In this document: in pieces, positions 1 through 64,000 of the stretch
Layout: the number at the start of each line of letters is the position of its first letter
How positions within the stretch are numbered: the first letter of the stretch is position 1
Assembly: GCF_029633825.1 (NCBI RefSeq)
Contig: NZ_CP090640.1
Location: 248,001 to 312,000, forward strand
DNA length: 64,000 nt
Source of the DNA: Burkholderia contaminans
GTDB lineage: Bacteria > Pseudomonadota > Gammaproteobacteria > Burkholderiales > Burkholderiaceae
Reading direction: 5' to 3'
The notes under the pieces: generated by a model
What the model saw: only the letters and a program-made list of their open reading frames with translations
The model's database searches: none
What the model was told of the DNA's origin: nothing
Position numbers and translations under genes: made by a program

Positions 1-651
1 CAGTTCCGCGAATCGGCGTCGAACCACCGCGTGTTCTTCATCGAGAAGATGACGCCCGACCAGAGCAAGGTGCAGAACGTGTTCGTGACCTCGACCGAGA
101 ACGGCAAGGTCAACGTGGTCGTGTCGCAGACGGGGCACACGGAAACGCGCGACGGCAACCGCTTCGTCGTCCTGGAGGACGGCCGCCGCTACGACGGCAC
201 GCCTGGCCAGCCGAACTTCAAGATCATGGAGTTCGAGCGCTACGGCGTGAAGATCACGAGCACCCCGGTCACCAACGTGCAGACCACCAACAGCACGCCG
301 ACGCCGGACCTGCTGCGCAACCCGACGAACGACAACCTCGCGGAATTCGCGTGGCGCGCGGGGCTGCCGCTGATCGCGATCAACCTGATGGTGCTCGGCA
401 TTCCGCTGTCGTACCAGAACCCGCGCCGCAGCCGCACGATCAACCTCGTGATGGCCGTGCTGATCTATCTCACGTACTCGAACCTGCTGAACGTGGTGCA
501 GTCGCAGATCGAGCAGGGCAAGATGTCGTTCGGCGTCGGTCTCGTTGGGCTGCATCTCGTCGTCGCGGTGATCGTCGCGTTCATCTTCTGGTTGCGCGTG
601 CGCAATCGTCCGCTGTTTACACGCGCGCTGTTCGGCCGCTCGGGAGCATGA
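1..651 (+). CDS. lptF: LPS export ABC transporter permease LptF (5' truncated by window)
   Basis: This is the C-terminal 216 residues of LptF, one of two membrane subunits of the LptB2FG transporter that extracts lipopolysaccharide from the inner membrane for transport to the outer membrane. The frame is open from base 1, so the true start lies outside the window. The visible part begins in the periplasmic beta-jellyroll domain (VFFIEKMTPDQ, later NRFVVLEDGRRYDG) and ends with three hydrophobic membrane segments at about 30, 60 and 85 residues from the C-terminus. It stops 3 bp before lptG, the usual lptF-lptG operon order. Identification rests on this fold pattern plus the neighbour. Confidence 0.93.
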   Translation, partial: QFRESASNHRVFFIEKMTPDQSKVQNVFVTSTENGKVNVVVSQTGHTETRDGNRFVVLEDGRRYDGTPGQPNFKIMEFERYGVKITSTPVTNVQTTNSTPTPDLLRNPTNDNLAEFAWRAGLPLIAINLMVLGIPLSYQNPRRSRTINLVMAVLIYLTYSNLLNVVQSQIEQGKMSFGVGLVGLHLVVAVIVAFIFWLRVRNRPLFTRALFGRSGA

Positions 652-654
652 TCG

Positions 655-1803
655 ATGCGGCTCTATGAAAAGTACTTCGCGCGACAGATCTACGTCACGT
701 TCGTCTTCATCCTGTTCGCGTTCTCGGGCCTGTTCTTCTTCTTCGACCTGATCAGCGAACTGAACTCGGTCGGGCACGGCAATTACAAGTTCGGCTACGC
801 GGTGCTGCGCGTCGCGCTGCAGACCCCGTCGCGCTTCTACGAAATCATCCCGGTCGCCGCGCTGATCAGCGCGATCTATGTGTTCGCGCAAATGGCCGCG
901 AACTCGGAATTCACGATCTTCCGCGTGTCGGGCCTCGCGACCAACCAGGCGCTGCGCTCGCTGCTGAAGATCGGCGTGCCGCTCGTGATCGTCACCTACC
1001 TGATCGGCGAATTCGTCGGCCCGTACGCCGACCAGCTGTCCGAACGCGTGCGGCTGCAGGCGCTCGGCGCGTCGGTGTCGTCGAATTTCCAGTCGGGCGT
1101 GTGGGTGAAGGACACGCTCGCGGCCCGTGAAAACGGCGAGCAGGTCACGCGCTTCGTCAACGTCGGCAGCCTGTCGCCCGACTCGACGATCAGCAACGTG
1201 CGCATCTACGAATTCGATTCGAAATTCCAGCTGCGCAACGTGCGGATCGCGCAGACGGGCCGCTACGAGCCGCCCGGCCACTGGCTGCTCAAGGGCGTCA
1301 ACGAAACCGAGCTCACCCCGATCAAGCCGATCGGCGGGCAGCCAGCCGACGCGCTGAACCCCGTGTACCGGTCGCAGCAGGTCTCGCTGGCCGAATACCG
1401 GCTGCGCTCGGACCTGACGCCGCAGATCCTGTCGGTGCTGCTCGTGTCGCCGGATCGCATGTCGATCATCAACCTGTTCCGCTACATCCAGCATCTGCGC
1501 GAGAACCAGCAGGACACGCAGCGCTACGACATCGCGCTGTGGCGCAAGCTGCTGTATCCGTTCGCGGTGTTCGTGATGCTGGTACTGTCGCTGCCGTTCG
1601 CGTACCTGCACACGCGTGCGGGCGTGGTCGGTGTGAAGGTGTTCGGCGGCATCATGCTCGGCATGAGCTTCCAGCTGCTCAATACGCTGTTCTCGCACAT
1701 CGGCACGCTGAACACGTGGCCCGCGCCGCTCACCGCGGCTACGCCGGGCCTGATCTATCTCGCGCTCGGCCTGTTCGCGCTCAAGTGGGTCGACCGGCAC
1801 TGA
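655..1803 (+). CDS. lptG: LPS export ABC transporter permease LptG
   Basis: LptG pairs with LptF and the ATPase LptB to power LPS extraction at the inner membrane. The 382-residue protein has the family layout: N-terminal membrane segments (about residues 12-32, 60-85, 98-120), a central periplasmic jellyroll domain (about 135-270), and C-terminal membrane segments (about 300-380). It begins with the typical RLYEKYFARQIY stretch. The start codon lies 3 bp after the lptF stop, so the two are co-transcribed and probably translationally coupled. Length matches the family. No oddities seen. Confidence 0.95.
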   Translation: MRLYEKYFARQIYVTFVFILFAFSGLFFFFDLISELNSVGHGNYKFGYAVLRVALQTPSRFYEIIPVAALISAIYVFAQMAANSEFTIFRVSGLATNQALRSLLKIGVPLVIVTYLIGEFVGPYADQLSERVRLQALGASVSSNFQSGVWVKDTLAARENGEQVTRFVNVGSLSPDSTISNVRIYEFDSKFQLRNVRIAQTGRYEPPGHWLLKGVNETELTPIKPIGGQPADALNPVYRSQQVSLAEYRLRSDLTPQILSVLLVSPDRMSIINLFRYIQHLRENQQDTQRYDIALWRKLLYPFAVFVMLVLSLPFAYLHTRAGVVGVKVFGGIMLGMSFQLLNTLFSHIGTLNTWPAPLTAATPGLIYLALGLFALKWVDRH

Positions 1804-1830
1804 GCGCCGCGTCACGACGGAGGCTTCGAC

Positions 1831-2214
1831 ATGAATTCGCACGGCATCGTCCTGTTCGGCCACGGCGCGCGTGACCCGCGCTGGGCCGAGCCGTTCGAAC
1901 GGCTCGCCGCGCGGCTGCGCGGCGCCTCTTCTCCCGCTGCACACGTGTCGCTCGCGTTCCTCGAACTGATGACGCCGTCGCTCGGCGACGCGGTCGCCGC
2001 GCAGGTCGCGGCCGGCTGCACCCACATCACCGTGGTGCCGGTGTTCTTCGGCCAGGGCGGCCATGTCCGCCGCGACCTGCCGCAGCTCGTCGACGCATGC
2101 CGAGCCGTGCATCCGGGTATCGAGATCCGCTGCGCGACGGCCGTCGGCGAAGACGACGGCGTGCTCGACGCGATCGCGCGCTACTGCATCGACCAGATCG
2201 GCGACGGCGCGTAA
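1831..2214 (+). CDS. cbiX: Short CbiX/SirB-type sirohydrochlorin chelatase
   Basis: Single-domain class II chelatase of 127 residues, the size of small CbiX proteins that insert cobalt or iron into sirohydrochlorin. The two metal-binding histidines of the family are present at about residue 11 (FGHGARDPRW) and residue 78 (FFGQGGHVRRDLP). A GGAGG ribosome-binding site precedes the ATG. The gene follows lptG closely and converges on cobA, which makes the precursor of sirohydrochlorin. A role in siroheme synthesis for the nearby sulfite reductase is an inference from context. Whether it inserts iron or cobalt cannot be read from the sequence. Confidence 0.88.
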   Translation: MNSHGIVLFGHGARDPRWAEPFERLAARLRGASSPAAHVSLAFLELMTPSLGDAVAAQVAAGCTHITVVPVFFGQGGHVRRDLPQLVDACRAVHPGIEIRCATAVGEDDGVLDAIARYCIDQIGDGA

Positions 2215-2237
2215 ATCACGCCGTCACGGCCCACAAA

Positions 2238-2269
2238 GAAAAAGCGCCGGCTTCCGCCAGCGCTTTTTT
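2238..2269. terminator. Bidirectional intrinsic terminator between cbiX and cobA
   Basis: Inverted repeat AAAAAGCGC(C)GGC / GCC(A)GCGCTTTTTT with A and T runs on the two flanks, sitting between the convergent cbiX and cobA genes. It can serve either strand. Confidence 0.8.
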
Positions 2270-2295
2270 CATTTGGAACTCCAGCCGGGTTCCGC

Positions 2296-3045
2296 TCAGG
2301 CCGCACTTCGCAGCGCATCGCCCGCTTTCGCCTGCCCGGCGCGCTCGGCGAATGCATCGCCGATCATCAGCAGGCTCGGTTCCGCGGGATCGAGCCACGC
2401 CTGCGCGTCGCCTGCCGCCATCTGCGCGAGCGTGAGCGTCAGAGAGCGTTCGCGCGCGGTGCTGCACGCCTCGACGATCGCCACGGGCGTCGCCGGCGCA
2501 CGGCCCGCGTCGATCAGTTCCTGCGCGATGCCGGGCGCGCTGTCGCGGCCCATGTAATAGACGATCGAATCGGCGCGTGCGGCCTCGCGAATCTCGTCGC
2601 TGCCCGGCGCGCGGCTGTGCGTCGCGAACGCAACGCTGCGCGACACGCCGCGCAACGTCAGCGAACGCTTCAGCGTCGCCGCCCCGGCCAGCGCCGCGGT
2701 GATGCCCGGCACGACCTCGTAGTCGATGCCGGCCGCTTCCAGCGCGCGCATCTCCTCTTCGGCGCGACCGAACAGCATCGGGTCGCCACCCTTCAGCCGC
2801 ACGACGCACGCATGCTCGCGCGCCGCATCGACGATCTGCTTGTTGATGAAGTGCTGCGCGATCGAACGCTGCCCGCAGCGCTTGCCGACGGCGATCCGGC
2901 GCGCATTCGGCGCGTAGTCGAGCATCGCGGGCTCGACGAGCGCGTCGTGCAGCACGACGTCCGCCTGCTCGAGCAGCCGCGCGCCACGCACCGTGATGAG
3001 GTCGGCCGCGCCCGGCCCTGCTCCGATCAGATACACCTTGCCCAT
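2296..3045 (-). CDS. cobA: Uroporphyrinogen-III C-methyltransferase (SUMT)
   Basis: Stand-alone SUMT of 249 residues that uses two S-adenosylmethionine molecules to convert uroporphyrinogen III to precorrin-2, the branch point to siroheme and B12. Family motifs are clear: the N-terminal VYLIGAGPGAADLIT, RLKGGDPMLFGR at about 83-94, and VVPGITAALAGAA at about 111-123. It lacks the CysG N-terminal oxidase/chelatase domain, so those steps need other proteins (the CbiX-like chelatase nearby is a candidate). It lies 70 bp downstream of cysN on the same strand and probably belongs to the cys operon, supplying siroheme for CysI. Confidence 0.93.
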   Translation of the reverse strand: MGKVYLIGAGPGAADLITVRGARLLEQADVVLHDALVEPAMLDYAPNARRIAVGKRCGQRSIAQHFINKQIVDAAREHACVVRLKGGDPMLFGRAEEEMRALEAAGIDYEVVPGITAALAGAATLKRSLTLRGVSRSVAFATHSRAPGSDEIREAARADSIVYYMGRDSAPGIAQELIDAGRAPATPVAIVEACSTARERSLTLTLAQMAAGDAQAWLDPAEPSLLMIGDAFAERAGQAKAGDALRSAA

Positions 3046-3115
3046 GTTTATCGCTTCGCCTTCCAGCGGGCGTCGGCTCCGGCCCGCGCCGCCGCGAAGC
3101 GGCGCGGTTGCCCGG

Positions 3116-4432
3116 TCATGCCGAGAACGCCCGGATCATCCCTGCGGCGACCGTGTGATGCGTCGCCTCGTCGATCAGCACGAACGCACCGGTACCCGGA
3201 TGCGCGTCGTACGTGTCGCACACGATCGGCTTCTGCAGCGTCAGCGCAACGCGGCCGATGTCGTTCATCTTCAGATCGTGACGATCGGTCGCGTGCGACA
3301 GCGTGTGCACGTCGAGTACCTGCTTGACGCCGCCGATCTTCGCGAACACCGTGCTGGTGGTCTGCTTCAGCAGGTACTTGCGCTGCGGCGACAGCGGCGT
3401 CTCGTCGAACCAGCACAGATCGGCTTCGAGCTTCTTCGCCGGCTCGACCGGCTCGCCGGACGTGACGAACATGTCGCCGCGCGACACGTCGACGTCTTCC
3501 GCGAGGCGGATCGTCACGGTCTGGCCCGCGAACGCGTGCGGAACGGACGCAGTGCCGCCCGGCACCGGCGCGACGATCTCGGCGATCGTCGCCGTGCGGT
3601 TCGACGGCAGCACGACGATCTCGTCGCCGACCTTCACTTCGCCCGACTCGATACGGCCCATGTAGCCGCGGAAATCGTCTGCCGAGCTGCCGTCCTGGCG
3701 CGCGACCCACTGCACCGGGAAGCGCAGCGCGTCATGCGCCTGCGTCTCGACCGGCAGCGATTCGAGCACGTCGAGCAGCGGCTCGCCCGCGTACCACGGC
3801 ATGCGCTCGCTCGCGCCAACGATGTTGTCGCCCTTCAGCGCCGACACCGGCACGAAGCGCACGTCGGTCAGGCCCAGCTGCTTCGCGAGCGCGACGTACG
3901 CATCGCGGATTTCGTTGAAACGCGCTTCGCTGTAGTCGACGAGGTCCATCTTGTTGATCGCGACGATCACGTGCTGCAGCCCGAGCAGCTTGACGATCGC
4001 GCTGTGGCGCTTGGTCTGCGGCAGCAGTTGCACGACGCCGTTCTCGACCGTGATGCGCGTCGCGTCGATCAGCACGATCGCCGCGTGCGCGGTCGACGCG
4101 CCCGTCACCATGTTGCGCGTGTACTGCTCGTGGCCCGGCGTATCGGCGATGATGAACTTGCGCTTCGCGGTCGCGAAGTAGCGGTATGCGACGTCGATCG
4201 TGATGCCCTGCTCGCGCTCGGCTTCGAGGCCGTCGGTCAGCAATGCGAGATCGAGCTCGTCGCCGACCGTGCGCTTGTTCTTCGCACGCGACAGCGCGGA
4301 CAGCTGGTCGGACAGCACGGCCTTGCTGTCGTACAGCAGGCGGCCGATCAGCGTGCTCTTGCCGTCGTCGACGCTGCCCGCGGTAATGAAGCGCAGCACG
4401 CCGAGGTCTTCGGTGTTCTCGATGATGCTCAT
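3116..4432 (-). CDS. cysN: Sulfate adenylyltransferase subunit 1, GTPase CysN
   Basis: GTPase subunit of ATP sulfurylase. It couples GTP hydrolysis to CysD-catalysed formation of adenosine 5'-phosphosulfate from ATP and sulfate. Elongation-factor-type motifs are visible: G1 GSVDDGKST near residue 19, G3 DTPGH at 97-101, G4 NKMD at 160-163. At 438 residues there is no C-terminal APS kinase (CysC) domain. This fits with the neighbouring CysH being an APS reductase, so PAPS is not needed. Lies 22 bp downstream of cysD. Confidence 0.96.
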   Translation of the reverse strand: MSIIENTEDLGVLRFITAGSVDDGKSTLIGRLLYDSKAVLSDQLSALSRAKNKRTVGDELDLALLTDGLEAEREQGITIDVAYRYFATAKRKFIIADTPGHEQYTRNMVTGASTAHAAIVLIDATRITVENGVVQLLPQTKRHSAIVKLLGLQHVIVAINKMDLVDYSEARFNEIRDAYVALAKQLGLTDVRFVPVSALKGDNIVGASERMPWYAGEPLLDVLESLPVETQAHDALRFPVQWVARQDGSSADDFRGYMGRIESGEVKVGDEIVVLPSNRTATIAEIVAPVPGGTASVPHAFAGQTVTIRLAEDVDVSRGDMFVTSGEPVEPAKKLEADLCWFDETPLSPQRKYLLKQTTSTVFAKIGGVKQVLDVHTLSHATDRHDLKMNDIGRVALTLQKPIVCDTYDAHPGTGAFVLIDEATHHTVAAGMIRAFSA

Positions 4433-4454
4433 GATTTGAATGTCCTCGTGTGCT

Positions 4455-5417
4455 TCAGAAATAACCTTGCTTCTTGCGCTGTTCCATCGCGGCTTCGGAG
4501 GCCTGGTCGTCCATCCGGGTCGCGCCGCGCTCGGTGATCTCGGTCACCGCCGTCTCGGCGATGATCTTCTCGACGTCGTCCGCGTCGCTTTCGACCGGGC
4601 ACGTGCAGGAGATGTCGCCGACCGTGCGGAAGCGCACCTGCGCGAGCTCGCTCGTCTCGCCGTCACGCATCGGCGTGAGCGGCGTGACGGGCACGAGCAG
4701 CCCGTTGCGGCGCACGATCTCGCGCTGGTGAGCGTAATAGATCGACGGCAGTTCGAGGTTCTCGCGCGCGATGTACTGCCACACGTCGAGCTCGGTCCAG
4801 TTCGAGATCGGGAACACGCGCAGGTGCTCGCCCTTGTGCAGGCGGGCGTTGTACAGGCTCCACAGTTCCGGGCGCTGCGCCTTCGGATCCCACTGGCCGA
4901 ATTCGTCGCGGAACGAGAAGATGCGTTCCTTCGCACGCGCCTTCTCTTCGTCGCGGCGCGCGCCGCCGATCAGCGCCGTGTAGCCGTGCTCCTCGATCGT
5001 CTCGAGCAGCGTGACGGCCTGCGCGGCATTGCGCGAATCGGTTTCGCGACGCAGCACGACCGTGCCGCGCTTGATCGAATCCTCGACGTGGCCGACGACC
5101 AGCTCGGCGCCGAGTTCTTTCGCGCGGCGATCGCGGAAGTCGATCACTTCCTCGTAGTTGTGGCCCGTATCGATGTGCACGAGCGGGAACGGCAGCGTCG
5201 TCTTGCGGTTCGCGCCGAGGCCGAATGCCTTCAGCGCCAGATGCAGCACGACGACCGAATCCTTGCCGCCCGAGAACAACAGCGCCGGCTTGCTGCATTC
5301 GGCGACCAGTTCGCGCAGGATGTGGATCGACTCGGCTTCGAGCCAGTCGAGGTGGCCCATGCGGCTGTCGGCACCGGCGGGCGGGGCAAAGGCGGATTGC
5401 TCGAGCGTCGTGCTCAT
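4455..5417 (-). CDS. cysD: Sulfate adenylyltransferase subunit 2 CysD
   Basis: Catalytic subunit of the heterodimeric ATP sulfurylase (with CysN). The adenylate-forming PP-loop SGGKDS is at residues 49-54. I chose the internal ATG giving a protein that begins MSTTLEQSAF (320 aa) because an AGAAGGA ribosome-binding site lies just upstream. The 18 extra residues of the longer open frame are Arg-rich and look non-native. The length suits the family (about 300-320 aa). It lies between cysH and cysN in the sulfate-assimilation operon. Confidence 0.95.
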   Translation of the reverse strand: MSTTLEQSAFAPPAGADSRMGHLDWLEAESIHILRELVAECSKPALLFSGGKDSVVVLHLALKAFGLGANRKTTLPFPLVHIDTGHNYEEVIDFRDRRAKELGAELVVGHVEDSIKRGTVVLRRETDSRNAAQAVTLLETIEEHGYTALIGGARRDEEKARAKERIFSFRDEFGQWDPKAQRPELWSLYNARLHKGEHLRVFPISNWTELDVWQYIARENLELPSIYYAHQREIVRRNGLLVPVTPLTPMRDGETSELAQVRFRTVGDISCTCPVESDADDVEKIIAETAVTEITERGATRMDDQASEAAMEQRKKQGYF

Positions 5418-5493
5418 GATTTCAGTCCTTCTCTTCTGGGTTCGTGCCGCCCGCTGTCGCAGGCGGCGCAATATTCAGTTTCTTGTCAGGCTT

Positions 5494-6246
5494 TCAGTGC
5501 GTGGCGCCGGCAACGGCTTCCGCGGGAATCGGCGTGATCGTCGTGATGTGCAGCCCGCATTCCTTCGTATCGCGCGACTCCCACCACCAGCGGCCCGCTC
5601 GGCTGTCCTCGCCGGGACGGATCGCCCGCGTACACGGCTCGCAGCCGATGCTCGGGTAGCCGCGCGCATGCAGCGGGTTCACCGGCACGTCAAACGCCTT
5701 AAGGTACGCCCACACGTCGCTTTCCGTCCAGTCGGCGAGCGGGTTGTACTTCGCGATCCCGCGCGCTTCGTCCTGCTCTTCCTCGTGCAGCTCGGCCCGC
5801 GTGACCGACTGCTCGCGGCGCTGGCCGGTGACCCATGCGCCGACGTCGGCGAGCGCGCGATTCAGCGGCTCGACCTTGCGGATGTGGCAGCACGACTTGC
5901 GCAGCTCGACGCTCTCGTAGAACGCATTCAGGCCGTGCTCGGCGACATACTGGTCGACCGCGTCCTGCTGCGGATGGAACTGCTCGATCTCGTAGCCGTA
6001 GCGCTCGCGCACACGGTCGATCATGCCGAGCGTTTCCGCGTGCAGGCGGCCCGTGTTCAGCGAGAAGATGCCGATGCGCACGCCCTTCGACAGGATCGCA
6101 TGCGTGAGCAGCATGTCTTCCGCCGCGAGGCTGCTCGCGAACTTCACCTTCTCGTGACGCGCACCGATCTGCGCGAGCAGCGCGTCGAGGCGCTCGACCT
6201 TCGCGGCGAGCTCCGGCGTCAGCGCGGTGGTGGTCGCGCTGCTCAT
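5494..6246 (-). CDS. cysH: Assimilatory adenylylsulfate (APS) reductase CysH
   Basis: Reduces APS to sulfite and AMP with thioredoxin or glutaredoxin as donor. The 250-residue protein has the two cysteine pairs that bind a [4Fe-4S] cluster in APS-type enzymes: Cys119-Cys120 (KSCCHIRK) and Cys202/Cys205 (GCEPC). The C-terminal catalytic Cys230 is in the ECGLH motif. The iron-sulfur pairs separate it from PAPS-specific CysH of enterobacteria. Its ATG overlaps the stop of the DUF934 gene by 4 bp (ATGA), which suggests translational coupling and fixes the start. The longer open frame upstream runs through the DUF934 gene in another frame. Confidence 0.95.
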   Translation of the reverse strand: MSSATTTALTPELAAKVERLDALLAQIGARHEKVKFASSLAAEDMLLTHAILSKGVRIGIFSLNTGRLHAETLGMIDRVRERYGYEIEQFHPQQDAVDQYVAEHGLNAFYESVELRKSCCHIRKVEPLNRALADVGAWVTGQRREQSVTRAELHEEEQDEARGIAKYNPLADWTESDVWAYLKAFDVPVNPLHARGYPSIGCEPCTRAIRPGEDSRAGRWWWESRDTKECGLHITTITPIPAEAVAGATH

Positions 6247-6800
6247 GCGCCCACCTTCGCGTCGGGCGTCGCTACGCCTGCCGACGCGCCGCGGCGGCGG
6301 AACAGCGGTTCGGGCTGGTCGAACGCGCCCTGGTAACGCTGCGTGAATTCCGTGAACGCGTTCAGCGCGTCGTGGATGTCCTTGTCGGCGCGCACCGCAT
6401 AGGCGTCGAAGCCGCAACGCGACATGTACAGCAACTGGTCGCGCAGCACGTCGCCGATCGCGCGCAGTTCGCCCGTCCAGCCGTGGCGCTCGCGCAGCAG
6501 GCGCGCGATGCTGTAGCCGCGGCCGTCCGCGAAGCGCGGGAAATCGACGGCGATCAGCGAAATCGCGCCGAAGTCGGCCACGAGATCGGCCGGCTCGCTG
6601 TCCGGTGCGAGCCACACGCCGAGCTCGTCCTTCGTCTTCGCGGCGACGAGCGCCGCGCGCTCGGCCTGCCACAACGCGAACGGCACCAGCACCTTGCCGG
6701 CCGGCAACGCATCGACCGCGGGCAGTGCACCGTCTTCCGCCGCGCGCACGACCTGCCATGCATCGTCGATCACTGCGCGGTTCTTGATAATCGAAGCCAT
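6243..6800 (-). CDS. DUF934 family protein of the sulfate-reduction operon
   Basis: A 185-residue member of the DUF934 family (oxidoreductase-like proteins seen beside sulfite reductase genes in many proteobacteria). The sequence has the conserved pattern ISLIAVDFPRFADGRGYSIA followed by a Trp/Gly segment and LRDQLLYMSRCGFDAY. It lacks an obvious cofactor-binding motif. Its position between cysI and cysH, with a 4-bp overlap to cysH, argues for a job in sulfite or APS reduction. A role in delivering electrons to CysI or in its assembly would be inference; no function is established from sequence. Confidence 0.88.
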   Translation of the reverse strand: MASIIKNRAVIDDAWQVVRAAEDGALPAVDALPAGKVLVPFALWQAERAALVAAKTKDELGVWLAPDSEPADLVADFGAISLIAVDFPRFADGRGYSIARLLRERHGWTGELRAIGDVLRDQLLYMSRCGFDAYAVRADKDIHDALNAFTEFTQRYQGAFDQPEPLFRRRGASAGVATPDAKVGA

Positions 6801-6825
6801 CTGCTAATTCCTTCTACCCGGTTGG

Positions 6826-8505
6826 TTACGCGTTCACTGCCTGGCGCGCCGCATACACGCGCTCCTTGAACGGCGCGATGCCGATGCGATCGTACGTGTC
6901 GACGAAGCGCTCGCCGTCGATGCGCGATTCGACGAACGTGTCGATCAGCTTCGCGATCACGTCGGGCACTTCTTCCGCCGAGAACGACGGCCCGATCACG
7001 CGGCCGAGGCGCGCACCGTTGCGGCCCGTGCCCTGCTCGCCGCCGAGCGACACCTGGTACCACTCGGCGCCGTCCTTGTCGACGCCGAGGATGCCGATGT
7101 TGCCGACGTGGTGGTGACCGCACGAGTTCATGCAACCGGAAATGTTCAGCGACAGGTCGCCGAGGTCGTACACATAGTCGAGATCGTCGAAACGCTGCTG
7201 GATCGCCAGCGCGATCGGGATCGACTTCGCGTTCGCGAGCGAGCAGAAGTCGCCGCCCGGGCACGCGATGATGTCGGTCAGCAGGCCGATGTTCGGCGTC
7301 GCGAAACCGGCTGCCTTCGCCTTTTCCCACACGGCAAACAGGTCGCGCTTCTTCACGTTCGCGAGAATCAGGTTCTGCTCGTGCGACACGCGCAGCTCGC
7401 CGAACGAGTATGCGTCGGCCCAGTCGGCCACCAGATCCATCTGCTGGTCGGTCGCGTCTCCCGGCGCAATGCGGTGATCCTTCAGCGACAGCGTGACGGC
7501 CGCATAGCCGGCCACCTTGTGCGGGGCAACGTTACGCTCGACCCAGCGTGCGAACGCCTTGTTCTCGAGCAGGTGCTGTTCGAACGATGCGTCGGTGTCG
7601 GCCAGCTTCTCGTAGACGGGCGGCTGGAAGTACTGCGACACGCGATCGACTTCCGCCTGCGTGAGCGTCGACGGGCCGTCCTTCAGGTGCTGCCACTCTT
7701 CCTCGACCTGCTGCGCGAACTTCGCGGGCGACAGCGCCTTCACGAGGATCTTGATGCGCGCCTTGTACAGGTTGTCGCGGCGACCGTAACGGTTGTACAC
7801 GCGCAGCACGGCTTCGCAGTAGGTGAGCAGGTGCTGCCACGGCAGGTCTTCCTTGATCACCGCGCCGATGATCGGCGTACGGCCGAGGCCGCCGCCCGCG
7901 AGGATGCTCGCGACCACTTCGCCCTGCGCGTTCTTCTTCAGGTACACGCCGAGGTCGTGGATCTGCACGGCCGCGCGATCATGCTTCGAGCCCGACACCG
8001 CGATCTTGAACTTGCGCGGCAGCCATGCGAATTCGGGATGGAACGTCGACCATTGACGGAGGATTTCCGACCACGGACGCGGATCGATCTCTTCGTCGTG
8101 CGCGACGCCGGCGAACTGGTCGGCCGTAATGTTGCGGATGCAGTTGCCCGACGTCTGGATACCGTGCATCTGCACCGATGCGAGCTTCGCGAGGATCTCG
8201 GGCGTTTCTTCCAGCTTGATCCAGTTGAACTGGATGTTCGAGCGGGTCGAGAAGTGACCGTAGCCGCGATCGTGTTCGCGGGCGATGCGCGCCAGCATCC
8301 GGAGCTGGTCGCTGCGCAGGTTGCCGTACGGAATCGCGATGCGGTGCATGTACGCGTGGCGCTGCATGTACAGGCCGTTCTGCAGGCGCAGCGGACGGAA
8401 CTCGTCTTCGCTCAACTCGCCCGACAGCCGGCGGCGCACCTGATCGCGGTACTGCGCGACACGCTCGTCGACGATCGTCTGGTCGTATTGGTCGTACTGA
8501 TACAT
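6826..8505 (-). CDS. cysI: Sulfite reductase hemoprotein subunit CysI (ferredoxin-type)
   Basis: Siroheme/[4Fe-4S] enzyme of 559 residues that makes the six-electron reduction of sulfite to sulfide. The coupled-cofactor cysteines follow the C-x5-C ... C-x3-C pattern: Cys415/Cys421 (CPGGDFC) and Cys458/Cys462 (CMNSC). An N-terminal ferredoxin-like half-domain (HRIAIPYGNLR) and two nitrite/sulfite reductase repeats are present. No cysJ flavoprotein gene is adjacent, so electrons probably come from a ferredoxin system rather than the CysJ flavoprotein. First gene of the minus-strand cys operon, divergent from cysB across a 216-bp AT-rich regulatory gap. Confidence 0.94.
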   Translation of the reverse strand: MYQYDQYDQTIVDERVAQYRDQVRRRLSGELSEDEFRPLRLQNGLYMQRHAYMHRIAIPYGNLRSDQLRMLARIAREHDRGYGHFSTRSNIQFNWIKLEETPEILAKLASVQMHGIQTSGNCIRNITADQFAGVAHDEEIDPRPWSEILRQWSTFHPEFAWLPRKFKIAVSGSKHDRAAVQIHDLGVYLKKNAQGEVVASILAGGGLGRTPIIGAVIKEDLPWQHLLTYCEAVLRVYNRYGRRDNLYKARIKILVKALSPAKFAQQVEEEWQHLKDGPSTLTQAEVDRVSQYFQPPVYEKLADTDASFEQHLLENKAFARWVERNVAPHKVAGYAAVTLSLKDHRIAPGDATDQQMDLVADWADAYSFGELRVSHEQNLILANVKKRDLFAVWEKAKAAGFATPNIGLLTDIIACPGGDFCSLANAKSIPIALAIQQRFDDLDYVYDLGDLSLNISGCMNSCGHHHVGNIGILGVDKDGAEWYQVSLGGEQGTGRNGARLGRVIGPSFSAEEVPDVIAKLIDTFVESRIDGERFVDTYDRIGIAPFKERVYAARQAVNA

Positions 8506-8721
8506 TCGGGGACCCCAGGGTTTTCGTGGTGACCGCGCGACGTCCTAGCCACGTCGCGCCCGAATCTCCGTTCCGCCGCTATCGCCGGCCTTCCGCTGCC
8601 CGGCTGGATTGCTAATGACGAAAACAGATATCCATATTTGAAAAACTCCGGTGAATCGTAATAAACTCGCCTTATATTTCAAACGACTAAAAAATTCTGT
8701 TGATATGCGGAAGGGTTATAA
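8506..8721. promoter_or_regulatory. cysI/cysB divergent promoter region
   Basis: The 216-bp gap between divergent cysI and cysB is GC-rich near cysI and strongly AT-rich at 8617-8721. On the minus strand TTGAAA (8677-8682, complement) and TACGAT (8655-8660, complement), 16 bp apart, form a plausible cysI promoter with a leader of about 150 nt. Two similar blocks, CATATTTGAAAAA near 8631 and TATATTTCAAACG near 8673, could be LysR-type (CysB) binding sites. A GGAAGGG ribosome-binding site precedes cysB. The element assignments are inference. Confidence 0.5.
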
Positions 8722-9663
8722 ATGAACCTGCACCAATTTCGCTTCGTGCGCGAGGCCGTCCGGCAGAATTTCAACCTCACCGAGGCCGCCAAGGCGCTCT
8801 ACACGTCGCAACCGGGGGTGTCGAAGGCGATCATCGAGCTCGAGGACGAGCTCGGCGTGGAGATCTTCACGCGGCACGGCAAGCGCGTGCGCTCGCTCAC
8901 CGAGCCGGGCCGGATCATCCTCGCGTCGGTCGAGCGGATTCTTCAGGAGGTTGAAAGCCTTAAAAGGGTCGGGAAAGATTATGCGGCGCAGGATCAGGGC
9001 AACCTGACCATCGCCGCGACCCACACGCAGGCCCGCTACTCGCTGCCGGCCGCGATCGCCGAGTTCAAGAAGCGCTTCCCGAAGGTCCACCTGTCGATCC
9101 TGCAGGGCAGCCCGACGCAGGTGGCCGAGATGGTGATCCACGACCAGGCCGATCTCGCGATCGCCACCGAGGCGATTTCCGACTACAAGGAGCTCGTGTC
9201 GCTGCCCTGCTTCCAGTGGCACCACGCGGCCGTCGTGCCGGCGGACCATCCGCTGCTCGAACGCAAGCCGGTCACGCTCGACGATCTCGCGCAGTACCCG
9301 CTGATCACGTACGACGATGCGTTCGCGGGCCGCAAGAAGATCAACCATGCGTTCGCGCTGCGCGGGCTGTCTCCGGACATCGTGCTCGAGGCGATCGACG
9401 CCGACGTGATCAAGACCTACGTCGAACTCGGCCTCGGCGTCGGCATCATGGCCGACATCGCGTTCAATCCCGAGCGCGACCGCGGCCTGCGGTTGATCCC
9501 GGTCGGCCACCTGTTCGGCAGCAACGTGACGCGCGTCGCGCTCAAGCAGGGCGCCTACCTGCGCAGCTATGTGTATACGCTCGTCGAACTGCTGTCGCCG
9601 ACGCTGAACCGCAAGCTGATCGAACAGGCGCTCAAGGGCGAATCCGAATCGTACGAACTCTGA
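8722..9663 (+). CDS. cysB: LysR-type cysteine regulon activator CysB
   Basis: Transcriptional regulator of 313 residues. The N-terminal winged helix-turn-helix (NLTEAAKALYTSQPGVSKAI, residues about 14-33) is the CysB/Cbl form, and the C-terminal periplasmic-binding-like domain senses the inducer. In enterobacteria CysB activates sulfate-assimilation genes with N-acetylserine/O-acetylserine as effector. Here the gene is divergent from the cysI operon, the classic arrangement for direct control and autoregulation. Length matches the family (about 310-324). A strong intrinsic terminator follows. Confidence 0.94.
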   Translation: MNLHQFRFVREAVRQNFNLTEAAKALYTSQPGVSKAIIELEDELGVEIFTRHGKRVRSLTEPGRIILASVERILQEVESLKRVGKDYAAQDQGNLTIAATHTQARYSLPAAIAEFKKRFPKVHLSILQGSPTQVAEMVIHDQADLAIATEAISDYKELVSLPCFQWHHAAVVPADHPLLERKPVTLDDLAQYPLITYDDAFAGRKKINHAFALRGLSPDIVLEAIDADVIKTYVELGLGVGIMADIAFNPERDRGLRLIPVGHLFGSNVTRVALKQGAYLRSYVYTLVELLSPTLNRKLIEQALKGESESYEL

Positions 9664-9681
9664 GCGGCGTGTATAAACACG

Positions 9682-9706
9682 GGGGCGCATATCGCGCCCC
9701 TTTTTT
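9682..9706 (+). terminator. Intrinsic terminator after cysB
   Basis: GGGGCGC / GCGCCCC stem with a 5-nt loop followed by six T residues, 18 bp after the cysB stop. Confidence 0.85.
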
Positions 9707-9727
9707 CTGTCCGACGGAGAATTCCGC

Positions 9728-10903
9728 ATGACGCTTCCCGCCCTGTTGCGACTTCCCGCGCTGCTGCGCCGCGCCGCCGGCGTTGCCTTCGCGCTCGCCT
9801 GCGCTGCCGCGCATGCCGACCTGAAGGTCGGTGTCGACCTGTCGTCGACCGGCCCGGCCGCCGCGATCGGCATCACGAGCAAGAACGCGATCCTGATGTG
9901 GCCGAAGACGATTGCCGGGCAGCCGGTGCAGGTGACGGTGCTCGACGATGCGTCCGACCCGGGCGCCGCGGTGCGCAACATCCGCAAGCTGGTGGACGAG
10001 GATCACGTCGACGTCGTGGTCGGACCGAACATCACGCCGGCCGCGCTCGCGGCGCTCGACGCGGTGGCTGCCGGGCAGACGCCGATGATCACGCTGGTCG
10101 GCTCCGGCGCGATCGTCGAGCCGCAGGAAGGCGCGCGGACCTGGGCGTTCAAGATGGCGCAGAGCGACCGCGCGATGGCCGACGTGATGACGCGCTACAT
10201 GGCGAACCACGGCGTGAAGACGGTCGGCTTCATCGGCTTCGCGGACAGCTACGGCGACAGCTGGCTGAACGAGTTCACGCGCTTCGCGGACCTGCGCAAG
10301 ATCCGCGTGGTCGCGACCGAGCGCTTCAACCGCTCCGACGCGAGCGTCACGGGCCAGGCGCTGAAGCTGATCGCGGCGAAACCCGACGCGATCCTGATCG
10401 CGGGCTCGGGCACGCCGGCCGTGCTGCCGCAGCGCACGCTGATCGAACGCGGCTACAAGGGCCCGGTCTACCAGACGCACGGGATCGCGACACCGGAATT
10501 CATCAAGCTGGGCGGCAAGGACGTCGACGGCACGCTGTTCCCGACCCAGCCGGTGGTCGTCGCGCGCACGTTGCCGGCCGATCATCCGGCCCGCAAGGCC
10601 GCGCTCGCGTTCGTCGACGCGTACGAGGCGAAGTACGGCCCCGGCACGGTCACGCAGTTCGCGGGCGACGCGGCGGGCGTCTACCCGCGCCTCGCCGACG
10701 CGGTCGGCCGCGCGCTGAAGGCCGCGCAGCCGGGCACGCCCGCGTTCCGCATGGCGCTGCGGCGCGAGCTGGAACGCGCGCACGAGCTCGTCGTGCCGAA
10801 CGGTGTCGTCAACACGAGCGACAAGGATCATGTGGGACTCGACCAGCGCGCGAGCGTGATGGGGATCGTCAAGCAGGGCCGGTTCGTCTACCTCAGTCAG
10901 TGA
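9728..10903 (+). CDS. Periplasmic branched-chain amino-acid-type substrate-binding protein (orphan)
   Basis: Type I periplasmic binding protein of 391 residues of the LivJ/LivK superfamily. It has an Arg-rich signal peptide with a probable cleavage after AAAHA (about residue 31), followed by the family start DLKVGVDLSSTGPAAAIG. Later motifs such as LVDEDHVDVVVGPN and VKTVGFIGFADSYGDSW also fit. No permease or ATPase genes are adjacent, so its membrane partner is unknown. The ligand cannot be predicted; members bind amino acids, amides, urea or aromatic acids. It lies between the cysB terminator and a tRNA gene and appears monocistronic. Confidence 0.88.
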   Translation: MTLPALLRLPALLRRAAGVAFALACAAAHADLKVGVDLSSTGPAAAIGITSKNAILMWPKTIAGQPVQVTVLDDASDPGAAVRNIRKLVDEDHVDVVVGPNITPAALAALDAVAAGQTPMITLVGSGAIVEPQEGARTWAFKMAQSDRAMADVMTRYMANHGVKTVGFIGFADSYGDSWLNEFTRFADLRKIRVVATERFNRSDASVTGQALKLIAAKPDAILIAGSGTPAVLPQRTLIERGYKGPVYQTHGIATPEFIKLGGKDVDGTLFPTQPVVVARTLPADHPARKAALAFVDAYEAKYGPGTVTQFAGDAAGVYPRLADAVGRALKAAQPGTPAFRMALRRELERAHELVVPNGVVNTSDKDHVGLDQRASVMGIVKQGRFVYLSQ

Positions 10904-11009
10904 CGTGCGCAGCCGGTAACCGGAGCAGCTTGCCCGGCGGCAGGATTTCGGACATAATCCGCGTTTCGCCGCGCTCAATCCACACAATCGCATGCGCGGC
11001 CAGGATCAA

Positions 11010-11094
11010 GCCCAGGTGGTGAAATTGGTAGACGCAGGGGACTCAAAATCCCCCGCCGCAAGGCGTGCCGGTTCGATTCCGGCCCTGGGCACCA
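11010..11094 (+). tRNA. tRNA-Leu (anticodon CAA)
   Basis: An 85-nt class II tRNA. The acceptor stem GCCCAGG pairs with CCTGGGC, and the D-loop region (GGTGAAATTGGTAGAC) is typical of tRNA-Leu. The anticodon stem GGGGA/TCCCC encloses loop CTCAAAA, giving anticodon CAA (reads UUG). A long variable arm (CCGCCGCAAGGCGTG) and the T-loop GGTTCGATTCC follow, and CCA is encoded. No integrase gene or duplicated tRNA end is seen nearby, so there is no sign that this site is occupied by an island. Confidence 0.97.
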
Positions 11095-11127
11095 GCATTC
11101 TCGCAGCGTGAAGCGCTGCGCGTCCCG

Positions 11128-11162
11128 AAACCCGCGCAAGCTCGCCGCTTCGCGGGTTTTTT
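11128..11162 (+). terminator. Intrinsic terminator after tRNA-Leu
   Basis: AAACCCGCG / CGCGGGTTT stem with a 14-nt loop followed by a T run (TTTTTTGTTTTT), about 34 bp downstream of the tRNA. Confidence 0.8.
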
Positions 11163-11242
11163 GTTTTTGCCGTGCGCGCCGCAACGCGTGCCCCCGCGCG
11201 ACAGTCCAAGCATCATGAGGATGCGCGGCACGGAGGCACGCC

Positions 11243-11410
11243 ATGTCCATGCGCACGATTTCATTCCCGCTCTGCCGCCGCGTGCTCGCCGCGGCGCTGT
11301 CGCTCATGCTGGCCGGATGCGACGTACTGACCGCCCCGCCGGTACCCGATTGGCCGGGCCCGCACGCGCCCTACCCGTTCCCGGACAGCATTCCGCATCG
11401 CACCGAATGA
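11243..11410 (+). CDS. Small putative lipoprotein (55 aa)
   Basis: A short reading frame with a good GGAGG ribosome-binding site 6-7 bp before the ATG. The product starts MSMRTISFPLCRRVL, has a hydrophobic stretch (AAALSLMLAG) and a lipobox-like LAGC with Cys at residue 26. The predicted mature part is only about 30 residues, Pro-rich (PPVPDWPGPHAPYPFPDS) and acidic at the end. I do not recognise a family. The lipobox and ribosome-binding site together support a real small outer- or inner-membrane lipoprotein. Function unknown. Confidence 0.65.
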   Translation: MSMRTISFPLCRRVLAAALSLMLAGCDVLTAPPVPDWPGPHAPYPFPDSIPHRTE

Positions 11411-11454
11411 CCGGACGGGAGGGCCGCCGTCGGCACGTCAAGTCGAGCTCAGGC

Positions 11455-12357
11455 TCAGGCCATCAACGCCCGCACGAAGTCGAGGAACACGCGCACTTTC
11501 GCGGAAACGAGGTTGGACGCGTGGTGATACGCGTAGAGCGGAAACGTCTCGTCCGCCCATTCCGGCAGCAGCAGCACCAGCCGCCCGTCGGCGAGGATGT
11601 CGCGCGCGTAGAGTTCCAGCAGCTGGGCAATCCCCGCGCCGCCCAGGCACGCGCCGAGCAGCATGCCCGTATCGTTGACCATCAGCCGGCCCGCGGCATC
11701 GAACGGCACCACCTCCTGGCCGCGATGGAATTCCCATTCGAACGGCCGCCCCGTCACCGGATCGCGGATCAGCACGCAGCGATGCCCGCTCGCGAGATCC
11801 CGCGGGTGCCGCGGCTCGCCGTGACGCGCGACATAGGCCGCCGACGCGCAGGTCAGCACGCGCGTTTCCAGCAGCAGCCGGGCACGGTATGACGACGGTT
11901 CCGGAATGCCGAACCGCACCGCCACGTCGAACCCGTCGGCAACGAGGTCGCCCATCCGGTCGCGCACGCTGATCTCGACGGACAGGTCGGGAAAGCGGTC
12001 GAGAAACTCGGCCATCTTCGGCGCCAGCACGTAGTGGCCGAAAGTCGCGTCGACGTTGACGCGCAGCCGCCCCCTGACACGCGCCTTCGACTGGCCGGCG
12101 TCGAGCGCCGCGTCCTCGATGCCGGCCAGCAGCGGCGCGACCGCTTCATAGAAGCGCCGCCCCTCGTCGGTCAGCGTGATCGCGCGCGCCGTGCGGTTGA
12201 AGATCCGGATGCCGACGCGCTCCTCCAGCCGGGCGACGGCACGGCTCACCGCCGGCTGCGTCAGCCCCATCGCCTCGCCGGCGCGCGCGAAGGTGCCGGC
12301 CTCGATCACCGCGGAGAGCACGCCGATACCGCTCAAAAGCCTGCTGTCGAACGCCAT
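11455..12357 (-). CDS. LysR-family transcriptional regulator
   Basis: A 300-residue LysR protein with the N-terminal winged helix-turn-helix (FARAGEAMGLTQPAVSRAVARLE, split here by residue about 24-46) and a C-terminal inducer-binding domain containing VNDTGMLLGACLGGAGIAQL. It is divergent from the SDR gene at 12476, the usual relation between a LysR regulator and its target. An 11-bp perfect palindrome lies in the shared 118-bp gap. Target and effector are unknown. The small lipoprotein gene ends 44 bp beyond its stop on the other strand. Confidence 0.9.
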   Translation of the reverse strand: MAFDSRLLSGIGVLSAVIEAGTFARAGEAMGLTQPAVSRAVARLEERVGIRIFNRTARAITLTDEGRRFYEAVAPLLAGIEDAALDAGQSKARVRGRLRVNVDATFGHYVLAPKMAEFLDRFPDLSVEISVRDRMGDLVADGFDVAVRFGIPEPSSYRARLLLETRVLTCASAAYVARHGEPRHPRDLASGHRCVLIRDPVTGRPFEWEFHRGQEVVPFDAAGRLMVNDTGMLLGACLGGAGIAQLLELYARDILADGRLVLLLPEWADETFPLYAYHHASNLVSAKVRVFLDFVRALMA

Positions 12358-12379
12358 GAGACATACTTTCAGTCATTCT

Positions 12380-12390
12380 TGATCTGATCA
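12380..12390. promoter_or_regulatory. Candidate LysR operator palindrome
   Basis: Perfect inverted repeat TGATCTGATCA in an AT-rich stretch between the divergent LysR gene and the SDR gene at 12476. A similar TGATC recurs at about 12408. It fits a LysR-type site by position and symmetry only. Confidence 0.35.
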
Positions 12391-12475
12391 TTATTCATTA
12401 TTTTTATTGATCGAGGAAGCCTACATTAGTCCTGTCGCCGGATCGCTCGGCACTCACCGCTACCAGGAGCAGGAC

Positions 12476-13213
12476 ATGAGCACATCGGAACAGGTCGCAC
12501 TCGTCACGGGTTCGTCGCGCGGCATCGGCGCGGAAATCGCCCGCCATCTCGCCCGGGACGGTTTCCGGGTCGTCGTCAACTATGCCGGCGGCGCCGGGCC
12601 GGCGCGCGAAGTGGTCGACGCGATCGTCACCGACGGCGGCCATGCCATCGCGGTGCAGGCGAACGTCGCCGATCCCGCCGCCGTGGCCGCGCTGTTCGAT
12701 ACGGCGCGCGACACGTTCGGCGGACTCGACGTGGTGGTCAATTCAGCGGGCGTCATGAAGCTCGCCGCGATCGCCGAGTTCGATGACGCGGTGCTCGACG
12801 AAACGCTCGCCATCAACGTGAAAGGCACGTTCAACGTCTGTCGCGAAGCGGCGAAGCACGTGCGCGACGGCGGACGCATCATCAACCTGTCGACCAGCGT
12901 GATCGGCATGCGCATGCCGTCTTACGGCCTGTACGTCGCGAGCAAGGCGGCGGTCGAAAGCCTCACGCAGGTGCTCGCGCAGGAAATGCGCGGGCGCGGC
13001 ATCCGCGTGAATGCCGTCGCGCCGGGACCGGTCGCGACCGAGTTGTTCCTGCAGGGCAAGAGCCCCGAACTCGTCGATCGGCTCGCGAAGCTGAACCCGC
13101 TCGAGCGGCTCGGCCAGCCCGACGACATCGCGCGCGTCGTCGCCTTCCTCGCCGGCCCGGACGGCGCGTGGATCAACGGCCAGATCCTGCGCGCCAACGG
13201 CGGCATGTGCTGA
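12476..13213 (+). CDS. Short-chain dehydrogenase/reductase (SDR), 3-oxoacyl-ACP-reductase-like
   Basis: Classical SDR of 245 residues. It has the Rossmann motif TGSSRGIG at 11-18, the NSAG motif at about 89-92 and catalytic Ser141, Tyr153 and Lys157 (YVASK). It ends with the FLAGPDGAWINGQILRANGG pattern of the FabG-like subfamily. The ATG chosen follows AGGAG; the longer open frame upstream lacks support. It is divergent from a LysR gene and 44 bp upstream of a second SDR gene, so the two likely form an operon under LysR control. Substrate unknown. Confidence 0.9.
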   Translation: MSTSEQVALVTGSSRGIGAEIARHLARDGFRVVVNYAGGAGPAREVVDAIVTDGGHAIAVQANVADPAAVAALFDTARDTFGGLDVVVNSAGVMKLAAIAEFDDAVLDETLAINVKGTFNVCREAAKHVRDGGRIINLSTSVIGMRMPSYGLYVASKAAVESLTQVLAQEMRGRGIRVNAVAPGPVATELFLQGKSPELVDRLAKLNPLERLGQPDDIARVVAFLAGPDGAWINGQILRANGGMC

Positions 13214-13257
13214 CGGACCGCTCGCTGCTGCCCCATCTTTCCGCCAGGAGATCGCTC

Positions 13258-14157
13258 ATGAAGGAAGTCGTCCTCGTCACCGGCGCGTCCAGCGGCTTCG
13301 GCTTGCTGACGGCCCAGGCGCTCGCCCGCGCCGGTCACACGGTCTACGCGTCGATGCGCGAAAGCACCGGCCGCAACGCGCCGCGCGTCGCCGCCATCGC
13401 CACCTACGCGCAGGAATACGGCGTCGACCTGCACACGGTCGAGCTCGACGTCGGCGACGATGCATCGGTCGACGCCGCCATCGACCGCGTGATCGCCGAC
13501 AACGGCCGCCTGGACGTCATCGTCCACAACGCCGGCCACATGGTGTTCGGCCCGGCCGAAGCGTTCACGCCGGAGCAGATCGCGCAGCTCTACGACATCA
13601 ACGTCGTGTCGACCCAGCGCGTGAACCGCGCGGCGCTGCCGCACCTGCGCCGCCAGGGGCGCGGCCTGCTCGTCTGGGTATCGTCGTCATCCGCGCGCGG
13701 CGGTACGCCGCCGTTCCTCGCGCCCTATTTCGCCGCGAAGGCCGCGATGGATTCGCTCGCGGTGTCCTATGCGGCCGAACTGGCCCGCTGGGGGATCGAG
13801 ACATCGATCGTCGTGCCGGGCGCCTTCACGCAAGGCACGAATCACTTCGCCCACGCAGGCAAGCCGGCCGACGCGACCGTTCAGGCCGCCTACGTCGACG
13901 GCCCCTATGCGGGCGTCGCCGAGCAGGCGCTTCAAGGCCTCGCCGCGCTCGAACCGGCGGACGCCGATGCCGGCACCGTCGCGACGGCGATTGCCGACAT
14001 CGTCGCCGCCCCGGCCGGCAAGCGCCCGTACCGCGTCTTCGTCGATCCGTCGCAGGACGGCGCGGAGGAAGTGTTCCGCGTCGGCGACCGCATCCGCCGC
14101 GAGATGTTCAGGAACATCGGTCTCGCCGACCTGCTCGCGGCCCGCATCGGCAGCTGA
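13258..14157 (+). CDS. Short-chain dehydrogenase/reductase (extended classical SDR)
   Basis: SDR of 299 residues with TGASSGFG at 8-15, NAG at 91-93, and catalytic Ser (about 144), Tyr157 and Lys161 (YFAAK). It is longer than FabG-type enzymes and resembles SDRs annotated for ketone or steroid-like substrates. The ATG follows a CAGGAG ribosome-binding site 44 bp after the preceding SDR gene. Likely the second gene of a LysR-controlled two-gene operon. It converges on the hydrolase gene at 14188. Substrate unknown. Confidence 0.9.
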   Translation: MKEVVLVTGASSGFGLLTAQALARAGHTVYASMRESTGRNAPRVAAIATYAQEYGVDLHTVELDVGDDASVDAAIDRVIADNGRLDVIVHNAGHMVFGPAEAFTPEQIAQLYDINVVSTQRVNRAALPHLRRQGRGLLVWVSSSSARGGTPPFLAPYFAAKAAMDSLAVSYAAELARWGIETSIVVPGAFTQGTNHFAHAGKPADATVQAAYVDGPYAGVAEQALQGLAALEPADADAGTVATAIADIVAAPAGKRPYRVFVDPSQDGAEEVFRVGDRIRREMFRNIGLADLLAARIGS

Positions 14158-14187
14158 TCCACCGCGCGCCGGCCACGCCGGCACGCC

Positions 14188-15078
14188 TCAGCCTCGCTCG
14201 CAGAATCCGAGGATCGCGTCGGCGACCGCCGCCGGCGCCTCGCGCTGCGGAAAGTGACCGACGCCGTCCAGCACTTTCCGCGCGTAGCGCCCCGTGAAGA
14301 ACCGCTCGCGCCCGGCCGAACCGTCCGGATGATTGCAGGTGTCCGCGCCGCCGTGCAGCACGAGCGTCGGCAACGCCAGCACCGGCGCGGGATTCAGCCG
14401 CGCATCGTCGTCGGCATAGGCCGGCGTGCCCGGCACGAACGCCCATCGATGCCGGTACGAATGCAGTACGACGTCGATCCAGTCGGGCCCGTCGAACGCC
14501 GCAGCAGCCGCCTCGAAATCGCTGTCGCGATACCAGCCCGGCGGCGACCACGTGTCCCACATCAAGCGGGCAAACGCGCGGCGATCGTCGCGCAATGCCT
14601 GCTCGCCGCGCGGCGTCGCCATGAACCAGTGATACCAGTAGTTGCGCGCCTGCTGCAGCGACAGCGGCTGCCCAGGATCGTTGGTGCCGTACCCGACCGA
14701 CAGCATCACGAGATGCGATGCGGCGCCGTCGCGCAGCCCGCAAGCGTTCGCGGCCGCCCGCGCACCCCAGTCGTGCCCGACCAGCACGGGCCGCTCGATG
14801 CCAAGCGCATCGACGAAGTCGAGCAGGTCGCGCCCGAGCGCCGCGAGCTGGCCGCTGCGCGGCACGGATGCGTCACGAAAGCGGGTCGGCGCAAAACCGC
14901 GCAGCGCGGGCGCGAGCACGCGGTAGCCGCGCGCGGCGAGCGCGGCAGCCACGACCTCCCAGCCGACCGGACTGTCCGGCCAGCCGTGCAGCAGCACGGC
15001 CACGCGCTCGCCGCGCGGGTTCCATTCGAGATAGGCAATGTCGAGCGACGCGGTCGTCGCATGCGCATAGGTCGTCAT
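14188..15078 (-). CDS. Alpha/beta hydrolase, epoxide-hydrolase-like
   Basis: Alpha/beta-fold hydrolase of 296 residues from the ATG at 15076-15078, which has a GGAG upstream. The oxyanion motif HGWPDS is at 31-36. The nucleophile elbow GHDWGA places an Asp (residue 103) where esterases have Ser, the pattern of epoxide hydrolases and haloalkane dehalogenases. A C-terminal GHFPQRE carries the likely catalytic His. Divergent from a LysR gene at 15184. The Asp nucleophile makes an ester hydrolase less likely; the actual substrate is unknown. Confidence 0.88.
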   Translation of the reverse strand: MTTYAHATTASLDIAYLEWNPRGERVAVLLHGWPDSPVGWEVVAAALAARGYRVLAPALRGFAPTRFRDASVPRSGQLAALGRDLLDFVDALGIERPVLVGHDWGARAAANACGLRDGAASHLVMLSVGYGTNDPGQPLSLQQARNYWYHWFMATPRGEQALRDDRRAFARLMWDTWSPPGWYRDSDFEAAAAAFDGPDWIDVVLHSYRHRWAFVPGTPAYADDDARLNPAPVLALPTLVLHGGADTCNHPDGSAGRERFFTGRYARKVLDGVGHFPQREAPAAVADAILGFCERG

Positions 15079-15183
15079 CGTGCACTCCGTGGGTCGATCC
15101 GAATGCACGATGGTAGGCCGGCCTTTCATCACGATTCACGGAGTATCATTGTTCATTCGTCGAGTATTGCGTTGAATTGATCC

Positions 15184-16077
15184 ATGGAACCGCTGACCGA
15201 TCCCGCGTCGACCGCCCTCGACATCACGCTGCTGCGCACCTTTCTCGAAGTCGTCGACAGCCGCGGGTTCGCGCCGGCTGCGGAACGGCTCGCGTTGACG
15301 CCGTCCGCCGTCAGCGGCCACATCAAGCGGCTCGAACTGGCGGCCGGCACGGTGCTGCTCGCGCGCACCACCCGTCGCATCGCGCTCACGCCGGCAGGCG
15401 ACACGCTGTACGCATACGCGCGCAACATCGTCGACATGGAGCGCGAAGTGCGCGCGAGGCTGCGCGGCGCGCCGGCGCACGGGCCGCTGCGAGTCGGCGC
15501 ATCGGAGGATTTCGCGGGCGCGTGGCTGCCGCACGTGCTGCGCACGTTTCGCGACCGCCACCCGCGCACGTCGATCGAGCTGAAGGTGGGGATTACCGCG
15601 TCGCTGCTGCGCGAGCAGACGCTCGGCCGGCTCGACGTCGTGTTCGGCAAGCAGTGCCGGCAGGTCGACACGCCGGGCGAACTGCTGTGGGAAGAGCCGC
15701 TCGTGTGGGCGTTCGCATCGGATCGCACGCTCGACGCCGGCGGCGACGTGCCGCTCGCGCTGTTTCCGCAGCCGTGCGTCTATCGGGAAGCCGCCGTCGC
15801 GGCACTCGCCGCCGCGCTGCGGCCGTTCCGCGTGCTGTTCGAGAGCAGCAGCATGGCCGGCTGCGTGTCGGCCGCGCTCGCGGGCTTCGCGGTCACCGCG
15901 CTGGCGCGCAGCCAGTTGCGCGACGGCCTGCGCGAATGCGGGCCGCAAGACGGCCTGCCGGCGCTGCCGGCCGCGCGTTTCTACGCGTTCGCGACGAAAC
16001 CGGATGGCGCCGGCGCGGCGTTGATCGATGCGGTGCGGGAAACCGGGCGCAGCCGGCAGTTCGCGGCGCTGCCCTGA
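15184..16077 (+). CDS. LysR-family transcriptional regulator
   Basis: A 297-residue LysR protein. The winged helix-turn-helix spans about residues 11-70 (FAPAAERLALTPSAVSGHIK), followed by an inducer-binding domain (LRVGASEDFAGAWLPHVL). It is divergent from the alpha/beta hydrolase gene, with 105 bp between the starts. Two GAGTAT repeats about 22 bp apart in that gap could be part of its binding site. The likely target is the hydrolase gene; effector unknown. Confidence 0.9.
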   Translation: MEPLTDPASTALDITLLRTFLEVVDSRGFAPAAERLALTPSAVSGHIKRLELAAGTVLLARTTRRIALTPAGDTLYAYARNIVDMEREVRARLRGAPAHGPLRVGASEDFAGAWLPHVLRTFRDRHPRTSIELKVGITASLLREQTLGRLDVVFGKQCRQVDTPGELLWEEPLVWAFASDRTLDAGGDVPLALFPQPCVYREAAVAALAAALRPFRVLFESSSMAGCVSAALAGFAVTALARSQLRDGLRECGPQDGLPALPAARFYAFATKPDGAGAALIDAVRETGRSRQFAALP

Positions 16078-16117
16078 AACAGGCACGACGGCACGCGAGC
16101 ACAACCGGCCGTGCCGG

Positions 16118-17047
16118 TCAGTCGCCCTCCGCGCCCTTGCCGCCGTTCGTCAGCGCACTCGCCATCAGTTCCCCGAACCATTCGATGAAAGCATTGAGCC
16201 GGCGCGAACGATGGCGCCGGTGCGGATACACGGCCGACACATCCATCGGTGCGGCGCGGTGGCCGGGCATCACGTCGACGAGTGCGCCGCTGTCGAGCAG
16301 ATGTTCGACGTCGAAGCGCGGAATCTGGATCAGCCCCATCCCGGCGATGCAACTGGCGATATAGGTTTCTGCGTTGTTGACGATCACGCGGCTCGGCAGC
16401 GCGAGCGTGTGCCGCTGGCCGTCCGTGCAGTATTCCCAGTCGAGTTCGCGCCCGGTCGTCGGCGACGCATAGCCGATCGCCCAGTGTCCGTGCGCGAGCG
16501 CATCCGGATGCTCGGGCACGCCGCATTCGCGCAGGTAATCGGGGCTCGCGCAGTTGATCAGCGTGAACTGCCCGAGCGGCCGCACGACGAGGCTGCTGTC
16601 GGCGAGCCGCCCGACGCGGATCGCACAGTCGACGCCCTCCTGCACCAGGTCGATCGAACGATCGGTCGAGCCGAGCGACAGTTGCAGCTTCGGATAACGG
16701 TGAAACAGCGACGGCAGCGCGGGCGCCACCATGCGGCGCGCGATCCGGCTCGGCACGTCGACGTTCAGCCGGCCGATCACGTCGCGGTCGCGGCGGCGGA
16801 ACAGGCGGTCGAGTTCGTCGGCCTCCGCGAGCAGGCGCCGGCCGCGTTCGAGCAGCAGCGCGCCGTCGGCGGTGAGCTGCACCTGGCGCGTCGTGCGGTG
16901 CAAGAGGCGCGTGCCGAGCCCCGTCTCCAGTTGCTGGACAGCCGCCGACACGGTCGCACGCGGCACGTCGAGCGCATGTGCAGCCTTGATGAAGCTGCCC
17001 ATCTCGGCAACCTGCAGGAAGATTCTGACCTGATCCAGCTTGTCCAT
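16118..17047 (-). CDS. LysR-family transcriptional regulator
   Basis: LysR protein of 309 residues when started at the Met of MDKLDQVRIFLQVAEMGSF, the canonical LysR N-terminus. The 40 extra residues of the longer open frame are Pro/Arg-rich and unlikely to be translated. The HTH is ALDVPRATVSAAVQQLE (about residues 24-40). The inducer domain resembles regulators that act on neighbouring oxidoreductases. It lies 166 bp downstream of an SDR gene on the same strand, so it may be co-transcribed with it or have its own promoter. Confidence 0.88.
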   Translation of the reverse strand: MDKLDQVRIFLQVAEMGSFIKAAHALDVPRATVSAAVQQLETGLGTRLLHRTTRQVQLTADGALLLERGRRLLAEADELDRLFRRRDRDVIGRLNVDVPSRIARRMVAPALPSLFHRYPKLQLSLGSTDRSIDLVQEGVDCAIRVGRLADSSLVVRPLGQFTLINCASPDYLRECGVPEHPDALAHGHWAIGYASPTTGRELDWEYCTDGQRHTLALPSRVIVNNAETYIASCIAGMGLIQIPRFDVEHLLDSGALVDVMPGHRAAPMDVSAVYPHRRHRSRRLNAFIEWFGELMASALTNGGKGAEGD

Positions 17048-17213
17048 CGGCAGGGAGCGTAGGTTCGGACGAACGCCGCCGCCAGCCGTCGCGGGGCGCG
17101 GCCAGGTCCGGCGGCACAGGGAAAACGGGCACGCAGCCACGAGGCCGCGCGCCCGCCCATTGTCCACGCAAACGCGCCATTGCGGTGCGCCGCGCGGCCC
17201 GTCCCCGGGCAGC

Positions 17214-17987
17214 TTACTTGGTCGTGTAGCCGCCGTTGATCAGGATCGTCTGGCCGGTGATCCACCAGCCGTCGGTGACGAGATGGCGGATGAACGGCAC
17301 GACGTCCTCGATGTCGGTCAGGCCGGTCTTGCTGAACGGCGACAGCGCGGCCGCCGTCTTGTGGTACGCGACCGCATCGGCGCCTTCGGCCGGGTAGAAG
17401 AACGGCGTGTCCATCGGGCCCGGCCCGACGGCCGTCACCGAGATCCCGCGCGCACCGTATTCCTTCGACGCCGCGCGCGTGAAATGCTCGACCGGCGCCT
17501 TCGACCCTTCGTACGCCGCATAGAACGGCGTGAACGCGCCGAGCAGCGACGTCACGAGCGTGACGAGCTTGCCGTGATCCTCGAGGTGCCGCCCCGCTTC
17601 CTTGATGAAGAAGAACGCCGACTTGCTGTTGACCGCGAACATCTCGTCGTACTCGGCCTCGCTGATCTCGGTAAACGGCTTCTTCAGCACCTTGCCGACC
17701 GTGTTGATCGCGATGTCGATCTTGCCGAAGCGCTGCTTCGCGTCGTCGAACAGCTTCTCGACCGCGGCGGCCGTCGTCAGGTCGCCCTGGAACGTAGCCG
17801 CTTCCGCGCCGGCCGCACGCACCGCGGCGGCCGTCTCCTCGGCCTGCGCCTGCGATGCGGCGCTGTTGTAGTGAATCGCCACGGCCTTCGCGCCGTGGCT
17901 CGCCAGATCCCGCGCGATCAGGCCGCCGAGATTCTTTGCGCCGCCTGCGATCAGGACGACCTTGTCTGCGAGCGTATGAGTTGCCAC
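17214..17987 (-). CDS. Short-chain dehydrogenase/reductase
   Basis: SDR of 257 residues. The cofactor motif is the variant AGGAKNLGG near residues 14-22 (TGxxxGxG replaced by GGAKNLGG). The catalytic pair is Tyr-x3-Lys in YEGSK, and the C-terminus is WWITGQTILINGGY. It belongs with FabG-like enzymes. The first gene of a possible SDR-LysR unit on the minus strand; 18 bp upstream is a T-rich stretch and no other gene for about 190 bp. Substrate unknown. Confidence 0.9.
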   Translation of the reverse strand: MATHTLADKVVLIAGGAKNLGGLIARDLASHGAKAVAIHYNSAASQAQAEETAAAVRAAGAEAATFQGDLTTAAAVEKLFDDAKQRFGKIDIAINTVGKVLKKPFTEISEAEYDEMFAVNSKSAFFFIKEAGRHLEDHGKLVTLVTSLLGAFTPFYAAYEGSKAPVEHFTRAASKEYGARGISVTAVGPGPMDTPFFYPAEGADAVAYHKTAAALSPFSKTGLTDIEDVVPFIRHLVTDGWWITGQTILINGGYTTK

Positions 17988-18173
17988 GGCTGACTCCTTT
18001 TTTCGTTGAACGAAGCTAGGAGTGTAGGCATGCGCGACGCACCGGTCAGCCGGGTACGGCTGGATGGATTATCCAGAAAAACGATCCAATCGAAGCGCCA
18101 TACTGCAGCCTGCCGCACCGACAACCGCGCCGGAATCTGACCTCGATTGACTGGCGCCGATGCCGGTGCCCGC

Positions 18174-18674
18174 TCAGCGCGCGTACAACGCCGCGTCGAT
18201 CTTGCCGAGCAGCCACTGCATGCCGGCCAGATGCTGCTGGTCGTGGCTGCACAGGTAGTGGACGAGCCCGCGCACGGTCAGCGACCCGTAGCCTTCGAAT
18301 TCTCCGGTGCGCGAGAGCTGTTCGGGCGTGAGACGCGACACGAGGTCCAGCGTCTCGCGCCGCGCTTCGCGGATCGCCGCGAGCACGTCGGACGCATACG
18401 CGTCGTTGTAGCGGCGCTCGATCGCGAGCGCGTCGCCGTCGATCGACACGAGCAGCGGCCGGTCTTCGTCGAGCATCCGCCGCAGCCGCACGTGATAGCC
18501 GTCGATCTCGATGTCGCGCACGTGGCAGAGCTGCCCGAGCGGCGAAAAATGTTCGCTCGGAATCCCGGCCCAGTCGTCGGGCGTCCAGCGCGCGTAGCCG
18601 TCGGGCACGGCCGCAAAATGGGCTTCGAGCTGACGGGGGAAATCGGCGAGTGCGTCGAGCGTCGTCGGATTCAT
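18174..18674 (-). CDS. DinB-like metal-binding four-helix protein
   Basis: Protein of 166 residues from the ATG of MNPTTLDALADFPRQLE, the start that fits the fold; the 14 upstream residues of the longer frame are not needed. It has the DinB/YfiT-type layout: three spaced His ligands, at LCHVRDIEIDGYH and at the C-terminal HYLCSHDQQHLAGM. These bind a divalent metal in characterised relatives. Role is unknown; family members include thiol-transferases and stress proteins. It is followed in the same orientation at a distance by nothing obvious and is preceded by copC on the same strand. Confidence 0.85.
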   Translation of the reverse strand: MNPTTLDALADFPRQLEAHFAAVPDGYARWTPDDWAGIPSEHFSPLGQLCHVRDIEIDGYHVRLRRMLDEDRPLLVSIDGDALAIERRYNDAYASDVLAAIREARRETLDLVSRLTPEQLSRTGEFEGYGSLTVRGLVHYLCSHDQQHLAGMQWLLGKIDAALYAR

Positions 18675-18737
18675 GCGGGACTCCCTGTCGGATAGGGGCG
18701 GCGGCAGCCCTGGCACGGGCCTGCCGTCGCCGTTGCG

Positions 18738-19112
18738 TCACTTCACGCTGAAGCCGTACGCGCCCTGCGTGCGGTGCCCGTCGGTCGCGACGGCCACCCA
18801 TTTCACCGTATAGGCGCCGGTGCCGACCGCCGTGAGCGGCACCGACATCCGCTTGCGATTCGACGCGTCGATGCGCGCTCGGCCGTCCGACACCGTCTTG
18901 CCGTCGCCGTCGACGACGACGATCGAGCTGAACGCCGGCTCCAGCGGCTCGGTGAAATCGATCGTGACGGCGGCCGGTGCGGCAGCCACCGCCGCGCCCG
19001 CCGCCGGATCGCTCTTCGCGAGGTGCGCGTGCGCGAACGCGGCCGACGAGACGGTCGCGGCAACAATGACGGCAGCGGCATTGCGGCCGATCGGGAACGA
19101 AGCAAAAGGCAT
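18738..19112 (-). CDS. copC: CopC-family periplasmic copper-binding protein
   Basis: Protein of 124 residues with a signal peptide ending at about AAFA, so that the mature N-terminus begins with His (HAHLAKSDPA). That His and the DGH near the C-terminus (ATDGHRTQGAYGFSV) are the ligands of the copper site in CopC proteins. Length and ending match the family. No copD gene is adjacent; the next gene is a DinB-like protein. The multicopper oxidase at 54.5 kb is unlinked. Role in copper handling is inferred from the family. Confidence 0.88.
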   Translation of the reverse strand: MPFASFPIGRNAAAVIVAATVSSAAFAHAHLAKSDPAAGAAVAAAPAAVTIDFTEPLEPAFSSIVVVDGDGKTVSDGRARIDASNRKRMSVPLTAVGTGAYTVKWVAVATDGHRTQGAYGFSVK

Positions 19113-19226
19113 GTGCTTTCCGTGAAGAATGAACGGGCGCCGCGCCCCGCGCGGCGTACCGGCAGCTTACCAGCGCATGCCCGTTCATGCCGGTCGCGCG
19201 CCATCGCTTGATAGAATGCGCGCGCT

Positions 19227-19943
19227 ATGGATCTCGAAAGCATTCTCTACACCCAGGGCTTCGGCTCGCGCCGCCAGTGCCGCGGCCTGATCGAAGCGGG
19301 CCGCGTCGCCGTGGCGGGCGCCCGCGCGACCGACCCCGATGCCGCGTTCGATACCGACGGCCTCGTGTTCTCGGTCGACGATACGGCGTGGCCGTTCCGC
19401 GCACGCGCCTATCTCGCGCTCAACAAGCCGGCCGGCTACGAGTGTTCGCGCGATCCGCAACACCACGCAAGCGTGTTCAGCCTGCTGCCCGCACCGCTCG
19501 TCGCGCGCGGCGTGCAGTGCGTCGGGCGTCTCGACCAGGACACGACGGGCCTGCTGCTGCTGTCCGACGACGGCCAGTTCGTGCACGCGTACACGTCGCC
19601 GAAACGCAAGGTGCCGAAGACCTACGTGGCAACCGTGCGTCACCCGCTCGACGACACCCAGTTGAATGCGCTGCGCGCCGGCGTGCAGCTCCACGGCGAG
19701 CCGAAGCCGATCGCGGCGGTCGCCGCCGACGCGCGCGACCCGCACGCACTCGCGCTGACCGTGCTCGAAGGCAAGTATCACCAGGTCAAGCGCATGGTCG
19801 CGGCGGCGAGCAATCGCGTCGAAGCGCTGCATCGCGAAAGCATCGGCGGCTTCACGCTGCCGGGCGATCTCGCACCCGGCGCGTGGTGCTGGCTCGATGA
19901 CGCCGACCTTTCAGCGCTGCGCAATCCCGTCAAAACCCTGTAA
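19227..19943 (+). CDS. RsuA-type rRNA pseudouridine synthase
   Basis: Pseudouridine synthase of 238 residues with an N-terminal S4 RNA-binding domain (SILYTQGFGSRRQCRGLIEA, residues 5-24) and a catalytic domain containing GRLDQDTTG at 100-108, where Asp103 is the catalytic residue. The layout matches RsuA (16S rRNA pseudouridine 516). The exact target is inferred from the family. It is divergent from copC and followed by a short gap and a small membrane-protein gene. Confidence 0.88.
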   Translation: MDLESILYTQGFGSRRQCRGLIEAGRVAVAGARATDPDAAFDTDGLVFSVDDTAWPFRARAYLALNKPAGYECSRDPQHHASVFSLLPAPLVARGVQCVGRLDQDTTGLLLLSDDGQFVHAYTSPKRKVPKTYVATVRHPLDDTQLNALRAGVQLHGEPKPIAAVAADARDPHALALTVLEGKYHQVKRMVAAASNRVEALHRESIGGFTLPGDLAPGAWCWLDDADLSALRNPVKTL

Positions 19944-20051
19944 GGGAAAATCCGCACGACCGTTCGACGCCCGGCCGCATCTCGGCCGCATGTTCCCCCG
20001 CTATACTGAAATCACAAGCTGTAAGAGAACAGCGATGCAGGGGGAGGCACC

Positions 20052-20237
20052 ATGAGCAACCATACTTTTGAACTGTCGTCCGTGATGATCGCGTTCGCGG
20101 TCATCGGTGTCATCGTGATCGGCGGGCTGCTGGCCGCGATGCACATGAAGCACAAATATCATCCGAACCTGATTGGCGCGCTGATCGGCGCGCTGCTGTG
20201 CTTCCTGCTGATCGAGGCGTTACCGGCGCTCACCTGA
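20052..20237 (+). CDS. Small two-helix membrane protein (61 aa)
   Basis: A short gene with a strong GGGGAGG ribosome-binding site. The product has two hydrophobic helices (about residues 10-30 and 40-58) joined by a basic loop (HMKHKYHP), so both ends probably face the periplasm. I do not recognise a named family; similar small proteins are common in Burkholderia genomes. It overlaps the 3' end of the convergent epimerase gene by 18 bp. Function unknown. Confidence 0.7.
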   Translation: MSNHTFELSSVMIAFAVIGVIVIGGLLAAMHMKHKYHPNLIGALIGALLCFLLIEALPALT

Positions 20238-21257
20238 TGCGCTGCCCGGCGCGAGCGTTTGAAGGAAATCGTCTACGGTCGGGTACCGCAACGTCACGCA
20301 CAATTCGGCCTTGAGCCGTGCGTTGGACAAGCGCCGCGACTCGCGCATGAACGACAGCAGTGTCGGTTCGAGCTGACGCTCGGCGTCCGCGCGGCTGACG
20401 CGCGGCGGCCTCGGCAGGCCGAGCACCTGCGCGACCCGGTCGAAATACTCCCCCATCCGCAGTTCGCTGTCGTCCGACGCGTGCACGGCGCGCGCCGGCT
20501 TGCCGCGCCCGGCCGCGCGGCGCAGGATCGCCGCGAGATCGTCCGCATGGATGTGGTTCGTGTAGACGTCGTCGGCCGGCTCGAGTGCCGGCGTGCCGCG
20601 CTCGAGCCGTGCGATCGGCAGGCGGTTCGCCGCGTAGATGCCCGGAATGCGTACGATGCGCGCGGACAGCACGCCACGCACCGTCGCGGCACGCAGTTGC
20701 CGCTCGGCCGACACGCGCCGGAACGCGCGCGGATTCGCGGGGCGCAACGGGTGCGTTTCGTCGATGCGCGCGCCGCCGCAATCGCCGTAAACGCCCGTCG
20801 TACTGGCGTAGACGAGCCTCGGCGCACGAAGGCCGTCGGGTACAATACGCGCTGCCCGAACGGGCGCGCCGGCCTGTCGGGTAGCGGTCCGCAGTGTGCG
20901 GAGCCGGCCGACCGCCGATGCCGGCGGTACCGGCAGCCGTCGCGCAGGCACGGTCGTTGCGGCAATCAGCGCACGCGTGCGTCGGTCGTCGCGGCCATCG
21001 GACTGCGGCGGTGCGAGATGCAGGATCGTGCGGGCCAGGCCCGCGAGGCGGCCAAGCGTCGCCCGGCGGTCGAGGTCGCCGACGATCGGCGTCACGCCCG
21101 CGGCGCGCAGTTCGTCGCGGCGGGCTGGGTGGCTCGTCAGCGCGAAGATCCGCAGGTTGCAGCGCGTGTCGCGCCATTGCGCGACGCAGCGCATGCCGAC
21201 GTCGCCGCAGCCGACGATCAGTGCGCGCGGCCGGCGCAGGATTCGAGTCGCGATCAT
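20220..21257 (-). CDS. NAD-dependent epimerase/dehydratase family protein
   Basis: Extended SDR-like protein of about 345 residues. An N-terminal Rossmann motif ALIVGCGDVGMR is visible, then YASTTGVYGDC with the Tyr/Thr pattern of nucleotide-sugar epimerase-like proteins, and TNHIHADDLAAI. The chosen ATG gives MIATRILRRPRALIVG; a start 8 residues upstream is possible. A stretch in the middle (about residues 95-150) is Arg/Pro/Ala-rich and poorly conserved-looking. Substrate unknown. Its 3' end overlaps the small membrane-protein gene. Confidence 0.82.
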   Translation of the reverse strand: MIATRILRRPRALIVGCGDVGMRCVAQWRDTRCNLRIFALTSHPARRDELRAAGVTPIVGDLDRRATLGRLAGLARTILHLAPPQSDGRDDRRTRALIAATTVPARRLPVPPASAVGRLRTLRTATRQAGAPVRAARIVPDGLRAPRLVYASTTGVYGDCGGARIDETHPLRPANPRAFRRVSAERQLRAATVRGVLSARIVRIPGIYAANRLPIARLERGTPALEPADDVYTNHIHADDLAAILRRAAGRGKPARAVHASDDSELRMGEYFDRVAQVLGLPRPPRVSRADAERQLEPTLLSFMRESRRLSNARLKAELCVTLRYPTVDDFLQTLAPGSASGERR

Positions 21258-21364
21258 GTTGGTTGCGAAATCAGTAGCCACCGTTGCGCGACGCGCAACG
21301 GGTTTGCATTGTAGCTGCCGTGCCCGACATGCACGGTCCCCCCATTTTGTTCTAGTTTGGTTCT

Positions 21365-22396
21365 ATGGCATTCAACGTCACTCTCAAGCAAAGCGGCCGG
21401 CAATTCCAGGTCGAGTCGGATGAAACCGTGCTGGCGGCTGCGCTGCGCCAGAACGTCCATCTGCCGTACGGCTGCAAGAACGGCGCGTGCGGCTCCTGCA
21501 AGGGCCAGATCGTGTCGGGCCAGATCGAACAGGGCCCGCACGCCGCGTCGGCGCTGTCCAACGACGAACGCACGCGCGGCCTCGCGCTGCTGTGCTGCTC
21601 GAAGGCGCAGTGCGATCTCGAGATCGACGTGCGTGAAATCGCCGGCGTCGACGGCGTGCAGGTCAAGAAGCTGCCGTGCCGGATCGCCGCGCTCGAGCGC
21701 AAGGCCGACGACGTGATGGTCGTGAAGCTGCAACTGCCCGCCAATGAACGCCTGCAGTATCTCGCGGGCCAGTACGTCGAGTTCATCCTGAAGGACGGCT
21801 CGCGCCGCAGCTACTCGATGGCGAACGCGCCGCACGAGGAAGGCCCGATCGAGCTGCACATCCGCCACATGCCGGGCGGCAAGTTCACCGACCACGTGTT
21901 CGGCGCGATGAAGGAGCGCGACATCCTGCGCTTCGAAGGCCCGCTCGGCACGTTCTTCCTGCGCGAGGATTCCGACAAGCCGATCGTGCTGCTCGCATCG
22001 GGCACGGGCTTCGCGCCGATCAAGGCGATCATCGAGCACGTGAAGCACACGGGCATCACGCGCCCGATGACGCTCTACTGGGGTGCGCGCCGCAAGAAGG
22101 ACATCTACCTCGGCGAGCTCGCCGAGCAGTGGGCACGCGAGATCCCGAACTTCAAGTACGTGCCGGTGCTGTCCGAGCCGGACGCCGGCGATCAATGGAC
22201 GGGCCGCACCGGCTTCGTCCATCGCGCGGTGATCGAGGACCTGCCCGATCTGTCGGGCCACCAGGTGTACGCGTGCGGCGCGCCGGTGATGGTCGAATCC
22301 GCGCAGCGCGACTTCACGCAGCACCACGCGCTGCCGGCCGACGAGTTCTATGCGGACTCGTTCACGAGCGCCGCCGATCTCGCGCATCCGGTCTGA
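21365..22396 (+). CDS. 2Fe-2S ferredoxin/FAD/NAD(P)H oxidoreductase (CDP-6-deoxy-glucoseen reductase-like)
   Basis: Electron-transfer reductase of 343 residues. It has an N-terminal plant-type [2Fe-2S] ferredoxin domain with Cys37, Cys42, Cys45 and Cys77 (or 78). The FAD-binding region includes RRSYSMANAP, and the NAD(P)H region includes VLLASGTGFAPIKAI followed by a C-terminal CGAPVMV. The architecture matches the AscD/benzoate-dioxygenase-reductase group, and Burkholderia copies are usually annotated as CDP-6-deoxy-delta-3,4-glucoseen reductase. No matching dehydratase or sugar genes are nearby, so the physiological partner is unknown. Confidence 0.88.
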   Translation: MAFNVTLKQSGRQFQVESDETVLAAALRQNVHLPYGCKNGACGSCKGQIVSGQIEQGPHAASALSNDERTRGLALLCCSKAQCDLEIDVREIAGVDGVQVKKLPCRIAALERKADDVMVVKLQLPANERLQYLAGQYVEFILKDGSRRSYSMANAPHEEGPIELHIRHMPGGKFTDHVFGAMKERDILRFEGPLGTFFLREDSDKPIVLLASGTGFAPIKAIIEHVKHTGITRPMTLYWGARRKKDIYLGELAEQWAREIPNFKYVPVLSEPDAGDQWTGRTGFVHRAVIEDLPDLSGHQVYACGAPVMVESAQRDFTQHHALPADEFYADSFTSAADLAHPV

Positions 22397-22457
22397 GGCC
22401 CGCGCACCCGCGTACGGCACTGCGCGCCGCGATGTCACATCCGTGGCATCGCGCCGG

Positions 22458-22487
22458 TTTACAGTGAGGCGCGGGATGCCTTATGCT
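22458..22487 (+). promoter_or_regulatory. Putative argD leader promoter
   Basis: TTTACA (22458-22463) and TATGCT (22482-22487) are separated by 18 bp and resemble sigma-70 -35 and -10 boxes. The predicted start of transcription, near 22494, falls at the ATG of the short leader ORF. No promoter can fit between the downstream terminator and the argD ribosome-binding site, so argD transcription must begin at or before this point. Confidence 0.5.
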
Positions 22488-22494
22488 TGCGCAC

Positions 22495-22578
22495 ATGAAC
22501 CGCTTCCTGTCCGCCCTTCGACGTCGCCGCTCGCCGCTCCGCCCGGATGCCGCCGGCTCGTCACGGACTCGCGCGTAA
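22495..22578 (+). CDS. Putative Arg-rich leader peptide of argD (27 aa)
   Basis: A 27-codon frame starting MNRFLSALRRRRSPL and ending SRTRA. Eight of 27 residues are Arg, including four consecutive codons (CGA CGT CGC CGC, 22519-22530). The stop codon TAA (22576-22578) lies inside the 5' arm of a perfect 8-bp hairpin. There is no good ribosome-binding site, but the predicted transcription start is within a few bases of the ATG, so translation could be leaderless. Followed by an intrinsic terminator and argD, a gene of arginine synthesis. Best read as an attenuation leader; unproven. Confidence 0.55.
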   Translation: MNRFLSALRRRRSPLRPDAAGSSRTRA

Positions 22579-22604
22579 CCCCCACACCGCTTCACCGGTT
22601 ACGC
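22573..22604 (+). promoter_or_regulatory. Hairpin overlapping the leader-peptide stop codon
   Basis: GCGTAACC (22573-22580) pairs perfectly with GGTTACGC (22597-22604) across a 16-nt loop. The leader stop codon is within the 5' arm, so a ribosome at the end of the leader ORF would block the hairpin. Confidence 0.5.
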
Positions 22605-22623
22605 ACAAGCTGTTCGACCCACC

Positions 22624-22648
22624 AGCCACGGCCTTCCGTGGCTTTTTT
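22624..22648 (+). terminator. Intrinsic terminator/attenuator upstream of argD
   Basis: AGCCACGG (22624-22631) and CCGTGGCT (22636-22643) form an 8-bp stem with a CCTT loop, followed by six T residues (22643-22648). It is 45 bp past the leader ORF stop and 41 bp before argD. It could alternatively end transcripts of the upstream reductase gene. Confidence 0.75.
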
Positions 22649-22689
22649 ATTGCCTGTTTCCCTTTCAACGCCCGCTGGAGTCTGCTGCC

Positions 22690-23874
22690 ATGCCCCTGAA
22701 CGATTATCCGATCGACTCGCTGATGTACATCACGAACCGCCCCGACATCGTGTTTACGCACGGCAAGGGTTCGTGGCTCTACGATCACACGGGCAAGCGC
22801 TATCTGGACTTCATCCAGGGCTGGGCCGTCAACAGCCTCGGCCATTGCAACGAAGGCATCGTCGACGCGCTGAAGACGCAGGCAGAAAAACTGCTGAACC
22901 CGTCGCCCGCGTTCTACAACGAGCCGATGGCGAAGCTCGCGGGCCTGCTCACGCAGCACAGCGTGTTCGACAAGGTGTTCTTCACGAACAGCGGCGCGGA
23001 AGCGAACGAAGGCGCGATCAAGCTCGCGCGCAAGTGGGGTCGCAAGTTCAAGAACGGCGCGTACGAGATCATCACGTTCGACCACAGCTTCCATGGCCGC
23101 ACGCTCGCGACGATGTCGGCCAGCGGCAAGCCGGGCTGGGACACGATCTACGCACCGCAGGTGCCGGGCTTCCCGAAGGCCGAGCTGAACGACATCAACT
23201 CGGTCGAGAAGCTGATCACCGACAAGACCGTCGCGGTGATGCTCGAGCCGATCCAGGGCGAAGGCGGCGTGATTCCGGCCACGCGCGAATTCATGCAGGC
23301 GCTGCGCGCGCTGACGAAGCAGCACAACCTGATGCTGATCGTCGACGAGGTGCAAAGCGGCTGCGGCCGCGCGGGCACGCTGTTCGCGTACGAGCTGTCC
23401 GGCATCGAGCCGGACGTCATGACGCTCGCGAAAGGGATCGGCGGCGGCGCCCCGCTCGGCGCGCTGCTGTCGAAAGCCGAGTTCGCGGTGTTCGAGGCCG
23501 GCGACCAGGGCGGCACGTACAACGGCAACCCGCTGATGACGGCGGTCGGCTATTCGGTGATCTCGCAGCTCGTCGCACCGGGCTTCCTCGAAGGTGTGCG
23601 GGCGCGCAGCGAATACCTGAAGCGCAAGCTGCTCGAGCTGTCGGAAGAGCGCGGCTTCGAAGGCGAACGGGGCGAAGGCCTGCTGCGCGCGCTGCTGCTC
23701 GGCAAGGACATCGGCCCGCAGATCGTCGAGAAGGCGCGCGACATGCAGCCTGACGGCCTGCTGCTGAACGCCGCGCGGCCGAACCTGCTGCGCTTCATGC
23801 CCGCACTGAACGTGACGACCGAGGAAATCGACCAGATGATGGCGATGCTGCGGTCGGTGCTCGACACGCTCTAA
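22690..23874 (+). CDS. argD: Acetylornithine aminotransferase family protein ArgD
   Basis: Class III PLP-dependent aminotransferase of 394 residues. The cofactor lysine is Lys248 (TLAKGIGGGAPLGA), and the PLP-binding Asp is in VDEVQSGCGRAG. The NSGAEANEGAIKLARK and FHGRTLATMSASGK segments are typical of acetylornithine/ornithine aminotransferases. The usual annotation is acetylornithine transaminase (arginine synthesis); a catabolic succinylornithine or ornithine activity cannot be excluded by sequence alone. A CTGGAG ribosome-binding site precedes the ATG. An Arg-rich leader ORF and terminator upstream suggest arginine-dependent attenuation. A GNAT gene follows 13 bp downstream. Confidence 0.88.
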   Translation: MPLNDYPIDSLMYITNRPDIVFTHGKGSWLYDHTGKRYLDFIQGWAVNSLGHCNEGIVDALKTQAEKLLNPSPAFYNEPMAKLAGLLTQHSVFDKVFFTNSGAEANEGAIKLARKWGRKFKNGAYEIITFDHSFHGRTLATMSASGKPGWDTIYAPQVPGFPKAELNDINSVEKLITDKTVAVMLEPIQGEGGVIPATREFMQALRALTKQHNLMLIVDEVQSGCGRAGTLFAYELSGIEPDVMTLAKGIGGGAPLGALLSKAEFAVFEAGDQGGTYNGNPLMTAVGYSVISQLVAPGFLEGVRARSEYLKRKLLELSEERGFEGERGEGLLRALLLGKDIGPQIVEKARDMQPDGLLLNAARPNLLRFMPALNVTTEEIDQMMAMLRSVLDTL

Positions 23875-23887
23875 GGAGAGCCCGCCG

Positions 23888-24343
23888 ATGGATGCCGCCG
23901 CCGATGCTGTCGCAATCCGCCCGTTCGAACGCACCGACACCGATGCCGTGCTCGCGGTATGGCGCGACGCGTTCCCTCAGTACGAAGACGCGGATGCGCC
24001 GCCGCACCGCAATCCGCTGCGATCGATCGAGCTGAAGCTCGCGACGCAGCCGGAACTGTTCTTCGTCGCAACTAGCGGCGCCCGCGTGGTCGGCACGCTG
24101 ATGGCGGGTTTCGACGGACATCGCGGCTGGCTCTACTCGTTCGGCGTATTGAACGACGCACGCCGGCTCGGCATCGGCCGCGCGCTGATCGCGCATGCGG
24201 AACGCGCGCTCGCCGCACGCGGCTGCCTGAAGATCAACCTGCAGGTACTGCCCGGCAACGACGATGCGTGCCGCTTCTACGCGGCGCTCGGCTATCGCGT
24301 CGAGGAACGCATCTCGTTCGGCAAGACGCTGCCGGCCGCGTGA
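23888..24343 (+). CDS. GNAT-family N-acetyltransferase
   Basis: Acetyltransferase of 151 residues with the acetyl-CoA binding motif RRLGIGRALIAHAE (motif A) and the C-terminal FYAALGYRVEERISFGK (motif B). It resembles the YpeA/RimI-like group. The AAGGAG ribosome-binding site lies just after the argD stop (13 bp gap), so it is very likely co-transcribed with argD. Substrate unknown; the argD linkage hints at an amino-acid-related amine, but that is inference. Confidence 0.85.
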   Translation: MDAAADAVAIRPFERTDTDAVLAVWRDAFPQYEDADAPPHRNPLRSIELKLATQPELFFVATSGARVVGTLMAGFDGHRGWLYSFGVLNDARRLGIGRALIAHAERALAARGCLKINLQVLPGNDDACRFYAALGYRVEERISFGKTLPAA

Positions 24344-24367
24344 AGCAGAGGCCGGCAGCCCGCCACT

Positions 24368-25039
24368 TCAGCGCGTGATCGGCCCAGCGCCCGGCAGCGG
24401 ATTGCCGAGCGCGTCGGTCGGCACGGCCTGCTGCTCGAACGCCGCGAAATACGCGGCCCACTGCGACTCGCTCACACGCACGATCAGCGCGCCGTCCTGC
24501 CAGATGTCGTTGTGATCGTTGTGGTCGTCGCCCGCGCGGTGCAGGTAGTTCGAGCCGGTCGAACCCTGGTTCATGTGCGTGTCGTGGATGCCGTTGCCTT
24601 CCGAATACGAGCGGCCGAACACGACGACGTCGAGCCCCTGCGACTGCGCGGCGTTCACCAGCCGCAGCAGCGACGGGATCGGCTCCTGCTGCTCCGTACC
24701 GTCCATCACGGCGCTCGGGCGCCATGCGCCCGTTTCGTTGAGGATGTCGCTGCGCAGGTAGTCGAGCGCGGGCAATGCTGCCTGCCCCGTCAGGTCCGTA
24801 TAGCCTTCGGCCGCGGCCGCGAGCGTCTGCGTAATCGGGTGGTGGAAGTCGTAGACGAGCTTGTAGTTCAGCAGGTCGTCAGCATCGTTGGTGCCGACGT
24901 TGATCGCGACGTCCCAGTCGCCTCCGGGCAGCGCCAGCGTCAGGTGGATGTGATACTGGATCTCGCTGCCGTGCGGCGAGCCCTTCAGCTTCGCCACCGA
25001 TGTCACCTTCGCCTTCACGAAACCGTAGTCCAGACTCAT
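24368..25039 (-). CDS. DUF2278 (YukJ-like) family protein
   Basis: Protein of 223 residues recognised as DUF2278/YukJ-like from MSLDYGFVKAKVT, HIHLTLALPGGDWDVAINVGTNDADDLL and the conserved GIHDTHMNQGS. No signal peptide or membrane segment. The function of the family is not established. The gene is monocistronic and convergent with the GNAT gene (24 bp between stops). It begins next to a long intergenic terminator region of the liv operon. Confidence 0.8.
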   Translation of the reverse strand: MSLDYGFVKAKVTSVAKLKGSPHGSEIQYHIHLTLALPGGDWDVAINVGTNDADDLLNYKLVYDFHHPITQTLAAAAEGYTDLTGQAALPALDYLRSDILNETGAWRPSAVMDGTEQQEPIPSLLRLVNAAQSQGLDVVVFGRSYSEGNGIHDTHMNQGSTGSNYLHRAGDDHNDHNDIWQDGALIVRVSESQWAAYFAAFEQQAVPTDALGNPLPGAGPITR

Positions 25040-25214
25040 GCGTGCTCTCCGTGTGCCGATCGGCCGTCGATGCTACGCGGCCCGTGTGACGGTTGGCAGG
25101 CGACCGGTAACGAGCGGCCGCCCCCATCGTTCCCGTGCCGCGTGTGCGGCCCGACAGTCGAATGGAGTCGCGCTCGCACGCACAAGTTCGACCGGAATCG
25201 CATGACACGAAAAA

Positions 25215-25246
25215 AAAGGCTGTCACGGCATCCCGTGACAGCCTTT
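25215..25246 (-). terminator. Strong intrinsic terminator of the liv operon
   Basis: A perfect 14-bp stem (AAAGGCTGTCACGG / CCGTGACAGCCTTT) with a CATC loop. On the minus strand the stem is followed by a run of T residues (A run at 25210-25217 on the plus strand). About 70 bp after the livF stop. Confidence 0.88.
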
Positions 25247-25313
25247 CGAAAGCCCGTGTGCGACGCGCCCGGCATCTGCCGGCGCGCGCCCGCGGGCCCG
25301 CTCATTCACTCAC

Positions 25314-26029
<716 letters not shown>

Positions 26030-26030
<1 letters not shown>

Positions 26031-26806
26031 CAGTGCACCCCTGCGCCGAGATATGCCTCAATCACCTTCGGATTCTTCTGCACGTCCTGCGGCAGACCCT
26101 CGGCGATCACCTTGCCGTAATCGAGCACCGTCATCCGGTTGCACAGCCCCATCACGAGCTTCACGTCGTGCTCGATCAGGAGAATCGTGCGGCCGTCCGA
26201 GCGGATCTTGTCGAGCAGGCGCGTGAGTTCGACCTTCTCGGTCGCGTTCATCCCGGCCGCCGGCTCGTCGAGCGCGAGCAGCTTCGGGTCGGTAGCCAGC
26301 GCACGCGCGATCTCGAGACGGCGCTGGTGGCCGTACGACAGGTTGCGCGACGTGTAGTCGGCGTACTGCAGCACGCCGACGTATTCGAGCAGCTCGATCG
26401 CGCGCTCCTTGATCTCGCGCTCTTCCTGGCGTTCGGCCGGCGTCTGGAACACCGCGCCGAGCAGCCCGTGCTTGGTGCGCACGTGGCGGCCCACCATCAC
26501 GTTCTCGAGGGCCGTCATCCCGCCGAACAGGCGGATGTTCTGGAACGTGCGCGCGATGCCCGTCTTCGCGACCTGATGCACCGCGGTCGGCTTGTATTCC
26601 GTGCCGTCGAGCTTGAACTCGCCGGAGTCGGGCGTATAGAGGCCCGTGATCACGTTGAAGAACGTCGTCTTGCCGGCGCCGTTCGGGCCGATCAGGCCAT
26701 AGATCTCGCCTTCCTTGATCTCGAGGCCGACGTCGGACAGCGCCTGCAGGCCACCGAAGCGCTTGTTCACGCCTTTGACGGACAGTCGGATTTGTTTGTC
26801 GCTCAT
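26030..26806 (-). CDS. livG: Branched-chain amino-acid ABC transporter ATPase LivG
   Basis: ATP-binding subunit of 258 residues. Walker A GPNGAGKTTF, the signature LSYGHQRRLEIAR with the LivG-type YGHQ variant, and Walker B LLALDEPAAGMN are all present. Partner of LivF. Overlaps livF by one base and follows livM by 23 bp, consistent with one operon. Confidence 0.95.
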
Positions 26807-26829
26807 GTGTGTATCCCCTTGTCCGTAGG

Positions 26830-27999
<1,170 letters not shown>

Positions 28000-28017
28000 G
28001 TTGTTTGCTCCCTTCCG

Positions 28018-28968
28018 TTACGCGCGATCCGCGACACGTTCGCCCAGCAGGCCGGACGGACGGAACACCAGCACGATGATCAGCACGATGAAGGCGAACA
28101 CGTCCTGGTAGTTACTGCCGAATACGCCGCCCGTGAGGTTGCCGATATAGCCGGCCCCGAGCTGCTCGATCAGGCCGAGCAGCACGCCGCCGACCATCGC
28201 ACCGCCGAGGTTGCCGATCCCGCCCAGCACCGCGGCCGTGAATGCCTTCATGCCGGGGATGAAGCCCATGTAGAAGTGCACGTTGCCGTATTCGGAGGCG
28301 ATCATCACGCCGGCCAGCGCGGCGAGCGCGGAGCCGATCATGAACGTCGCGGAGATCACGAAGTTCGGGTTCACGCCCATCAGGCTCGCGGTATTCGGGC
28401 TTTCGGCGATCGCGCGCATCGCGCGGCCGAGCTTGGTCTTGTGCACGAGCAGCAGCAGGCCGCCCATCACGATGAACGCCACAGCGATGATCACGATTTC
28501 AGTCACCGAGATCACGGCGCCGGGCGTCGTGTCCGTCGCCTTGATCACGTTGATCGGATCGGTCGGCAGCAATTGCGGGAACGGCAGCGGGTTGCGCGAC
28601 CAGATGATCATCGCGGCGGTCTGCAGCAGGATCGACACGCCGATCGCGGTGATCAGCGGGGCGAGGCGCGGTGCGCGACGCAGCGGCCGGTAGGCGACCC
28701 GTTCGATCGTGAAGCCGACGAATGCACAGACGACTGCGGCGATACCCAGGCCGATCGTCAGCGTCGCGACGTTGCCGAGTCCGGGGAAATGGTTCTGCAG
28801 CACGGTGATGGCCGACAGGGCGACCATCGCGCCGATCATCAGCACGTCGCCATGCGCGAAGTTGATGATGCCGAGAATGCCGTACACCATCGTATAGCCC
28901 AACGCGATGATGGCGTAGACACTGCCGAGCACCAGCCCGTTGAGAACCTGCTGGACGAAAATATCCAT
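28018..28968 (-). CDS. livH: Branched-chain amino-acid ABC transporter permease LivH
   Basis: Permease of 316 residues beginning MDIFVQQVLNGLVLGSVYAI, the typical LivH start, with GILGIINFAHGDVLMIGA and the C-terminal GGIGNLGGAMVGGVLLG. It pairs with LivM. An intrinsic terminator lies 167-195 bp upstream, between it and the decayed livK, so this operon may depend on partial read-through or on its own promoter. Confidence 0.95.
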   Translation of the reverse strand: MDIFVQQVLNGLVLGSVYAIIALGYTMVYGILGIINFAHGDVLMIGAMVALSAITVLQNHFPGLGNVATLTIGLGIAAVVCAFVGFTIERVAYRPLRRAPRLAPLITAIGVSILLQTAAMIIWSRNPLPFPQLLPTDPINVIKATDTTPGAVISVTEIVIIAVAFIVMGGLLLLVHKTKLGRAMRAIAESPNTASLMGVNPNFVISATFMIGSALAALAGVMIASEYGNVHFYMGFIPGMKAFTAAVLGGIGNLGGAMVGGVLLGLIEQLGAGYIGNLTGGVFGSNYQDVFAFIVLIIVLVFRPSGLLGERVADRA

Positions 28969-29135
28969 TTAAAGCTCCTTGGCCCGTGCTGCCGGAGGAC
29001 GTTGCGCCCCGCGGGTAAGCGAGGAATCGCGCCTTCTCGGCGACACTGCGGGTACTAGTCGATACCGGTAAGGGTGGATCGTCCCGGCGCGCGCCGCCCG
29101 GCCTGTACGGCCGGACCTGCCGCCGGAGCGGATAC

Positions 29136-29164
29136 AAAAACGGCACCGCACTGTTCCGGTGCCG
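29136..29164 (-). terminator. Intrinsic terminator between livK remnant and livH
   Basis: CGGCACCG (29141-29148) pairs with CGGTGCCG (29157-29164). On the minus strand the stem is followed by TTTTTG. It would cut down read-through from the binding-protein gene into livHMGF, a common design for excess binding-protein synthesis. Confidence 0.7.
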
Positions 29165-29179
29165 TCATGAGTCCCGTCG

Positions 29180-29854
29180 CTAAATCGTCACGACATCGAG
29201 GACGGTGTTCGTGGCCTCCTTGAAGTCGTAGGGCAGCATGCCGAGACGGCCATCGTCCGGTTGCCCGGCATCCGTGCCTTTTCCTGTCCGGTGCGAGGCA
29301 AGCCCCGCACCCGGGCAGATCGGATTCCGTGCCGCGCCGCCCCGCAAGGCACCGCGAACGCCGCGCCCGACATTCGTCAGGACTGCGTCGGAATCCATCG
29401 TACGAACCAGACCGCGCGCCGCGACATCATTGCTCGCGGCAACGCGCTGTTTCGTCGAATCGAAATGAGAGGGGACCGGCGACATCGGCACGCTGCCCGC
29501 ACCGCCGGGCGCCTTGGCCGGCCTGCGTCGATCGGCGCGCACGGTCGCTGTCACGCCACGACCGGCGGCCTGCTGTGCTGCAACCTGCGTGCCCGCAGCC
29601 TGGCCGTTCGCCAGGCCCAACGCGTTGATTTCCTCGATCGCCAAACGTGCCCCGTTTCCCTTGTCCTTGCCCAATTGCGCGGTGCGGCACGCGAACGGTG
29701 CCACACGACCGGTTCCGGCGACGCGCACGCCGCTGGCCGGCGGTGCCGCAAACGCCGCAGCCTCCCCCGCCTCGTCGTCGCTCTTTTTGCTGCAGCCGGC
29801 AAGCATTGCAACCGGTGCGGCGACGGACATGGCGTAAGCCGACTTCACATGCAT
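29180..29854 (-). pseudogene. Collapsed livK-type binding-protein gene
   Basis: The open frame from MHVKSAYAMSVAAPVAMLAGC gives 224 residues against about 380 for an intact LivK. Recognisable pieces are in order but separated by junk: the lipoprotein-type signal, TAQLGKDKGNGARLAIEEINALGL from the N-terminal lobe, a short segment resembling the region around NPICPGAGLA, and the C-terminus KEATNTVLDVVTI. Most of both ligand-binding lobes is missing and the retained parts carry many substitutions. The frame has no stop but is very Arg/Ala/Gly-rich. Position at the head of livHMGF fits an ancestral livK. Best read as a pseudogene with large internal deletions. Confidence 0.75.
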
Positions 29855-30068
29855 TGAGTGGTCTCCCGCGCCTTGCCAAAATCCGATTTCAAAGCCATTC
29901 AGGCCTGAAAACGGGCGCATTGTAACTCCATTTATAGGACGCCAATAATCCTGATTCGATGGGGTTTTCCTGCATTGCAACCAATTTTGAGAGACGCTTG
30001 GAAGCGCGTAGAGCAACCTGGTTGCACCATTCATCCGAATAATGGTTGCGATTGCGATTTCGACAAGC

Positions 30069-30095
30069 AAAAAAAAGCGCGCCGTCAGGCGCGCT
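30069..30095 (-). terminator. Intrinsic terminator of fkpB-ispH
   Basis: AGCGCGCC (30076-30083) pairs with GGCGCGCT (30088-30095); on the minus strand an eight-T run follows. About 30 bp downstream of the ispH stop. Confidence 0.85.
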
Positions 30096-30123
30096 TCGGT
30101 GTTCCGCGGGTGCGATGCGGCAA

Positions 30124-31104
30124 TCAGGCGGCGGGCGGCAGGTTCAACCCGCGCGGCAGCGGAAACGACACGTTTTCCTCGATGCCGTCGAGCGCGCGCA
30201 CATTGCGCACACCGAGTTCGCGCAGCCGCGCGATCACGGCCTGGGCGAGCACTTCGGGGGCCGACGCGCCGGCCGTCACGCCGATGCGACGCTTGCCTGC
30301 GACCCATGCCGGATCGATCTGGTCGGGCGCATCGACCATGTACGCGTCCACGCCGCGCTTCTCGGCCACTTCACGCAGGCGGCTCGAATTCGAGCTGTTC
30401 GGGCTGCCGACGACGATCACGACATCGCACTGCGGCGCCATGAACTTCACGGCGTCCTGGCGGTTCTGCGTCGCGTAGCAGATGTCCTGCTTCTTCGGCT
30501 CGCGGATCTTCGGATACTTGGCCTTCAACGCGGCGATGATCTCGGCTGCGTCGTCGACGGACAGCGTCGTCTGCGTGACGAGCGCGATGCGTTCGGGATC
30601 GGCGAGCTCGAGCTTCTGCACGTCCTCGACGCTCTCGACGAGATGCATGCCGCGCTCGACCTGCCCCATCGTGCCTTCGACTTCCGGATGGCCCTTGTGC
30701 CCGATCATGACGATGTCGACGCCGTCCTGGCGCATCTTCGCCACTTCGACGTGCACCTTCGTGACGAGCGGGCAGGTTGCGTCGTAAATACGCAACCCGC
30801 GCACGTCGGCCTCGTCGCGCACGGCCTTCGACACGCCGTGCGCGCTGAAGATCACGGTATTGCCGGCCGGCACTTCCTCGAGCTCCTCGACGAAGATCGC
30901 GCCTTTCTTCTTCAGATCCTCGACCACGTACTTGTTGTGGACGATCTCGTGACGGACGTAGATCGGCGCACCGTGCATCGCGATGGCGCGCTCGACGATC
31001 TCGATCGCGCGATCGACGCCCGCGCAGAAACCGCGCGGCTGGGCCAGCAGGATTTCGGCATCGGCGGCGACGGTCTGCCCGGACAGCGTATCGGTGGTGC
31101 TCAT
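30124..31104 (-). CDS. ispH: 4-hydroxy-3-methylbut-2-enyl diphosphate reductase IspH (LytB)
   Basis: Last enzyme of the MEP isoprenoid pathway; makes IPP and DMAPP. The three cluster cysteines are Cys27 ([10 protein letters not shown]), Cys111 ([10 protein letters not shown]) and Cys209 (ICYATQNRQ), and the substrate motif [14 protein letters not shown] is intact. The ATG at 31102-31104 gives 326 residues; the longer open frame runs through fkpB in another frame. It starts 2 bp after the fkpB stop, the common fkpB-ispH pair. Confidence 0.96.
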
Positions 31105-31106
31105 GA

Positions 31107-31562
31107 TTACAGGATTCCGATGATTTTCACTTCGAACGTGAGCGCTTGGCCCGCGAGCGGATGATTGAAGTCGAACAGTGCCGAGGTTTCGCTGACTTCC
31201 TTCAGCACCCCCGCGTACCGGCCGCCGTCCGGCGCGTTGAACTCGATCAGTTCGCCCGGCGTGAAATCGTCGCCGACCATCCCGTTCTCGCGCAGCGTCG
31301 ACAGCGTCACGCGCTGGAGCATGTCGGGATTGCGGGGACCGAACCCCTGTTCGGGGGTTAGCTGAAAAGTCGAATGGTCGCCGACCCTGAGGCCGATCAG
31401 AATCTGTTCCAGCGACGGCGCCAGTTGCCCCGCGCCGAGCAGCAGCGTGGCCGGCTTGTCGGTGAAGGTGTTGACGATATCGGCGCCGTCGGCGAGTGCC
31501 AGCCGGTAATGCAATGTGACGTGGGAACCGGGCTTCACTTCGGATAGATCGATGAGGCTCAT
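31107..31562 (-). CDS. fkpB: FKBP-type peptidyl-prolyl cis-trans isomerase (SlpA-like)
   Basis: FKBP of 151 residues with the insert-in-flap topology: N-terminal [19 protein letters not shown], the [16 protein letters not shown] region and C-terminal [18 protein letters not shown]. It catalyses prolyl isomerisation and has chaperone activity in relatives. It precedes ispH with a 2-bp gap, so the two are co-transcribed. Confidence 0.92.
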
Positions 31563-31697
31563 GAATTACTCGTTCAGTCGGCGCCCGATACGGCCGAAAG
31601 GCCCGGCGCAAAACCAATATTGTAAGTCACCTGAGCGCGCAAGGCTGAAAGTGCGACGACGTCGCGCACACTGCCCGCCGCCAATGGAGTTTCAAGC

Positions 31698-32471
31698 ATG
31701 CTGTCACCCTGCCCAGCCTTGCCGCCCGTCGAATGCCGCGACAGCACCGATCTGCCGGCCGATCCGCCCGGCCGCGTCATCCCGATCCACCGGCGCAAGC
31801 GCCGCCTGCGCGGCTGGCGGCCCGAGCGGCCGCGCGAGCGGTTGCTGGAGCGCGGGCCGGCGGCGCTCACCGACGACGAACTGGTCGCCCTGCTGCTCGG
31901 CACGGGCAAGCCCGGGCACGATGTATTCACCACCGCCCGCGCACTGGTCAAGCAGTTCAAGTCGCTGCACGGGCTGCTCGAGGCGACCACCGGCGATTTC
32001 GAGGCGCACCCCGGCATCGGCCCCGCGCGCTCCGCGCGGCTGGTTGCCGTCATCGAGATCGCGCGTCGCATGCTGAAGGAGAAAGCGCACGAGAAGAAGC
32101 CGATCGATTCACCAGGCGCGGTCGAGGACTATCTGCGGCTGAAGATCGGCGGGCGTCCGTACGAAGTGTTCGCCGCGGTCTACCTCGACGCACGCCACTG
32201 CCTGATCGACATGGAGGAAATCACGCGCGGCTCGCTGACGCGCATGGCCGTCTACCCGCGCGAGATCGTGCGCCGCGCGATGGCATACAACGCTGCGGCG
32301 CTGATCGTTGCCCACAACCATCCGTCGGGTGCGGTGCAGCCGAGCGCGGAAGATCGCCGCCTGACCCGCGTGCTGCACGATGCGCTCGCGCTCGTCGATG
32401 TCAGGCTGCTCGATCACGTCGTGATCGGCACCAGTGATACTTTTTCGTTCGCACGGGCCGGTTGGATGTAG
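31698..32471 (+). CDS. radC: RadC family protein (JAMM/MPN+ domain)
   Basis: RadC of 257 residues. A helix-hairpin-helix region ([19 protein letters not shown]) is followed by the RadC/JAMM domain with HNHPSG at 206-211 and downstream Asp (SAEDRRL). The family was once thought to act in DNA repair, but its function is uncertain. The first about 30 residues ([10 protein letters not shown]...) may not be part of the protein; the ATG has only a distant GGAG. Divergent from fkpB. Confidence 0.88.
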
Positions 32472-32525
32472 ACTGTGCGGTTGCGGCCCGCCCAAGGGCG
32501 CCGCAACGGTGATGCGAAATTAGGT

Positions 32526-32555
32526 TTGATTTTTCTGAACTTTTTCTGCTAGAAT
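32526..32555 (+). promoter_or_regulatory. rpmB-rpmG promoter
   Basis: TTGATT (32526-32531) and an extended -10 TGCTAGAAT (TAGAAT at 32550-32555) separated by 18 bp. Predicted start near 32562 gives a leader of about 150 nt before rpmB. Confidence 0.55.
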
Positions 32556-32708
32556 CGCCGTCTGTCTTTTTTCCAACCAGTTCTAGCCATCGAAGGGCCT
32601 TGTCTGTAAGGGCTTCGGCGTTCTGAGTGCAGCCATGGATCACGTGGCGGTACGATGGAACCTTCATCGGCGATCGAACCCCGAATTTAGCGTATTAGGA
32701 GTGCTCTC

Positions 32709-32942
32709 ATGGCACGCGTATGCCAAGTAACTGGGAAAGCGCCGATGAGCGGCAACAACGTTTCCCACGCCAACAACAAGACGAAGCGCCGCTTCCTGCC
32801 GAACCTGCAAAACCGCCGGTTCTGGGTAGAGAGCGAAAACCGCTGGGTGCGCCTGCGCGTCTCGAACGCCGGCCTGCGCCTGATCGACAAGAACGGCATC
32901 GATTCCGTGCTCGCTGACCTGCGCGCACGCGGCGAAGCCTAA
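32709..32942 (+). CDS. rpmB: 50S ribosomal protein L28
   Basis: Ribosomal protein of 77 residues beginning [20 protein letters not shown], with the conserved [21 protein letters not shown] zinc-type CxxC pair is absent, so it is the C-minus form. Followed by rpmG after 17 bp. Constitutive gene pair as in other beta-proteobacteria. Confidence 0.97.
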
Positions 32943-32959
32943 GCCCAAGGAGCACAATC

Positions 32960-33127
32960 ATGGCAAAAGGCGCACGCGACAAGATCAAGCTCGAGTCGAC
33001 CGCTGGTACGGGTCACTTCTACACGACCACGAAGAACAAGCGCAACATGCCGGAAAAGATGGCGATCAAGAAGTTCGATCCCGTCGTCCGCAAGCATGTT
33101 GAATACAAAGAAACCAAGATCAAGTAA
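32960..33127 (+). CDS. rpmG: 50S ribosomal protein L33
   Basis: A 55-residue protein ([20 protein letters not shown] ... [19 protein letters not shown]), too short for most ORF cut-offs. It has no Cys residues, so it is the zinc-free form. A CCAAGGAG ribosome-binding site lies upstream. Operon with rpmB. Confidence 0.96.
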
Positions 33128-33158
33128 TCTCCGGTTTCTGCTAGCCTGACGGCGACCG

Positions 33159-33187
33159 AAAAGCCCCGCACATGCGGGGCTTTTTGT
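33159..33187 (+). terminator. Intrinsic terminator after rpmG
   Basis: AAAAGCCCCGC / GCGGGGCTTTTT stem with an ACAT loop, followed by TTTTTGTTTTG, about 32 bp after the stop codon. Confidence 0.88.
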
Positions 33188-33287
33188 TTTGCGCGCACGC
33201 TCCGGCCCGACGCGGTATGCTCTCCCCTTTCCGCGGCCACGGCCGCCGGAACGCACAAGATCAAAAGCGTAACGATGGAGATGCAGC

Positions 33288-34874
33288 ATGAAATTCGACG
33301 TGGCGATCGTCGGCAGCGGCCTGGCAGGGCTGTCGGTCGCACTCAACCTGGCCAGCACGCGACGAGTCGCGCTGATCGCGAAACGGTCGATGATGGAGGG
33401 CGCGAGCGATAACGCGCAAGGTGGCATCGCGGCTGTCCTCGATTCGGCGGACAGCATCGAGAACCACGTCGACGACACGCTGGTCGCCGGTGGCGGCTTG
33501 TGCGACGAAGGCGCGACGCGCTATATCGTCGAGCACGGCCGCGAAGCGATCGAATGGCTGATCTCGCAGGGCGTGCCGTTCACGAAGGACGACGCGGCCG
33601 AGCTCGGCTTCCACCTCACGCGCGAAGGCGGCCACAGCCATCGCCGGATCATCCACGCGGCCGACGCGACCGGCCATGCGGTGCTCGCCACGCTGTCGGC
33701 GCGTGTGCGCCAGCATCCGAACATCACGTTCTTCGAAAACCACCACGCGATCGACCTGATCACGTCGGACCGGCTCGGCCTGCCCGGCCGCCGCTGTCAC
33801 GGCCTGTACGCGCTCGACGTCGACAACGACCGCACGATCACGATCGAGGCGCCGCATACGGTGCTCGCAACGGGCGGCGCCGGCAAGGTCTACCTGTACA
33901 CGACGAACCCCGACACCGCGACCGGCGACGGCATCGCGATGGCGTGGCGCGCAGGTTGCCGCGTGTCGAACATGGAATTCATCCAGTTCCACCCGACCTG
34001 CCTGTTCCATCCGTACGCGAAGTCGTTCCTGATTTCCGAAGCCGTGCGCGGCGAAGGCGGCCTGTTGAAGCTGCCCGACGGCACGCGCTTCATGCCCGCG
34101 CACGATCCGCGCGCCGAACTCGCGCCGCGCGACATCGTCGCGCGCGCGATCGACTTCGAGATCAAGAAGCGCGGGATCGACTGCGTGTATCTCGACATCA
34201 GCCACCAGCCGGAAGCGTTCCTGCGCGAACACTTCCCGACGATCCACGCGCGCTGCCTCGAATTCGGCATCGACATCGCGAAAGAGCCGATCCCCGTCGT
34301 GCCGGCCGCGCACTACACGTGCGGCGGCGTCGTCACCGACCTCGCCGGGCGCACCGATCTCGCGGGCCTGTATGCAGTTGGCGAAACGTCGTACACGGGG
34401 CTCCACGGCGCGAACCGGCTCGCGAGCAACTCGCTGCTCGAATGTCTCGTGATTGGCCGTGCCGCGGCCGAAGCGATCGAGGCGGCCGGCTTCGATGCCG
34501 AAACGCCGGCCACGCTGCCCGCGTGGGACGAAAGCCGCGTGTCGGATGCGGACGAGGAAGTCGTCGTTGCGCACAACTGGGACGAGCTGCGCCGCCTGAT
34601 GTGGAACTACGTCGGCATCGTGCGCACCGACAAGCGCCTCGAGCGCGCGAAGCACCGGCTGTCGCTGCTGCGCGACGAGATCCAGGAGTACTACGCGAAC
34701 TTCCGCGTGACGCGCGACCTGCTCGAACTGCGCAACCTCGTCGACGTGGCGACCCTGATCGTGAAGAGCGCACACTCGCGCCGCGAAAGCCGCGGGCTGC
34801 ACTACAGCCGCGACTGGCCGAGCTCGCTGCCGAAGGCGCTGCCGAGCGTGCTCACGCCGCGCGCGCGTCGCTGA
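33288..34874 (+). CDS. nadB: L-aspartate oxidase NadB
   Basis: FAD enzyme of 528 residues that oxidises aspartate to iminoaspartate, the first step of de novo NAD synthesis. The FAD dinucleotide motif [15 protein letters not shown] is at about 7-21, then the family segment NAQGGIAAV, the active-site region [12 protein letters not shown], and the succinate-dehydrogenase-like C-terminal helical domain. Ribosome-binding site ATGGAGATGC. It faces nadA-nadC, so all enzymes to nicotinate mononucleotide lie within 4 kb. Confidence 0.96.
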
Positions 34875-34912
34875 GCGGCACACCCTTCCCGGCTGCGGCC
34901 GCACAGGAAAAA

Positions 34913-34947
34913 AGCCGTTGGCGTTTGCGCGCCAACGGCTTTTTTTG
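34913..34947. terminator. Bidirectional terminator between nadB and nadC
   Basis: AAAAGCCGTTGGCG / CGCCAACGGCTTTTT stem with A and T flanks, between convergent nadB and nadC, about 40 bp after the nadB stop and 18 bp before the nadC stop. Confidence 0.88.
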
Positions 34948-34964
34948 TGATCAACGGCACTCGG

Positions 34965-35930
34965 TCAGTCGACGATCCGCATCGAATAATCCGTCGCGCG
35001 CACGTCCTTTGTCAGCGCGCCGATCGAGATACGGTCGACCCCCGTTTCCGCGAATGCCCGCACCGTATCGAGATTGACGCCGCCCGACACTTCGAGCACG
35101 GCCTTGCCGTTCGCCACGCGCACCGCTTCACGCATCATGTCGAGCGTGAAGTTGTCGAGCAACACCGACTGCGCGCGGTGTGCGAGCGCCGTATCGAGTT
35201 GCGCAAGCGTTTCGACTTCGATCTGCACGGGCACGCCCGACTTCAGCGCGAACGCCGCGTCGAGCGCCTCGCCGACACCGCCTGCCGCCGCGATGTGGTT
35301 TTCCTTGATCAGGATGCCGTCGTACAGCGCGAGACGCTGGTTCTCACCGCCGCCGACGCGCACCGCGTACTTCTGCGCGAGCCGCAGGCCCGGCAGCGTC
35401 TTGCGCGTATCGAGGATCTTCGCGCGCGTGCCTTCGACGCGATCGACGTAACGACGCGTCGCGGTCGCGACGCCCGACAGCAGTTGCAGGAAGTTCAATC
35501 CGTTGCGCTCGGCCGTCAGCAGCGCGCGCGCCGGCCCTTCGAGTTCGCAGACGGTCGAATCGGGCGACATACGATCGCCTTCGCGATAACGCCACTGCAC
35601 GACGATCGCCGGATCGATCCGGGCAATCACGGCCTCGAACCACGGCACGCCGCACAGCACGGCTTCCTCGCGCACGATGATGCGAGCACGGCGACGCCCG
35701 CCGGCCGGTACGAGCCGCCCGGTCTGGTCGCCGGTGCCGACGTCTTCCGCGATCGCATCGACCACATTGCGCGCGATCGCGTCGTCGAATGCCGCGCCGT
35801 ACTGCTCGCGGACGACGTCGAACAGCGGGGATACTGCGGAGTTCGCGCCGCCTTCCGCCGGGCCGCCCCCAAGGAAGGTGGCCGCCCCCTCGGGGGGCAG
35901 GGAACGAATGTGAGCGTGGGGGCTATTCAT
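34965..35930 (-). CDS. nadC: Nicotinate-nucleotide pyrophosphorylase (carboxylating) NadC
   Basis: Quinolinate phosphoribosyltransferase that makes nicotinate mononucleotide from quinolinate and PRPP. Conserved segments: DQTGRLVPAGGRRRARIIVREEAV..., FLQLLSGVATATRRYVD, LDTRKTLPGLRLAQKYAV and a C-terminal EVSGGVNLDTVRAFAETGVD. From the ATG at 35928-35930 the product is 321 residues, about 30-40 longer than usual; the extra N-terminal residues look like a translated repeat (see findings). The ATG overlaps the nadA stop by one base (TAATG), so translation is coupled to nadA. Confidence 0.92.
   Translation of the reverse strand: MNSPHAHIRSLPPEGAATFLGGGPAEGGANSAVSPLFDVVREQYGAAFDDAIARNVVDAIAEDVGTGDQTGRLVPAGGRRRARIIVREEAVLCGVPWFEAVIARIDPAIVVQWRYREGDRMSPDSTVCELEGPARALLTAERNGLNFLQLLSGVATATRRYVDRVEGTRAKILDTRKTLPGLRLAQKYAVRVGGGENQRLALYDGILIKENHIAAAGGVGEALDAAFALKSGVPVQIEVETLAQLDTALAHRAQSVLLDNFTLDMMREAVRVANGKAVLEVSGGVNLDTVRAFAETGVDRISIGALTKDVRATDYSMRIVD
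35826..35903. repeat. GC-rich repeat element inside the nadC 5' end
   Basis: Contains two copies of GGCCGCCCCC (35861-35870 and 35880-35889), 19 bp apart, and flanking inverted CCTTCC (35851) / GGAAGG (35873). It encodes about residues 10-34 of NadC (LPPEGAATFLGGGPAEGGA). It looks like a dispersed intergenic repeat of this genus, but I cannot check copy number. Confidence 0.45.
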
Positions 35931-37066
35931 TACGCAGCCCCCACGTTCGCAAACAATTGCTGATCGCGCTGCAGATCGCCGCTCGCCTGCACGCGCTTCT
36001 TGTGCGCGGATGCGAAATCGAGCATCCGGTCGATCGGCAGGCGTGCGCGCTCGCCGATCGCGGGATCGACGAAGATCTCGTTGTGACCGCGCTCGAGCAC
36101 GTCGGCAAGGTTCGCGAGGCCGTTCATCGCCATCCACGGGCAGTGCGCGCAGCTCTTGCAGGTGGCGCTGTTGCCGGCCGTCGGCGCGGCAATGAAGGTC
36201 TTGCCGGGCGCCGCAAGCTGCATCTTGTGCAGGATGCCGAGATCGGTCGCGACGATGAAGTGCGTCGCGTCGAGCTTGACCGCTGCGTCGATCAGCTGCG
36301 TGGTCGAGCCGACCACATCGGCCTGCGCGACGACGTTTTCCGGCGATTCGGGGTGGACGAGCACCTTCGCGTCCGGATACTCGGCGCGCAGCAGGTCGAG
36401 CTCGATGCCCTTGAATTCGTCATGAACGAGGCACGAGCCTTGCCACAGCAGCATGTCCGCGCCGGTTTTCTTCTGGATGTAGCTGCCGAGATGGCGATCC
36501 GGCGCCCAGATGATCTTCTCGCCGCGTGCATGCAGGTCGGCCACGATCTCGAGGCCGATCGACGACGTGACCATCCAGTCCGCGCGCGCCTTCACGGCGG
36601 CGCTGGTATTCGCGTAGACGACGACGGTACGGTCGGGATGCGCATCGCAGAACGCCGAGAATTCGTCGACGGGGCAGCCGAGGTCGAGCGAGCAGGTCGC
36701 GTCGAGATCGGGCATCAGGATGCGTTTGTTCGGGCTCAGGATCTTCGCGGTTTCGCCCATGAAGCGCACGCCGGCAACGACGAGCGTCTGCGCGTCGTGG
36801 TCGCGGCCGAAGCGGGCCATTTCGAGCGAATCGGCGACACAGCCGCCGGTTTCGTCGGCGAGCTCCTGCAACTCGGCGTCGACATAGTAGTGCGCGACCA
36901 GCACGGCCTTTTCACGCACGAGCAATGCCTTGATGCGCGCCTTCAGCGCGGCGCGCTCTTCGGCGGACGGCGCATCGGGCACCTTGGCCCATGCCTGCCC
37001 CACACCGCACACGGTCCCTGCTGCAACGGGCCGGTCGTACTCGACGGGTTTGATCGTCGATTGCAT
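35930..37066 (-). CDS. nadA: Quinolinate synthase NadA
   Basis: [4Fe-4S] enzyme that condenses iminoaspartate (from NadB) with dihydroxyacetone phosphate to quinolinate. The cluster cysteines are seen in CSLDLGC, CLVHDEF and the C-terminal CKSCAHC at 303-309. The ATG at 37064-37066 is preferred because AGGAG lies 8 nt upstream of it; the ATG two codons earlier is only 2 nt from that sequence. That gives 378 residues starting MQSTIKP. A tandem palindromic array begins 3-4 nt upstream of the ribosome-binding site. Operon nadA-nadC. Confidence 0.95.
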
Positions 37067-37082
37067 CTCCATATCTCCTGTC

Positions 37083-37278
37083 GACCAGCGTTAGCGCTTT
37101 AGCGCTTACGCTGGTCCCATGCTTCGCGGTCGACCAGCGTTAGCGCTTTAGCGCTTATGCTGGTCCCATGCTTCGCGGTCGACCCACGTTCGCGCTGCAG
37201 CGCTTACGCGGGTCCCATCCTTCGCGGTCGATCAGCGTTGGCGCGTTAGCGCCCACTCCGATCCCATCCCCTGCATTC
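37083..37278. repeat. Four tandem 49-bp palindromic repeats
   Basis: Units start at 37083, 37132, 37181 and 37230 with an exact 49-bp period. Each has 15-nt arms around a 4-nt centre (unit 1 begins GACCAGCGTTAGCGC with loop TTTA), followed by a 15-nt spacer CCATGCTTCGCGGTC that decays in unit 4. Arms of units 3 and 4 differ from unit 1 but several changes are compensatory, so each unit can still fold. Confidence 0.9.
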
Positions 37279-37364
37279 GCCCCGGGACAACACTTCCACG
37301 CTGCCCCAAGCCTCATACGAATCCAGCCCTGCCGATCACGTTCAAAAACCGGCGGACCAAATAA

Positions 37365-37389
37365 AAAACCCCGCCAACGCGGGGTTTTT
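37365..37389 (-). terminator. Intrinsic terminator of the desaturase gene
   Basis: CCCCGC (37369-37374) pairs with GCGGGG (37379-37384), flanked by A6 and T5; on the minus strand it is followed by T residues. About 30 bp after the desaturase stop. Confidence 0.85.
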
Positions 37390-37418
37390 GACGTCCTTAG
37401 ATTCTAATCGATTTCGAA

Positions 37419-38612
37419 TCAGGCGTAGCGGCGCAGGCGCGTCGCGAATTCCTGCAGCGCCTTGATGCCGCTTTGTTCTGCGCGATGGCACCAATCCTGC
37501 AATTGCGCGAGAAGCTGTTCGCGCGATGCGGTCGAACGATCCCAGATCGCAGCGAGATCCTGGCGCAGCTGGAAGTAGGTTTGCAGCTTCTGGCTGTTCG
37601 CGAAGATTTCCGGCAGCAGCTTCTTCTGCGGCTCGTCGAGGCCGTCGGCGTCCTTGTGGAACCACTTGCGTGCGCCGCGCATCATCTGGTACTTCTCGCC
37701 GCCGATTTCCTTCAGGTGCGCGAGCTCCTGGCGGTACGCACGCTTCACGGCCTTGCCGTAGCGCGCCATCACTTCGTAGCGGTTCGACAGCACGGCCTGC
37801 AGCGTTTCCTGGTCGAGCACCGTCTTCGGCTTGTTCAGGCGCGGCGTCGGCGCGACCTTCTTCACCTTCGCGAGACCGAACGCCGACATGATGCGGATGT
37901 ACATCCAGCCGATGTCGAACTCGTACCACTTGTTCGACAGCTTCGCCGACGTCGCGAACGTGTGGTGGTTGTTGTGCAGCTCTTCGCCGCCGATCACGAT
38001 GCCCCACGGGAACAGGTTCGTGCTCGCGTCGGCCGAGTTAAAGTTGCGATAGCCCCAGAAGTGGCCGAAGCCGTTGACGACGCCAGCCGCCCAGAACGGA
38101 ATCCAGACCATCTGCACGGCCCACACGGTGAGGCCGATCACGCCGAACAGCGCGACGTCGATCACCATCATCAGGCTGATGCCGAGAATCGGGTACTTCG
38201 AATAGACGTTGCGCTCCACCCAGTCGTTCGGCGTGCCGTGGCCGAACTTGCGCATCGTCTCTTCGTTCTTCGCTTCCGCGCGATACAGCTCGGCGCCCTC
38301 GAGGAACACCTTCCAGATGCCGCGCGTCTGCGGGCTGTGCGGATCTTCCTCGGTCTCGCACTTCGCGTGGTGCTTGCGGTGAATTGCGGCCCACTGGCCG
38401 GTCAGCATGCCGGTGGTCATCCACAGCCAGAGGCGGAAGAAGTGGCTCGCGATCGGATGCAGCTCAAGCGCGCGATGCGCCTGGCAACGGTGCAGGTAGA
38501 CCGTCACGCCGATGATCGTGACGTGCGTGACGGCGAGCGCGAACAGCGCGACCTGCCACCACGAAAAATGCAGGAGCCCGTGGGAAAGAAAATCGAGCAG
38601 GGAATTCAACAA
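37419..38612 (-). CDS. Membrane fatty-acid desaturase with ISL3-transposase-like C-terminus
   Basis: Integral-membrane acyl-CoA/acyl-lipid desaturase (Ole1/DesA type) of 397 residues. The three His boxes are HRCQAH (41-46), HRKHH (78-82) and HNNHH (213-217), and four hydrophobic segments surround them. The usual family length ends near residue 300. The last 65-70 residues (about 330-397, NSQKLQTYFQLRQDLAAIW, WCHRAEQSGIKALQEFA, LRRYA) resemble the C-terminal end of ISL3-family transposases. The start is TTG at 38610-38612, or the next TTG; the ribosome-binding site is weak. Likely makes unsaturated fatty acids for membrane fluidity. Confidence 0.88.
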   Translation of the reverse strand: MLNSLLDFLSHGLLHFSWWQVALFALAVTHVTIIGVTVYLHRCQAHRALELHPIASHFFRLWLWMTTGMLTGQWAAIHRKHHAKCETEEDPHSPQTRGIWKVFLEGAELYRAEAKNEETMRKFGHGTPNDWVERNVYSKYPILGISLMMVIDVALFGVIGLTVWAVQMVWIPFWAAGVVNGFGHFWGYRNFNSADASTNLFPWGIVIGGEELHNNHHTFATSAKLSNKWYEFDIGWMYIRIMSAFGLAKVKKVAPTPRLNKPKTVLDQETLQAVLSNRYEVMARYGKAVKRAYRQELAHLKEIGGEKYQMMRGARKWFHKDADGLDEPQKKLLPEIFANSQKLQTYFQLRQDLAAIWDRSTASREQLLAQLQDWCHRAEQSGIKALQEFATRLRRYA

Positions 38613-38838
38613 GGCAGTTACCTGTGATGAGAGCGACGCCGGCCCGCGCCAAGCGTCAGAAAAATGAAAGCATACCGCGTGTAGACCAGAATTTTACTTC
38701 AACCGTTCCAAGTCTTTGTAAAAAATGAACATTTTCTTGCCCTGACGCAACCGGTGCAGTCCACGCGCGGACTTGAAAAGGCCCGCGATCCGGTTCCGAC
38801 CGCGGGGTCGATACGACTGGATTGGCGGCCGGCGCGCG

Positions 38839-40221
38839 CTATGCAGCCGGCGCGCGCCCGTCCGACGCGCCGTTGGCGGCGGCCGGATCGAGCCCGGCAG
38901 CCGCGCCCGCAGCGGAAAAACCGTCTGGCAACCCGACGACGCGCACTTCTCGCTGCGGGAACGGAATCGAAATCCCGTGCTCGTTGAACAGGCGCCAGAT
39001 GTTGCGGTTCACGCTCGAACGCACGCCGGACGTGCCCTTCGCCGAATCCTCGATCCAGAACCCGAGCTCCAGGTCGATCCCGTCCGCCCCGAAACTCACC
39101 AGATACGGGGTCGGAGCCGGTTCGGCCAGCACACGCGGCACACCTTTGGCTGCCTCGGCGAGCAGCGTGAGCGCGTGCTCGACATCGCTCGAGTACGCGA
39201 CCTGCACGGCGACCTTCGCGTAGCCGCGCGTCAGGTACGACGACTGGTTCTGCACGACGTCGGTGATCAGCTTTTCGTTCGGGATCAGCGTCTCGTTGCC
39301 GTCGAGGCCGCGCACGACCGTATAGCGCGTGCGGATCTGCGTGACGACGCCCTGCAGACCGCCGACGCTGATTGCGTCGCCGAGCCGCAGCGAGCGGTCG
39401 AGCAGGATGATGAAGCCCGACACGTAGTTGCTGGCGATCTTCTGCAGCCCGAAACCGAGGCCGACACCGACCGCACCGCCGAACACGCCGAGCACCGTCA
39501 CGTCGATGCCGACCAGCGACAGCCCGATCAGGATCGCCGCGAACACGAGCAGCGCGCGGCCGACCCGCGACAGCACGACCTTCAGGTTCGCGTCGAGCGT
39601 GCTCGCGCGCGTGAGGCGATCCTCGAGCACCGAGCCGAGCCACATCGCGACCATCAGCGTCACGCACACCCACAGCGCGCCGGAGATCACCGACAGCAGC
39701 GTGAGATGCGCATTGGCGACACGGAACTGCACGCTGTCGAGCCAGCCGAGCACGTCGCGCTGGATGCCGAGCACCGTCAGCACCATCGCGGCCCACACGA
39801 CGGTCGACACGATCTTCTCGACGATCGACAGCCATGCATGCGTGTGGCCGTCGCGCGCAAATACGCGCCGGGCAAAGAAGAACAGCACGTAGATCAGCCC
39901 GATGCCGAACAGCGGCACGAGCGCGAGCGACAGCAGCGACGTCGACATGAACGGGTCGAACGCGAGCTGCGCGCCGCCCACGAACACGCTGCCGAACAAC
40001 GGGAACAACGCGCGCTTCAGGCTTTGCGCGCCCGCGCCGGGCGCGCGTCCGGCCGCCCGGCGGCGCGCGTCGATCCGGCCGTGCACGAAGCGCGCGGCCA
40101 CCCATGCGAAGCACAGCGCGCCGATGAGTATCGCCGCCTGCCAGATCATCACCGGCTGGTGGAAGTCGCGAATGACCGATGCCAGCCGGTGCGACAGCAG
40201 GCGGCTCTGCAGATTCTCCAT
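38839..40221 (-). CDS. Mechanosensitive ion channel, MscS family
   Basis: Membrane protein of 460 residues. About six hydrophobic segments lead to the pore helix region GVFGGAVGVGLGFGLQKIASNY (split here around residue 240-262) and the beta-domain GDAISVGGLQGVVTQI with IRTRYTVVRGLDGNETLIPN. This is the MscS pore and lower-portal signature. The C-terminus is Ala/Pro-rich and probably disordered. Expected role is release of solutes on osmotic downshift. It is followed by the RNA methyltransferase gene only in the opposite transcript direction sense: both are on the minus strand, 18 bp apart. Confidence 0.92.
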   Translation of the reverse strand: MENLQSRLLSHRLASVIRDFHQPVMIWQAAILIGALCFAWVAARFVHGRIDARRRAAGRAPGAGAQSLKRALFPLFGSVFVGGAQLAFDPFMSTSLLSLALVPLFGIGLIYVLFFFARRVFARDGHTHAWLSIVEKIVSTVVWAAMVLTVLGIQRDVLGWLDSVQFRVANAHLTLLSVISGALWVCVTLMVAMWLGSVLEDRLTRASTLDANLKVVLSRVGRALLVFAAILIGLSLVGIDVTVLGVFGGAVGVGLGFGLQKIASNYVSGFIILLDRSLRLGDAISVGGLQGVVTQIRTRYTVVRGLDGNETLIPNEKLITDVVQNQSSYLTRGYAKVAVQVAYSSDVEHALTLLAEAAKGVPRVLAEPAPTPYLVSFGADGIDLELGFWIEDSAKGTSGVRSSVNRNIWRLFNEHGISIPFPQREVRVVGLPDGFSAAGAAAGLDPAAANGASDGRAPAA

Positions 40222-40239
40222 CGTCCGTCCGGCCCGCCG

Positions 40240-41505
40240 TTACTGCGCAGCGCGCCGTTCGAGCACCGCGGCGAAGAAGCCGTCGGTCGCGTGACGATGC
40301 GGCCACAGCGACAGGTAGTCACCCGTCTCGAGCTCGATGCGCTGGTCTTCCAGCACCTTCTGCGCCGGTACCAGCACGAAGTCGGGATGGTCGGCCAGGA
40401 ACTGTTCGACGATGCGTTCGTTCTCGGCGTCGAGCACGCTGCAGGTCGCGTAGACGAGCCGGCCGCCCTTCTTCACCAGGCGCGCGGCGCTCGCGAGGAT
40501 GGACGCCTGCTTCGGCGTCAGCTCGTCGATCGCCGTGCGCGTCTGGCGCCACTTCAGGTCCGGGTTGCGGCGCAACGTGCCCAGGCCGCTGCACGGCGCA
40601 TCGACCAGCACGCGGTCGATCTTGCCGGCGAGCCGCTTGATCTTCGCGTCGTGTTCGCTGTCGATCAGCACGGGGTTCACGTTCGACAGCCCGCTGCGCG
40701 CAAGGCGCGGCTTCAGCTTCGCCAGGCGCTTCTCCGACACGTCGAACGCGTAGAGGCGCCCGGTCGAGCGCATCATCGCGCCCAGCGCGAGCGTCTTGCC
40801 GCCCGCACCCGCACAGAAATCGACGACCATCTCGCCGCGGCGCGGCGCGACCAGCGAGCACAGCAGTTGGCTGCCTTCGTCCTGCACCTCGATCGCGCCT
40901 TCCTCGAACAGCTTCAGGCGCGTCAGCGCCGGCTTGCCGACCACGCGCACGCCGAACGGTGCGAACGGCGTCGCGCCCGCATCGATGCCGCTCACGCGCA
41001 GCCCTTCGATCACCTGGTCGCGCGTCGCCTTCTGCGCGTTGGCGCGCAGGTCGAGCGGCGCCGGGTAGTTCAGCGCGGCGGCGAGCTGCGCGAGTTCCTC
41101 ACAATCGAAACGCGCCGACAGCGCCTGGTAGATCCAGTCGGGCAGGTTCGTGCGAATGCGCACCGGCAGGCTCGCCGGATCGATCTTCGACACGTGCTCG
41201 AGCCATGCGGATTCGGTATCGGACAGGAACGGCTTCAGCGCATTGCGGCCGACCGTCTGCATCAGGCCCAGCAGCGTGAGGCGCCGCGCGGGCGTGCCCG
41301 TGCCGCTCTCGGCGAGATGCGAAAACTCCATCTTGCGGCGCAGCACCGCGAACACGGCCTCGGCGATCACGCCGCGCTCGGCATGCCCGAGCTTCGGATG
41401 CGCGCGGAAGAACCGGCTCGTCGTCGCATCGGCGGGGCCGGCGAACTTCAGCACCTCGGCCAGCAAAGTCTCGGTCTGGCCGATCAGGAATCCGTGCAGT
41501 TTCAT
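40240..41505 (-). CDS. RsmB/NOL1/NOP2/Sun-family RNA cytosine-5 methyltransferase
   Basis: SAM-dependent methyltransferase of 421 residues. It has the SAM motif VDFCAGAGGKTLALGA, catalytic motif IV DAPCSGLGTLRRNPDLKW and motif VI ATCSVL. An N-terminal helical region resembles the NusB-like part of RsmB proteins in a reduced form. Likely target is 16S rRNA (RsmB makes m5C967 in E. coli), but the exact site is not certain. It overlaps purN by 4 bp and is probably co-transcribed with it. Confidence 0.9.
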   Translation of the reverse strand: MKLHGFLIGQTETLLAEVLKFAGPADATTSRFFRAHPKLGHAERGVIAEAVFAVLRRKMEFSHLAESGTGTPARRLTLLGLMQTVGRNALKPFLSDTESAWLEHVSKIDPASLPVRIRTNLPDWIYQALSARFDCEELAQLAAALNYPAPLDLRANAQKATRDQVIEGLRVSGIDAGATPFAPFGVRVVGKPALTRLKLFEEGAIEVQDEGSQLLCSLVAPRRGEMVVDFCAGAGGKTLALGAMMRSTGRLYAFDVSEKRLAKLKPRLARSGLSNVNPVLIDSEHDAKIKRLAGKIDRVLVDAPCSGLGTLRRNPDLKWRQTRTAIDELTPKQASILASAARLVKKGGRLVYATCSVLDAENERIVEQFLADHPDFVLVPAQKVLEDQRIELETGDYLSLWPHRHATDGFFAAVLERRAAQ

Positions 41506-42164
41506 ACGCCCTCACTCGTTTCGGTATGCGGTTGATCCGCGAAAATCCAGCGCGCCTCTTCCGGCGCCACCACTGCACGGCCGTTCTCGAGGCGCAGACG
41601 CCCCTCGATGAACCAGCGCACCGCGCGCGGATACAGCACATGTTCGACCGTCAGCACACGCTGCGCGAGCGCGGCCGCGTCGTCGCCCGCGCGCACGGGC
41701 ACGGCGCCCTGCGCGACGATCGCGCCGCTGTCGAGCTCGGGAATCACGAAATGCACGCTCGCGCCATGCAGCGCGACACCCGCGTCGAGCGCCTGCTGGT
41801 GCGTGTGAATGCCCTTGAAGCTCGGCAGCAGCGACGGATGGATGTTCAGCAGCCGGCCTTCGTATCGTCTGACGAATGCGGGCGTGAGAATGCGCATGAA
41901 GCCGGCGAGGACCACGAGATCGGGCGCGAATCGGTCGATCTCGGCGGCGAGCGCCGCGTCGAAGCTGTCGCGGCCGTCGAACGACCGGTGGTCGACCACC
42001 GCCGTCGCCACCCCGTGCGACGCGGCAAATGCCAGGCCGGCCGCGTCGGGCCGGTTGGCGATCACGGCCGCAACTTCGGCCGGCCAGCGTTCCTGCGCGC
42101 ACGCGCGGACGATGGCCTCCATGTTGCTGCCGCGACCGGAAATCAGGATCACGAGTTTTTTCAT
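41502..42164 (-). CDS. purN: Phosphoribosylglycinamide formyltransferase PurN
   Basis: Folate-dependent enzyme of 220 residues in purine synthesis that transfers a formyl group from 10-formyl-THF to GAR. Substrate motifs are GRGSNMEAIV near the N-terminus and LNIHPSLLPSFKGIHTHQQAL with the catalytic Asn/His, then HFVIPELDSGAIVAQ with the catalytic Asp. Normal length. Overlaps the RNA methyltransferase gene by 4 bp (ATGA). Divergent from ribF with 122 bp between. Confidence 0.95.
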   Translation of the reverse strand: MKKLVILISGRGSNMEAIVRACAQERWPAEVAAVIANRPDAAGLAFAASHGVATAVVDHRSFDGRDSFDAALAAEIDRFAPDLVVLAGFMRILTPAFVRRYEGRLLNIHPSLLPSFKGIHTHQQALDAGVALHGASVHFVIPELDSGAIVAQGAVPVRAGDDAAALAQRVLTVEHVLYPRAVRWFIEGRLRLENGRAVVAPEEARWIFADQPHTETSEGV

Positions 42165-42286
42165 CCGCGAATTTTACCATTCGCCCCCGCGTTTCCCCCC
42201 TTCTCGGCCGTCGGGCCGCCCGAACGTTTATAATCTTCTGCTTTGCGGCATCCCACCGCCCATTCCCCGACGCTGCATCCGCTATC

Positions 42287-43279
42287 GTGAAAGTCTTCCG
42301 CGGCCTGCCCAACGCCGAGAGCCGCGCGCCTTGCGCGCTGACGATCGGCAACTTCGACGGTGTCCATCGCGGCCACCAGGCCCTGCTCGCGCGCGTGCGC
42401 GCGGCAGCGGACGCGCGCGGCCTGCCCGTGTGCGTGATGACGTTCGAGCCGCACCCGCGCGAATTCTTCAACCCGGCCGGCGCACCGCCGCGCATCGCGA
42501 TGCTGCGCGACAAGCTCGAGGCGCTGCGCGATCACGGCGTCGACCGTGTGGTCGTCGAGCACTTCAACCACACGTTCGCGAGCCAGTCGCCGCAGGCGTT
42601 CGTCGAACGCACGCTGGTGAACGGGCTGCACACGCGCTGGATGATGGTCGGCGACGATTTCTGCTACGGCGCGAAACGCGCGGGCACCTTCGACACGCTG
42701 CAGGCGGCCGGCGCGCAGTACGGCTTCGAGGTCGAGCAGATGGGTACGGTGGCCGGCAGCGACGGCACGCGCATCTCGAGCTCGGGCGTGCGCGCCGCGC
42801 TCGCGGCCGGCGATCTCGAAGCGGCCGCGCAGGCGCTCGGCCATGGCTATGCGATCAGCGGCCACGTCGCGCACGGGCTGAAGCTCGGCCGCGACCTCGG
42901 CTTCCCGACGCTGAACCTGCCGATCGCACACAAGCGGCCGGCGCTCGCGGGCATCTTCGTCGTGCAGGTGCACGGCCTCGGCCCCGCCCCGCTGCCGGGC
43001 GTCGCGAGCCTCGGCCTGCGCCCGACCGTCGACGATTCGGGCCGCGTGCTGCTCGAAGTGCACCTGCTCGACTGGCACGGCGATGCGTACGGCAAGCTCA
43101 TCCGCGTCGAATTCCTGAAGAAGCTGCGCGACGAGGCGAAATTCGACGATCTCGAGGCGCTGTCGCGCGCGATCGCGCTGGACGTCGCGAATGCGCGTGC
43201 GTATTTCATCGAGCGCGACCGTGCGCCGGGCAGCCGCGCCACGGGCTTCGCGACGTCGGCCACCGACCGAATTAGCTGA
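42287..43279 (+). CDS. ribF: Bifunctional riboflavin kinase/FAD synthetase RibF
   Basis: Converts riboflavin to FMN and FAD. The N-terminal nucleotidyltransferase domain has [14 protein letters not shown], and the C-terminal kinase domain has [37 protein letters not shown] and [11 protein letters not shown] join the two. I chose the GTG at 42287 (product begins MKVFRGLP, 330 aa) because homologues start there; the longer upstream frame is non-homologous. No clear Shine-Dalgarno. Precedes ileS, lspA and coaBC, an order common in proteobacteria. Confidence 0.93.
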
Positions 43280-43383
43280 TCCGGACAGCGGCGCCCCGCG
43301 CCGCACCCTCGCGCCGCCCAGTCGCGCGCATACCCGATTCACGACGCTCGCGCGTCCCCCGAGATTTAGATAGCGATCCCATC

Positions 43384-46221
43384 ATGAGCAACAAGAAAGC
43401 CGATTCGAAACCGCAGGCCAAGTATCCGGTCAACCTGCTCGACACGCCGTTCCCGATGCGCGGCGACCTGCCCAAGCGCGAGCCGCAGTGGGTCAAGGAA
43501 TGGGAAGAGCGCGGCATCTACGAGAAGATCCGCGCGGCCAGCGCCGGCCGTCCGAAGTTCATCCTGCACGACGGCCCGCCGTATGCGAACGGCGACATCC
43601 ACCTCGGCCACGCCGTCAACAAGATCCTGAAGGACATCGTCGTCAAGTCGCGCAACATGGCCGGCTTCGACGCGCCGTACGTGCCGGGCTGGGATTGCCA
43701 CGGGATGCCGATCGAGATCCAGATCGAGAAGCAGTTCGGCAAGTCGCTGCCGGCGGCCGAAGTGATGAGCAAGGCGCGCACGTACGCGACCGAGCAGATC
43801 GAGAAGCAGAAGGTCGGCTTCAAGCGTCTGGGCGTGCTCGGCGACTGGGCCAACCCGTACAAGACGATGAACTTCGTCAACGAGGCGGAAGAGATCCGCG
43901 CGCTCGGCAAGATCATCGAGAAGGGCTACGTGTATCGCGGGCTGAAGCCGGTGAACTGGTGCTTCGACTGCGGCTCGGCGCTCGCCGAAGCGGAAGTCGA
44001 GTACAAGGACCGCACCGATCCGACGATCGACGTGATGTTTGCGTTCGCGGAACCGGAAAAGACCGCGCAGGCGTTCGGCCTGCCGGCGCTGCCGCGCGCC
44101 GAAGGCGGCATCGTGATCTGGACCACCACGCCGTGGACGATCCCCGCGAACCAGGCGCTGAACCTCCATCCGGAAATCGTCTACGCGCTGGTCGACACCG
44201 AGCGCGGGCTGCTGATCATCGCGGAAGAGCGCGTCGAAGCCTGCATGACCGACTTCAAGCTGACCGGCCGCGTCGTTGCGACCGCGCCGGGCGTGAAGCT
44301 CGCGGGCCTGCGCTTCCATCACCCGCTCGCGTCGGCTCACCCCGGCTACAAGCGCACCGCGCCCGTGTACCTCGGCGACTACGTGACGACCGACACCGGT
44401 ACCGGCGTCGTGCACTCGTCGCCCGCGTACGGTATCGAGGACTTCTTGTCCTGCAAGGCGCACGGGATGACCGACTCCGACTTCATCAACCCGGTGATGG
44501 GCGACGGCCGCTATATCGAATCGCTGCCGCTGTTCGGCGGCCTGTCGATCTGGGACGCGAACCCGAAGATCGTCGAGGCGCTGAATGCAGCCGGCTCGCT
44601 GCTGCGCAGCGAGAAGTACACGCACAGCTACATGCACTGCTGGCGCCACAAGACGCCGATCATCTACCGCGCCACGTCGCAGTGGTTCGCCGGGATGGAC
44701 GTGACGCCGCGCGACGGCGGCAAGACGCTGCGCGAAACGGCGCTCGAAGGCGTCGACGCGACCGCGTTCTACCCGTCGTGGGGCAAGCAGCGCCTGTTCA
44801 GCATGATCGCGAACCGTCCTGACTGGACGCTGTCGCGCCAGCGCCAGTGGGGCGTGCCGATGGCGTTCTTCGTGCACAAGGAAACCGGCGAGCTGCATCC
44901 GCGCACGCTCGAACTGCTCGAGGAAGTCGCGAAGCGCGTCGAGCAGTCGGGCATCGAGGCGTGGCAGACGCTCGACCCGCGCGAGCTGATCGGCGACGAC
45001 GCGAACCTGTACGAGAAGAACCGCGACACGCTCGACGTGTGGTTCGATTCGGGCACGACGCACTGGCACGTGCTGCGCGGCTCGCACAAGGATCAGCTGC
45101 AGTTCCCGGCCGACCTCTACCTCGAAGGCTCGGACCAGCACCGCGGCTGGTTCCACTCGTCGCTGCTCACCGCGTCGATGATCGACGGCCGCGCACCGTA
45201 CAAGGGCCTGCTCACGCACGGCTTCACGGTCGACGGCGAAGGCCGCAAGATGAGCAAGTCGCTCGGCAACGGCATCGACCCGCATGAAGTCGCGAACCGC
45301 CTCGGCGCGGAAATCATCCGCCTGTGGATCGCGTCGACCGACTATTCGGGCGAGCTCGCGATCTCCGAGGAAATCCTGAAGCGCGTGACGGAAGGCTATC
45401 GCCGCATCCGCAACACGCTGCGCTTCCTGCTCGCGAACCTGTCGGACTTCGACTTCGCGCAGCATGCGGTGCCCGTCGACGAATGGCTCGAGATCGACCG
45501 TTATGCGGTCGCGTTCTCGCAGCAACTGCAGACGGAGCTGCTCGGCCACTACGAGAAGTACGAATTCCACCCGGTCGTCGCGAAGCTGCAGACGTACTGC
45601 TCGGAAGATCTCGGCGGCTTCTACCTCGACGTGCTGAAGGACCGCCTGTACACGAGCGCGGCCGATTCGCTCGCACGCCGCTCCGCGCAGACGGCGCTGT
45701 ACCACCTGACGCACGGCCTGCTGCGCGTGCTCGCACCGTTCCTGTCGTTCACGGCGGAAGAAGCGTGGAAGGTGTTCCAGCCGGCCAGCGACACGATCTT
45801 CACGGAAACCTACTACGCGTATCCGGAAGTCGCCGGCTCCGCCGCGCTGATCGAGAAGTGGGCACTGCTGCGCGATGTGCGCGGCAACGTGACGAAGGCG
45901 CTCGAGGAAGCCCGCACCGCGAACCGCATCGGTTCGTCGCTGCAGGCCGAAGTCGCCGTGCACGCGAGCGGCGCACGCTACGACGCGCTCACGAGCCTCG
46001 GCGAGGATCTCAAGTTCGTGCTGATCACGTCGGCTGCGACGGTCGTCAAGGTCGACGACGAAGCGCAGGAAAGCGTCGACGTGGCCGCGTCGAAGTACCA
46101 GAAGTGCGAGCGCTGCTGGCACTACCGTGAAGATGTCGGCGCGCATGCCGATCATCCGACGCTGTGCGGCCGCTGCTTCTCCAACCTGTTCGAAAACGGC
46201 GAAATCCGGAGCGCTGCTTAA
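43384..46221 (+). CDS. ileS: Isoleucyl-tRNA synthetase IleS
   Basis: Class I aminoacyl-tRNA synthetase of 945 residues. The HIGH-type motif is [17 protein letters not shown] near residue 60, the KMSKS motif is [11 protein letters not shown] near residue 620, and the C-terminal zinc finger (CERCWHYR ... CGRCF) is intact. It also carries the editing domain ([12 protein letters not shown]). Followed 2 bp later by lspA. Confidence 0.97.
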
Positions 46222-46223
46222 CT

Positions 46224-46724
46224 ATGGCGAAAACCCTGTCGAAACCGGCCAGCGGCGCGCTTGCGCCCTGGCTCGGCATTTCGCTGATCGTGATCCTGTT
46301 CGACCAACTGTCGAAGATCGCGATCCTGAAGACGTTCGCGTACGGCGCGCAGCACGAGCTGACGTCGTTCTTCAATCTCGTGCTGGTGTACAACCGCGGC
46401 GCCGCGTTCGGCTTCCTGTCGACCGCGGGCGGCTGGCAGCGCTGGGCATTCACCGCGCTCGGCATCGGCGCGACGCTCGTGATCTGCTTCCTGCTGAAAC
46501 GTCACGGCCAGCAGCGGTTGTTCAGCCTGTCGCTCGCGATGATCCTGGGCGGCGCGCTCGGCAACGTGATCGACCGGCTCGTCTACGGCCACGTGATCGA
46601 CTTCCTCGATTTTCATCTCGGCGCCTGGCACTTCCCGGCGTTCAACCTCGCCGACTCCGCGATCACGGTCGGCGCGGTGCTGCTGATCTACGACGAACTG
46701 CGTCGCGTGCGCGGCTCACGCTAA
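46224..46724 (+). CDS. lspA: Signal peptidase II LspA
   Basis: Prolipoprotein signal peptidase of 166 residues. Four membrane helices; catalytic Asp residues in [15 protein letters not shown] and [11 protein letters not shown]; conserved [10 protein letters not shown]. The ATG at 46224 is 2 bp after the ileS stop. Needed for processing of lipoproteins such as the 55-residue one at 11243. Confidence 0.96.
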
Positions 46725-46791
46725 GCGCGCATACTCGGCGTCGACGGCCGGCTTCGCGCCGGCCGTTCCGTTTGACCCTTGGAGGCCTGAG

Positions 46792-48003
46792 TTGGCACAC
46801 GCAGAACTCGCAGGAAAACACCTCGTTCTCGGCCTGACGGGCGGGATCGCCTGCTACAAGATCGCCGAGCTCACGCGGCTGCTCGTAAAGGCCGGCGCGA
46901 CCGTGCAGGTCGCGATGACCGAAGCCGCTACCCAGTTCATCACGCCCGTCACGATGCAGGCGCTGTCGGGCCGGCCCGTCTACACGAGCCAGTGGGACGC
47001 GCGCATCGACAACAACATGGCGCACATCGACCTGTCGCGCGAAGCCGATGCGATCGTGATCGCGCCCGCATCGACGGACTTCCTCGCGAAGCTCGCGCAC
47101 GGATTCGCGGACGATCTGCTGTCGACGCTGTGCGTCGCGCGCGATTGCCCGCTGCTCGTCGTTCCCGCGATGAATCGCCAGATGTGGCAGAACCCGGCCA
47201 CGCAACGCAACGCCGCACAACTGCGCGCGGACGGCGTGTCGGTGCTCGGCCCGGATTCGGGCGCGCAGGCATGCGGCGAAGTCGGCGACGGCCGGATGCT
47301 CGAGCCCGAGGCGATCTACGAAGCGATCGTCGCGCACTTCGCGCCGAAGGTACTCGCGCACCGGCGCGTGCTGATCACGGCCGGCCCGACGTTCGAACCG
47401 CTCGACCCGGTGCGCGGCCTCACGAACCGCTCGAGCGGCAAGATGGGCTTCGCGCTCGCGCGCGCCGCGCAGCAGGCCGGCGCCGACGTGCATCTCGTCG
47501 CGGGGCCGGTCGCGCTCGACACGCCGTGGGGCGTCTACCGCCAGGACGTGCAGACGGCGCAGCAGATGTACGACGCGGTCATGCATGCCGTCGCCGATGC
47601 CGACATCTTCATCGCGGTGGCTGCAGTCGCCGACTGGCGCGTCGCCCAGCCGGCCGAGCACAAGATGAAGAAGACGGCCGACCACAAGGTGCCCACGCTC
47701 GCGTTCGTCGAGAACCCCGACATCCTCGCGTCGGTCGCGGCGCTGCCCGCCCCGCCGTTCTGCGTCGGCTTCGCGGCCGAAAGCGGCGACCTCGACGTGC
47801 ACGGCGACGAAAAGCGCAAGCGCAAGAACGTGCCGCTGCTCGTCGGCAACCTCGGCCCGCTGACGTTCGGGCGCGACGACAACGAAGTCGTGCTGTTCGA
47901 GGCCGCCGGCCTCACGCGCCTGCCGCGCGCACCGAAGGACGAACTCGCGCACACGCTCGTCGCGGAAATCGCGAAGCGCCTGCCCGACAACCGCCTGATC
48001 TGA
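46792..48003 (+). CDS. coaBC: Phosphopantothenoylcysteine decarboxylase/synthetase CoaBC
   Basis: Bifunctional coenzyme A enzyme of 403 residues. The N-terminal flavoprotein decarboxylase has [14 protein letters not shown] and [16 protein letters not shown]; the C-terminal synthetase has [25 protein letters not shown] and the KMKK motif. The start codon is TTG at 46792, supported by GGAGG 7 nt upstream and by homology from [10 protein letters not shown]. Lies between lspA and dut. Confidence 0.94.
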
Positions 48004-48058
48004 TCTCCCGCGCGGCGGCCGTCGCTGCCGCGCCCTTCCCGACCCATTCGACGACCGC

Positions 48059-48505
48059 ATGAAACTCGACCTGAAGATTCTCGACGCGCGCATGCGCGAC
48101 TACCTGCCCGCCTACGCGACCACCGGCAGCGCGGGCCTCGACCTGCGTGCGTGCCTCGATGCACCGGTCACGCTGCAGCCGGGCGAAACGACGCTCGTGC
48201 CGACCGGCCTCGCGATCCATCTCGCCGATCCCGGCTACGCGGCGCTGATCCTGCCGCGCTCCGGCCTCGGCCACAAGCACGGCATCGTGCTCGGCAACCT
48301 CGTCGGCCTGATCGATTCCGACTACCAGGGCCAACTCATGGTCTCGACGTGGAACCGCGGCCAGACCGAGTTCGTGCTCAATCCGTTCGAGCGGCTCGCC
48401 CAGCTCGTGATCGTGCCGGTCGTGCAGGCGCAGTTCAACATCGTCGACGACTTCGCCGAAAGCGATCGCGGCGAGGGCGGCTTCGGCAGCACCGGCCGTC
48501 ACTGA
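48059..48505 (+). CDS. dut: dUTP diphosphatase Dut
   Basis: Trimeric dUTPase of 148 residues; hydrolyses dUTP to dUMP. All five motifs are visible: [41 protein letters not shown] and the C-terminal GEGGFGSTG. Commonly follows coaBC, as here. Confidence 0.97.
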
Positions 48506-48516
48506 ACGACGCAACG

Positions 48517-48543
48517 AAAAAAGGGGCCGCGGCCCCTTTTTTT
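48517..48543. terminator. Bidirectional terminator between dut and the membrane-protein gene
   Basis: GGGGCC GC GGCCCC stem with A6 before and T7 after, between the convergent dut gene and the membrane-protein gene at 48558. Confidence 0.85.
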
Positions 48544-48557
48544 CTATTCCGTCGCCG

Positions 48558-49328
48558 TCATTCCTCGACGGGTTGTGCGATCCGCGCCGGCGCCAGGTCG
48601 CGCTGCCGCGCCTGAGCCGCGATCGCGTAGATCACCATCGCAACCAGCACACCGAGCAGCACGGCCGACGAGCCGATCGTGCCGAGCGCAAGGCCGCCCT
48701 TCGCAACCGGCTTCGTCAGCAGGTCGCCGACCGTCGCGCCGAACGGACGCGTGAGCACGAACGCGGCCCAGAACAGCAGCACGCCGGAGATCCGCGTGAA
48801 ATAGTGCGCGAGCACGATCACCGCGAGCAGCCCGCCGATCAGCAGCGCGCCGCCGCCGAAGCCGAGCCCCGAGCTGTCCGCGAGGAAGTCGCCGAGCGCG
48901 GTGCCGAGCGTGTTCGAGAACAGGATCGCGATCCAGTACAGCAACTCGACCTTGCGCGTGCGGATCAGGTCGACCGACAGCGATTCGCCGCTGAGGCGCC
49001 ACACAGCGAAGATCGCCAGCAGGATCGCGACGAGGATCGACGAGCCGGCCGCATAGCCGAGACCGAGCGTGCGGTCCATGAAGTCTGACATCGTCGTGCC
49101 GGCCGTGCTCGTCGCGACGATCACGGCCCAGTAGATCGCCGGGCGATAGCGGGTCGTCCTGAGCTGCGCGCCCAGCGTCACGAGAAAGAAGCCGAACAGC
49201 AGGATGGAGCTCACCGCGTAGCCGACGTTCAGCGTCATCGACAGCAGGTCGCCGCCGGTTTCGCCGAGCGTCGTCGCGCAGATCTTCATGATCCAGAACG
49301 CGAGCGTGATTTCAGGAAGTTTGTTCAT
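48558..49328 (-). CDS. COG4705-like membrane protein with fourfold repeat
   Basis: Membrane protein of 256 residues with about eight hydrophobic segments. Four related repeats start at about residues 11 (FWIMKICATTLGETGGD), 66 (YWAVIVATSTAGTTMSD), 131 (YWIAILFSNTLGTALGD) and 187 (FWAAFVLTRPFGATVGD). Each begins with an aromatic-Trp pair and ends with a Gly-rich segment and Asp. The pattern matches proteins listed as COG4705, which have no firm function. The duplicated pattern suggests an ion- or metal-handling transporter, but that is a guess. Confidence 0.8.
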   Translation of the reverse strand: MNKLPEITLAFWIMKICATTLGETGGDLLSMTLNVGYAVSSILLFGFFLVTLGAQLRTTRYRPAIYWAVIVATSTAGTTMSDFMDRTLGLGYAAGSSILVAILLAIFAVWRLSGESLSVDLIRTRKVELLYWIAILFSNTLGTALGDFLADSSGLGFGGGALLIGGLLAVIVLAHYFTRISGVLLFWAAFVLTRPFGATVGDLLTKPVAKGGLALGTIGSSAVLLGVLVAMVIYAIAAQARQRDLAPARIAQPVEE

Positions 49329-49459
49329 TCGAACCCCTTTTGCAGGAAAGCGGCGGGCCGGCGCGGGCCGGCCTGCCTTGCAGACAGGATCGAATGTAGT
49401 CGCCGCGGGCTTAACGGAACCTTAGGGAATGGAGAATCGGTGCGGGCGGGCCGCGCCCG

Positions 49460-50866
49460 TCAACGCGCGTGCTGGTGCCGGTAATGCAGCGCGTACGCGA
49501 GCGTAAGCAGCACGACGAACACGACGCCGACCACCATCGTCATCCGGAATTCGCGCGTGAACGCGGTCGTGAACAGGATCGCTGCGACGAGGCCGGCACC
49601 GAGCAGGCTGCCGAAAGGGTGGCCCCACATCCGGAACGCGAGCGCGGGGCCGCGATAGCGCGAACGGAAGCGCAGGTGCGTGACGAAGATCATCAGCCAC
49701 GTGAACAGCGCACCGAACATCGCGATCGCCATCATCACGGTGAACGCGGTGTCGGGCGCCAGCGCGACCAGCACGGCCGCGACCGCGACGCCGCTCGTCG
49801 AGATCCACAGCGCCGCGCGCGGCACGCCGTTCGTGCCGAGCCGGCCGAACACCGCCGGCGCGAGCCGCGCACGCGACAGGCTGAACATCATCCGCGTCGT
49901 CACGTAAAGCTGGCTGTTCATCGCCGACAGTGCCGCGATCAACAGCACGAAGTTGATCACGCCTGCCGCGTACGGCACATGAGTCGCGGCCATCACCTTC
50001 ACGAACGGGCTTTCGTCGGTGCCGGCCTGCGTCCACGGCACGATCGCGAGCATCAGCGACAGCGTCAGCAGGTAGAACAGCACGAGCCGGAACACGGTCG
50101 AGCGGAACGCGCGCGTGACCGCGTGCTGCGGATCGCGCGCCTCGCCGGCCGCGATCGCGACGGCTTCGATGCTCATGTAGCTGAAGATCGCGACGATCAC
50201 CGCGACCCAGGTGCCCCACGGCCCCTTCGGCATGAAGCCGCCGTGCGCGGTGTAGTTCGCGAAACCGATGCCCGATGCGGCCGGCGCCGACCCGACGAGA
50301 TAGGCGCCGAGTACGACGAACACGACGATCGCCGCGATCTTCAGCAGCGAGAACGCGTATTCGACCGTGCCGTACAGCGTGACGCTCGCGAGGTTAACGG
50401 CGATCAGCAGCGCGGAGAATCCGATCACCCAATACCATCCGGGCACGGCCGGGAACCAGTACTTCATGAACACGGCGATCGCGCTGATCTCGGTGCCGAT
50501 CGCGAACACGACCGCGAACCAGTACGCATAGCGCACCAGGAAACCCGCCAGCGGGCCGACATAGTGCTCGGCATACGCGCCGAACGACCCGGCCGTCGGA
50601 TGGGCGACCGTCATTTCCGCGAGTGCGCCCATCAGCAGCAGCGCGATCAGCGCGCCGATCGCATACGAGACCAGCACGCTCGGGCCGGCGAGCCCGATCG
50701 CGAACCCGCTGCCGAGAAACAGCCCCGTGCCGATCGCGCCGCCGATCGCGATCATCGCCATCTGCCCGGACGTCAGCGCATGGCGCAAACCCTGTTCGCG
50801 CGCGACGATGTCGTCGAACGTTCGTTGTTCTTGTGTCACTGCGTTGCCACTCCCCTGCACCACCAT
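49460..50866 (-). CDS. APC-superfamily amino-acid permease
   Basis: Permease of 468 residues with about 12 membrane segments. The AAT-family signature MIAIGGAIGTGLFLGSG is near residue 38, and GFSALLIAVNLASVTLYGTVEYAFSLLK follows. This matches GabP/ProY/CycA/RocE-type transporters for amino acids. The substrate cannot be told from sequence. It starts 77 bp from the clpA stop with the clpA terminator between, so it is probably transcribed alone. Confidence 0.9.
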   Translation of the reverse strand: MVVQGSGNAVTQEQRTFDDIVAREQGLRHALTSGQMAMIAIGGAIGTGLFLGSGFAIGLAGPSVLVSYAIGALIALLLMGALAEMTVAHPTAGSFGAYAEHYVGPLAGFLVRYAYWFAVVFAIGTEISAIAVFMKYWFPAVPGWYWVIGFSALLIAVNLASVTLYGTVEYAFSLLKIAAIVVFVVLGAYLVGSAPAASGIGFANYTAHGGFMPKGPWGTWVAVIVAIFSYMSIEAVAIAAGEARDPQHAVTRAFRSTVFRLVLFYLLTLSLMLAIVPWTQAGTDESPFVKVMAATHVPYAAGVINFVLLIAALSAMNSQLYVTTRMMFSLSRARLAPAVFGRLGTNGVPRAALWISTSGVAVAAVLVALAPDTAFTVMMAIAMFGALFTWLMIFVTHLRFRSRYRGPALAFRMWGHPFGSLLGAGLVAAILFTTAFTREFRMTMVVGVVFVVLLTLAYALHYRHQHAR

Positions 50867-50893
50867 CGCGCCGCCGGCGCCAGATAAAACGAA

Positions 50894-50919
50894 ACGGCGC
50901 GGAAAACATCCCGCGCCGT
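50894..50919 (-). terminator. Intrinsic terminator of clpS-clpA
   Basis: ACGGCGCGG (50894-50902) pairs with CCGCGCCGT (50911-50919), followed on the minus strand by TTTCGTTTTA. Confidence 0.7.
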
Positions 50920-50943
50920 TCGCATGAACTACCCGATTATCGC

Positions 50944-53244
50944 TTACTCGACTTCGACCGCCTCTTCGTTCGGCTTGTGCGGCGGATTCGCCAACTTGTC
51001 GAACGACAACTGCACCTTGTCGCTTTCGTCGACGTCGACCGTCACGTGCCCGCCGTTGACGAGCTTGCCGAACAGCAGCTCGTCGGCCAGCGCGCGCCGG
51101 ATCGTGTCCTGGATCAGCCGCTGCATCGGCCGCGCGCCCATCAGCGGGTCGAAGCCGTGCTTCGCGAGATGCTTGCGCAACGCGTCGGTGAAGAGCGCGT
51201 CGACCTTCTTCTCGTGCAGCTGTTCCTCGAGCTGGATCAGGAACTTGTCGACCACGCGCATGATGATTTCCTCATCGAGCGAGCGGAAGCTGATGATCGA
51301 ATCCAGGCGGTTGCGGAACTCCGGCGTGAACAGGCGCTTGATGTCGGTCATCTCGTCGCCGGTTTCGCGGCGCGTCGTGAAGCCGATCGTCGCCTTCTGC
51401 ATCGACTCGGCGCCCGCGTTCGTCGTCATGATGATGATGACGTTGCGGAAATCCGCCTTGCGGCCGTTGTTGTCCGTCAGCGTGCCGTGGTCCATCACCT
51501 GCAGCAGCACGTTGAAGATGTCCGGATGCGCCTTCTCGATTTCGTCGAGCAGCAGCACGCAATGCGGCTTCTTCGTGACGGCCTCGGTCAGCAGGCCGCC
51601 CTGGTCGAACCCGACATAGCCCGGCGGCGCGCCGATCAGCCGGCTCACCGCATGACGCTCCATGTATTCCGACATGTCGAAGCGGATCAGCTCGATGCCG
51701 AGCGTGAACGCGAGCTGGCGCGCCACTTCGGTCTTGCCGACACCCGTCGGGCCGGAGAACAGGAACGCGCCGATCGGCTTGTCCATCTTGCCGAGGCCCG
51801 CGCGCGCCATCTTGATCGAGGCTGCGAGCGCATCGATCGCCGGATCCTGGCCGAACACGACGCTCTTCAGGTCGCGGTCGAGCGTCTGCAGCTTGCTGCG
51901 GTCGTCCTGCGATACGCTCTGCGGCGGCACGCGCGCGATCTTCGAGATGATTTCCTCGATCTCGCTCTTGCCGATCGTCTTCTTCTGCTTCGACTTCGGC
52001 AGGATGCGCTGAGCGGCGCCCGCTTCATCGATCACATCGATTGCCTTGTCCGGCAGGTGACGGTCGGTAATGAAGCGCGCCGACAGTTCGGCTGCGGCCG
52101 ACAGTGCGCCCGACGAATACTTGACGCCGTGATGCTCTTCGAAGCGCGACTTCAGCCCGCGCAGGATCGCGACCGTCTGCTCGACGCTCGGCTCCGTCAC
52201 GTCGACCTTCTGGAAGCGCCGCGACAGCGCCGCGTCCTTCTCGAAGATGCCGCGATATTCGGTGAACGTGGTCGCGCCGATGCACTTGAGCACGCCGGAC
52301 GACAGCGCCGGCTTCAGCAGGTTCGACGCATCGAGCGTGCCGCCCGACGCGGCGCCCGCGCCGATCAGCGTGTGGATCTCGTCGATGAACAGGATCGCGT
52401 GCGGACGCTCCTTCAGCTCCTTCAGCACCGTCTTCAGACGTTGCTCGAAGTCGCCGCGGTACTTGGTGCCCGCGAGCAACGCGCCCATGTCGAGCGAGTA
52501 GACCTGCGCGTTCGCGAGGATGTCCGGCACTTCGCCGCGCGTGATGCGATAGGCGAGCCCTTCCGCGATCGCGGTCTTGCCGACGCCGGCTTCGCCGACG
52601 AGCAGCGGATTGTTCTTGCGGCGGCGGCACAGCACCTGGACCACGCGCTCGACCTCGGGCTCGCGACCGATCAGCGGATCGATGCGGCCGTCCTTCGCCA
52701 TCTGGTTCAGGTTCTGCGTGAATTGCGCGAGCGGGGTTTCCTTCTGCGCATTCGCGTCTTCGCTTTCCGCATTCGCGTCGGACGACTTCGCGGCTTCGCC
52801 GTTGTTCGTCTTCGCGATGCCGTGCGAAATGAAGTTCACGACGTCGAGGCGCGTGACGCCCTGCTGCTGCAGGTAGTACACGGCATGCGAATCCTTCTCG
52901 CCGAAGATCGCGACCAGCACGTTCGCGCCGGTCACTTCCTTCTTGCCGTTCGACGTCGACTGGACGTGCATGATCGCGCGCTGGATCACGCGCTGGAAAC
53001 CGAGCGTCGGCTGGGTATCGACATCGTCGGTACCCGGGACGGTAGGTGTGTTGTCGTGGATGAAATTGCGCAGGTTCTGACGCAAGTCCTCGATGTTGGC
53101 CGCACACGCGCGCAACACCTCGGCTGCCGTCGGATTATCCAGCAGGGCCAGCAGCAGGTGCTCGACCGTAATGAACTCATGGCGCGCCTGGCGTGCTTCC
53201 ATGAACGCCATGTGCAGGCTGACTTCCAATTCCTGGGCAATCAT
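50944..53244 (-). CDS. clpA: ATP-dependent Clp protease ATP-binding subunit ClpA
   Basis: Hsp100 unfoldase of 766 residues from [14 protein letters not shown]. It has an N-terminal Clp repeat domain, AAA-1 with GEAGVGKTA and [11 protein letters not shown], and AAA-2 with [13 protein letters not shown]. The ClpP-docking loop has an IGF sequence ([11 protein letters not shown]) where ClpA usually has IGL. It overlaps clpS by 4 bp. The longer open frame would add MRDGGS, not needed. Works with ClpP for regulated proteolysis. Confidence 0.96.
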
Positions 53245-53555
53245 GCTTCCTCCATCACGCACTGCAGCGGATGCCCTGCCTGCCGCGCATGGGTAACGAC
53301 TTGCTCAACCTTGGTCGACGCGATGTCCCGCGTATAGACCCCACAAACCCCTCGCCCTTCGCGATGGACCTTCAGCATGATCTGCGTGGCCGTCTCGCGA
53401 TCCTTCTTGAAATACTCCTGGACCACCATCACAACGAATTCCATCGGCGTGAAGTCGTCGTTCAGCAGCACCACCTTGTACATCGAAGGCGGCTTGAGCT
53501 TCTGCTGCTTGCGTTCCAGGACGGTGCTGTCCTGCTTGTCCGGGATAATCGCCAT
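53241..53555 (-). CDS. clpS: ATP-dependent Clp protease adaptor ClpS
   Basis: Adaptor of 104 residues that delivers N-degron substrates to ClpAP. The conserved [17 protein letters not shown] and [19 protein letters not shown] segments are present. ATG overlaps the clpA start region by 4 bp. Confidence 0.96.
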
Positions 53556-54099
53556 ACACCCATTCTAAACAACTCGGACAGGCCCGCAATCCTGCCATTA
53601 CCCGACCGACCGGCCGGCGCCCTCCCCGGAATCCCGGAACACGCGATCTTCTTCGCGCCATACGAAAGCCGGCTGCGGTGCCGGCTTTCACGCGTGGCGC
53701 GGAACACGAACCGTCAGGGGAACCGCACCGGAACGTCGTGTCTGCATCCAGTATCCCACAAGCCGGGACGACTCGAACGCGTGTCACTCGAGCCTGGTAT
53801 ATGAGCCGATTATGCGGCTTTTCAAGACCTCGCGCTCGGCCGCGTGCTGCTAAGCAAAGCCGGAAAAACCCTGAAAATGGGTTCTTTACAACGTCCCTCT
53901 AAACGTCTAAAAATTCCACTTGACACTCCAATAAAGAGCGCCAACAATCAAGCTGGCACTTTTTTCAATTTGCCGGTTGGCAAAATGAAAGAGGCCGAGG
54001 TGAGCTTGTGAGGGGGGAACGGCTGCGTTTCAGGTCGTTTAGCTTTTCGAGCGTGCTCGTGGTAAGTAGCAGCGACTGTGTGACAGGGGAAGTAGGAAA
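53556..54099. other. Intergenic region between clpS and the cold-shock gene (544 bp)
   Basis: No gene seen. It has a stem AAAGCCGGC / GCCGGCTTT near 53664-53690, a weak ACCC/GGGT hairpin followed by TTCTTT near 53867-53890, and the promoter and long leader of the cold-shock gene. A TTTGCC/GGCAAA hairpin lies at about 53969-53984 in the leader. The rest is unremarkable. Confidence 0.6.
53920..53948 (+). promoter_or_regulatory. Cold-shock gene promoter
   Basis: TTGACA (53920-53925) and AACAAT (53943-53948) separated by 17 bp. The start near 53955 gives a 5' leader of about 145 nt, the long untranslated leader typical of cspA-type genes. Confidence 0.6.
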
Positions 54100-54303
54100 A
54101 TGGCAACTGGTATCGTTAAGTGGTTCAACGACGCGAAGGGCTTCGGTTTCATCACTCCCGATGAGGGCGGTGAGGATCTGTTTGCGCACTTCTCGGCTAT
54201 CACCATGAATGGCTTCAAGACGCTGAAGGAAGGCCAGAAGGTGAGCTTTGACGTCGTTCAAGGACCGAAGGGCAAGCAAGCGTCGAACATCCAGGCCGCA
54301 TAA
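54100..54303 (+). CDS. Cold-shock protein, CspA family
   Basis: RNA chaperone of 67 residues with RNP1 KGFGFI and RNP2 DLFAHF. The start [18 protein letters not shown] and an AGGGGAAG/TAGGA ribosome-binding site fix the ATG. The long leader suggests post-transcriptional or cold-dependent control. Several Csp paralogues are normal in Burkholderia, so the specific name is not given. Confidence 0.95.
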
Positions 54304-54323
54304 GGCACCGGATATCAGACGAA

Positions 54324-54358
54324 GAAACCCGGCGCATGTCTTGCGCCGGGTTTCTTTA
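54324..54358 (+). terminator. Intrinsic terminator of the cold-shock gene
   Basis: GAAACCCGGCGCA / TGCGCCGGGTTTC, a 13-bp stem with a TGTCT loop and a following T-rich run (TTTATTTG). Confidence 0.88.
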
Positions 54359-54362
54359 TTTG

Positions 54363-54398
54363 AGGCCGGCCAATCGATAATCGATTGGCCGGCCTTTT
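54363..54398. terminator. Long near-perfect palindrome, probable terminator of the oxidase gene
   Basis: AGGCCGGCCAATCGAT (54363-54378) and its complement (54380-54395) around a single A. TTTT follows on the plus strand. It sits directly after the cold-shock terminator and 90 bp before the multicopper-oxidase stop on the other strand. Confidence 0.55.
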
Positions 54399-54487
54399 CG
54401 TTCAATCCCGATAACTGAACACACATTGTCTTGTCACACGCGCAGATCGAATACTCCTCCCGCGCGTGAAACATAATCGCCACCTCG

Positions 54488-56095
54488 TTACACGACCTTC
54501 AGCGTGCCCATCATGCCGAGATCCTCGTGTTCGAGAATGTGGCAGTGAAACATGCGCTCTCCGGGCATGTCTTGCGTGACGAGAATCGTCACGGTTTCGC
54601 CGCTGCGCACGTTCACCGTATCGCGCCATGCACGGAACGGCTCGCTCGTGCGCGAACCGCCCGACGCGCGCTCGATCACCTGGAACTGCGTGCCGTGCAG
54701 GTGGAACGGGTGATCCATGTCGGTGCCGTTGCGGATCGTCCAGCGCTCGACGTCGCCACGGCGGCTCGTCAGCGTCGTGCGATGCGGCGCGTAGGTGTCG
54801 CCGTTGATCGTGAAGCGCATGCCCGCCGGGCGGCCGTGCGCCGCGCCTTTCATCATCGCGTCCATGTCCATCTCCTCGCCGAACGCGACCTCCTTGTGCG
54901 CGACCGGTTCGCCCAGCGACGGCACCGCGCGCAGGGTCGCCGGCAGCGCACGTGCGGCGGCAGGCGCGAATGCGACGTCGGCCAGGGCCAGCGCCGGATC
55001 GGGCGGCAGGCTGCCGTGCCCGTCATCGTGCGACATCGACATCTTGCGGCGGTCGTATTCGGCCGCCTGCAGCACGGCGCGCGACGCGCGGTCGCCGGCG
55101 CGGACCAGCAACTCCGCCCGTTCGCCCGGCGCGATCAACAGCGACGTGACACGGCGCGGCGCGTCGAACAGGCCGCCGTCGGTGCCTGCGTGCTCGAACG
55201 CGCGGCCGTCGTCGAACGCGACGCGCAAATAGCGCGCGCTGCACGCGTTCCACACGCGCCAGCGCTCGTCGCCCGCGACATCGATCCGCGGCCGGCGGGC
55301 GCCGTTGACCAGCACGAACTGGCCTTCACGGCCGTTCATCCAGTCCATCATGTCGTTCGGTGCAATCGTGCCGTCGCGCGCAAGCTTCAGGTCCGACACG
55401 AACAGGTTGCGCTCGGGCCAGCCCACCAGCGGATCGTCCACGGCGCGCACGACGAACGGGCCGGCGAGCCCGCGGAAGACCTGTTCGGCCGTCATCATGT
55501 GCGGATGCGGGTGGTACCAGTAAGTGCCGGCGCTCCCCTTCGGCAACGTGAAGCGGTACACGCGCGACGCGCCGGGTGCAACCGGATCGGACGGATTGCC
55601 GTCCTGGTCAGGTGGCACGGGCAGGCCGTGCCAGTGGATCGTCGACGGCTGCGGCAGCTTGTTCACGAACCTGATCTCGACCGTGTCGCCCTCGCGCACG
55701 TCGATCAGTGGACCGACGATGGGGCCCTGCGTACCCGCGCCGAACTGCCAGAACGTGGTCGGCCGTGCGCCGTGCAGCATCGGGCGCGCCACCGGCTGCG
55801 CCACCAGCGTGGCCCGGAACATGCCGGGCTCGCGGCTTTCGTTCGCAAGCGTGCGCAGCGCCGCGAGCGGCGCGCCGGCCGGCAGCGCGTCGGCGGCCGC
55901 GAGCGCGGCCGGTGCGGACTTGCCGCGCGGCCCGTGACCCGCCATCCCTGGCATGCCCGACATGCCGGGCATGTCGTCCATCGAGTCCATGCCGGCCATG
56001 CCGGCGTGACCGGCATGCTGCGCCCACGCGGCACGCGCGAACAGCGACGCGGCCGCGACACCAATGGCATGCGACAGGAAGGTTCTCCGTATCAT
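54488..56095 (-). CDS. Tat-exported multicopper oxidase
   Basis: Laccase-type oxidase of 535 residues from the ATG giving MIRRTFLSHAIGVAAASLF, a Tat signal (RRTFL). A GAGGA ribosome-binding site supports this start. Copper motifs: IHWHGL, WYHPHPHMMT, HPFHLHGTQ and the C-terminal HCHILEHEDLGMMG. The mature N-terminus (about residues 30-58) is rich in His and Met (HAGHAGMAGMD, MPGMSGMPGMAGHG), typical of copper-resistance oxidases such as CueO/CopA. Likely role is periplasmic cuprous oxidation. Alternative: a bilirubin-oxidase-like activity. Confidence 0.9.
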   Translation of the reverse strand: MIRRTFLSHAIGVAAASLFARAAWAQHAGHAGMAGMDSMDDMPGMSGMPGMAGHGPRGKSAPAALAAADALPAGAPLAALRTLANESREPGMFRATLVAQPVARPMLHGARPTTFWQFGAGTQGPIVGPLIDVREGDTVEIRFVNKLPQPSTIHWHGLPVPPDQDGNPSDPVAPGASRVYRFTLPKGSAGTYWYHPHPHMMTAEQVFRGLAGPFVVRAVDDPLVGWPERNLFVSDLKLARDGTIAPNDMMDWMNGREGQFVLVNGARRPRIDVAGDERWRVWNACSARYLRVAFDDGRAFEHAGTDGGLFDAPRRVTSLLIAPGERAELLVRAGDRASRAVLQAAEYDRRKMSMSHDDGHGSLPPDPALALADVAFAPAAARALPATLRAVPSLGEPVAHKEVAFGEEMDMDAMMKGAAHGRPAGMRFTINGDTYAPHRTTLTSRRGDVERWTIRNGTDMDHPFHLHGTQFQVIERASGGSRTSEPFRAWRDTVNVRSGETVTILVTQDMPGERMFHCHILEHEDLGMMGTLKVV

Positions 56096-56752
56096 CAATC
56101 GTTCCTCGTTATCCATGCTGGGTCGCGCGGCCGCCGCGACGCCCGCGCCGGCCGGCTGACGCGCCGATGCGCGACGCGAATCCCGATGCCCGCGTCATCA
56201 TAACCGCAGGCCCACATCGGGAAGCGCCACCGCCCGGCGGCGATACGCCGCAGCGCGCGACAACTCCGCACGTGATTCCGCACGCATAGTCGGTCAGTGG
56301 TGCGCGGCCCTTCGCTCATGGCCTAAGTGCCACTCAACCCTGCCCCCGGCAGTTCCCACGCGGCATCCTTGGGCCTGCCGTTCCGCCCCACCATGGCGCC
56401 GGTCACTTCACCGATCCGCAAACCCGCCAATATTTCACGATGCGGAATAAGTCTCTGCGTTATAAAAATTCGTGGTGCAGGGCACAAAATCCCCGTTTCG
56501 CGATGCCGAAAAACGTTCCGCAATACAAAATGACGCAAATAATCATTTGTTTTTAAAAGAGAAATTTTGTTTAGTGAAGCCGTTCTACATGCACCATCCG
56601 ACCGGGTCGCGGACGTAGACTTTGTTCCATGCACTGACGCTTCGCCACGACGTTCGATACGGAACCCGGCGCAAGCAGCCAGTCGGGCCACAGCCGGCCA
56701 AGCCGGCAGGCGGCACAACAGAATCGCTTGTGATCAGAAAGGGAGAACGGAA
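56096..56752. other. Intergenic, partly AT-rich region with operator-like repeats (657 bp)
   Basis: No convincing gene on either strand; the available frames are short and have no recognisable motif. The stretch 56430-56580 is clearly more AT-rich than the surroundings and holds three related sites (see the operator-like entries). A weak open frame on the minus strand (56323-56718) lacks support and is not called. Confidence 0.6.
56432..56531. promoter_or_regulatory. Three related operator-like sites
   Basis: Sites at 56432-56447, 56496-56510 and 56516-56531 share the core TTCCGCA-N5-AAAT (the first two in the same orientation, read on the minus strand; the third on the plus strand). Pairwise identity is 11-13 of 16 bases. 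They resemble half-sites of IclR-type or related regulators; no cognate gene is near. Confidence 0.3.
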
Positions 56753-56977
56753 ATGAAGGGATTTCGCTTTGGTTCAGCGCTCGGGTCGTTCTACATCCTG
56801 CCGGGTAACGGCGGCTGGGAAGCGACGTTCGGCAACGCCCTGCTCGGCGCATTCTCGTGCCCCGAAGTGGCAGCCGACCACATCTCCCGCGGCGACTGCG
56901 AACAACTGTCCGAACTGGACACGGCAACGCTCGAAGTGCCGCACGAAATCGCCGAATGGGAAATCGTTCACGTCTGA
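56753..56977 (+). CDS. Small hypothetical protein (74 aa)
   Basis: A short gene with a GGGAG ribosome-binding site. The product begins MKGFRFGSALGSFYILPGNG, contains one Cys at about residue 36, another at 49, and an acidic C-terminal half. No signal peptide or membrane segment. I do not recognise a family. It has its own bidirectional terminator and no operon partner. The AT-rich patch upstream could hold its promoter. Function unknown. Confidence 0.65.
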   Translation: MKGFRFGSALGSFYILPGNGGWEATFGNALLGAFSCPEVAADHISRGDCEQLSELDTATLEVPHEIAEWEIVHV

Positions 56978-56994
56978 ATGACAAGCCGGCAACG

Positions 56995-57024
56995 AAAAAC
57001 GCCCCGGGCGACCGGGGCGTTTTT
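56995..57024. terminator. Bidirectional intrinsic terminator
   Basis: AAAAACGCCCCGG (56995-57007) and CCGGGGCGTTTTT (57012-57024), a 13-bp stem with a GCGA-type loop. Serves the small gene and the convergent isocitrate dehydrogenase. Confidence 0.88.
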
Positions 57025-57100
57025 CTTTTGTGACCAGCGTCAGGCGGCAATGCCCGCCGCACCGGCACATGCATCGGCCCGCGCGATCGCGCGGCCTGCG

Positions 57101-59452
<2,352 letters not shown>

Positions 59453-59610
59453 TCATGTTCTACCTTGCAAGGGGCTCCGGGCCGCATCGCGGCGCCGCGG
59501 CCCGCATGCCGGACCGCCCTGCCAACAAACCTGCCATCCACGAAACGCTCCGGCGCCGGCAGTAGGCGCCGGGGCGGCCGGCAACCTGCCGGCCCACCCC
59601 GGAAGGGGTC

Positions 59611-60867
59611 TTACATGTTCTCGATCAGCACTTCACCGAAGCCCGAGCACGACACCTGCGTCGCACCTTCCATCAGGCGCGCGAAGTCGTACGTGACGCG
59701 CTTCTGCAGGATCGACTTCTCCATCGCGGCGATGATCGTATCGGCTGCTTCCGTCCAGCCGAGGTGGCGCAGCATCATTTCCGCGGACAGGATCTCGGAA
59801 CCGGGGTTCACGTAATCCTTGCCGGCGTACTTCGGTGCGGTGCCGTGCGTCGCTTCGAACATCGCGACCGAATCCGACAGGTTCGCACCCGGCGCGATCC
59901 CGATGCCGCCGACCTGCGCGGCCAGCGCGTCGGAGATGTAGTCGCCGTTCAGGTTCAGCGTGGCGATCACGTCGTATTCGGCCGGGCGCAACAGGATCTG
60001 CTGCAGGAACGCATCGGCGATCGAATCCTTGATTACGATCTCGTTGCCCGTCTTCGGGTTCTTCACGCGCATCCACGGGCCGCCGTCGATCAGCTCGCCG
60101 CCGAATTCCTTCTGCGCGAGCGCATAGCCGGCGTCACGGAACAGGCCTTCCGTGAACTTCATGATGTTGCCCTTGTGCACCAGCGTGACCGACTTGCGAT
60201 CGTTGTCGATCGCATACTGGATCGCCTTGCGCACGAGACGCTCGGTGCCTTCCGTCGACACGGGCTTGACGCCGATCCCCGACGTTTCCGGGAAGCGGAT
60301 CTTCTTCACGCCCATCTCGTCCTGCAGGAACTTGATCACCTTCTTCGCCTGCTCGGAGCCCGCGGCCCATTCGATGCCCGCGTAGATGTCTTCCGAGTTC
60401 TCGCGGAAGATCACCATGTCGATCTTTTGCGGCTCGCGCACCGGCGACGGCACGCCCTTGAAGTACTGCACCGGGCGCAGGCACACGTACAGGTCGAGTT
60501 CCTGGCGCAGCGCGACGTTCAGCGAACGGATGCCGCCGCCGACCGGGGTCGTGAGCGGCCCCTTGATCGACACCACGTATTCCTTGAGCACCTGCAGCGT
60601 TTCGTCCGGGAGCCACACGTCCGGACCGTACACCTTCGTCGCCTTCTCGCCCGCGAAAATCTCCATCCAGTGGATCTTGCGCTGGCCCTTGTAGGCATGC
60701 GCGACCGCCGCGTCCACCACCTTGATCATGACCGGCGTGATATCGAAGCCCGTACCGTCGCCTTCGATATAGGGAATGATCGGCTGATCGGAAACGTTGA
60801 GCGAGAAGTCCTTGTTGACGGTGATCTTGTCACCGCCTTCCGGAACCTTGATGTGCTGATACGGCAT
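59611..60867 (-). CDS. icd: Dimeric NADP-dependent isocitrate dehydrogenase Icd
   Basis: Homodimeric Icd of 418 residues. Substrate and phosphorylation region is [20 protein letters not shown] (the Ser in IRSLN corresponds to the one phosphorylated by AceK in E. coli). NADP specificity residues are in [16 protein letters not shown]. It carries out the TCA step to 2-oxoglutarate. The next gene on the same strand is the monomeric enzyme; divergent from a pseudouridine synthase gene. Confidence 0.95.
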
Positions 60868-61144
60868 GATCGACTCCAGTGACGTGGCTGAGCAGGTGAT
60901 GCTGGTCGAAGCTGCGCGCGCGGCAGGGGCGCGGCATGGCCACCCCGTGACGGCAACAGCGAGCCGCTATTCTAGCGCCCCAACCGGGCACTTCGGCATG
61001 AAGCGCGGCACTGCGTATCAAGCCCCCACTTATGTCTTATATAAGACAGAGGACTTGCCGTTCCGTATTATGCATTAAGATTCCGCCATTTGCCATAGAC
61101 CGCCCGCCCCCGCTTCCCGCGGCGCGCCGGACGGACGCCCCGCC

Positions 61145-61723
61145 ATGAACCTGATCGCCCTCAACAAGCCGTTCGGCACGATTTGCCAGTTTTCCGCGCA
61201 CGAGACGCGCCCGTCGCTCGGCGACTGGGTAAAAACGCCCGGCGTCTACGCGGCCGGCCGGCTGGACGCGGACAGCGAGGGGCTGCTGCTGCTCACCGAC
61301 GACGGCGCGCTGCAGGCGCGCATCGCGGAGCCGCGCCACAAGCTCGTCAAGCGCTACTGGGCGCAGGTCGAGGGCGCGCCGGGCCCCGCCGACCTGAAGG
61401 CGCTCGCGCGCGGCGTCGACCTCGGCGACTACGTGACGCGTCCGTGCCGCGCCGAATTCATCGAACCGCCCGACACGCTGTGGCCGCGCAATCCGCCGAT
61501 CCGCTACCGCGCCGCGATCCCGACGACGTGGATCGAGCTTGCGATCACGGAGGGCAAGAACCGTCAGGTGCGCCGGATGACGGCGGCCGTCGGCTTCCCG
61601 ACGCTGCGCCTGGTGCGTGTCGGCATCGGCGCACTGGATATATTCGCGCTCGGCATTGCACCGGGAGAAACGATCGCACTGCCGCCACGCGCACCGTGGG
61701 AGGGTTTCGCGGCCGCCGGATGA
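61145..61723 (+). CDS. RluE-like 23S rRNA pseudouridine synthase
   Basis: Pseudouridine synthase of 192 residues without an S4 domain, beginning MNLIALNKPFGTICQF. The catalytic motif is GRLDADSEGLLLL with Asp41; EGKNRQVRRMTAAVGFPTLRLVR follows. The layout fits RluE (U2457 in E. coli numbering) but the exact target is inferred. Divergent from icd across 277 bp. Confidence 0.9.
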   Translation: MNLIALNKPFGTICQFSAHETRPSLGDWVKTPGVYAAGRLDADSEGLLLLTDDGALQARIAEPRHKLVKRYWAQVEGAPGPADLKALARGVDLGDYVTRPCRAEFIEPPDTLWPRNPPIRYRAAIPTTWIELAITEGKNRQVRRMTAAVGFPTLRLVRVGIGALDIFALGIAPGETIALPPRAPWEGFAAAG

Positions 61724-62004
61724 CGAATTCGGGACGGGCGAATTTTTCGTCATCTTTTTCGTCAACCGGCTGCGAAGATCGCGCGTTAAACCACGCAGAT
61801 GCCAACCTTAGCTATCCGGCATTGGCGGCCGAACCCGTGTTTGCGTCACGAAAGCGACGTTTTTATCGAATACGATTCGGCGCCCGCAGCGCAATGAGAA
61901 ATTTCTCGAAGCGTCTGTCAACCGAAAGGTGGATGGCACCGTTAGACGACATGACTCCTATTGCCGGGTCATTTGGTTAATTAACTAAAGCTGAGGAACA
62001 CAAC

Positions 62005-62220
62005 ATGAACAAACTGATCGCTGCTCTGGTCGCTGGTCTCTTCGCAACGGCTGCTTTCGCACAAGCATCGGCTCCGGAAGCTGCTCCGGCTGCTGCTGAA
62101 GCTGCTTCGGCACCGGCTAAGCACGCTGCCAAGAAGCACCACGCAGCCAAGAAGCACCACAAGGCATCGAAGAAGGCTGCAGCGAGCGACGCAGCAGCAC
62201 CGGCAGCTGCTTCGAACTAA
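62005..62220 (+). CDS. Small Ala/Lys/His-rich exported protein
   Basis: A 71-residue product with a signal peptide (MNKLIAALVAGLFATAAFAQ) and a very repetitive mature part: alternating Ala with AKKHHAAKKHHKASKKA. It resembles acid-shock-type proteins (Asr) in composition only. The GAGGAA ribosome-binding site supports the ATG. Function unknown; possibly nucleic-acid, metal or proton buffering, which is inference. Confidence 0.7.
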   Translation: MNKLIAALVAGLFATAAFAQASAPEAAPAAAEAASAPAKHAAKKHHAAKKHHKASKKAAASDAAAPAAASN

Positions 62221-62283
62221 GTAAGCTTGCTGTAATAAATAACGCAGTCAAGAACACGCAGTCTTGCCGTTCTTACGGCGTTG

Positions 62284-62320
62284 AAAGGCAGATCACCGCA
62301 AGGCGATCTGCCTTTTTCTT
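62284..62320 (+). terminator. Intrinsic terminator after the small exported protein gene
   Basis: AAAGGCAGATC / GATCTGCCTTT stem followed by TTTTTCTTTTT. Confidence 0.88.
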
Positions 62321-62383
62321 TTTGTGCCCGACGACACGCATCGCGTACCATGCGGGTCTCGTTTTCCAGATAGGAGCCTTGCT

Positions 62384-62884
62384 GTGCAATTCTCCCTGCG
62401 CTCGTCGCTCGGCCGCCTTGCGCGCGCCGCCGTGTTTCCCGCCGCACTCGCCGTCATGGCGTTCGGCATGCAGGCCGCCAGCGCGCAAGTGCCGCCCGGC
62501 GCCAAGCAGCCGAGCGAATTCCCGCGTGTGAAGCTGCGCGCCGGCATGTACGTGATCGACGCGGCCGTCGCCGCGAACGACCCCGACCGCGAACAGGGGC
62601 TGATGTACCGTTCGCAGCTCGCGCCGAACGAAGGCATGCTGTTCGTGTTCAACGAGAACGCCGTGCATTGCTTCTGGATGAAGAACACGCTGATCCCGCT
62701 GTCGATCGCGTTCATCCGCGCGGACGGCACGATCACCGACATCGACGAGATGAAGGCCGAGACGACCGACAACCACTGCCCGCGCAACAACGGCGTCTAT
62801 GCGCTCGAAATGAGCAAGGGCTGGTTCGCGGCGAAGGGCATCAAGCCCGGCATGAAGCTCGAAGGCCTGCCGAAGGCCCAGTGA
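62384..62884 (+). CDS. DUF192 family periplasmic protein
   Basis: Protein of 166 residues from the GTG with AGGAG upstream (MQFSLRSSLGRLARAAVF). A signal peptide ends near AASA. The DUF192 signature is REQGLMYRSQLAPNEGMLFVF and CFWMKNTLIPLSIAFI, then the conserved EMSKGWFAAKGIKPG. The family is widespread and uncharacterised. Probably monocistronic; the terminator follows. Confidence 0.85.
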   Translation: MQFSLRSSLGRLARAAVFPAALAVMAFGMQAASAQVPPGAKQPSEFPRVKLRAGMYVIDAAVAANDPDREQGLMYRSQLAPNEGMLFVFNENAVHCFWMKNTLIPLSIAFIRADGTITDIDEMKAETTDNHCPRNNGVYALEMSKGWFAAKGIKPGMKLEGLPKAQ

Positions 62885-62920
62885 CGGCCATTGCCGCGGC
62901 GCGGTGCCGCGCAACGACCG

Positions 62921-62953
62921 AAGCCGGCCGCCCGTTGCGCGCCGGCTTTTTTT
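62921..62953 (+). terminator. Intrinsic terminator upstream of fusA
   Basis: AAGCCGGC (62921-62928) pairs with GCCGGCTT (62941-62948), followed by a T run at 62947-62953. Confidence 0.8.
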
Positions 62954-63100
62954 CGCCCGCCGGCGGTGACGCCCGGCTTGATTCCGCCGCTGCCGGCCGC
63001 ATCTGCAAAAGCCACGCGCAAGCGCTATGCTTTAAGTCTCGCTTGACCAGCCCGGGCCGCCACTGTCGGCCCGCTTACATCCGAACCTAAGGAGGTTCAC

Positions 63101-64000
<900 letters not shown>

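Follow-up and report, generated by a model that had tools for sequence, protein, structure and literature searches.

A leader with a run of arginine codons ahead of argD in Burkholderia, matching Rfam family RF02884, as a probable ribosome-mediated transcription attenuator

In the window, a 64,000-nucleotide stretch of the Burkholderia contaminans genome, argD (22690..23874), encoding acetylornithine transaminase (NF002985 equivalog, 811.5 bits), is preceded by a compact leader that lies, like the gene, on the + strand. A promoter search placed a -35 box TTTACA at 22458..22463 and a -10 box TATGCT at 22482..22487, with a spacer of 18 nt and 9/12 consensus matches. The ATG of an upstream open reading frame (uORF) lies 7 nt further on; this uORF (22495..22578; ATG at 22495, TAA at 22576-22578) has 27 codons and would encode the leader peptide MNRFLSALRRRRSPLRPDAAGSSRTRA, in which 8 codons specify Arg, 4 of them consecutive (CGA CGT CGC CGC, 22519..22530). 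A hairpin, GCGTAACC/GGTTACGC (22573..22604; arms 22573-22580 and 22597-22604), spans the stop codon and is followed by a terminator with arms AGCCACGG (22624-22631) and CCGTGGCT (22636-22643) and a T6 tract at 22643-22648. We infer that GGAGT at 22677..22681 is the likely Shine-Dalgarno sequence of argD.

The promoter boxes, the uORF, its Arg run and the terminator had all been reported in the original prediction, and each was recovered at the same position. The hairpin over the stop codon, also part of that prediction, exists as well, but its sequence varies between genera; because of this lack of sequence conservation it was set aside as a core element, and it is probably a spacer hairpin. 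In a scan of positions 21500-23500, the promoter described above was the only sigma-70-like site (shuffles predict 0.2), and one terminator was found vs 1.3 expected by chance; a chance explanation for the leader was discarded because the uORF and its Arg run are conserved among relatives. A start of argD transcription downstream of the terminator had been named as an argument against attenuation, and no sigma-70-like promoter was located there.

In an Rfam scan of the window, only RF02884 and one tRNA reached the gathering score; no T-box or known riboswitch family matched above it. The match to RF02884 (BcKCsr7) covers 22481..22648 on the + strand with 162.6 bits, for a cut-off of 59. The identity of the leader with this Rfam family was absent from the original prediction.

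Conservation was examined in Burkholderia and Paraburkholderia using the best 80 of 428 loci. A uORF with an Arg run precedes argD in 80/80 of these, the run being RRRR in 78 and RRR in 2, and RF02884 scores above its cut-off in 65/65 Burkholderia genomes. From RF02884 matches in the family, 40 stretches were fetched, 32 of which contain argD; the 8 matches without argD in the stretch all lie below the family cut-off. The Arg-run uORF is retained in 30 of the 32 argD-containing stretches (in 4 of them as RR-x-x-R), while the start codon is lost in one of the remaining two and the sequence is masked at this place in the other; the uORF pattern missed 8 of the 32, and 6 of these were recovered by reading the printed sequences. 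The leader peptide of Paraburkholderia xenovorans LB400, for example, reads MNRIQSELRRRRSPLP. The uORF and its Arg run are thus kept both in the 80 loci and in diverged genera, as had been asked of them. Once the Arg run is set aside, third codon positions show no excess variation (1.43/1.11/1.10 bits for the three codon positions), and in the family alignment 100% of the cells of the terminator helix are paired.

Arg-leaders before argD also occur in part of the other Burkholderiales families, with different terminator sequences. These families yielded 4 model matches with argD, and a terminator is present in 21 of 54 further argD upstream regions. Among those 21, the uORF contains at least 3 consecutive Arg in 11 (about 0.7 in shuffles), RR in 9, and a single Arg only in 1. 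The finder used detected no terminator in the other 33 of 54, and outside the family the leader is patchy. An order-wide model (R1) matched 83/300 genomes and was rejected; just 9 of 30 kept loci contain argD, and the model detects mostly something else.

The short distance between promoter and start codon is a recurrent feature. A promoter with at least 8/12 matches and a -10 box 6-8 nt ahead of the ATG was found in 54/66 leaders, compared with a mean of 0.5 and a maximum of 3 (of 66) in a shifted control, and an SD-like sequence stands before the uORF in 2/66. The position of the promoter directly ahead of the ATG therefore suggests a leaderless start of the uORF in these 54 leaders.

Mutually exclusive pairings are predicted for the transcript. 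Region 1 (22509..22529), overlapped by the four sensor codons, consists of the predicted strands 22509-22513, 22520-22523, and 22526-22529, whose predicted partners are, in order, 22564-22568, 22559-22562, and 22554-22557; the downstream strand of this 1:2 pairing is CGGCTCGTCACGGAC (22554..22568). Region 2, the antiterminator strand GCCGCCGGCT (22549..22558), closely repeats the sequence of the terminator 3' arm, and its alternative partner is region 3, the terminator 5' arm (22624..22632); region 4 comprises the terminator 3' arm and the U-tract (22636..22648). In the antiterminator (2:3), 22549-22558 pairs with 22624-22632 through GCCG/CGGC and GGCT/AGCC, giving 8 pairs that flank a small internal loop, and the competing 1:2 pairing folds the Arg codons onto region 2. 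The original prediction had seen no strong antiterminator and had offered GGCTCGT/ACCAGCC as a weak candidate; this pairing belongs to the longer 8-pair antiterminator.

The stem of the terminator is not the same from one family to another, and region 2 changes along with it. In a permutation test over 11 classes, p was 0.005/0.004 for 2:3 and 0.0002/0.0006 for 1:2, the value for 2:3 ranging from 0.00005 to 0.017 depending on window definition. The class of the window itself, f1, shows no preference for its own partner (2:3, -5.8 vs -5.8; 1:2, -9.7 vs -11.7), and such preference is also absent in f15, f21, f35, and f39 for 2:3 and in f24 for 1:2. Within the family, the 2:3 pairing exceeds shuffles in 19/41 leaders. 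The 1:2 pairing is predicted in many leaders, and when RNAduplex was run against dinucleotide shuffles of region 2 the real pairing was no stronger (z averaged 0.15, and 2/41 leaders reached p<=0.05). Partner swaps within the family carried little signal, the own partner being better in 22/41 for both pairings as duplexes, and in 26/41 (1:2) and 27/41 (2:3) when folded intramolecularly. In a family alignment that was fitted to the structure, 22 cells changed on both sides vs 8.2 in shuffles (0/500) and the covariation score was 0.110 vs 0.074 shuffled (0/500), with 1-11 cells changed on both sides in slid versions of the structure; two other measures showed no excess, namely the number of pairs altered in both strands (4, shuffles 3.6, 286/500) and that of further pair types (11, shuffles 12.7, 481/500). 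RNAalifold on a plain MAFFT alignment returned the terminator and four other pairs only, with little co-variation. Compensatory changes in both hairpins had been proposed as a check. Conservation does extend to the terminator, and co-variation of the alternative pairings is seen between families, though not within that of the window, where 1:2 is not above shuffles.

In the full-length equilibrium fold of the window leader, the terminator wins. This outcome, together with the chance pairing to be expected in GC-rich leaders, would fit a simple terminator in the 5' UTR at which read-through is partial and constant, with no regulatory part for the peptide or the alternative pairings; the Arg run, the promoter-ATG geometry, and the co-variation between the 11 classes argue against such an arrangement, which we consider very unlikely. 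When a ribosome was modelled on the window leader, the probability of 2:3 changed from 0.00 without ribosome to 0.67-0.98 with the ribosome on codons 7-15, being 0.73-0.94 on the four Arg codons and 0.23 on codon 16; the antiterminator is not confined to the Arg run, with 0.85 at codon 7 and 0.83 at codon 15. The family mean was 0.32 without ribosome, already 0.55-0.65 with the ribosome 1-4 codons ahead of the Arg run, 0.65-0.86 on the Arg codons, and 0.17-0.30 at +8 to +10, rising again to 0.30-0.44 at +11 to +15. Two classes, f24 and f20, show upstream pairing of the arm even without ribosome (0.73 and 0.68).

The leader thus comprises a uORF, an Arg run, an intrinsic terminator, an exclusive 2:3 antiterminator, and a downstream gene for arginine synthesis, argD. 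On the strength of this anatomy, its conservation, the competing folds, and the co-variation between families, all obtained in silico, the arginine attenuator put forward in the original prediction is supported, and in our view the leader very probably governs argD as a ribosome-mediated transcription attenuator with arginine supply as its signal; the mechanism is known, and its amino-acid specificity is apparently new. The start site, translation, stalling, and arginine response, which we infer, would combine as follows. Transcription would begin at the uORF ATG or within a few bases of it, so that the ribosome would load on a leaderless message. With sufficient Arg-tRNA, the ribosome would pass the Arg run and reach or cover region 2, leaving region 3 free for region 4; the polymerase would then terminate, releasing an RNA of ~150 nt (BcKCsr7/nc5U30). 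When Arg-tRNA is scarce, the ribosome would stall on CGA-CGT-CGC-CGC and cover region 1, whereupon region 2 would pair with region 3, the terminator would be blocked, and argD would be transcribed. If no ribosome is present, region 2 would be taken up by the Arg codons (1:2), allowing the terminator to form.

RF02884 (BcKCsr7, also RIT34/nc5U30) is described as an sRNA without assigned function in the available text of PMC10987360. Table 2 of that source lists nc5U30 as an expressed RNA whose level falls in C. elegans infection and rises under organic peroxide, with arginine not among the listed conditions; the available text mentions neither a function in cis nor a uORF nor any connection to arginine (argD 0 and leader peptide 0 in the main text). 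The transcript listed there for the J2315 orthologue is 147 nt, an agreement with the predicted RNA in length only. The Rfam entry and the listed expression changes (PMC10987360) would suit an RNA that is primarily a trans-acting sRNA freed from the argD 5' UTR, with an incidental uORF, and the near-invariant nucleotides of the Arg run could serve as its seed. This possibility seems improbable to us, given that the promoter-adjacent ATG, the Arg run, the terminator, and the co-varying pairings recur across families despite changed sequence. A trans role could moreover be additional to attenuation, as with Sinorhizobium meliloti rnTrpL, a terminated attenuator RNA that works as an sRNA and for which a trans function is reported (PMC7298713, as far as its available text goes).

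If the leader is an attenuator, it could also respond to slow translation in general (CGA, a polybasic chain, or other stress) rather than to arginine itself. The rare codon CGA, which represents 30/1459 Arg codons (about 2%) in argD orthologues, opens the run in 80/80 loci (best 80 of 428) and in 64/66 leaders, the latter figure being partly built into that set. Ribosomes are slowed by polybasic peptides, which would favor the same view. The expression changes listed, peroxide and infection, are compatible with it as well (PMC10987360, available text). On the other hand, synonymous changes among CGC, CGT, and CGA occur within the Arg run and fit tRNA sensing, and the downstream gene is argD, but partly by selection, because the leaders were collected through or confirmed by argD. 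Overall, we judge a general sensor of slow translation unlikely and retain arginine supply as the signal; CGA at the first sensor position may be fixed by the 1:2 pairing.

Trp-type attenuators (trp, his, leu, ilv, thr, phe) possess a run of end-product codons in a uORF, alternative pairings, an intrinsic terminator, and a biosynthetic gene, all of which are common to the argD leader. The latter differs in its arginine codons, in its putatively leaderless uORF, and in the stop codon, located 19 codons past the first Arg codon in close relatives of the window and 7-8 in many others. In the sources below, consulted in part, several related systems are described. The RNA released in S. meliloti trpL/rnTrpL likewise begins with the uORF ATG, as predicted for the argD leader, but the codons are Trp and the host belongs to the Alphaproteobacteria (PMC7298713). 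Consecutive Arg codons in the uORF orf34 of Salmonella speF also sense arginine via ribosome pausing; however, the target is ornithine decarboxylase, control involves Rho-dependent termination and RNase G decay without an intrinsic terminator, and the uORF has a Shine-Dalgarno sequence (PMC6386406). Leader-peptide Arg codons of Staphylococcus aureus rbfL similarly sense arginine limitation, but at the translational level, by covering the ribosome-binding site, with opposite sign and with rare AGA/AGG codons (PMC13009471). BcKCsr7/nc5U30/RIT34 is the same RNA family as the argD leader, of similar length, and is described as an sRNA (PMC10987360). The cysS uORFC-8-2 motif of Rhodobacterales is, like the argD leader, a putative ribosome-mediated attenuator with tandem sensor codons, put forward on the basis of comparative genomics, but it has cysteine codons and precedes an aminoacyl-tRNA synthetase gene (PMC8632094).

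Within the literature searched, with most subscription journals outside it, we found no bacterial arginine leader-peptide attenuator upstream of an arginine-biosynthesis gene. None appears in the available parts of PMC8632094, PMC4997734, PMC10175445, PMC6321483, PMC12123629, PMC4122931, and PMC6123439, nor in those of PMC2965389 (argD 0, arginine 0) and PMC4603805 (argD 0, attenuat- 0); the carA leader peptide of P. aeruginosa is mentioned in PMC4997734.

ArgR was found above cut-off in 0/60 family genomes with PF02863 and in 0/150 order genomes with PF01316, 8/14 control genomes being above cut-off. In the same genome as the window, neither a terminator nor an Arg-run uORF lies close to argF, argG, or carA; argC has a terminator, and no Arg-run uORF ahead of the gene. 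It is a rather speculative idea that Burkholderiales, in which no ArgR was found, use the leaderless argD attenuator as a main arginine control and that the released BcKCsr7/nc5U30, possibly with the polyarginine peptide, acts in trans and reports arginine status cell-wide. The proposed attenuator would extend leader-peptide attenuation to arginine, with a leader peptide that is seemingly leaderless in most leaders examined and a first sensor position fixed as the rare CGA. It would also provide a cis function for the sRNA family RF02884, none being given in the available descriptions (PMC10987360), and a part-answer to how arginine synthesis is adjusted where ArgR was not found.

Every leader element named in the original prediction (promoter, leader-peptide ORF, hairpin and terminator) was found at its predicted coordinates. 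The promoter, identified by box match (TTTACA, 18 nt, TATGCT; 22458-22487, forward strand as for all features here), ends 7 nt 5' of the ATG at 22495 that opens the upstream ORF (uORF, 22495-22578). This uORF encodes MNRFLSALRRRRSPLRPDAAGSSRTRA and includes four consecutive Arg codons (the Arg run, 22519-22530); an intrinsic terminator (22624-22648) separates it from argD (22690-23874; acetylornithine transaminase, NF002985). For the alternative that argD transcription starts 3' of the terminator, we found no candidate promoter, the site at 22458-22487 being the sole sigma-70-like one detected in 21500-23500. The leader also matches the Rfam sRNA family RF02884 (BcKCsr7; 22481-22648, 162.6 bits vs. 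a cut-off of 59). In the accessible text of the review PMC10987360, the same RNA is RIT34 (nc5U30, Bc_KC_sr7, IG1_2967543; B. cenocepacia J2315, 2967641-2967787), given as expressed and conserved, and no function for it was found there. The match starts 14 nt 5' of the ATG, thereby taking in the -10 box, and the transcript probably does not begin at this 5' boundary.

Conservation of the Arg-rich ORF upstream of argD was borne out. Among the best 80 of 428 argD relatives (Burkholderia and Paraburkholderia), a search for ATGAAY plus the peptide pattern recovered the uORF at all 80 loci, with RRRR in 78 and RRR in 2. RF02884 exceeded its cut-off in 65/65 Burkholderia genomes and in 82/200 genomes of the family Burkholderiaceae, and reached E ≤ 0.001 in 121/200, covering 9 of 25 genera. 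Forty of these family matches were retrieved; argD was present in 32, and the 8 without it were all below cut-off. Thirty of the 32 contain an Arg-run uORF (RR-x-x-R in 4), and the other two comprise one without its start codon and one masked at the uORF; the automatic pattern overlooked 8 of the argD-bearing stretches, 6 of which were read by eye. Across the family, 6, 7, 8 or 9 codons of the uORF precede the run, a variation by whole codons that is partly built in, as the parser required an in-frame ATG. Three leaders are in decay with their terminators retained: the start codon is gone from L128 (4.2-Mb genome), and Cys has replaced Arg within the run of L126 and L127 (genomes of 3.6 and 3.8 Mb). 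Genus g12 of the same family (1.7-2.1-Mb genomes) has argD at 70-72% identity, and its stretches L182 and L184 showed neither a leader terminator nor an Arg-rich uORF.

In other families of the order Burkholderiales, a model built from the family leaders gave 4 matches adjoining argD, with uORFs including MKHLPARLTSLRRRHSPAPGEPAGYVRGLDSA and MIANATFLRRRSQPEKGLLLRA. Its weak matches in the window at 56926-57131 (both strands, 22-29 bits) were rejected as a leader, the site being a GC-rich terminator-like hairpin (CGCCCCGGGCGACCGGGGCG plus a T run). We collected 54 argD upstream stretches from 53 of 63 genomes, excluding 8 whose leaders had been collected before and 2 from genus g12; one stretch, L200, had previously come up as a match to the model. 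The finder used detected an intrinsic terminator in 21 of the 54 and none in 33, and uORFs (ATG or GTG start, 70-165 nt 5' of the terminator) were scored for those 21. At least three consecutive Arg codons occurred in 11 of them, vs. ~0.7 predicted by shuffles; the other 10 show RR (9) or single Arg only (1). In another set, RRR arising from GC-rich background occurs in some of 11 argD upstreams lacking a terminator. Terminator stems vary between families (GCCACGG, GCCGCGC, GGCCGCA, GCCACAGG, GGGCCACGG, GGGCCGCGG). Family f5 (L198, L199, L223, L225-L228) has a longer leader, in which ATG and terminator are 141-149 nt apart and the Arg codons are dispersed, not in a run (e.g. SRRTNAAARARSGRGA); it may sense arginine in a different way.

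A promoter with at least 8/12 matches and a -10 box ending 6-8 nt 5' of the ATG was present in 54/66 leaders (mean 0.5, maximum 3/66 at shifted positions), and an SD-like motif preceded the uORF ATG in 2/66. From this spacing and the scarcity of such motifs, transcription should start at or beside the ATG, for which S. meliloti rnTrpL, with its 5' end at the ATG of trpL according to the accessible text of PMC7298713, is a precedent. CGA is the first codon of the Arg run at all of the best 80 of 428 loci and in 64/66 leaders, the latter partly built into the selection. It is rare elsewhere (30/1459 Arg codons in 80 argD orthologues; 2/107 across seven ORFs of the window treated as genes), and may be retained as a slow sensor codon or for base pairing with the downstream strand. 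Variation in the run is mainly at third positions (0.55 vs. 0.21 and 0.11 bits), and the five codons before it have no third-position excess (1.43, 1.11, 1.10 bits).

Dropping near-copies reduced 112 leaders to 43, of which 41 were parsable, and in many of these RNAfold recovered three recurrent states. In free RNA, the Arg-codon stretch (region 1) pairs with the downstream strand (the 1:2 pairing; in the window, 22509-22513/22564-22568, 22520-22523/22559-22562 and 22526-22529/22554-22557). In the RNA 3' of a ribosome placed on the Arg run, GCCGCCGGCT (region 2, 22549-22558) pairs with AGCCACGGC of the terminator 5' arm (region 3, 22624-22632; the 2:3 pairing), and the full-length leader folds into the terminator. 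In sequence, region 2 nearly duplicates the 3' arm of the terminator and tracks it where the arm differs (TGCGGCC vs. GGCCGCA in f24; GCGCG-GC vs. GC-CGCGC in f3); L125, L156 and L167 fit this picture more poorly.

We simulated the ribosome as an equilibrium sketch, not kinetics, masking RNA to 14 nt past the base that opens the A-site codon; the readout was 2:3 pairing before the 3' arm exists. In the window, this pairing was 0.00 without a ribosome, 0.85 and 0.67 at codons 7-8, 0.73-0.94 at the four Arg codons, 0.98 at both codons 13 and 14, 0.83 at codon 15 and 0.23 at codon 16; from codon 17 onward region 2 is masked. Mean pairing of the 5' arm with anything upstream across the family was 0.32 without a ribosome, 0.55-0.65 with the A site 1-4 codons 5' of the run, 0.65-0.86 at the first to sixth codons from its start and 0.17-0.30 at +8 to +10, rising again to 0.30-0.44 at +11 to +15, indicating a response centred on the Arg run but extending beyond it. 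Classes f24 and f20 had the arm paired upstream already with no ribosome present (0.73, 0.68). Across the family, the uORF ends 7 to 22 codons 3' of the first Arg codon, so that a ribosome finishing it would reach region 2, though incompletely when the stop is at +7 or +8.

Segments were swapped among 11 classes (10 families, f5 split in two). Own partners were better than swapped ones for 2:3 (p = 0.005 intramolecular, 0.004 duplex) and 1:2 (p = 0.0002 and 0.0006), and 19 groups under other window definitions gave p = 0.00005 or 0.017 for 2:3 and 0.003 for 1:2. In the intramolecular 11-class swap, the own partner was not favoured in f15, f21, f35 and f39 for 2:3, in f24 for 1:2, or in f1, the window's class, for either. 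Within the family, 2:3 was stronger than with shuffled region 2 (mean z -1.7; 19/41 at p ≤ 0.05), whereas 1:2 showed no excess (mean z 0.15; 2/41). Swaps within the family were near even by duplex (own better in 22/41 for each pairing) and by intramolecular folding (26/41 for 1:2, 30/41 for its outer part, 27/41 for 2:3). Across 46 distinct family sequences, in an alignment fitted to the structure, standard pairs (89.9% vs. 87.3% in shuffles), cells changed on both sides (22 vs. 8.2) and covariation score (0.110 vs. 0.074) were raised, with 0/500 shuffles as high for the latter two; slid alignments gave 32-45% standard pairs and 1-11 such cells. Pairs changed on both sides (4 vs. 3.6) and further pair types (11 vs. 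12.7) showed no excess in these sequences. Co-variation of both pairings is seen between classes, though f1 does not favour its own partners and 1:2 is not above shuffles within the family. The antiterminator, originally a weak candidate, is now a pairing that recurs in many leaders.

Regulators and other arginine genes were also surveyed. Hexameric ArgR was found in 0/60 family genomes by PF02863 and above cut-off in 0/150 order genomes by PF01316 (one weak sub-cut-off match); each was above cut-off in 8/14 control genomes. An AraC-type ArgR occurs in Pseudomonas; our searches covered PF02863 and PF01316. No comparable leader precedes argF, argG or carA of the window's genome. On the reverse strand of L246 (G000:C1:1328600-1329200, same genome), an intrinsic terminator (AAGACGGCC/GGCCGTCTT plus a T run) lies ~0.1 kb 5' of the point where an argC-like gene apparently starts; because no Arg-run uORF was found upstream of it, it may simply end the preceding gene. 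The genome also has a second argD-like aminotransferase (G000:C1:2302043-2303158, 40% identity).

According to the accessible texts, uORFs sense arginine at Salmonella speF, via Rho and RNase G (PMC6386406), and at S. aureus rbfL, acting on translation (PMC13009471); neither is an attenuator of an arginine-biosynthesis gene. We found no earlier report of an arginine attenuator at such a gene in the literature searched, many journals being outside its reach. The proposed leader-peptide attenuator shares the sequence-level features of trp-type attenuators, with reserve for 1:2, and is supported by anatomy, conservation, modelled competing structures and between-family co-variation; start site, translation, stalling and arginine response are inferred. 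Judged from sequence and folding models, the argD leader is best read as a ribosome-mediated transcription attenuator for arginine that would work in the same way as those of the trp type.
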